In this document: positions 1-22,362 of the stretch, one piece after another
Numbering within the stretch: the first letter of the stretch is position 1
How the letters are laid out: the number at the start of each line of letters is the position of its first letter
From: a virus
Virus record (IMG/VR): IMGVR_UViG_3300027601_000030
Location: 1 to 22,362 of that record
Length of the DNA stretch: 22,362 nt
Reading direction: 5' to 3' (one strand)
Notes under the pieces: generated by a model
The model's database searches: none
Seen by the model: the letters and a program-made list of their open reading frames with translations, nothing else
What the model was told of the DNA's origin: nothing
Position numbers and translations under genes: made by a program

Positions 1-51
1 ATTCAAATTTCAAATTCAAATTTCAAAATCGAAAATCAAAATTCAAATTTG
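1..51. repeat. AT-rich 13-nt tandem repeat at window edge
   Basis: Two exact copies of ATTCAAATTTCAA lie head to tail at 1-13 and 14-26, followed by two degraded copies (27-39 and about 40-50). The stretch has almost no G or C. It can be read without stops in the frame of the gene that follows, so it may code for a low-complexity Asn/Ser/Ile/Gln segment, or it may be a non-coding AT-rich element such as an unwinding region. The window edge prevents a decision. Confidence 0.7.
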
Positions 52-198
52 GTTTTACCGAACGGGATTGATTTGGCAAATGAGGTTCTGGACCTGCGCG
101 ATCTGACCGAGCGGTATTGGCGCGTCATCCAAGCGCAACACGTCAGGATCGCTCGCCTCGAAAGCGACTTGCTATGTGCGAGGACTGCGAAGCCTTAG
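1..198 (+). CDS. C-terminal part of an unknown small protein (runs in from left edge)
   Basis: This frame is open from base 1 to a TAG at 196-198. After the low-complexity start, residues encoded from about 52 read like a real protein: LPNGIDLANEVLDLRDLTER, then an amphipathic helix with Trp, Arg and Leu that ends CARTAKP. No ATG lies in the frame; TTG at 49 or 73 are possible starts if the gene is complete here. The next gene starts inside its last 25 bases, a typical phage overlap. I do not recognise the family. The balanced, helical composition suggests coding, but the length and start cannot be settled from this window. Confidence 0.5.
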   Translation: MQISNSNFKIENQNSNLVLPNGIDLANEVLDLRDLTERYWRVIQAQHVRIARLESDLLCARTAKP

Positions 199-356
199 AA
201 GAGGAGACGGAGTTCTATGTGGCGGAGTGCGCCAAATGGAAGCAGATGTATGAACTAGCGCATAAGCGGGAACGGATGTTGGCGCGACAGCTCGCTACGC
301 TGCTCGAGAGCCTGCGCAGGGTAGCGCGAGAGGTGCGTGGAGTTGGGCGGAATTAG
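174..356 (+). CDS. Small acidic/basic coiled-coil protein, unknown function
   Basis: Sixty residues starting at ATG 174 (MCEDCEALEEE). A TTG at 117 would add a 19-residue basic stretch, but that part overlaps the better upstream frame, so ATG 174 is preferred. The protein is nearly all helix: an acidic N-terminus with a CxxC pair (C2, C5), then a Lys/Arg/Leu-rich coiled coil ending RGVGRN. The CxxC could bind a metal or be incidental. It is the last plus-strand gene before the terminator at 366-396, and its start overlaps the end of the preceding gene by 25 bases. I do not recognise the family. Confidence 0.6.
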   Translation: MCEDCEALEEETEFYVAECAKWKQMYELAHKRERMLARQLATLLESLRRVAREVRGVGRN

Positions 357-365
357 GGCAAAAGA

Positions 366-396
366 AAACCCCTAGGCGCGAAACCTAGGGGTTTTG
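366..396. terminator. Bidirectional intrinsic terminator between convergent genes
   Basis: A perfect 12-bp stem: AAAACCCCTAGG (366-377) pairs with CCTAGGGGTTTT (385-396) around the 7-nt loop CGCGAAA. The T-tract on one strand is mirrored by the A-tract on the other, so it can stop transcription from both sides. It sits exactly between the plus-strand gene ending at 356 and the minus-strand gene ending at 406, which are convergent. Confidence 0.9.
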
Positions 397-405
397 TGCT
401 GCGTA

Positions 406-1011
406 CTAGTGCAGGCGATAAGTTACCGTTTGAACGTCTTTAGACCAACAACGTCGGCAGTCGCCGCACTTGTTGCCTTGGCTAGGCGCTGGGCAGTCAC
501 CGCTTGTAGAGGACACCTCGCTAGTGGTCAGCCCTAGGCCATGCGCTAGGCTGTTTGGACCAGCTTTGTCGACCATATAGGCGGAGAGCCGGACCGTCAG
601 GTTAGGCGGAAAAGCGCCAAAGAGCTCAACGTATTCGCTGACGATGCCATACTCTTTGGTCGGCATCCAGAATTGGATGTCAGGCAAAGCAATGGCAATG
701 CGAACGATGGATTTGAGTGTTTTGAGGGATTGAAGGTCACCTGAGTCAAACCATCGAAAGAAGCCGCTTTTTTCCGTAGCGCGAATCTTGGCAATCATGG
801 CTGGAACCCATTCAGGGGAATCCATTAACGCGAGGCGCTGTTGCAAGGCGCGCTGGACGTTCGGCATGCGATAAAAACCAGACAAAGCGTAGCATCCATT
901 GCAAACGGAGCCAGCGACTTGCGCGAGTTTGCTGCCAGTCTTGCAAGCAAGAGCCGGAACAGACCAGCCTTGGCATGGCATTTTAGATGGTTGGGAAAGA
1001 GTTAGGTTCAT
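406..1011 (-). CDS. GP88-family phage protein (cysteine-rich, unknown biochemical role)
   Basis: A 201-residue protein with the signature of the phage 'gene product 88' family known from actinobacteriophages and many others. Four N-terminal cysteines (C13, C23, C37, C40) surround the segment CNGCYALSGFYRMPNVQRAL. The motif RWFDSGDLQS lies at residues 86-95. A second cysteine cluster (C173, C182, C185, C188) precedes the typical ending, TVTYRLH. The two cysteine sets suggest a metal or Fe-S site. Family members are often beside DNA-metabolism or accessory genes, but I know of no proven reaction. It is the last gene of the minus-strand operon, 47 bases after ardA, and ends at the shared terminator. 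Its leader carries the AAACACACTACAAA repeat and no Shine-Dalgarno. Confidence 0.85.
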   Translation of the reverse strand: MNLTLSQPSKMPCQGWSVPALACKTGSKLAQVAGSVCNGCYALSGFYRMPNVQRALQQRLALMDSPEWVPAMIAKIRATEKSGFFRWFDSGDLQSLKTLKSIVRIAIALPDIQFWMPTKEYGIVSEYVELFGAFPPNLTVRLSAYMVDKAGPNSLAHGLGLTTSEVSSTSGDCPAPSQGNKCGDCRRCWSKDVQTVTYRLH

Positions 1012-1022
1012 GGTGTTTTCTT

Positions 1023-1036
1023 TTTGTAGTGTGTTT
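1023..1036 (-). promoter_or_regulatory. Repeated A/C-rich leader motif, copy 1 (GP88 gene)
   Basis: On the minus strand this reads AAACACACTACAAA, 11 bases before the start codon of the GP88 gene. The same 13-14 bases precede the next two upstream genes at a similar distance. It replaces a Shine-Dalgarno sequence. Confidence 0.7.
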
Positions 1037-1058
1037 ATGGGTAAGGGTTAAACGTTTG

Positions 1059-1568
1059 TTAGTTGTTACGAAAAAACATTCCGCTGTGTTCGCAGTAGTC
1101 ATATCGCAGAGCGGATTGCCACACCGCGCGCCAGTCTATGCAATCGCGTAGGAAATCAGGGATTCCCGAGAGACACTCCGTTTCCTCGCAATGTTCCTCC
1201 GCAAAGTGCTCTACGTCGTCATATTCGCCAACGTAGGCGTCCTGAGCTTGTTCAAGCGTAGTTTCCTCAATCGAATAGCCTACAGCCTCCGCATAAGCCT
1301 CCCAAAGCTCGCGATCTCGCTCAGTGCATGCGATCCAATCCCAAAGCATCTGAGGCACAGAGCTTTCAGAGTAAAAGCCTTTTGGAAAGCCTTCAAAGTC
1401 CTGAAACATAAGCTCAGGATCTTGTTCATCTGCATGCAGTTCCAAGCATGCCTCACGAAATGAGTCTGCATCGTGCCCATCTAACTCGATCCAAGCGCCC
1501 TTGATTGAGCCGCTTGTGTATTTAGCGTATGTTCCGACGTATATTCTAGGTTCTGTTGTAGTTGTCAT
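1059..1568 (-). CDS. ardA: Antirestriction protein ArdA
   Basis: A 169-residue, strongly acidic protein that matches ArdA along its length: RIYVGTYAKYTSGSIKGAW near the N-terminus, ELHADEQDPELMFQDFEG around residues 43-60, AYVGEYDDVEHFAEE in the C-terminal half, and the typical ending MFFRNN. ArdA is usually about 165-170 residues and works as an elongated dimer that mimics about 40 bp of bent B-form DNA, binding and blocking Type I restriction enzymes. That mechanism is established for homologues, not shown here. The gene is the fifth of six on the minus strand, downstream of a 95-residue unknown gene and upstream of the GP88 gene. The leader has the same A/C-rich motif as its neighbours and no Shine-Dalgarno. 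The upstream gap has two mutually exclusive hairpins. Confidence 0.93.
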   Translation of the reverse strand: MTTTTEPRIYVGTYAKYTSGSIKGAWIELDGHDADSFREACLELHADEQDPELMFQDFEGFPKGFYSESSVPQMLWDWIACTERDRELWEAYAEAVGYSIEETTLEQAQDAYVGEYDDVEHFAEEHCEETECLSGIPDFLRDCIDWRAVWQSALRYDYCEHSGMFFRNN

Positions 1569-1576
1569 ATGTTTTG

Positions 1577-1590
1577 TTTGTAGTGTGTTT
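1577..1590 (-). promoter_or_regulatory. Repeated A/C-rich leader motif, copy 2 (ardA)
   Basis: AAACACACTACAAA on the minus strand, identical over 14 bases to the copy at 1023-1036, and 8 bases before the ardA start codon. Confidence 0.7.
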
Positions 1591-1605
1591 AAGCGGAGCG
1601 TCTTT

Positions 1606-1646
1606 GCTCCCTACTGGCCACCCCGCAGGATGACCAGTGTGGGAGC
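1606..1646 (-). promoter_or_regulatory. Hairpin in the leader between the 95-aa gene and ardA
   Basis: GCTCCC (1606-1611) pairs with GGGAGC (1641-1646), and ACTGG (1613-1617) pairs with CCAGT (1634-1638). The same GCTCC (1606-1610) can instead pair with GGAGC at 1595-1599 around a 6-nt loop. In the minus-strand transcript these are two competing hairpins in the ardA leader. Neither is followed directly by a U-run, so attenuation is only one possibility; an mRNA processing or stability element is another. Confidence 0.45.
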
Positions 1647-1934
1647 CTAGGCTTGCGCTGTAATCTGATTGGCGATTGGTTGCACTCGATCGATCAGCTT
1701 GCTAGGCACTGGCTTGTCGGTGTCAACGTAGCGTAAGTGTGCTTTATATTTGTGCCCGCGAGCCGTTTGCAGACTGCGACCCCAGCCGCAATAGGTGGCA
1801 CGCACGGTGCGACCATCTAATGTGCCCTCAAGGCCCTGCCAACCATGCACAGCAGCGCGCACAGCAGAGTGGACGTAAGTTACACCGTACCAGCGGGTTT
1901 CTCGGACGTATGGGAGTAAGTTGAGTATTGTCAT
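1647..1934 (-). CDS. Unknown 95-residue phage protein
   Basis: A 95-residue protein starting at ATG 1934. It is rich in aromatic and basic residues: residues 10-33 contain RETRWYGVTYVHSAVRAA, then GWQGLEGTLDGRTVRATYCG and a basic patch with HKYKAH. The beta-strand/turn pattern suggests a small globular fold. No catalytic motif, signal peptide or membrane segment is visible and I do not recognise the family. It is the fourth gene of the minus-strand operon, immediately before ardA, so a role as an accessory or anti-defence protein is reasonable by position only. The leader carries the repeated TTTGTAGTGTGTT motif (1945-1957 as read on the plus strand). Confidence 0.7.
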   Translation of the reverse strand: MTILNLLPYVRETRWYGVTYVHSAVRAAVHGWQGLEGTLDGRTVRATYCGWGRSLQTARGHKYKAHLRYVDTDKPVPSKLIDRVQPIANQITAQA

Positions 1935-1944
1935 ATGTTGCTTT

Positions 1945-1957
1945 TTTGTAGTGTGTT
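1945..1957 (-). promoter_or_regulatory. Repeated A/C-rich leader motif, copy 3 (95-aa gene)
   Basis: AACACACTACAAA on the minus strand, 13 of 14 bases shared with the copies before ardA and the GP88 gene, and 10 bases before the start codon at 1934. Confidence 0.7.
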
Positions 1958-1969
1958 AGGTTGGTTGGT

Positions 1970-2101
1970 TTACTTGCGAGCGTCTTTAAGTGCTGCTAGC
2001 CATAGCGTTGCGGTTAGCAGCAAGCACCCCGCAGCCATAAGCTGAAGGGAGAGACGGACGTAGGCGATGTGTTCGAGTGTGTTCATGGTGTCGGTGGTCA
2101 T
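1970..2101 (-). CDS. Small single-pass membrane protein, 43 aa
   Basis: Reading the minus strand from ATG 2101 gives MTTDTMNTLEHIAYVRLSLQ, followed by a hydrophobic stretch (LMAAGCLLLTATLWLAAL) and a basic end (KDARK). A second in-frame ATG at 2086 would give 38 residues. The hydrophobic helix with positive residues after it suggests an inner-membrane protein. It follows the upstream gene by only 4 bases, so it is likely co-translated. No family is recognised. Tiny membrane proteins beside ardA could be superinfection-exclusion or accessory factors, but that is position-based speculation. Confidence 0.6.
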   Translation of the reverse strand: MTTDTMNTLEHIAYVRLSLQLMAAGCLLLTATLWLAALKDARK

Positions 2102-2105
2102 AAGG

Positions 2106-2252
2106 TTAAGCGGTAATTTCTTCAAGTTGAGCATATAAGCGGGTTAACACCTCCGTGCATTCCCCCACTGAGTTTCCCCATTGATTAGCCTCCGCTTCCC
2201 ACAGGTCAGACTCCCACTGCGCAATCAACGTAAGTAGTTCTGTTTTATTCAT
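2106..2252 (-). CDS. Small acidic helical protein, 48 aa
   Basis: Starts at ATG 2252 and reads MNKTELLTLIAQWESDLWEA, then an acidic helix ending LYAQLEEITA with a TAA at 2106-2108. It is a soluble, acidic, helical microprotein with three Trp residues. It is flanked on both sides by 4-base gaps to other small genes in the same direction, which strongly supports real coding in a compact operon. The function is unknown. Acidic microproteins in phage accessory operons are sometimes DNA mimics or protein inhibitors, but nothing in the sequence proves this. Confidence 0.65.
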   Translation of the reverse strand: MNKTELLTLIAQWESDLWEAEANQWGNSVGECTEVLTRLYAQLEEITA

Positions 2253-2256
2253 ATAC

Positions 2257-2400
2257 TTATGCGAGGTTGAGTTCTGCGCGGATGTTGCGCAGCGCGTAGC
2301 GCAGGTTGCTATAGCGCGTTACATTGCGCTTTGTTGCAGCGCGTTCTGCGCGGATTAGATTGAGAGTTTCGGTTAGTTGAGTGAGTAGGATTGCTTTCAC
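2257..2400 (-). CDS. Small basic helical protein, 47 aa (start uncertain)
   Basis: The frame ends at a TAA at 2257-2259, 4 bases before the next start codon. From GTG 2400 the product is 47 residues: VKAILLTQLTETLNLIRAER, then AATKRNVTRYSNLRYALRNI and RAELNLA. It is an Arg-rich amphipathic helix, possibly nucleic-acid binding. A TTG at 2457 would add 19 residues encoded by a pyrimidine-rich tract and seems less likely. A seven-codon reading frame (ATG 2420 to TGA 2397-2399) ends in an overlap with the GTG start, so it may couple translation. It is the first gene of the minus-strand operon. I do not recognise the family. Confidence 0.5.
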   Translation of the reverse strand: MKAILLTQLTETLNLIRAERAATKRNVTRYSNLRYALRNIRAELNLA

Positions 2401-2692
2401 GAGAGCGAAACTAGGCGCATGCTGATACGATTGCAACAAAAAAGAAAAGAAAAGCAATGTGCCTGGTGAGTGTGTGCTAGCTTGGTGAGTGCACGAGTGG
2501 CGTGACTGTGGGACGGTGCGTGCGTGCGTGCGGCGAGAGAGAGCGTGAGCTAGTGCAAGTGAGTTGCAATAGCGTTAGGGAAATGCGTTACAGCCCCCGC
2601 GACACATGAGACGACCGCGCGCGCCTCCGGCCACCCCTCGCAGCGCACGCTCAACGTCCCATCGGCACGTCAAAAGCGAGCCCGCCGACCAT

Positions 2693-2722
2693 CAAACGGA
2701 CCACCCCTGCACCTGCCGTTTG
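2693..2722. repeat. Inverted repeat, 7-bp stem
   Basis: CAAACGG (2693-2699) and CCGTTTG (2716-2722) form a perfect stem around a 16-nt C-rich loop. It is in the non-coding divergent region. Confidence 0.55.
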
Positions 2723-2967
2723 GACGACCCTTGCAAGCGGCTACGGCTGAGCAGGTTGGCCATAACACAATACAACACATATCATATAGAGTGCGGTTTT
2801 ACTCTGTTGAAATGCATTTTGACGCTGCGAAACCGGCGACAGGGGGGGGCGGGGGTCGAGCCTGGTATTTTGGCGGAGACTTTGACGCATAGCCCCCCTC
2901 AGATTTTTTATTTGCAACTGGCCCTTCGCGCTTGCCCTACACCTGTAGCTTGGCCTACGGTTGCGAG

Positions 2968-2997
2968 TGCTACCGTTGTGTAGAAGCTGCGGTAGCA
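2968..2997. repeat. Inverted repeat, 8-bp stem
   Basis: TGCTACCG (2968-2975) pairs exactly with CGGTAGCA (2990-2997) around a 14-nt loop; a G-T pair can extend it. No T-run follows on either strand, so it is not a simple terminator. Confidence 0.6.
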
Positions 2998-3162
2998 TGG
3001 CAGCGCGGGTGCATGTTGTGCCACCGGGTGTAGTTCAGTGTGTTCTGTGGGGATCATGCTAAGCGGAGTGCCCGGTTAGCTGGCCCTTGTTGGGCGTAAG
3101 CTTGCGCTGCCTATTCCCCTTTCTTGCATACTACACCGTGCTAGTGTAACGTCGTTTGTACT

Positions 3163-3564
3163 ATGACCAAGTACACACTAAGCGAGAAGACGGTTAAAGA
3201 GCACCTGGGTGCAACGTATAGGCCACTAGCGTACAAGCTGGGGGAAGATTATATTGAGCGTAAGTGCTTTAAGAGCTTTAAGCGCATTTATAGGAGTGAC
3301 CTATTGGATGGCACGTTGCGCGTGGAGGAGACGGCTGAGCCTGTCACCGTGGAAGACTGGCGTGCTAAGGTAACGCCTGTGCCGGAACCACAGCAGTTGT
3401 CGGTAAGTGATGAGGCAACGGAACAGACGATTATCATGCTTTATCCCAATAGTCGGTGGGTAAAGACAAACGTGGAGGATAAGGTGTTTGTGGGGACTCG
3501 CGGATTTAACTTTCGTAAGGGGCAAAAGATCCGCGTTAAGAACAAGACCATATGCATAAAGTGA
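3163..3564 (+). CDS. Unknown 133-residue protein
   Basis: Starts at ATG 3163 (MTKYTLSEKTVKEHLGATYR) and ends at 3564. The N-terminal third is basic and helical, the middle is acidic and Pro-rich (residues about 58-90), and the C-terminal 40 residues are basic and beta-like (YPNSRWVKTNVEDKVFVGTR, then KGQKIRVKNKTICIK), as in a small nucleic-acid-binding barrel. I do not recognise the family. It occupies the place where a small terminase subunit could be expected, two genes before terL, but shows no clear TerS helix-turn-helix, so I do not assign it. There is no good Shine-Dalgarno. The next gene starts inside its last 13 bases. Confidence 0.75.
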   Translation: MTKYTLSEKTVKEHLGATYRPLAYKLGEDYIERKCFKSFKRIYRSDLLDGTLRVEETAEPVTVEDWRAKVTPVPEPQQLSVSDEATEQTIIMLYPNSRWVKTNVEDKVFVGTRGFNFRKGQKIRVKNKTICIK

Positions 3565-3755
3565 CGCTTAAGCAGAAGATTGACGCTTATAACAAGCTTG
3601 AGCAGCTTAAGGCCAAGCTTAAGTCACTTATGTACGCACTAAGCGCAGGTTATGTTCTTCATCTTGCGCTTAAGTGGTGCTTAAGCCTAGTGAACGCGCA
3701 AGAGATGCAGCTTAACACGTTTGAGTTGGCTATACTGTGGATTATCTGTTCTTAA
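3552..3755 (+). CDS. Small helical, probably membrane-associated protein, 67 aa
   Basis: Starts at ATG 3552, overlapping the previous gene by 13 bases in another frame, and ends at TAA 3753-3755. The first 27 residues are a Lys/Leu coiled coil (KQKIDAYNKLEQLKAKLKSL). Two hydrophobic stretches follow (MYALSAGYVLHLALKWCLSL and FELAILWIICS). This shape is compatible with a holin-like or membrane-anchored protein, but a lysis cassette lies far downstream. It is unusually rich in the palindrome CTTAAG, four times in frame as Leu-Lys. Its stop codon lies inside the first stem of the structured region that follows. Function unknown. Confidence 0.65.
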   Translation: MHKVTLKQKIDAYNKLEQLKAKLKSLMYALSAGYVLHLALKWCLSLVNAQEMQLNTFELAILWIICS

Positions 3756-3917
3756 GCTAGAGCTTACTTCTTACTGCGCAGTTAAAGTTAAGCTTTATCT
3801 TGCACTCTAGCTTCGTGTTGCCGTTCGCACTAGGCTTCGCCCAGATGCTCACTCTCGCAGCTAACGCTGCTCACTGGAGGTAGATTAACAATCCGGCAAG
3901 GAGAGTTGCGAGTGAGC

Positions 3918-3966
3918 ATAGTACCCCCAAGACTCAGCATTACTGCCTATCTTGGGGGAGTACTAT
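3918..3966 (+). repeat. Strong 15-bp hairpin in the terL upstream region
   Basis: Bases 3918-3932 (ATAGTACCCCCAAGA) pair completely with 3950-3966, with one 2-nt bulge (AG, 3959-3960) and a 17-nt loop. It is followed by ACAAAAAGGAGATC, a perfect-looking Shine-Dalgarno core with no usable start codon at the right distance. No U-run follows, so it is not a classic terminator. Confidence 0.75.
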
Positions 3967-4116
3967 ACAAAAAGGAGATCAACGATCCGTATAAGTGTCG
4001 TCGTTCGTTTCGCAATTACAGTCGTGAGTGATGGCTACCCGTTCGGGAAACTCTTGGCATTCTCGTAGCCGTGACTGTCAGTACTCTGCAACTTTGAGGC
4101 CGATGCAGATGTTTAA

Positions 4117-4155
4117 TCCAACTCAAGGGGCGATAGTTGGAACCATTTAATCGCC
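4117..4155 (+). other. H-type pseudoknot candidate
   Basis: Stem 1 is TCCAACT (4117-4123) with AGTTGGA (4135-4141). Stem 2 is GGCGAT (4129-4134) with ATCGCC (4150-4155). The order of strands is interlocked (1, 2, 1', 2') with loops of 5, 0 and 8 nt, the classic geometry that lets the two stems stack. G4128 and T4156 can add a wobble pair. Confidence 0.6.
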
Positions 4156-4165
4156 TGTGCGTCCG

Positions 4166-4252
4166 ATGTTTCAGGTGGTGCAGAGGGTACACGGTCGCCT
4201 ATTTGACGACACTGGAAATTTAGAGCATCTTCAGGGAAAGTCAACACTATGA
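4166..4252 (+). CDS. Possible 28-residue leader peptide overlapping the terL start
   Basis: ATG 4166 opens a frame reading MFQVVQRVHGRLFDDTGNLE and ending at a TGA (4250-4252) that overlaps the terL start as CTATGA. A GTG at 4157 would add three residues. The overlap is typical of translational coupling, and the composition is plausible for a protein, but the frame is short and sits beside a structured region. A separate frame at 4031-4150 (39 codons) is less convincing because it crosses the hairpins. No family is recognised. Confidence 0.3.
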   Translation: MFQVVQRVHGRLFDDTGNLEHLQGKSTL

Positions 4253-5967
4253 ATGAAGAAAATAAGGAAATTATCGAGAAAGTTTTAGCCTACAAGCTGG
4301 AGGAACATCCGACTCTACCGGCACCCAATAAGCGGCAGCGGCTCGAGATGATCGAGAACATTGGCCCAGAGAAGGTCCTTGATCTGTTCCTTATGCGGGA
4401 GAACAAGATTAAGGCTGAACAGAACGATCCTATGCGCTATGGCCACGAGCTGCCGCACTGGCCGGATGCGGACAAGCTGCTCGATCGTTTTAACGAGATC
4501 GTCGTCCTTGGTGGCAACCGCTCTGGTAAGACTGAGTACGCCGCCAAACGGATGGCTCAAGCTTTTGTGGGGACTGATCTTAATGGGCAAGCGCCGTCTT
4601 GGGTAAAGGAACGCTATGCTAAGCGTAACATCCGCATCTGGTGCTTTCATACTAACCATATGACAAGCGTGTCAGCACAGCAGAACGTATTCTATAAATA
4701 CCTTCCGCCAGAGATTCGCAACATCAAACGTACTAATCATACGCAAATTAGTTTTAGCCAGAAGAATGGATTTAGTGACAATACGGCGGTGTACATGGGT
4801 AACCAGATCTGGTTCCTTAACTATGCCCAGGATATTAAGGTGGTTGAAGGTGGTGAGGTGGACTACGTCTGGTGCGATGAACTTGTCCCGCAGAACTGGC
4901 TCGATACCCTCCGCTACCGTCTGGTTACCCGGTCCGGCAAGCTAATCGTCACTTTTACCCCAGTGCAAGGGTACACCCAGGTCGTGAAGGAGTACATCAA
5001 TAGCGCCAAGGTTACGGCTACCCGCAAATCTCCATTATTACCCAATAACAATGTTCTAACGGTTCCTAAAGGCGAGATGCCCTACCAGGCTGAGAACTTG
5101 TATGGTAGACATGCCTGCATCTGGTATCATACGGAACTTAACCCGTACAACAATTGGGAGCGCATGAAGCAGGAGTTGTCTGGCCGCTCTAGCCATGACA
5201 TTAAGATCCGCGCTTATGGTTGGGCCGATCAGACGGCTGGCTCCGAATTCCCAATGTTTGGTGACCATAACATATGGAAAGGTGACGCGGAAGAGGTTAT
5301 TCCTGACGGGAGCAACTACATGGCGGTAGATCCGGCAGGTGCTCGAAACTGGTTTATGCTCTGGGGAAGAGTAGATAAGTACGGTATACTATGGGTCTAC
5401 CGTGAATGGCCGGACCAAAGCTATGGGGAATGGGCTTTGGCTAGCGACAAGGCTGATGGACGAGCTGGACCGGCACAGAAGGCTGGTGCTGGCCGTGGGG
5501 TAAACGAGTATACTGAGCTTATCTGGAGCCTAGAAACGGCTGGAGACAAGCGTGAGATGATCGTGGACCGTTGGATTGATCCTAGGACCGCTGGCACAGA
5601 GACAATCACCAAAGATGGCGGCGTTACAGTGCTGGATTTGCTGTATCAGGCTGATAATCCGCTTATATTTACGCCGTCAGCCGCCTTGCCAATTGAGGAG
5701 CGTGTGATGATTATCAATGATCTTTTGTCATGGAATATAGAAAATCCAATGGTAAAAGGTACAAATCATCCAAAACTTATGATTCACGAGTCTTGTCAGA
5801 ACTTAATATACAGCCTAAAGGAATGGACTGGACAAGATGGACAAAAAGGTGCTAGTAAAGATCCAATTGACGCCTTAGGGTATATGGTGGTAATGCAGCC
5901 ACAATATTTTGGAGGCGAACAATGGGAAAAGCAAGTTAAGCAAATGGCTAAATGCGGTTCCTATTAA
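4249..5967 (+). CDS. terL: Terminase large subunit (TerL)
   Basis: A 572-residue DNA-packaging motor with both domains. ATPase: Walker A GGNRSGKT at residues 88-95 after a beta strand (EIVVLG), and Walker B EVDYVWCDEL with the D210-E211 pair. Nuclease (RNase H-like): D361 in MAVDPAG, D444 in DRWIDPRTAG, and D538/D541 in SKDPIDALGYM near the C-terminus, the expected three acidic positions. TerL docks on the portal, hydrolyses ATP to pump DNA into the prohead and cuts the concatemer. The length is usual for podoviruses. The start at ATG 4249 overlaps a small upstream frame and has only a weak AGGGAAAG upstream. The portal gene follows after 14 bases. No clear small terminase gene is seen beside it. 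Confidence 0.95.
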   Translation: MNEENKEIIEKVLAYKLEEHPTLPAPNKRQRLEMIENIGPEKVLDLFLMRENKIKAEQNDPMRYGHELPHWPDADKLLDRFNEIVVLGGNRSGKTEYAAKRMAQAFVGTDLNGQAPSWVKERYAKRNIRIWCFHTNHMTSVSAQQNVFYKYLPPEIRNIKRTNHTQISFSQKNGFSDNTAVYMGNQIWFLNYAQDIKVVEGGEVDYVWCDELVPQNWLDTLRYRLVTRSGKLIVTFTPVQGYTQVVKEYINSAKVTATRKSPLLPNNNVLTVPKGEMPYQAENLYGRHACIWYHTELNPYNNWERMKQELSGRSSHDIKIRAYGWADQTAGSEFPMFGDHNIWKGDAEEVIPDGSNYMAVDPAGARNWFMLWGRVDKYGILWVYREWPDQSYGEWALASDKADGRAGPAQKAGAGRGVNEYTELIWSLETAGDKREMIVDRWIDPRTAGTETITKDGGVTVLDLLYQADNPLIFTPSAALPIEERVMIINDLLSWNIENPMVKGTNHPKLMIHESCQNLIYSLKEWTGQDGQKGASKDPIDALGYMVVMQPQYFGGEQWEKQVKQMAKCGSY

Positions 5968-5981
5968 AAGTTTAATTGTCT

Positions 5982-8108
5982 ATGTATTCAGCTTCTTCAG
6001 ATCCTTTAGCTATTGCAACAAACATTCCTGACGTTGGGGATTTGTTGAGTGAGTACAATCGTGCGATGATTAATTCGACGCAGGGTAACCTGACGACGAA
6101 GTTTGATGATGTGCGTTTTGCTCGGTGGGCTGGTCAAAGTGATGACGGGAAAAAGCATAGCAATTTGCGTAACGAAGGTGACCCAGCTTGGCCGTTTGAA
6201 GGGGCAAGTGATGTCCGCAATCGCTTAATTGACTCTACCTGCAACGAGCTTTCGTCTTTGCTAGTTACCGCATTTGAACGTGCAACCATTCGCACAAGTG
6301 GTATTGAGATGAATGATATGACGGTTAGTGGCATTGCTACTACGTTACTACACTGGATTCGCGACAATAAAATGCCGCTTGAGTTGCGCCGGGAAGCTGA
6401 ACTTGGGGCGCAGTACGCTTTTCAGTACGGGTGGACAGCGTTTTTTATTGGCTGGAAACAGAACATCAGTAAGCGCGAGCAGCCTGTTACAATGGATGAG
6501 ATTATTGCTTTAGCGCAGCAGTCGCAAAGTCCTACGCTAATGCAGTTGCCAGACTTAATCATGCAACAGTCCGACGAGGCTGTTGCTATTATTGAAGCTA
6601 CAGTGCCAGGGCTTACTGCCACCGATGCAAAGCGAATGGTTAAAGAACTGGCTGAAACAGGCGCAACCACAAGAGATGAAGAATATGTTAGCAAAAACCT
6701 TCCTGAGATTATTGCTCTTAAGCCTTGGGATGAAGTTCTTGTTCCGCCTGAAACGGCGGACCTGCAACGATCCCGTGTAATTTTTCGCAGAACATGGATG
6801 TCTGAAGTTGAGATTCGCGAGAAGATTACTACAGAAGGCTGGAATGAAGATTGGGTAGAGCTTGCTGTGCAGATGGCGGGCAAAAGCAGCACGATGTACA
6901 ACACAAACATCCTGCCAAGCACAGAGCTGCTAGTGTACAACGGCCTCAATTATCAAAACATGATTGAGATTGTGTACTGCTACACAAAGAGCTTAGACGG
7001 TAAGGCTCCGTGCATCTATTACACGGTTATCTGTCCGCAGGCGGCAGTGGATCATCCTAAAGAAAAAATCTCTTATGCTATCCATGAAAGACTCGACTAC
7101 GCGCACGGAGAGTATCCGTTTGTGGAGTTCCGTCGTGAGTGTATTCGCCGTGCTATTACTGACACTCGCGGCGTCCCTGAACTTGCTCACACGGATCAGG
7201 ACGAAATCAAAGCGCAGCACGATTCCATCCGGGATCATACTGCCTTCTCGACTCTTCCTCCCATTAAAGTCGTCAAACGAATTGGTGCCATCAATCGAGT
7301 TGGCCCTGGAGTCCAGTTACCTGTCGTAAGTCCATCTGACTACACATTTATGGACCCACCGGCTCGCGAGCCTAGTGTGGCATTTAACTTGATTAACCGT
7401 GTTGAGGCAAGTCATGCAGCTTACTTTGGCACGCTTAATCCTGGCGTAGACCAACGTAAGACGCAGCTTAGCCAACAGATGATTGTGAACACTTGGCTGC
7501 TGACTTGGCGGACGATCTTTAGGCAGATGTTTAGCTTGTGCTGCCAGTACATGTCCCCTGCGGAGATACAGCGTATCACTGGCGGACAGTTGCCGCAGAG
7601 CCTGTCTGAGATCCACAACGAGTTTGATCTTACCGTCAAGTTTGATGTGATGGATCTGGATAAAGACTATATCGCACAGAAGATCGACTTTCTTACCAAG
7701 GTGGCACAGCTCGATACTGGTGGCGTGCTAAACAGGAATAAGCTTACTGAGATGATGATTCAAGCTATCGCTCCAGAGGTGGCAAAAGACTTGATCCTTA
7801 ATCCGCAGGATGCCAGCAAACAGATGTTCAAGGATGTGCAAACCGACATTGGAATGATGTTGCTTGGCAATGAAGCGTTGTATCAAGAGAACGATCCTAC
7901 CGCACAGACTAAGCTTCAGTATGCGCAGCAGATTTTGCAGGCTAATCCTAAAGCTCAAGCCGCTCTCCAGCAGGACGAGAACTTCAAGGCGCTGTTTGAG
8001 AACTACGTTAAGAGCCTTCAGATGTCTGTTATGCAACAGCAAAATGCGCAGATTGGCCGGATTGGAGTAACTCCAGTGGCACAGCAAGCACAACAGGCTC
8101 AACAGTAA
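5982..8108 (+). CDS. Portal protein
   Basis: A 708-residue protein directly after terL, in the standard portal position and size range for P22/SU10-like podoviruses. It has the N-terminal segment KFDDVRFARWAGQSDDGKKH, then WPFEGASDVRNRLID, typical of large phage portals. Further on there are long helical stem-like regions and a Gln-rich C-terminus (VAQQAQQAQQ) that may enter the capsid as a barrel-like tail. The portal forms the dodecameric DNA entry ring at one vertex and binds TerL, scaffold and then the adaptor. I start at ATG 5982; TTG 5976 would add two residues. There is no Shine-Dalgarno. The next gene begins one base after its stop. Confidence 0.88.
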   Translation: MYSASSDPLAIATNIPDVGDLLSEYNRAMINSTQGNLTTKFDDVRFARWAGQSDDGKKHSNLRNEGDPAWPFEGASDVRNRLIDSTCNELSSLLVTAFERATIRTSGIEMNDMTVSGIATTLLHWIRDNKMPLELRREAELGAQYAFQYGWTAFFIGWKQNISKREQPVTMDEIIALAQQSQSPTLMQLPDLIMQQSDEAVAIIEATVPGLTATDAKRMVKELAETGATTRDEEYVSKNLPEIIALKPWDEVLVPPETADLQRSRVIFRRTWMSEVEIREKITTEGWNEDWVELAVQMAGKSSTMYNTNILPSTELLVYNGLNYQNMIEIVYCYTKSLDGKAPCIYYTVICPQAAVDHPKEKISYAIHERLDYAHGEYPFVEFRRECIRRAITDTRGVPELAHTDQDEIKAQHDSIRDHTAFSTLPPIKVVKRIGAINRVGPGVQLPVVSPSDYTFMDPPAREPSVAFNLINRVEASHAAYFGTLNPGVDQRKTQLSQQMIVNTWLLTWRTIFRQMFSLCCQYMSPAEIQRITGGQLPQSLSEIHNEFDLTVKFDVMDLDKDYIAQKIDFLTKVAQLDTGGVLNRNKLTEMMIQAIAPEVAKDLILNPQDASKQMFKDVQTDIGMMLLGNEALYQENDPTAQTKLQYAQQILQANPKAQAALQQDENFKALFENYVKSLQMSVMQQQNAQIGRIGVTPVAQQAQQAQQ

Positions 8109-8109
8109 T

Positions 8110-8361
8110 ATGACGGAAAATCAAAAGGCGGCCTTTGGATTTTCAGGGAAAAATCTTATTTGGAGTCAAGTGCTTGAAGTAATTGAACAGCTTCAAGAGC
8201 AACACTGGATGGTTGCTATAAGTAAAGACTGCAAAGGAGAAGATAGAATACATACAGCCGGACAAGCTGATGGTATTAATTTAGTTTTAAGCGCACTTAT
8301 TGAATTAAGAAAACAAGCAAGACAATTAAATGGCTTGACTCCTGAAGAAGATTTGGCATAA
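8110..8361 (+). CDS. Small conserved-looking protein after portal, 83 aa
   Basis: An 83-residue soluble protein from ATG 8110, one base after the portal stop. Residues 16-30 are helical (LIWSQVLEVIEQLQE), followed by a turn with KDCKGEDRIHTAGQADGINL and a second helix (VLSALIELRKQARQLNG). I have no family name, but a short protein at this place between portal and scaffold is common in this type of phage. A role in head assembly is inferred from position only. The following 64 bases hold a small hairpin (TCCAG/CTGGA near 8378-8394) and no clear ribosome-binding site for the scaffold gene. Confidence 0.75.
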   Translation: MTENQKAAFGFSGKNLIWSQVLEVIEQLQEQHWMVAISKDCKGEDRIHTAGQADGINLVLSALIELRKQARQLNGLTPEEDLA

Positions 8362-8425
8362 AGCCACTAACGGGCCTTCCAGCGTTACTGGATTGATTAA
8401 ATAAAGGGCTTGCTACCGATATAGC

Positions 8426-9421
8426 ATGAATAACACAAACACACAGCCTGACGCCGGGAGTCAGGAGGCAGACAGTACACCCGTTGCAAATAACCTCGGA
8501 AGGATTGACGAACACAGCCTAGCTGATTTTGTTAAATCCAATTTCCTAAACGAGGAGGAGGCGGCTCCAGCCAAAGAGGAGCAGGCCGACATTGAGGCAG
8601 AAGCTGAAGAGCCAATTACGGACTCAGAGGTAGAAGCTGAAGTAGAAGCCGATCAGTCCACCGATGAAGAAGGTGAGCCTGAAGAGAGTTCTTTGAGTCG
8701 AGGCGTGCAGAAACGTATCAACAAATTAGTTGCTGCAAAGAAAGCCGCCCAGGCACAACTTGAAGAGAGAGAAGCCAGATTAGCGCAAATGGAGCGCGAG
8801 TTGCAGGCGTTAAAGTCTGTTCCGCAAACCAATGCGCCAACCATATCTGACGCTGTTGAGGCACTTAGTTCTATTAATGAAGTAAATGCTGAATTTCAGC
8901 GAGCATTATATGTTTTGGATTGGTGCGAAGATAATCCTGATGGTGGTGTAATTACTGATCCGCAAGGTAATCAGATTGAATTAGACAATCACCAGGTTCG
9001 CGACATGAGAAAACTGGCTAGACGTAGAAAGGAAATTGAGTTGCCAGCTAGGCTTCAATATTTGAACCAAAAGTCTCAAATTGAACCGGTGTTGACAGCC
9101 AAACATCCTTGGATGCGTAAGCCGGAAAGCGAAGAATACAGGGTAGCACAGCAAGTATTGCGTGATTTCCCTGAAGTAAAGCGCCGCCCGGATCATATGC
9201 ATTTGGTTGCCGCATTAATTGAAGGGCTTAAAGTGTTTGCAGAACGAGATTCTGGAAAGGCTAAAGCTACACCAATTAGGCGAGCGCCAGCACAGCCAAG
9301 CGTCAAGGCTCCTCCTAGAGTTGATAAAGATGATTCTTCTCGCGCACAGAAATCTTTTCTTAAGGATACTTCAAACAGAGATGGACTGAGTGACCTAGTA
9401 AAAGCAATGGGGTTTGTGTAA
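8426..9421 (+). CDS. Scaffolding protein (predicted)
   Basis: A 331-residue protein immediately before the capsid gene, where phage scaffolds are found. The first 90 residues are disordered and very acidic (runs of Glu and Asp). Residues about 93-130 form a strong coiled coil (INKLVAAKKAAQAQLEEREA). The C-terminal part is basic with RRKEIELPARLQYLNQKS, and the end is Lys/Arg/Pro-rich, suited to bind the inner face of the coat protein. Scaffolds template prohead assembly and are then removed. No protease motif is visible, so self-cleavage is not suggested. Identification rests on composition and position rather than on a motif. Confidence 0.8.
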   Translation: MNNTNTQPDAGSQEADSTPVANNLGRIDEHSLADFVKSNFLNEEEAAPAKEEQADIEAEAEEPITDSEVEAEVEADQSTDEEGEPEESSLSRGVQKRINKLVAAKKAAQAQLEEREARLAQMERELQALKSVPQTNAPTISDAVEALSSINEVNAEFQRALYVLDWCEDNPDGGVITDPQGNQIELDNHQVRDMRKLARRRKEIELPARLQYLNQKSQIEPVLTAKHPWMRKPESEEYRVAQQVLRDFPEVKRRPDHMHLVAALIEGLKVFAERDSGKAKATPIRRAPAQPSVKAPPRVDKDDSSRAQKSFLKDTSNRDGLSDLVKAMGFV

Positions 9422-9464
9422 GCCCCAATTTAACTCAGTAACCTAACTTAAATTATTTAGTATT

Positions 9465-10517
9465 ATGGCACTTCTAACTGAACCTAATCTTAGTGGTCGC
9501 GGTAAACGCGAAGACCTGATGGACATGATTGCGCTTGTCGATGCGAAAGACACGCCATTCACGTCTATGGCCCGCAAGGGCAGCAAACCCGGAAACATGT
9601 TTTTCCGTTGGCAGGCAGACAGCAATCCTGCTCCCAAAGTTGGCGGCACGATTGACGGCACGGATGTTAGCTCCTACACCAACTGGGATGTAGGTTACCG
9701 CGCCGAGCTGGCAAACTACGCGCAGGTGTTCCGCATGGACGCCGTTCGTGTTTCCAAACTGTCTACTGACATTGCTCAGGTGGCAGGTGTGCGTGATGAG
9801 CTGGCGTATAACGTCAGCAAGTCTATCCTTCAGTGCAAGCGTTCGATTGAGACGACTCTCTGCTCGAACCAGACTGCACAGCAGGATACAGGATCTGTTC
9901 CTTACCTCACGGCAGGGATTCAGACCTGGATCAGCACCGCAGGCACGGGCACCCCGACTCCAGGAGATATCCCTTCGCAGTTCCGCACTCCTACTGACTC
10001 GATCCTCACTGGTGCATCCAGCGGACTGACCGACACAGCAGTGCAGGGAATGCTCAAGAGCATCTACAACCAGACTGGTCAGTACCGCTCGTTCGATGCC
10101 ATCGTTGGCACCGACCTCAAGCGTGCATTTACCAGCTTGCTTGGAACGTCACAGTTGACCACAACTTCCACTGCTGGAGTTTTGGCTGCTGGTGCAACCA
10201 AGGTGCAGACCTTCCAGCGCGACGCTGCTGCTGAAACGTACATTCAATCCGTGGACGTGTTCCAGGGTGACTTTGGTACGGTTAAGCTGCACCCCACGGT
10301 GTTCCTTGGAACGATCAGTGGTGGCGCATGGACTGTCACCCCGTACAAAGGTCTTGTCCTTAACATGGACCTGATCGAAGTGCGCTACGGTGGCAATGTT
10401 GCCGCTGTGCAGTCGCTGCCAGACTTTGGCGGCGGCCCTGCTCGCGTCGTAGAGGCCGTCTGTGGTCTTGTTGTCGGGAACCCATTGGGTCTTGGCAAGT
10501 TTGACTTCAGCTCGTAG
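9465..10517 (+). CDS. Major capsid protein, SU10-like (DUF5309-type)
   Basis: A 350-residue protein with the features of the SU10-type major capsid family: DTPFTSMARKG at residues 26-36, then a FRWQAD strand, NYAQVFRMDAVRVSK around residues 86-100, a long helix with ELAYNVSKSILQCKRSIE, and QSVDVFQGDFGTVKLHP in the C-terminal half. These proteins have an HK97-like fold and form the icosahedral or elongated shell. It follows the scaffold by 43 bases that are AT-rich and without a Shine-Dalgarno (TTAGTATT before ATG). GC-rich, regular codon use fits strong expression. The next 175 bases are structured and non-coding, which may separate capsid expression from the genes that follow. Confidence 0.9.
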   Translation: MALLTEPNLSGRGKREDLMDMIALVDAKDTPFTSMARKGSKPGNMFFRWQADSNPAPKVGGTIDGTDVSSYTNWDVGYRAELANYAQVFRMDAVRVSKLSTDIAQVAGVRDELAYNVSKSILQCKRSIETTLCSNQTAQQDTGSVPYLTAGIQTWISTAGTGTPTPGDIPSQFRTPTDSILTGASSGLTDTAVQGMLKSIYNQTGQYRSFDAIVGTDLKRAFTSLLGTSQLTTTSTAGVLAAGATKVQTFQRDAAAETYIQSVDVFQGDFGTVKLHPTVFLGTISGGAWTVTPYKGLVLNMDLIEVRYGGNVAAVQSLPDFGGGPARVVEAVCGLVVGNPLGLGKFDFSS

Positions 10518-10522
10518 GCTTG

Positions 10523-10577
10523 ATTTGCGACACCTGCCGATCCGTGGTCACGGGTAATGCCGATGACGGACGCAAAT
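10523..10577 (+). promoter_or_regulatory. Branched inverted-repeat element after the capsid gene
   Basis: ATTTGCG (10523-10529) pairs with CGCAAAT (10571-10577). Inside are a hairpin ATCCGT/ACGGGT (10540-10545 with 10550-10555, loop GGTC) and a small CCG/CGG hairpin (10560-10562 with 10567-10569). The shape is like a three-way junction. It starts five bases after the capsid stop codon. It could lower read-through or protect the capsid mRNA end; no U-run makes it a typical terminator. Confidence 0.5.
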
Positions 10578-10591
10578 GAGAGTGGTGTGAC

Positions 10592-10684
10592 TGCTGGAGA
10601 GACAGCATGTGACCGTTCCCGCAGTATACTAGGACGGATCGAACGCCGGAAGCCCGCTAGGCGTGACACTCTGGAGAGACAGGG
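10592..10684 (+). repeat. Two hairpins sharing the 12-mer CTGGAGAGACAG
   Basis: CTGGAGAGACAG occurs exactly at 10594-10605 and 10671-10682. In each copy the flanks form a 5-bp stem around the same loop, GAGAGA: TGCTG/CAGCA (10592-10596 with 10603-10607) and CTCTG/CAGGG (10669-10673 with 10680-10684, one G-U pair). The differing but compensating stem bases suggest selection for the folded form. The second copy is 8 bases before the next start codon. Confidence 0.55.
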
Positions 10685-10692
10685 GCACTTTT

Positions 10693-11040
10693 ATGATTGA
10701 TATCGACCCTAGTTTAATTCCTGCAATGGAAGCTGAGTTTCGACGAGGCTGGCAGATGAATCGTATTCAGGCTGAGATCGACTCAAAGAACTCTGCCAAG
10801 TTTACAAAAATGCGCCACAAGTCGATTGATGGGATTGGTCAAAAGGTTGGTAGTATTCCGGGGCAGGCTTATCACTTCTGGGGGCAAAAACTTGGGTATC
10901 AATGTTGGGATGACGAGAAGTTTCTTGCAGAGTTTTGGAGGGATAATCCTCAGTGCAAAGTTAACTCTGGCGGAACAAAAGAAATTAGTGTAGGTTGGGT
11001 TCCATCCACTAACGTAAGATCCCGCACCGTTTACGCATGA
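10693..11040 (+). CDS. Conserved phage protein between capsid and adaptor, 115 aa
   Basis: I start at ATG 10693, eight bases after AGGGG, which is one of the few Shine-Dalgarno-like sequences here. The product begins MIDIDPSLIPAMEAEFRRGW. The central part, KVGSIPGQAYHFWGQKLGYQ followed by CWDDEKFLAEFWRDNP, is a pattern I recognise from uncharacterised proteins at this position in aquatic phages. It is a small soluble protein with several Trp residues. Being between capsid and adaptor it may be a head-completion or decoration protein, but the function is not established. It overlaps the adaptor gene by four bases (ATGA). Confidence 0.8.
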   Translation: MIDIDPSLIPAMEAEFRRGWQMNRIQAEIDSKNSAKFTKMRHKSIDGIGQKVGSIPGQAYHFWGQKLGYQCWDDEKFLAEFWRDNPQCKVNSGGTKEISVGWVPSTNVRSRTVYA

Positions 11041-12245
11041 AGACTGTTCCATTTAGCGACATCTTGTCTGAAGTTTGCCAATTAATTGGATTGGACAAAA
11101 GCACGCTAAATGACAAAAGCTTTGGCGCTATTCGCGACTTTACGTCACGTCGCATTGGTACAATTTGGGACCGCGAAGAGTGGCCCGACATTAACAGGTA
11201 CATTAAGACGTTTACTGGCAATCCAATTAGTGCTGCCACATTTGTTAATCCGCCTGTCTTGCAGACAGAATCTTTGCTAGATCTGACAACTCAAGATTTG
11301 CTGCCTCTTTTTCAGCAATTTGAAGAAAACACAATTGCGCTAAAGCTAACTTTGGACTCAAATTTTCCAAGAGTTTACTTGGCTGATTTTGCGGCAGACA
11401 CCTTTAGGCTTGGTACAATCACAGAAACTGAGGTTGCCTTTGAAAATCCATTTTACTACAACTACAATGGTGAGCTTATAAGTCTTTCTGATAGAAAGTA
11501 CACGTTTACTTACACATCGGCTACAGACTTAAATGGCGAATACATTGCTGATATCAGCATTAAATTGCCATACGAGTCTTCAATAACTTTTCCAACTTAT
11601 CAGGGGCCAAACGGAAGCCTGACTACAACTGTGCTTTTTGATAAGAATCCACAGCGCATTGTTCAAATGCCAACTGGATCTTTGCAGGGGCTTGCGGCAT
11701 GGCAGCGAGATCCAAGGCTAACTACGCGAGTTGTGCCTGTAGATTTTACCGTAGAGGACATGTATACCATTCCATCTACAACCAAGACAGTGGATGTTAC
11801 ATATCTTCGTTTTTTAGAAAATGGAGAAAAGCACATACAATATAGACTTGATGCTCCAAGGTTAACTGGCAATCAGTTTGAAAATTCAACTGTGTATTCT
11901 GTTGGATCTCAAGTTTATTACGATACTCTTCAGTTGTCTTCTGCTTATGAGCCAACAAACTTAGGTCGCGGAACCAAGGGAAACTTTTGGAACTCTGTTG
12001 CCTCTTCAAGTTCAGTTGCTCCAGCAGATCCACCTAATCAATATTGGGAAGTTGTAGCAATACCATACAGATTTAAGGATTTTTTAGTAAATGGAGTTAG
12101 CTCTGATTTTCTAAAGTCAGAAGCACGAACTGATGAGGCTGTTGTGCTTGATCAAATTGCCGAAATGGCAGTGCAGCAACAGATTGATGTTCTTATTCGC
12201 CAGCAAGGACAAGCTCAAAAAATGAATATGGTTTACACTTATTGA
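11037..12245 (+). CDS. Head-tail adaptor protein with inserted carbohydrate-binding-like segment
   Basis: A 402-residue protein. The N-terminal 60 residues (FSDILSEVCQLIGLDKSTLN onward to WDREEWPDI) and the C-terminal helices (LKSEARTDEAVVLDQIAEMA) resemble SU10-type adaptors that sit under the portal and receive the nozzle. The middle is beta-rich. Residues about 279-345 look like a small carbohydrate-binding module: VYSVGSQVYYD, then Pro- and Trp-containing strands ending QYWEVV. This is like the CBM5/12-type pattern in phage fibres, so part of the adaptor may be exposed on the tail. Starts at ATG 11037 in a four-base overlap with the upstream gene and ends two bases before the next ATG. 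Confidence 0.72.
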   Translation: MKTVPFSDILSEVCQLIGLDKSTLNDKSFGAIRDFTSRRIGTIWDREEWPDINRYIKTFTGNPISAATFVNPPVLQTESLLDLTTQDLLPLFQQFEENTIALKLTLDSNFPRVYLADFAADTFRLGTITETEVAFENPFYYNYNGELISLSDRKYTFTYTSATDLNGEYIADISIKLPYESSITFPTYQGPNGSLTTTVLFDKNPQRIVQMPTGSLQGLAAWQRDPRLTTRVVPVDFTVEDMYTIPSTTKTVDVTYLRFLENGEKHIQYRLDAPRLTGNQFENSTVYSVGSQVYYDTLQLSSAYEPTNLGRGTKGNFWNSVASSSSVAPADPPNQYWEVVAIPYRFKDFLVNGVSSDFLKSEARTDEAVVLDQIAEMAVQQQIDVLIRQQGQAQKMNMVYTY

Positions 12246-12247
12246 GC

Positions 12248-12460
12248 ATGATTAAAAAATTTCTCATAAAAAGAAATGGAACTCCAGCGGCTCCTGGAGC
12301 AAAGCTTGTTGTAAATATTGGAGTAAAGGGTGATAAACAAACTTTCAAGTTTCGTAAACAAGCGTATACTCCAACTCCTCCTGCCGTTGTGTATCAGATA
12401 TTGACTGAGACAGGAGACTACCTTAATAATGAGTTCAGTTATCGCATTACCACGAGTTAA
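12248..12460 (+). CDS. Small basic protein between adaptor and fibres, 70 aa
   Basis: ATG 12248 lies two bases after the adaptor stop and gives MIKKFLIKRNGTPAAPGAKL, then a Lys-rich strand (KGDKQTFKFRKQAYTPTPPA) and a C-terminus with YQILTETGDYLNNEFSYRIT. It is beta-like with no membrane segment. A TTG at 12242 would add two residues. It is tightly packed between the adaptor and the first fibre gene, so a structural or assembly role is likely, but I do not recognise it. Confidence 0.7.
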   Translation: MIKKFLIKRNGTPAAPGAKLVVNIGVKGDKQTFKFRKQAYTPTPPAVVYQILTETGDYLNNEFSYRITTS

Positions 12461-12462
12461 TT

Positions 12463-13740
12463 ATGCCTAGAATTACAGATTTAACTTCAGCGTCAACGGT
12501 CGCACTTACCGATACGCTTGTTCTTGTACAAAGTGGGACTACTAAAAAATGCGATGTCTCGCAGGTAAAAACACTTGATGCATCAGAGATTGTCAGTGGA
12601 ACGCTTGGTGTAGCTAGATTGCCTGTTGTTCCAGTTTCGCTTGGCGGTACTGGATCCGTAAATGCCACCTCTGCGCTTACTGCACTTGGCGGACAGCCTG
12701 CTCTTTCTTCTAGCGCCCCAGCTGCAATTGCACAGGGAGGCACAGGAGCTACCACGGCTGTAGCTGGATTAAATGCACTTGGCGGAATTACATCTGCTGT
12801 AGTGCCTTCGCTGGTAACAACCCAGTTATCTGCATATACACTTTTAACGCAATCCGCTGCTTACCAGAACAGCGCACAAGTGCTGGCTTTAGCCTCTACT
12901 CAAATTGCCGCTATTACTCCAGCGTCCATTGGAGCACTTGCGACTAGTGCTGCTTCTGGCTTTGCCACAACAGCTCAAGCCGCAGCATTTCAAAACAGTG
13001 CGCAAGTTATGGCATTGACGACGGCTCAGTTAGGCGCAATCAGCATCAATACTGGAAGTGGATTGACTGGAGGCGGAACAATTGACGCAAGTCGAACAAT
13101 TGCCCTTCAAACATCTGGAGTTGCTGCAAATATTTATGGGAATAATTCAGCGATTCCAATCATTAACGTAGATAGTCTTGGAAGAATTACTGGCGCAACC
13201 ACTGCGGCTATATCTGGGTTTGCAACATTAGCAGCAAATACTTTTACTGCAAAACAAACATTTGCAGCTAACTCAACAACGGTTAATCCGTTTAGTTTTT
13301 CTACTACTGCAAGTCAAGCGTTGCTTACAACTGCTACATTAGGCGCTGTTGAGTGGGATAACCAACAGATGTATGTTACTAGCTCAACGCCTGTTGCTGG
13401 GTTAACTCGCAATCCAATTGCTACGTCAACCGTAATAATCAACAACAAAACGGCAAGTTACACGCCCATAGTTTCCGATGCAGGGAAAATGATTGTTGTA
13501 AATAGTTCGTCTGCTTCAACAATTACTATTTCAACACAAGCTACTGCAAATTCAAATTTTCCAATAGGAACGCAAATTCTTGTAATGCAGACTGGGTCTG
13601 CTCAAGTGACCATTTCTGGAGCGGCTGGAGTTACATTAAGTAGCAAAAATGGCACAATTACATCTGGGCAGTATGCAGTCATTTCATTGATTAAAATTGC
13701 AAATGATTCTTGGGTAGTTGCAGGAGACGCTACAGTATGA
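12463..13740 (+). CDS. Tail fibre protein 1
   Basis: A 425-residue Ala/Ser/Thr/Gly-rich fibre. The N-terminus (MPRITDLTSASTVALTDTLV) is similar in kind to that of the larger fibre at 14926 and may attach to the tail. It has GGTG-type motifs (SLGGTGSVNATSALTALGG, QGGTGATTAVAGLNALGGI), typical of phage tail-fibre shafts, and the repeat NSAQVLALASTQIAAITP that is shared with the 14926 protein. The C-terminal 105 residues form a beta domain often seen at fibre ends (ASYTPIVSDAGKMIVVNSSS). Such proteins trimerise and bind the host surface. The stop codon overlaps the next ATG by four bases. No Shine-Dalgarno is present; the sequence before ATG is GAGTTAATT. Confidence 0.88.
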   Translation: MPRITDLTSASTVALTDTLVLVQSGTTKKCDVSQVKTLDASEIVSGTLGVARLPVVPVSLGGTGSVNATSALTALGGQPALSSSAPAAIAQGGTGATTAVAGLNALGGITSAVVPSLVTTQLSAYTLLTQSAAYQNSAQVLALASTQIAAITPASIGALATSAASGFATTAQAAAFQNSAQVMALTTAQLGAISINTGSGLTGGGTIDASRTIALQTSGVAANIYGNNSAIPIINVDSLGRITGATTAAISGFATLAANTFTAKQTFAANSTTVNPFSFSTTASQALLTTATLGAVEWDNQQMYVTSSTPVAGLTRNPIATSTVIINNKTASYTPIVSDAGKMIVVNSSSASTITISTQATANSNFPIGTQILVMQTGSAQVTISGAAGVTLSSKNGTITSGQYAVISLIKIANDSWVVAGDATV

Positions 13741-14585
13741 TTGCATATTTAGGAGTTTTAAGACCATTAACCACGCCAACTCCAGTAGCTCCATATAATT
13801 TAGATTATATTGTAGTGGCTGGAGGTGGCGCTGGAGGGGGGGCTTCTATAAACAGAGGAACATTAGGGTCGGCAGGGGCTGGGGGATATTTATCTGGAAC
13901 ATTAACCGCAGCTACTGACCCATCATATTCAATATTTATTGGCGCTGGAGGCGTACAAGGTGCCTTTTCACAAGGGTATAACAGTTCTTTAAAATCTTTT
14001 TCTAATTACATACAATCCATTGGAGGTGGAGGCGGAGGGTATCCAAATGCATTTGCGCCTACTGTTCCAGGACTTCCAATTAATGGAGGATCTGGATTTG
14101 GAATAAATACTTTAACTGGAGAAGGGCCGGGAATTCCGGGTCAAGGATTTCCAGGCGGGAACACTTCTCCTGGAGGAGGTGGAATTGGAGGCGGAGGTGG
14201 TGCTGGGCAAGCTGGCCAAAGTTCAAACTTAACAGCAAAAGGTGGTGATGGATTAACTTGGGTAGATGGTGTAACGAGAGGAGGCGGAGGAGGTGGAATT
14301 CAAGTGGGTATAACTTCTGGAACTACTGGGCTTGGTGGCGCCGGAGGCGGTGGAAACGGAGGATATCCATCATTTCAAACTGCGGGAGCGGCAAACACTG
14401 GTGGTGGAGGTGGGTTGGTTGTAGCTCTAGGTAATAATAATTATTACGGAGCTAATGGGGGCTCTGGGATTGTAAAAGTTAGATACGCTGGAACTCCACG
14501 CGCAACTGGTGGAACAATCACACAAAGCGGCGGATACACATATCACGAATTTACATCTTCTGGCAGATTGATATTTACCTCTTAA
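13737..14585 (+). CDS. Glycine-rich tail adhesin-like protein
   Basis: A 282-residue protein from ATG 13737 (overlapping the previous TGA). After a short N-terminus (MIAYLGVLRPLTTPTPVAPY) comes LDYIVVAGGGAGGGASINRG and then a long series of Gly-rich turns, ending with GGSGIVKVRYAGTPRATGG and a beta-hairpin (YTYHEFTSSGRLIF). The alternating Gly-runs and variable loops are like the polyglycine-II bundles of adhesins such as T4-like gp38, where the loops contact the receptor. It probably caps a fibre. The family is frequent in phages but its receptor is unknown. The next gene encodes a small fibre-associated protein. Confidence 0.8.
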   Translation: MIAYLGVLRPLTTPTPVAPYNLDYIVVAGGGAGGGASINRGTLGSAGAGGYLSGTLTAATDPSYSIFIGAGGVQGAFSQGYNSSLKSFSNYIQSIGGGGGGYPNAFAPTVPGLPINGGSGFGINTLTGEGPGIPGQGFPGGNTSPGGGGIGGGGGAGQAGQSSNLTAKGGDGLTWVDGVTRGGGGGGIQVGITSGTTGLGGAGGGGNGGYPSFQTAGAANTGGGGGLVVALGNNNYYGANGGSGIVKVRYAGTPRATGGTITQSGGYTYHEFTSSGRLIFTS

Positions 14586-14588
14586 CTT

Positions 14589-14921
14589 ATGTCGCATTTT
14601 GCTGAAATTATTGACGGAGTAGTACAACGAGTTATTGTTGCTGAACAAGATTTTATTGACACCATTCCAGGGCAATGGGTGCAGACAAGCTACAATACTC
14701 GCGCAGGCCAACATCCAGAAAATCGTCCACTTCGCAAAAATTATGCTGGTATTGGTTATGTGTACGATGCAGTGCGCGACGCTTTTTATACACCGCAGCC
14801 ATATCCATCGTGGGTCTTAAATGAAGAAACTTGCATTTGGAACCCTCCTGTGGCATATCCATCTGACGGCAATAAGTATGCTTGGGATGAGTCTTCTGTT
14901 TCTTGGATTTTAATTAGCTAA
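14589..14921 (+). CDS. Fibre-associated protein, 110 aa (cyanophage/aquatic phage type)
   Basis: A 110-residue protein that I recognise as a widespread aquatic-phage family: MSHFAEIIDGVVQRVIVAEQ with DFIDTIPGQWVQTSYNTR, then RKNYAGIGYVYDAVRDAFYT, PYPSWVLNEETCIWNPP and a final WDESSVSWILIS. In cyanophages it lies with tail-fibre genes; it may be a fibre tip, a structural protein or an assembly factor. The exact role is not known to me. Here it sits between the glycine-rich adhesin and the large fibre, separated by three and four bases. There is no Shine-Dalgarno. Confidence 0.85.
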   Translation: MSHFAEIIDGVVQRVIVAEQDFIDTIPGQWVQTSYNTRAGQHPENRPLRKNYAGIGYVYDAVRDAFYTPQPYPSWVLNEETCIWNPPVAYPSDGNKYAWDESSVSWILIS

Positions 14922-14925
14922 TTGT

Positions 14926-17577
14926 ATGCCTGACGTAAAAATATCCGAACTTCCACTAGCGTCTATTGTTAATAACGCTGACATTTTTGTTCTTAACCAA
15001 GGCGGAGTAACAAGGACGGCATCTAAGTCGTTAGTAATTGCAGGGCTTGCTACAACCGACCAGATTAGCGGCCTCAACAGCGCACAAGTGCAGTCGTTAA
15101 CGTCAGCGCAGATTGCTGCGATTACACCAGCATCGCTGGGTGCCGTAGCAACAAGTGATATTATTGGCATCAGTAAAGGAGGTACTGGATCTACGGATGC
15201 CGTGTCTGCGTTGTCTGCGCTAGGCGGCATTACGTCAACGGCCATCTCTGGATTTGCTACCACAAGCCAAATTACAGGCATTGCGTTTACTTCGCAATTG
15301 TCCGCGTTTGCTACTACAGCTCAGATCAGTGGTTTTACCAACACTGCGCAAGTCAGCGCAATTGCCTCCGCTCAGATTGCCGCAATTACACCTACCTCGA
15401 TTGGTGCGCTGTCTACTGATTCAGCTTCTGGGTTTGCCACAACATCTCAGGTAGTTGGAATTGCATACACATCTCAGTTGTCTGCTTTTGCTACCACAGA
15501 TCAAATTAGTGGTTTTACAAACAGTGCGCAGGTTCAATCATTGGCATCAGCTCAAATTGCAGCAATTACGCCTGGATCTATCGGAGCAGCCTCTACGGCT
15601 CAACTTTCTGCGTATGTTCCTAAAACAGGAACAACAATGGAAGGAAAGTTAATTATGGCCGCAACAACGGCTCAAGCTTTTGCTAACATTGGCAGTGCCT
15701 TGTCTGGGGTAGCAGCTCCAGCAAGCACAGTTGGTGGAGATGTTTGGGTTAGCAATCAAAGCAGGCTGACATTTTCTCCTTTAACTGGAACGGCTGTAGC
15801 TGTTGCTGGAGTTTCTCAAGCAAATATATTTAATCAAGCTCAAACAATTGGAGTTGGCGGAACATCGACATCGCTTACGGTTAGCAATAACGGAACTGGC
15901 CGAGCTGCTGCATTTACCGCTGCTTCCACTGCTGCTGCTGTTTCAATCTTGCAAACTGGAGCAGGCGAGGCATTTCGCGTTGAAGACGAGACAAGCCCAG
16001 ATGCAACTGCATTTGTAGTTTCTAGCACAGGTCGAGTTGGGATTGGAGTTGCGCCAGATGCTGTAAGTGCTTTGTCTGTGGATTCTGGTGGAATTAAATT
16101 TGCTGACGGATCTATTGCTACAACCGCATTAGGAGGCGCAGGAGGTTTAAGCAGTGCGCAGGTTGAATCAATAACATCAGCGCAAATCGCTGCTCTTGGA
16201 GCAGGAAGAGAATTTGACATTACCAAGACATACCAAGCCGGAGATCTTGTAAGTCAAAATGGGTTTATTCGTTATTCTCTTCAAAACAATAATACTGGGA
16301 ATACTCCAAGCTCTCCTCCTGATCCTTGGTGGGCAACTGCAAACGCAAAACCTACTGGAGTGCCTTCTGGCGACTTGTCTGGCGGGTTTGGAACTTCTCT
16401 TACTGTAATTGGCTTGCAGGGCAATCCAGTATCGGCAACTGCCCCTTCTAGCGGAAATGTATTAACTTGGAATGGAACAAACTGGAGTCCTGCTGCCGGA
16501 GGAGGCGGAGGCCTTACTAGTGCGCAGGTTGAATCTTTAACCACCGCACAGCTCAACGCAATCAGCGTGTCTGCTGGAACAGGGCTGACTGGCGGAGGGG
16601 TATTGTCTGCGTCTAGTACACTGTCTATTGCTGCGCTTTCGCCAGATCCGACTGGCACATACGGCAGTACGTCACAGATCCCATCGCTTACGGTAAACAA
16701 CCTTGGGCAAGTTACGGCTGTGTCAGTGTTGTCTTTTCAGCCTCCAAATGTTCAAACATTTAGCACAGTTGGAACTAGCACTTACACAAAACCAGCAGGC
16801 GCAAGAATCATTAGGGCGCAGATTTGGAGCGCAGGCGGAGGCGGAGGTTCTGGCAGAAAGGGATTAGCGGGAACTGTGCGCTGCGGAGGTGGAGGCGGAG
16901 GTTCTGGGCAGGTTGCTGACTTTTGGTTTGACGCAAACGCAATTGGAGCAACTGAAACGGTAACCATTGGAGCAGGCGGCGCTGGCGCGGCAAGTCAAAC
17001 AACAAATAGCACCAATGGCACCAATGGATCTGCTGGAAATACAACGTCGTTTGGCGCACATGTGGTTTTGCTTGGCGGAGCAGCCGGATCGGCTGGAACA
17101 GCAGCACAAGGATCAGGGGGAGGAGGCGGACATGGGGGAAATACGGGGGCCAGCGCATCAACGACTGGAGCAATTACAAATGGCACTCCTAGCGGCACAG
17201 GGTCAACTTGTGCTGCAAATGCACCCGGAAGCGGCGCGGCAGGCGGAACCGTTACGGCGGCAGACGTAGAAGCGGCGGGCGGTTCGGGTGGTCGAAATAT
17301 ATTACTTGGATATTTAGGTGGGGCTGCTGGAGTGGTAGGCGGAGCTGGTGGGGATGGAGTATCCATGCCATCATTACCAACAACGGGCGGTCCAGTTGGT
17401 GGATCAGGCGGAGGATCAGGCGGGGCATCTAAAACTGGCAACGCTGGAGCTGGCGGAAATGGTGGATTCCCCGGCGGAGGTGGCGGCGGCGGCGGAGGCG
17501 CACTTGATAACGTTGGCAATAGTGGGGCAGGAGGCAACGGAGGGTCTGGAGCAGCAATTATTACAACCTACTTCTAA
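14926..17577 (+). CDS. Large tail fibre with shaft repeats and C-terminal glycine-rich domain
   Basis: An 883-residue fibre. Domains in order: an N-terminal attachment-like segment (MPDVKISELPLASIVNNADI); shaft repeats from about residue 50 to 230 built on SAQV-x-AQIAAITP units, including a 60-residue tandem duplication; a fibre beta region (VDSGGIKFADGSIATTA); a carbohydrate-binding-like segment near 428-480 (YQAGDLVSQNGFIRYSL, then PPDPWW); more shaft (GTGLTGGGVLSASSTLSIAA); and from about 619 a domain starting YTKPAGARIIRAQIWSAGGG followed by about 240 Gly-rich residues and the end GGSGAAIITTYF. The Gly-rich end is like the separate protein at 13737. It is the probable main receptor-binding protein. 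The long GGN-rich DNA makes the opposite strand look coding, but that is a shadow. Confidence 0.9.
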   Translation: MPDVKISELPLASIVNNADIFVLNQGGVTRTASKSLVIAGLATTDQISGLNSAQVQSLTSAQIAAITPASLGAVATSDIIGISKGGTGSTDAVSALSALGGITSTAISGFATTSQITGIAFTSQLSAFATTAQISGFTNTAQVSAIASAQIAAITPTSIGALSTDSASGFATTSQVVGIAYTSQLSAFATTDQISGFTNSAQVQSLASAQIAAITPGSIGAASTAQLSAYVPKTGTTMEGKLIMAATTAQAFANIGSALSGVAAPASTVGGDVWVSNQSRLTFSPLTGTAVAVAGVSQANIFNQAQTIGVGGTSTSLTVSNNGTGRAAAFTAASTAAAVSILQTGAGEAFRVEDETSPDATAFVVSSTGRVGIGVAPDAVSALSVDSGGIKFADGSIATTALGGAGGLSSAQVESITSAQIAALGAGREFDITKTYQAGDLVSQNGFIRYSLQNNNTGNTPSSPPDPWWATANAKPTGVPSGDLSGGFGTSLTVIGLQGNPVSATAPSSGNVLTWNGTNWSPAAGGGGGLTSAQVESLTTAQLNAISVSAGTGLTGGGVLSASSTLSIAALSPDPTGTYGSTSQIPSLTVNNLGQVTAVSVLSFQPPNVQTFSTVGTSTYTKPAGARIIRAQIWSAGGGGGSGRKGLAGTVRCGGGGGGSGQVADFWFDANAIGATETVTIGAGGAGAASQTTNSTNGTNGSAGNTTSFGAHVVLLGGAAGSAGTAAQGSGGGGGHGGNTGASASTTGAITNGTPSGTGSTCAANAPGSGAAGGTVTAADVEAAGGSGGRNILLGYLGGAAGVVGGAGGDGVSMPSLPTTGGPVGGSGGGSGGASKTGNAGAGGNGGFPGGGGGGGGGALDNVGNSGAGGNGGSGAAIITTYF
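15247..15606 (+). repeat. 180-nt tandem duplication within the large fibre gene
   Basis: Two adjacent 60-codon units (15247-15426 and 15427-15606) encode nearly the same shaft segment, both starting SGFATTSQ and containing TSQLSAFATT and AQIAAITP. They differ mainly at third codon positions. The core NSAQV...AQIAAITP...IGA unit (69 nt) also occurs at 15076-15144 and in the other fibre gene at 12868-12936. Confidence 0.85.
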
Positions 17578-17578
17578 T

Positions 17579-17839
17579 ATGCCTCGCAAATCTGTATCAC
17601 TAGCAGTTGGTCGCGGCGAAAAGCTGCCTGTGTCTAAAGGCGCAGGTCTGACAGCAAAAGGTCGAGCCAAGTACAATCGAGCCACTGGCAGTAACCTTAA
17701 AGCTCCTGCACCCAACCCCAAGACAAAGGCTGATGCTGGACGCAAGAAGTCATTCTGCGCTAGAATGGCTGGTGTAGTTGCCAACGCTAAAGGCCCAGCT
17801 GAACGGGCTAAAGCAAGCATGCGGAGATGGAAGTGCTAA
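17579..17839 (+). CDS. DUF6321-like basic protein, 86 aa
   Basis: A strongly basic 86-residue protein starting one base after the fibre stop: MPRKSVSLAVGRGEKLPVSK, then GLTAKGRAKYNRATGSNLKA, which I recognise as the hallmark of a domain of unknown function in many phages (DUF6321). It continues with RKKSFCARMAGVVANAKG and ends ALRKW-like, here RRWKC. It may bind DNA or be packaged in the virion; function is unproven. It is followed after three bases by another small basic protein of the same kind. There is no Shine-Dalgarno. Confidence 0.85.
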   Translation: MPRKSVSLAVGRGEKLPVSKGAGLTAKGRAKYNRATGSNLKAPAPNPKTKADAGRKKSFCARMAGVVANAKGPAERAKASMRRWKC

Positions 17840-17842
17840 TTT

Positions 17843-17989
17843 ATGAAGAAGGGACTTTATTCCAACATCCACGCCAAACGCGAGCGTATCGCTGCTGGCA
17901 GCAAAGAGAAGATGCGTAAGCCGGGGGCCAAGGGTGCGCCAACTGCAAAGGCATTTAGACAATCAGCCAAGACTGCCAAGAAAAAGTAA
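17843..17989 (+). CDS. Small very basic protein, 48 aa
   Basis: ATG 17843 gives MKKGLYSNIHAKRERIAAGS, then KEKMRKPGAKGAPTAKAFRQ and SAKTAKKK. More than a third of residues are Lys or Arg. The motif RIAAGSKEKMRKPGAKGAPT is one I know from unannotated phage proteins found beside DUF6321 genes. It is likely a nucleic-acid-binding virion or head protein, but no function is proven. Spacing to both neighbours is three to four bases, supporting a real, co-transcribed gene despite its size. Confidence 0.8.
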   Translation: MKKGLYSNIHAKRERIAAGSKEKMRKPGAKGAPTAKAFRQSAKTAKKK

Positions 17990-17993
17990 TCTT

Positions 17994-18209
17994 ATGAAAT
18001 ACTTACTTGAACGTTTAAACGAAAAATCCACTTGGCGCGGAGTGCTTGCTTTAGCGACAGCACTTGGGATTAAGCTGCATCCAGAACTACAAGAGGCTAT
18101 TTTGACAACTGGATTGGCACTTATAGGCTTAATCAACGTCTTCCGTAAGGAATCAAATGATACCAAACCTGCTGCAAATTCTACGACTGTGGCTGGAAAT
18201 CAAGGCTAA
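17994..18209 (+). CDS. Holin-like small membrane protein, 71 aa
   Basis: ATG 17994 gives MKYLLERLNEKSTWRGVLAL, with two hydrophobic segments (residues about 16-26, GVLALATALGI, and 35-50, AILTTGLALIGLINVF), then a polar tail. The STWRG-x-ALATALG pattern followed by a short loop (HPELQEA) is common in small phage proteins annotated as holins. A holin would oligomerise in the inner membrane and time lysis. It is the first of the lysis cassette and overlaps the spanin-like gene by 53 bases in another frame. A second holin candidate lies at 18509, so one may be an antiholin. Confidence 0.65.
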   Translation: MKYLLERLNEKSTWRGVLALATALGIKLHPELQEAILTTGLALIGLINVFRKESNDTKPAANSTTVAGNQG

Positions 18210-18378
18210 GCGAGCCTCTTGGGAACTGGAACGCGACATAGCCAAGTACTGCGATGATGTCGAAACTCAGATCATTGAAGCTAGGGCCAATGGCCGCGAT
18301 GCTCTTGCTGACAGGTTGCGTCACCAGTTCACACGTTCCAGCAAGATACTTGTATCCACCCAGCAAAGAGATACTTGA
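18157..18378 (+). CDS. Rz-like (inner-membrane spanin) candidate, 73 aa
   Basis: ATG 18157 gives a short hydrophobic N-terminal segment (MIPNLLQILRLWLEIKAKRA) followed by a charged helix (WELERDIAKYCDDVETQIIE) and a basic end. The place and the overlap with a lipoprotein gene in another frame match an Rz/Rz1 pair, in which Rz crosses the inner membrane and its coiled coil spans the periplasm. The hydrophobic part is short for a membrane anchor, so this is a prediction. It overlaps the upstream holin-like gene by 53 bases and the lipoprotein gene by 125 bases, so three frames are used in succession. Confidence 0.6.
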   Translation: MIPNLLQILRLWLEIKAKRASWELERDIAKYCDDVETQIIEARANGRDALADRLRHQFTRSSKILVSTQQRDT

Positions 18379-18505
18379 GCTAAAAGCCGGTCAAACCTAT
18401 ACTGCCAGCATAGCTCAAAAGTGGCACTCAAATGCCAGATACCAACAACTTGAGCTAGAATTATTGGATGCCGCATCAGTTGCTAAACAAGCTCAACATC
18501 GATGA
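18254..18505 (+). CDS. Rz1-like outer-membrane spanin lipoprotein, 83 aa
   Basis: From ATG 18254 the protein starts with a basic N-terminus, then a hydrophobic core and a lipobox LLTGC with the lipidated Cys at residue 22 (MAAMLLLTGCVTSS). The mature part is short and has Pro/Tyr-rich PARYLYPPSKE followed by LELKAGQTYTASIA. A lipoprotein encoded inside and beyond the Rz-like gene in another frame is the classic Rz1 layout. It would attach to the outer membrane and, with Rz, fuse the membranes at lysis. ATG 18290 is an alternative start with a shorter signal peptide. A spanin pair implies a host with an outer membrane. Confidence 0.75.
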   Translation: MMSKLRSLKLGPMAAMLLLTGCVTSSHVPARYLYPPSKEILELKAGQTYTASIAQKWHSNARYQQLELELLDAASVAKQAQHR

Positions 18506-18508
18506 GAT

Positions 18509-18685
18509 ATGGAAAGCCCAAGCGAAATGTTTAATGACCTAAAGGAGATTGGATCCGTTTTGGGCGTAAACGTAGCTGCTATTGCGCTATCCTTATCTCA
18601 GATTGAGCAAACTGTGCGCATCGTTGGCGGAGTTGTTGCAATCATCTACACCTTGGCGAAGATCTACAAGCTTCTGCATAAATGA
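18509..18685 (+). CDS. Second holin-like protein, 58 aa
   Basis: ATG 18509 gives MESPSEMFNDLKEIGSVLGV, then NVAAIALSLSQIEQTVRIVG and GVVAIIYTLAKIYKLLHK. It has two hydrophobic segments (about residues 15-29 and 36-51) joined by a short polar turn, and a basic C-terminus, the usual plan of a class II holin or pinholin. Its stop overlaps the endolysin start as AATGA, the tight coupling expected for a holin-endolysin pair. It is the better holin candidate by position, while the protein at 17994 may be an antiholin or a second holin. Confidence 0.7.
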   Translation: MESPSEMFNDLKEIGSVLGVNVAAIALSLSQIEQTVRIVGGVVAIIYTLAKIYKLLHK

Positions 18686-19158
18686 TTGACGAACGCTCAG
18701 CTAAGCACTTAAACACGCTGATCCCTGAGGTGCAGGATGCGTTTACTGACTTTTTGGTTGAAGCGAAAGAGTTGATTGCCAAAGAAGGACTAGATTACAA
18801 GATCATCTGCGGAACTCGTTCTTGGGACGAGCAGGCTGTGCTGTATGCCAAAGGACGCACGGCGCCGGGGCCAAAGGTGACGAATGCTAAGCCTGGATCA
18901 AGCATGCACAACTTTGGGTTAGCCATTGATTGTGGCGTGTTTAAAGGCAAGGTTTACATGGATGACAGCACCCCGGCAGACAAGAGAATTGCTGACATGA
19001 TGCACAAGCAGGCCTCGACCCTGTGCGCTAAACACAAGCTTCGTTGGGGTGGTAACTTTAAATCTATTTACGATGCGCCTCATTTTGAGTACGATACTCC
19101 TTACGCTCTTGCTGATCTGTGTATTCGCAGGGAAAAAGGACAATCCTTAATTGCTTAA
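18682..19158 (+). CDS. Endolysin, M15 family L-alanyl-D-glutamate peptidase type
   Basis: A 158-residue peptidase that cuts the peptide stems of peptidoglycan. The zinc-binding signature of the M15 family is present: H76 and D83 in SMHNFGLAID, and H134 in DAPHFEY, with R59 in KGRTAPGPKVTNAKPG upstream. The typical CGTRSWDEQAVLYAKGRT segment lies at residues 43-60. There is no signal peptide, so it needs a holin to reach the wall. The start overlaps the holin-like gene by four bases. Similar enzymes include the T5-type endolysin. Confidence 0.93.
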   Translation: MIDERSAKHLNTLIPEVQDAFTDFLVEAKELIAKEGLDYKIICGTRSWDEQAVLYAKGRTAPGPKVTNAKPGSSMHNFGLAIDCGVFKGKVYMDDSTPADKRIADMMHKQASTLCAKHKLRWGGNFKSIYDAPHFEYDTPYALADLCIRREKGQSLIA

Positions 19159-19162
19159 CTAT

Positions 19163-19423
19163 ATGCCTAAAACTGATGCTAAAACTTTATTAATGATCCT
19201 TGGAAGTCCAATGGGCGGCAAAAGGAATAAGTCCTGTCCTGAATGTGAATCTCCACTTGAGTCTGATGGCTGTTGCTCTGAGTGCGGCTATGGCGAAGAA
19301 GAAGGAGAATACGAGGAAAAGAGCGGAGAAGAGGAAGGCGAAGACATGCACAACGAGCGCATGATTGAACTGCGCGATGACCTTCAGCGTATCGTAGACA
19401 AGTTGAGTAAGCTCATTTCTTAA
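19163..19423 (+). CDS. Zinc-ribbon protein with acidic middle, 86 aa
   Basis: ATG 19163 is four bases after the endolysin stop (TTG 19151 would be inside it). The protein has a four-cysteine zinc ribbon: C25-x2-C28 and C38-x2-C41 in CPECESPLESDGCCSECGYG, then a strongly acidic stretch (EEEGEYEEKSGEEEGE) and a C-terminal helix with RDDLQRIVDKLSKLIS. I have seen this type of small phage protein often; function is unknown. Possibly an assembly factor or a virion protein. The stop codon shares its last base with the start of the next gene (TAATG). Confidence 0.8.
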   Translation: MPKTDAKTLLMILGSPMGGKRNKSCPECESPLESDGCCSECGYGEEEGEYEEKSGEEEGEDMHNERMIELRDDLQRIVDKLSKLIS

Positions 19424-21330
19424 TGCCTTCACAGCCGCAAGCTGAATCAGACAACAGCTACACTGGCTTTGCTAGTAGGCTTGACCCTGCAAACTTGCCA
19501 CCCGGCATCCTTCAGGCTGCTCAAAACGTAAGGTTACAACGAGGCATTGCACAGCCAAGAAAGGGCTGTAAGCGGCTTACAGATGCCACTCTTAACAGCC
19601 TAACAATGGTTGGGTCTGGAGTATGGATTGATTCACTTGGGCGAGATAATATAGTGCTGGTCTTTTCTGACAGAATGTACCTGTATCGGCCTGCACAGAT
19701 TGGCTATGCAGAAGCAACACTTGGCCCGTACACCTATCCGACAGGAAGGATTGTCACAACAGATATAATTATTGAGCCAATACAGGCGTTGGATAAGATT
19801 GTCATTTTTCGGGGCCAGTACGACGACACAGAATACAGCGCCACTATTTCAAATGCTTCAATTCCAAACGGGGCAACTGGCACAATCACTGTAACAACTT
19901 CAGTCGCGCACGGGTACACCACTGGAAATGAGGTTACCGTAAGGCAAAGCTTATTTAACGCAGAGTCATCAACAGATGGAAGTTATGTTGTTACAGTTGT
20001 AACACCAACCACGTTTACCTTTTCGTGGACAAACACAACTGGTAGCACGTTTCAGGCGCACACTAATCACGGGCCATGCACAGTTAGACGCGGCAAGCCG
20101 CCGCTAATTTGGGACTCTTTAACAACACAGTTTATTGCAGCAGACCAAGCGTATGTTGCTCCAAGCAGTGGAACTGCATTAACGTACATTACAAAGTCGT
20201 TGCCTCCTGCTGAGTTTGGGTTTTACTATCAAAATAGAATAGTCGCAAAGTACACAAACCACCAATTGGTTGTAAGTGATATTCTTTCGTTTCAAACTGA
20301 CATTCAATTTAATGCGTTTTTAATCAATCAAGGCGGTAATGATATTATTGTTGGGTGCTTGCCGTGGATTGAAAACAAATTTTTAGTGTTTATGAGAAAC
20401 TCCATATACATGGCGTTTCTTGACCCAAGGTTTGATATTACCGCTAATGACACAAGTGAAGTAACGGTGATCACTACGGAGCTTGGTTGTTTAGCTAGAA
20501 AGACAATCGTAAATGCTGGACAGTATGTATTTTTTCTTTCAGTAAAAGGAATTTACCTACTTACTCCACAGCTAGACCTTAAGGTTATAGGCAATACAAT
20601 GCCGTTGTCTGAGTCTATATCTGACTTTTTTTCAGACTTAAACTATTCAATTGTAGGCAATTCAGTAGCAATTTACTACGACAATAGATTTTTTGTTTCT
20701 GTTCCAATTGAAGATGCAGAAAATCCAAGTGCCAGAAACAACAGAATTGCAATCTATAACACGCTTAATAAAAACTGGGAAAGCATAGATGTTTATCCAG
20801 TGGGTCTTAATTCAGACAATCTTGTAGTTGCTTCGTATGAGTACCAAAAAAGATTGTACATCCTTACCAATTTTACTGGATCGCTACAGTTTGGTGGAGT
20901 GTTTTTAACGGAAGAAATTGAAGATGGAGATTTTTATATTAACGGGGCTGCTGGTGTTGTTTTGCCGTTTGCATTGCCAGTAGATCTTAATTCTGGAGGA
21001 CTGTTAAACCAAATTAATTCATTTGTAAAAACCCGCGAGTTTACAATGAATTCAATATCGGAAAAAAGATTTACCAGAGGAGAATTTCAGTTTAATAACG
21101 TGCAGCAGGATTCAGTTGCTATTATTGCTACTATGCATGATCCAGATTCAACTCAAGAAATTCTTGGGTATCAATTTTCTGGAACTTCTGACGGAACATT
21201 ACGACCACGCATTGCTATGCGAGGCTCAGGAGCGGATTTTACAATACAGTTTTCTTCTGGAAGACCTGCATTAAAAGGTGTAACAATTCACGGCATTGGC
21301 GCAAGTCGCCCAATGATTAGTCAGGAGTAA
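19423..21330 (+). CDS. Tail nozzle / stabilisation-like protein
   Basis: A 635-residue, beta-rich protein, probably a propeller-like tail hub equivalent to T7 gp12 or P22 gp10. The start (NSYTGFASRLDPANLPPGIL with AAQNVRLQRGIAQPRKGCKR) is a common signature of this family. Repeated blade-like segments follow (for example IVLVFSDRMYLYRP and KFLVFMRNSIYMAFLDP). Residues about 150-205 form an inserted beta domain (VTTSVAHGYTTGNEVTV) like those named FCCH-type in other phages. It would close the tail below the adaptor. It lies after the lysis cassette rather than beside the adaptor, an unusual but not unique order. No Shine-Dalgarno. Confidence 0.75.
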   Translation: MPSQPQAESDNSYTGFASRLDPANLPPGILQAAQNVRLQRGIAQPRKGCKRLTDATLNSLTMVGSGVWIDSLGRDNIVLVFSDRMYLYRPAQIGYAEATLGPYTYPTGRIVTTDIIIEPIQALDKIVIFRGQYDDTEYSATISNASIPNGATGTITVTTSVAHGYTTGNEVTVRQSLFNAESSTDGSYVVTVVTPTTFTFSWTNTTGSTFQAHTNHGPCTVRRGKPPLIWDSLTTQFIAADQAYVAPSSGTALTYITKSLPPAEFGFYYQNRIVAKYTNHQLVVSDILSFQTDIQFNAFLINQGGNDIIVGCLPWIENKFLVFMRNSIYMAFLDPRFDITANDTSEVTVITTELGCLARKTIVNAGQYVFFLSVKGIYLLTPQLDLKVIGNTMPLSESISDFFSDLNYSIVGNSVAIYYDNRFFVSVPIEDAENPSARNNRIAIYNTLNKNWESIDVYPVGLNSDNLVVASYEYQKRLYILTNFTGSLQFGGVFLTEEIEDGDFYINGAAGVVLPFALPVDLNSGGLLNQINSFVKTREFTMNSISEKRFTRGEFQFNNVQQDSVAIIATMHDPDSTQEILGYQFSGTSDGTLRPRIAMRGSGADFTIQFSSGRPALKGVTIHGIGASRPMISQE

Positions 21331-21332
21331 TT

Positions 21333-22301
21333 ATGGCCCAGATTAACAAAGGCACAATTTATACAACAACAAATTCAACCGTTACAGTAGCAAACCTTAA
21401 TGCGCATGTGGATGACGCTACACTGTTACCTGGGTCTATTTCCGATCAAGTTGATCTTGCTGCAAATGTTGATCCAAGTTCACTTCAGATTTCTGTGTTG
21501 TCTTCCGGGCTGCTTAAAAAGGCAACTGTGCTTCAGGCGCTTGGTGGAATTAATCCGTCAACATTGCTGGCAAAGGCAGACAACTTGTCTGATCTTGCAA
21601 ACGCAACGACGGCCAGAACAAATCTTGGGCTTAGTAATGTAGAAAACAAGTCGTCTGCCACTATTCGATCTGAAATAACCAGCGAAAATCTTTCTGTGTT
21701 GTCGTCGTTAAATGTAACGACTGCACTTGGATACATTCCGCTGTCTACAGCTTCGACCATAGATCCTGTAAAGATACTTCCCGGCATTACTTCTGCGCAA
21801 ATTACAGGCCTATCTGCCGCCCAAGTTGGAGTGGGGATTACATCCGCGCAGATTACTGGCATTTCTGCTGCCCAAGTCGCATCTGGAATTACGTCTGCTC
21901 AACTAAGCGCAATAACAGGCACAGGCGCAGTAGTGCTTGCATCTTCTCCGACAATTGCAACTTCCACAATTAATGGATACACAGAGGGGACGGTAGCAGT
22001 TGGCACAGTTGGGGCGTCTGCAACACTAGCAATTACCGCTGGAACGGTTTTGACTGCCACACTTACAGCTAGTACGGCATGTACTTTTACAATGCCTGCT
22101 GTTGGAGCAGGAAAATCGTTTGTGTTGTACCTTAAGCAGGCGGCAGTAACGGGAAACGGAACAGCCACGTTTACTGGAGTTGTTTGGCCAAACGCAGCAG
22201 CGCCAGTTGTAACTGCGACCGCAGGCAGAATGGATATATTTTCTTTTGTTTCTGATGGAGTAAAGTGGTATGGGAATTTTATTAAAAATTACATATACTA
22301 A
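21333..22301 (+). CDS. Tail fibre protein 3
   Basis: A 322-residue fibre following the nozzle gene. It starts MAQINKGTIYTTTNSTVTVA, contains NLSDLANATTARTNLGLSNV (a phage-fibre motif), then three short repeats around residues 149-195 (GITSAQITGLSAAQV), as in the other fibre proteins. The last 95 residues form a beta end domain (AGKSFVLYLKQAAVTGNGTA to SDGVKWYGNFIKNY) seen on many phage fibres. AGGAG at 21323-21327 is a proper Shine-Dalgarno, five bases before ATG, though it is also part of the previous codons. The stop shares a base with the next ATG (TAATG). Confidence 0.85.
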   Translation: MAQINKGTIYTTTNSTVTVANLNAHVDDATLLPGSISDQVDLAANVDPSSLQISVLSSGLLKKATVLQALGGINPSTLLAKADNLSDLANATTARTNLGLSNVENKSSATIRSEITSENLSVLSSLNVTTALGYIPLSTASTIDPVKILPGITSAQITGLSAAQVGVGITSAQITGISAAQVASGITSAQLSAITGTGAVVLASSPTIATSTINGYTEGTVAVGTVGASATLAITAGTVLTATLTASTACTFTMPAVGAGKSFVLYLKQAAVTGNGTATFTGVVWPNAAAPVVTATAGRMDIFSFVSDGVKWYGNFIKNYIY

Positions 22302-22362
22302 TGTTTGCTAAGTCATTATTTGCTATTTCAAATCAGATCCAGACTGCCGCAATAAATGCAAT
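22301..22362 (+). CDS. 5' end of an unknown gene (cut by window)
   Basis: ATG 22301 overlaps the previous TAA and opens MFAKSLFAISNQIQTAAINA, running off the right edge. The 20 residues are helical and not enough to identify a family. Position after the fibre and nozzle genes suggests another virion protein, perhaps an internal or ejection protein. Confidence 0.6.
   Translation, partial: MFAKSLFAISNQIQTAAINA

Follow-up and report, generated by a model that had tools for sequence, protein, structure and literature searches.

A start-associated sequence element and a structured intercistronic RNA in a modular, ardA-containing phage operon

The window, i.e. the whole stretch of 22,362 nt of viral DNA that was analysed (IMG/VR virus record IMGVR_UViG_3300027601_000030), comes from a phage with SU10-type capsid genes and gave no match in a nucleotide search of phages. 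According to its open reading frames, all genes considered here lie on the minus strand, at, or very close to, the coordinates given in an earlier note made from the sequence alone. They form one operon, composed of a promoter, the 47-, 48-, 43- and 95-aa genes, ardA, a 201-aa gene and a terminator (Table 1). The minus-strand operon with ardA and four small proteins proposed in that note is thus real, and the 47- to 48-aa and 48- to 43-aa gene gaps are of 4 bases each, as described. Its end at 2457 had to be revised: this position is an upstream TTG and, with a promoter at about 2406-2439, the GTG at 2400 is the most likely start of the 47-aa gene. The hairpin closing the operon was not reported by the terminator pattern scan.

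Table 1. Features of the operon, in order of transcription. Positions refer to the window.
Feature	Position	Strand	Remarks
Operon promoter, Bacteroidota sigmaA type	2406..2439	-	TTGTTG-N20-TAGTTTCG; adjoins first gene upstream
47-aa basic protein, pI 11.3, GTG start	2257..2400	-	Relatives in L399, L102
48-aa acidic protein, pI 4.05	2106..2252	-	One relative, L399
43-aa hydrophobic protein, core gene of the operon	1970..2101	-	17 distinct variants, 37/37 loci
Start-associated element AACACACTACAAA	1945..1957	-	10 nt upstream of the ATG of the 95-aa gene
95-aa basic protein, without known family or fold	1647..1934	-	
Intercistronic structured RNA, 75 nt	1577..1651	-	Overlaps TAG 1649-1647, where the 95-aa gene stops
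Start-associated element AACACACTACAAA	1577..1589	-	8 nt upstream of the ardA ATG; 3' end of the RNA element
ArdA anti-restriction protein, PF07275, 169 aa	1059..1568	-	
Start-associated element AACACACTACAAA	1023..1035	-	11 nt upstream of the ATG of the 201-aa gene
GP88-family protein, PF17338, 201 aa	406..1011	-	
Terminator-like hairpin closing the operon, T-rich 3' side	358..402	-	-23.2 kcal/mol

The assignment of ArdA is borne out by Pfam (83.3 bits for PF07275, against a cut-off of 27) and by the fold, the model (pLDDT 83.5) having as best PDB match 2w82_A, 'The structure of ArdA' (E 2.1e-4, TM 0.63/0.65). The protein also matches PHROG 2059, anti-restriction protein (3.9e-24), is acidic (pI 4.15; 38 D+E versus 11 K+R among 169 residues) and is 31.6-32.6% identical to the six phage records found. 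Members of the ArdA family are DNA mimics blocking Type I restriction; the window protein agrees with the family (PF07275; 2w82) in Pfam score, fold, acidity and length, differs from it in nothing notable, and would act in the same, known way. As a correction, the 201-aa gene does have a known family, Pfam PF17338, GP88 (94.1 bits, cut-off 24.4), matched also by a 266-aa protein found at the same slot in relatives (154.2 bits).

The four small proteins had been described as lacking a recognised family, and Pfam indeed revealed none above cut-off; similarly, PHROGs gave no match below E 0.03, the queries for the 43- and 47-aa proteins being in both cases the longer reading frames 1970-2134 and 2257-2457. 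The membrane protein and the acidic microprotein of the note correspond to the 43-aa protein, whose GRAVY of 0.52 marks it as hydrophobic (with one span, by our reading), and to the 48-aa protein, respectively. All four genes are coding, and more than chance reading frames. For the 43-aa protein, pN was lower than pS in all 136 pairs among 17 distinct variants. Relatives of the 95-aa protein were detected in 27 contigs at 60-100% identity (100% in L012), its alignment comprising the window and 18 of 27 related loci; in five of the ten members of one set of relatives, the C-terminus is longer (123-124 aa). Locus L399 keeps the 47- and 48-aa proteins together (87% and 83% identity), with 9.5 silent versus 5.5 replacement changes in the former gene and 22.5 versus 9.5 in the latter, relative to the window. 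A partial relative of the 47-aa protein is found in L102 (58% over 36 aa), and no alignment was obtained between the 48-aa protein and residues 1-60 of the first-slot protein of G029 (64 aa). When the predicted structure of the 95-aa protein was used as a query, solved structures gave no match below E 0.6, and two uncharacterised viral proteins matched below E 0.001.

The gene set was searched by tblastn with the window proteins (E up to 0.01) in 37 p133-anchored related loci, not deduplicated. The 43-aa gene was found in 37 of 37, the 95-aa gene in 9 and ArdA in 3. For the 47- and 48-aa genes, L399 was the only one of the loci searched to hold full relatives, and ArdA was not detected in it. 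The distal genes of the operon are interchangeable cassettes. Of the earlier proposal, ArdA and the single operon are confirmed; a role of the small proteins in counter-defence or superinfection exclusion finds no support other than position, and would follow by guilt by association. PADLOC detected no model matching any of the six proteins; this carries little weight, as PADLOC covers defence and not counter-defence. Since the gene set is modular and includes ArdA, an accessory, possibly counter-defence, operon is its natural reading.

The starts of these unlike accessory genes are preceded by a common element, (A)ACACACTACAAA. The exact sequence ACACACTACAAA occurs 21 times in a set of 17 distinct operons, which together with their flanks amount to 444 kb (L004, identical to the window, was left out), always within the operon and on its strand. 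In 20 copies an ATG reading frame follows 0-11 nt on, and the remaining one overlaps its own ATG. Allowing one mismatch, all six further copies within operons lie upstream of an ATG, versus three of eight outside them, and five control words produced 0, 0, 0, 1 and 0 exact matches. Among 45 related records, the exact element is present in 14, which hold 21 copies (reversed control, 0), and absent from 31. With up to one mismatch, operons contain from one to four copies, and 32 of the 34 distinct operons (38, minus identical copies) have one 120-240 nt past the start of the 43-aa gene. The genes behind the element are of about nine kinds, as judged by their N-terminus. More generally, an A/C-rich, G-poor leader is found at most cassette starts, and in this lineage many of these leaders have (A)ACACACTACAAA as their fixed core. 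In scans of viral contigs for the element, or its reverse complement, followed by ATG, the matches listed appeared to be dominated by chance and were discarded as evidence. Among the matches listed in text searches of the open-access literature, none concerned the sequence of the element or comparable intercistronic or shared-leader elements.

Promoter searches were performed on 53 regions, retained from the 64 supplied (out of 79 loci) after removing short or identical ones. Of these, 23 have the strict pattern TTG-N18-21-TAnnTTTG on the same strand as the operon, versus 5 on the opposite strand, and Markov shuffles gave a mean of 0.92 and a maximum of 5. The 23 strict copies look like one homologous family. 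The window promoter, a variant of TTG...TAnnTTTG, is not among them, as its TAGTTTCG differs from the -7 box at one base; the Bacteroidota sigmaA promoter (TTG at -33, TAnnTTTG at -7) is thus found strictly in these 23 regions and approximately in the window. Shine-Dalgarno signals are absent (10.4% of 415 genes, versus 8.9% in shuffled sequences). On the basis of this absence and of the promoter type the host is probably a member of the Bacteroidota; against this, the nearest capsid and GP88 relatives among named phages belong mostly to phages of Proteobacteria. Genome contigs searched with the capsid protein for the host gave no relative. In Flavobacterium johnsoniae, according to the available text of PMC6847099, the promoter consensus is TTTG/TANNTTTG, the phylum is without Shine-Dalgarno sequences, and initiation benefits from upstream A residues and from a low degree of structure. 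In a host making no use of Shine-Dalgarno pairing, the A/C-rich leader with its element is most likely a ribosome landing site.

Upstream of the element of ardA a structured RNA was identified, of which 38 distinct copies (47 matches) were collected. It contains a long hairpin made of two stems, P1 (1646-1641 with 1611-1606) and P2 (1637-1628 with 1623-1614), positions being mapped by us from the alignment columns. In 34 aligned copies, P1 and P2 are paired in 99.3% of 537 cells (83.6% in shuffled alignments, 45-55% with slid partners), and two-sided changes occur at 12 of the 16 pairs, a number reached in none of 500 shuffles; this alignment was fitted to the P1/P2 model. G-U pairs are common in both stems, which favours a function as RNA rather than DNA. 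A stop codon lies 0-8 nt upstream of P1 in 30 of 36 copies; it was taken from the longest open frame in the vicinity of the RNA and not from an annotated gene. In most copies the TAG forms part of the sequence that is conserved, and the stop position is for this reason no independent trait. Readthrough at the TAG was considered and rejected, another in-frame stop following after 11 codons in the window. Downstream, 37 of the 38 copies are followed by the ATG of a reading frame of at least 40 aa.

Searches with the RNA model, R2, separated copies, scoring at least 40 bits, from other matches, scoring at most 19. The 79 contigs used as background are not random, having been chosen for holding the element word; among them, the sole high match was L211, which is one and the same contig as group member L415. 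The RNA is present in 20 of the 34 distinct operons, as a rule in one copy and at one junction, and in 9 of 18 records searched with R2, some of them in part only: the slices of G033 and G015 lack the operon end, although L463 and L029, further loci on these contigs, hold it. Rfam searches up to E 1 were negative for positions 1-4300 of the window and, in L083, L102 and L028, revealed only a miRNA model (E 0.56), located elsewhere in L102 and on the other strand. The structured RNA is thus apparently uncatalogued.

A second pairing, P3 (1610-1606 with 1599-1595), uses the 3' strand of P1, which pairs downstream; because this strand is shared, P1 and P3 are mutually exclusive. Full Watson-Crick pairing of P3 was found in 30 of 36 copies with their own sequence, in 59 of 574 swaps between classes and in 139 of 10,800 shuffled tails, one class supplying 26 of the 36 copies. 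When G-U pairs are allowed the counts become 35 of 36, 259 of 574 and 573 of 10,800; as cross-class swaps then pair so often, only the Watson-Crick count separates P3 well. In this set the antisense window match and the incomplete L108 were removed, and L014, L069 and L112, but not L015, were added by hand. An earlier, alignment-based search, from which identical copies had been left out, had given 32 of 35 own, 205 of 492 swapped and 150 of 7000 shuffled pairings, one of its three misses being the antisense window match. An automatic search, whose threshold was reached by 11 of 38 copies, by 72 of 1190 swaps and by 90 of 3800 shuffled sequences, was replaced, P1 having been mis-assigned in many copies. 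In L423, one change disrupts both P1 and P3. Predicted stability is -25.5 to -31.5 kcal/mol for P1/P2, versus about -9 kcal/mol for P3 alone, and for this reason P3 would need a ribosome or another trigger in order to form. The start region is predicted to be open in both states (0.82 without masking, 0.86 with masking), so that the folds by themselves imply no on/off effect. An intrinsic terminator at P3 was rejected, as none of the copies inspected showed a T-run after it.

The reading preferred here, to which we assign a probability of roughly 0.45, is that of an accessory operon of swappable cassettes, in which the leader would serve as ribosome landing site and the hairpin would make the following gene independent of translation upstream. 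Computation supports the pairing with its covariation, the places of the stop and start codons and the predicted accessibility; the ribosome step is inferred. The P1/P2 hairpin would form immediately 3' of the upstream stop codon; a terminating ribosome resting on the 5' arm of P1 would leave the 3' arm to pair downstream as P3. In either state a hairpin would stand upstream of the leader, and leader and start codon would remain open, so that ArdA, the PF17338 protein and other slot genes could be made at the rate of their own leader. According to the available text of PMC12548453, structure directly 3' of an upstream stop correlates with weaker coupling. A further step, on balance doubtful, would be to regard the RNA as a new bistable intercistronic class, placed between stop and start codon and acting in this phage lineage as a portable translation insulator, which, with the element free of Shine-Dalgarno sequence, would allow accessory and counter-defence genes to be exchanged within one operon with no retuning of expression. 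A general insulator would be expected at every junction, yet the RNA usually occurs once, in 20 of 34 operons.

Other explanations address the same hairpin. P1/P2 could be a processing site, cut by RNase III or another nuclease, after which the freed 3' arm of P1 would refold as P3 and shield the 5' end of the ardA mRNA. A hairpin of 16 pairs between genes, a P3 built from the very strand that such a cut would release and the rule of one copy per operon all suit a cut site, and the early mRNA of phage T7 is split at intergenic RNase III sites; closeness to a stop codon (0-8 nt in 30 of 36), however, would not be required for cutting, and this explanation appears unlikely. Somewhat less credit is given to a translation-sensing switch, or attenuator, in which the ribosome at the stop codon toggles P1 into P3 and alters downstream expression, e.g. 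by way of reinitiation or because Rho is loaded on the leader, which is C-rich and G-poor. Strand sharing with covariation, and the location of the stop codon at P1's 5' arm, reproduce the geometry of a translation-controlled attenuator, and mutually exclusive hairpins are found (by computed pairing and covariation). A terminator hairpin with a U-run is not found in the copies inspected, the start codon is free in both folds, and the terminator scan detected nothing, although the same scan missed the hairpin at 358-402.

Explanations aimed at the conserved sequences themselves are weaker still. That these are recombination joints at gene borders, used for cassette exchange and with no role in expression, agrees with the tail of the 43-aa gene running into differing genes at the element; recombination has no need of a set ATG position, a single orientation or two-sided, G-U-rich stem changes, and the idea is improbable. 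Cassette exchange may be a side effect of the conserved sequences. The 13-nt element is sequence-specific, upstream of genes and of single orientation, as would be a promoter placed before each gene for a phage RNA polymerase or a sigma factor. This reading, whether in terms of a -10 box or of a phage promoter, was rejected, and there is very little chance that it holds: as the spacing to the ATG is variable (-1 to 11 nt), a -10-like box would place transcription starts inside some genes, and a conserved operon promoter already lies upstream.

To our knowledge, translation start without Shine-Dalgarno pairing is little studied in Bacteroidota phages. Through its sequence, the element gives access to a variable accessory operon containing a known anti-restriction gene, whose other cassettes constitute a defined list of candidates for counter-defence screens. 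If the hairpin were an insulator, shared leaders could serve to find unknown counter-defence genes.

Attenuators are known in which mutually exclusive pairings are under ribosome control. These, like the RNase III sites of T7, resemble the RNA described here in being hairpins between genes of one transcript; here there is, in contrast, no T-run, the start is open in both folds and Rfam gives no match. In the early region of Rhizobium phage Pasto, close to the left end of its record, a 34-aa, one-span membrane protein directly precedes an ArdA-like gene. Pasto, unlike the window phage, belongs to the Autographiviridae and has annotated ribosome binding sites, and R2 had no match in the stretch of it which was searched (L475). 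In the establishment genes of plasmids p576 and pLS20, a shared upstream sequence links anti-restriction and accessory genes, as in the window. In the available text of PMC8708921 such sequences are located ahead of genes or operons and are connected with an expression that is transient once the plasmid has entered, whereas the sequence shared here is inside one operon and looks post-transcriptional.

The closest precedent, as far as the available text of PMC3203893 goes, are the Start-Associated Sequences (SAS and ESAS) of cluster K mycobacteriophages. SAS is described there as a 13-bp asymmetric repeat located a few nt before mostly ATG starts, in nearly one orientation, at non-structural genes of different families; about half of the copies have an inverted repeat just upstream, and the function is putative. 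A short, single-orientation repeat just before the starts of different non-structural genes is common to both systems. As given in that text, the SAS consensus, GGGATAGGAGCCC, contains a Shine-Dalgarno core, which (A)ACACACTACAAA lacks, so that the latter is alike but not a member; SAS occurs in 11-19 copies over half a genome, versus one to four in one operon here; and the inverted repeats of ESAS do not support RNA pairing, whereas the RNA of the window covaries, has two folds and starts at the upstream stop. The element offers a second, independent case of unexplained start-associated repeats, besides those of the cluster K mycobacteriophages.

The window spans an entire virus record of 22,362 bases, in which profile searches identified a capsid gene of the SU10 type (SU10_MCP PF17236, 137.2 bits) and a terminase gene matching Terminase_6N; the profile match of the portal gene falls under the cut-off. 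In the related records G023, G009 and G028 (loci L140, L149 and L177) the gene for the terminase large subunit is interrupted around residues 92-106 by insertions of about 345, 370 and 920 bases, which look like introns or homing-endonuclease insertions. The minus-strand genes listed in the earlier note are present in the sequence, and the identity of ArdA is confirmed by profile, fold and charge; a 201-aa gene, left unnamed there, encodes a PF17338 GP88 protein. The 95-, 43-, 48- and 47-aa ORFs are real genes, whose products have no family match above the cut-off. With the gene list thus confirmed, the protein content of the operon is ordinary, except for these uncharacterised small proteins.

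The small genes had been proposed as counter-defence candidates on account of their proximity to ardA. They do share one operon with it in the window; among 37 related loci, counted without deduplication, the 43-aa gene is the constant member (37/37), whereas ArdA is found in just 3, the GP88 gene in its 201-aa form in 22, the 95-aa gene in 9, and the 47- and 48-aa genes in one each. The genes which vary downstream of the 43-aa gene include ArdA, two PF17338 forms, a 95/124-aa protein and many small unknowns. Since the gene set varies in this way, the link of the small genes to ArdA is weak, and the counter-defence proposal gains nothing from it. The PF17338 proteins of 201 and 266 aa are distant forms filling the same slot after the 43-aa gene, and the records with the longer form (G009, G012, G025, G028) do not match the shorter one. 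Five of the 10 grouped relatives of the 95-aa protein, G012 and G009 for example, are 123-124 aa long and carry a C-terminal cysteine-rich tail, absent from the window copy; in loci L034 and L036 stop codons fall inside the matched range of this gene. Close to the left end of the Rhizobium phage Pasto record (MT708545.1, 1319-1956), a gene for a 34-aa one-span membrane protein is followed at once by an ArdA-like gene, which parallels the 43-aa gene preceding ArdA in G001 and G003.

What distinguishes the operon is found at its junctions, where a start-associated leader free of a Shine-Dalgarno core is combined with a bistable intercistronic RNA, apparently uncatalogued. In the window the start-associated element, AACACACTACAAA, precedes the ATG of ardA by 8 nt, that of the 95-aa gene by 10 nt and that of the GP88 gene by 11 nt. 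Evidence from the window alone is modest (4 matches at up to 2 mismatches against a shuffle mean of 0.83, with 2 of 100 shuffles reaching 4), and the relatives carry the case. Over 17 distinct operons (444 kb including flanks), the 12-nt core has 21 exact copies, all within the operon and on its strand; 20 of them are followed after 0-11 nt by an ORF with an ATG start and a length of 40 aa or more, and the remaining one, in G014, overlaps its ATG. Cores with one mismatch precede an ATG in 6/6 cases within operons and in 3/8 elsewhere. Five control words gave 0, 0, 0, 1 and 0 exact and 2, 2, 4, 6 and 1 one-mismatch matches, of which two one-mismatch matches, both from one word and one of them in an operon, stand before an ATG. 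A scan of 45 related records, some of them near-duplicates, located 21 exact copies in 14 and none in the other 31; the reversed word occurs in none of the 45. At up to 1 mismatch, the element is located 120-240 nt past the 43-aa start in 32 of 34 distinct operons. Operon leaders lacking it are still, in many cases, A/C-rich and G-poor. AT-rich repeats of type CAAATTTCAAATTC are found at the contig start, and similar stretches terminating in AAGCAAAACCAAAACCAAAACACAT precede several genes, including the 95/124-aa gene in relatives; these constitute a second A/C-rich leader type.

The hairpin located upstream of the ardA element recurs in relatives ahead of different genes. A first covariance model, built from 7 copies, detected more distant ones, and others came from a scan that used the divergent gene as its anchor, for a total of 38 distinct copies; all those retained share the orientation of the operon, after removal of one antisense echo of the copy in the window. 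Four loci (L112, L014, L015, L069) were matched weakly by the first model (E 0.05-0.93) and strongly by the second (E at most 1e-8). R2, the refined model, gives the copies at least 40 bits and all else at most 19, including 78 of 79 background viral contigs; the remaining contig comes from the phage group itself. Behind 37 of the 38 copies lies an ATG-initiated ORF of 40 aa or more, and the genes behind the RNA are of about a dozen kinds, as grouped by inspection of their N-termini rather than by pairwise homology. In 34 aligned copies standard pairs fill 99.3% of 537 cells, against 83.6% after shuffling and 45-55% with slid partners, figures favoured by an alignment fitted to the structure; changes on both sides affect 12 of 16 base pairs, and compensatory changes are discernible in the raw sequence. 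No Rfam family matched the RNA.

The 3' strand of stem P1 can also pair with the segment just downstream, forming an alternative stem, P3; one strand being common to both, the two cannot coexist. P3 stems of 5 Watson-Crick pairs were found in 30/36 copies with their own tails, in 59/574 combinations with tails exchanged across P1 classes and in 139/10,800 shuffled ones. Allowing G-U, the values become 35/36, 259/574 and 573/10,800, the cross-class rise being due to classes that differ by few bases, which G-U pairs can bridge. The P1/P2 hairpin is far more stable, the whole stretch ranging from -23.1 to -40.2 kcal/mol against about -9 for P3 alone. Distance to P1 was taken from the stop codon closing an upstream open frame of 28 codons or longer, with no value obtained for L423 or L028. 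This stop is at 0 nt from P1 in 17/36 copies and at 0-8 nt in 30/36; in the other 6, all of the GTTTCC class, in which P1 extends outward, it lies 11-15 nt before. The upstream TAG belongs to the conserved sequence in most copies, and the stop position is therefore not an independent trait.

The operon is bounded by the promoter and hairpin reported in the table below.

Features of the operon and its surroundings (window coordinates)
Feature	Position	Strand	Description
AT-rich repeats	1-50		contig start
Conserved stretch	175-354	plus	convergent to operon
Operon-closing hairpin	358-402		T-rich 3' side
GP88 gene	406-1011	minus	201 aa
ardA	1059-1568	minus	
Structured RNA	1577-1651	minus	between 95-aa stop and ardA
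Operon promoter	immediately upstream of first gene	minus	Bacteroidota type
Inverted repeat	3120-3163		imperfect GCTACAC-n-GTGTAGC

The promoter pattern, TTG-N18-21-TAnnTTTG, was searched in the regions that precede the divergent 133-aa gene; of 53 distinct ones, 23 hold it on the operon strand and 5 on the opposite strand (shuffle mean 0.92). The consensus TTTG/TANNTTTG comes from PMC6847099. The 23 copies look like a single homologous family, ending in a C-rich CGT followed by the first start codon or leader; the window copy, TAGTTTCG, deviates from TAnnTTTG by a single base. The closing hairpin is missing from the listing of the terminator pattern scan. Among 415 conserved ATG-start genes of the phage group no Shine-Dalgarno signal is seen (core in 10.4%, against 8.9%, range 6.3-12.3%, in shuffled sequences), which, together with the promoter type, points to Bacteroidota as the host phylum. 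Four of 6 ArdA matches in phage records are to Cellulophaga phages (two phages, two records each; 32.0-32.6%); against this host, among named phages the closest capsid and GP88 proteins belong mostly to phages of Proteobacteria, and a host genome search found none. At least one relative, G001, has the inverted repeat directly ahead of its 133-aa gene; it is a possible operator or hairpin. The conserved stretch convergent to the operon recurs in 11 of the 19 relatives compared, at 45-65% in translation; its frame contains stops in the window, and it is probably a small gene in a different frame or a conserved DNA stretch.

The structure and placement of the RNA are well supported by computation; the function favoured, by inference, is that of a translational insulator between genes. 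A hairpin right behind the stop codon would discourage ribosome carry-over into the next gene, and the open A/C-rich leader would then recruit ribosomes independently. A ribosome standing on the upstream stop would occupy the 5' arm of P1 and leave the 3' arm available to P3, which would keep a border hairpin while the stop is occupied. A review reports a correlation between structure placed immediately after the upstream stop and reduced coupling (PMC12548453), and in F. johnsoniae low structure and upstream A residues promote initiation (PMC6847099). The start region is predicted to be highly accessible in both states (mean 0.82 unmasked, 0.86 with ribosome masking), so that the RNA is not expected to hide the start codon. 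An insulator would suit a slot where differing genes are exchanged. Nearly as much is explained by an RNase III processing site or by a translation-sensing switch, both somewhat favoured by an RNA present in 20/34 distinct operons and usually once in each, with two copies in L083 and L102; the insulator is nonetheless the reading preferred.

Searches of the open-access literature gave nothing on either the element or the RNA among the papers listed. The closest known counterpart are the Start-Associated Sequences of cluster K mycobacteriophages (PMC3203893), 13-bp repeats that precede the start codons of non-structural genes, roughly half of them accompanied by an inverted repeat on the upstream side, their function being described as unknown. 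As described there, they are defined by a sequence with a Shine-Dalgarno core, which the present element lacks, and the structure upstream is here of another kind. The establishment genes of plasmids p576/pLS20 are alike in that a shared upstream sequence joins an anti-restriction gene to others (PMC8708921).
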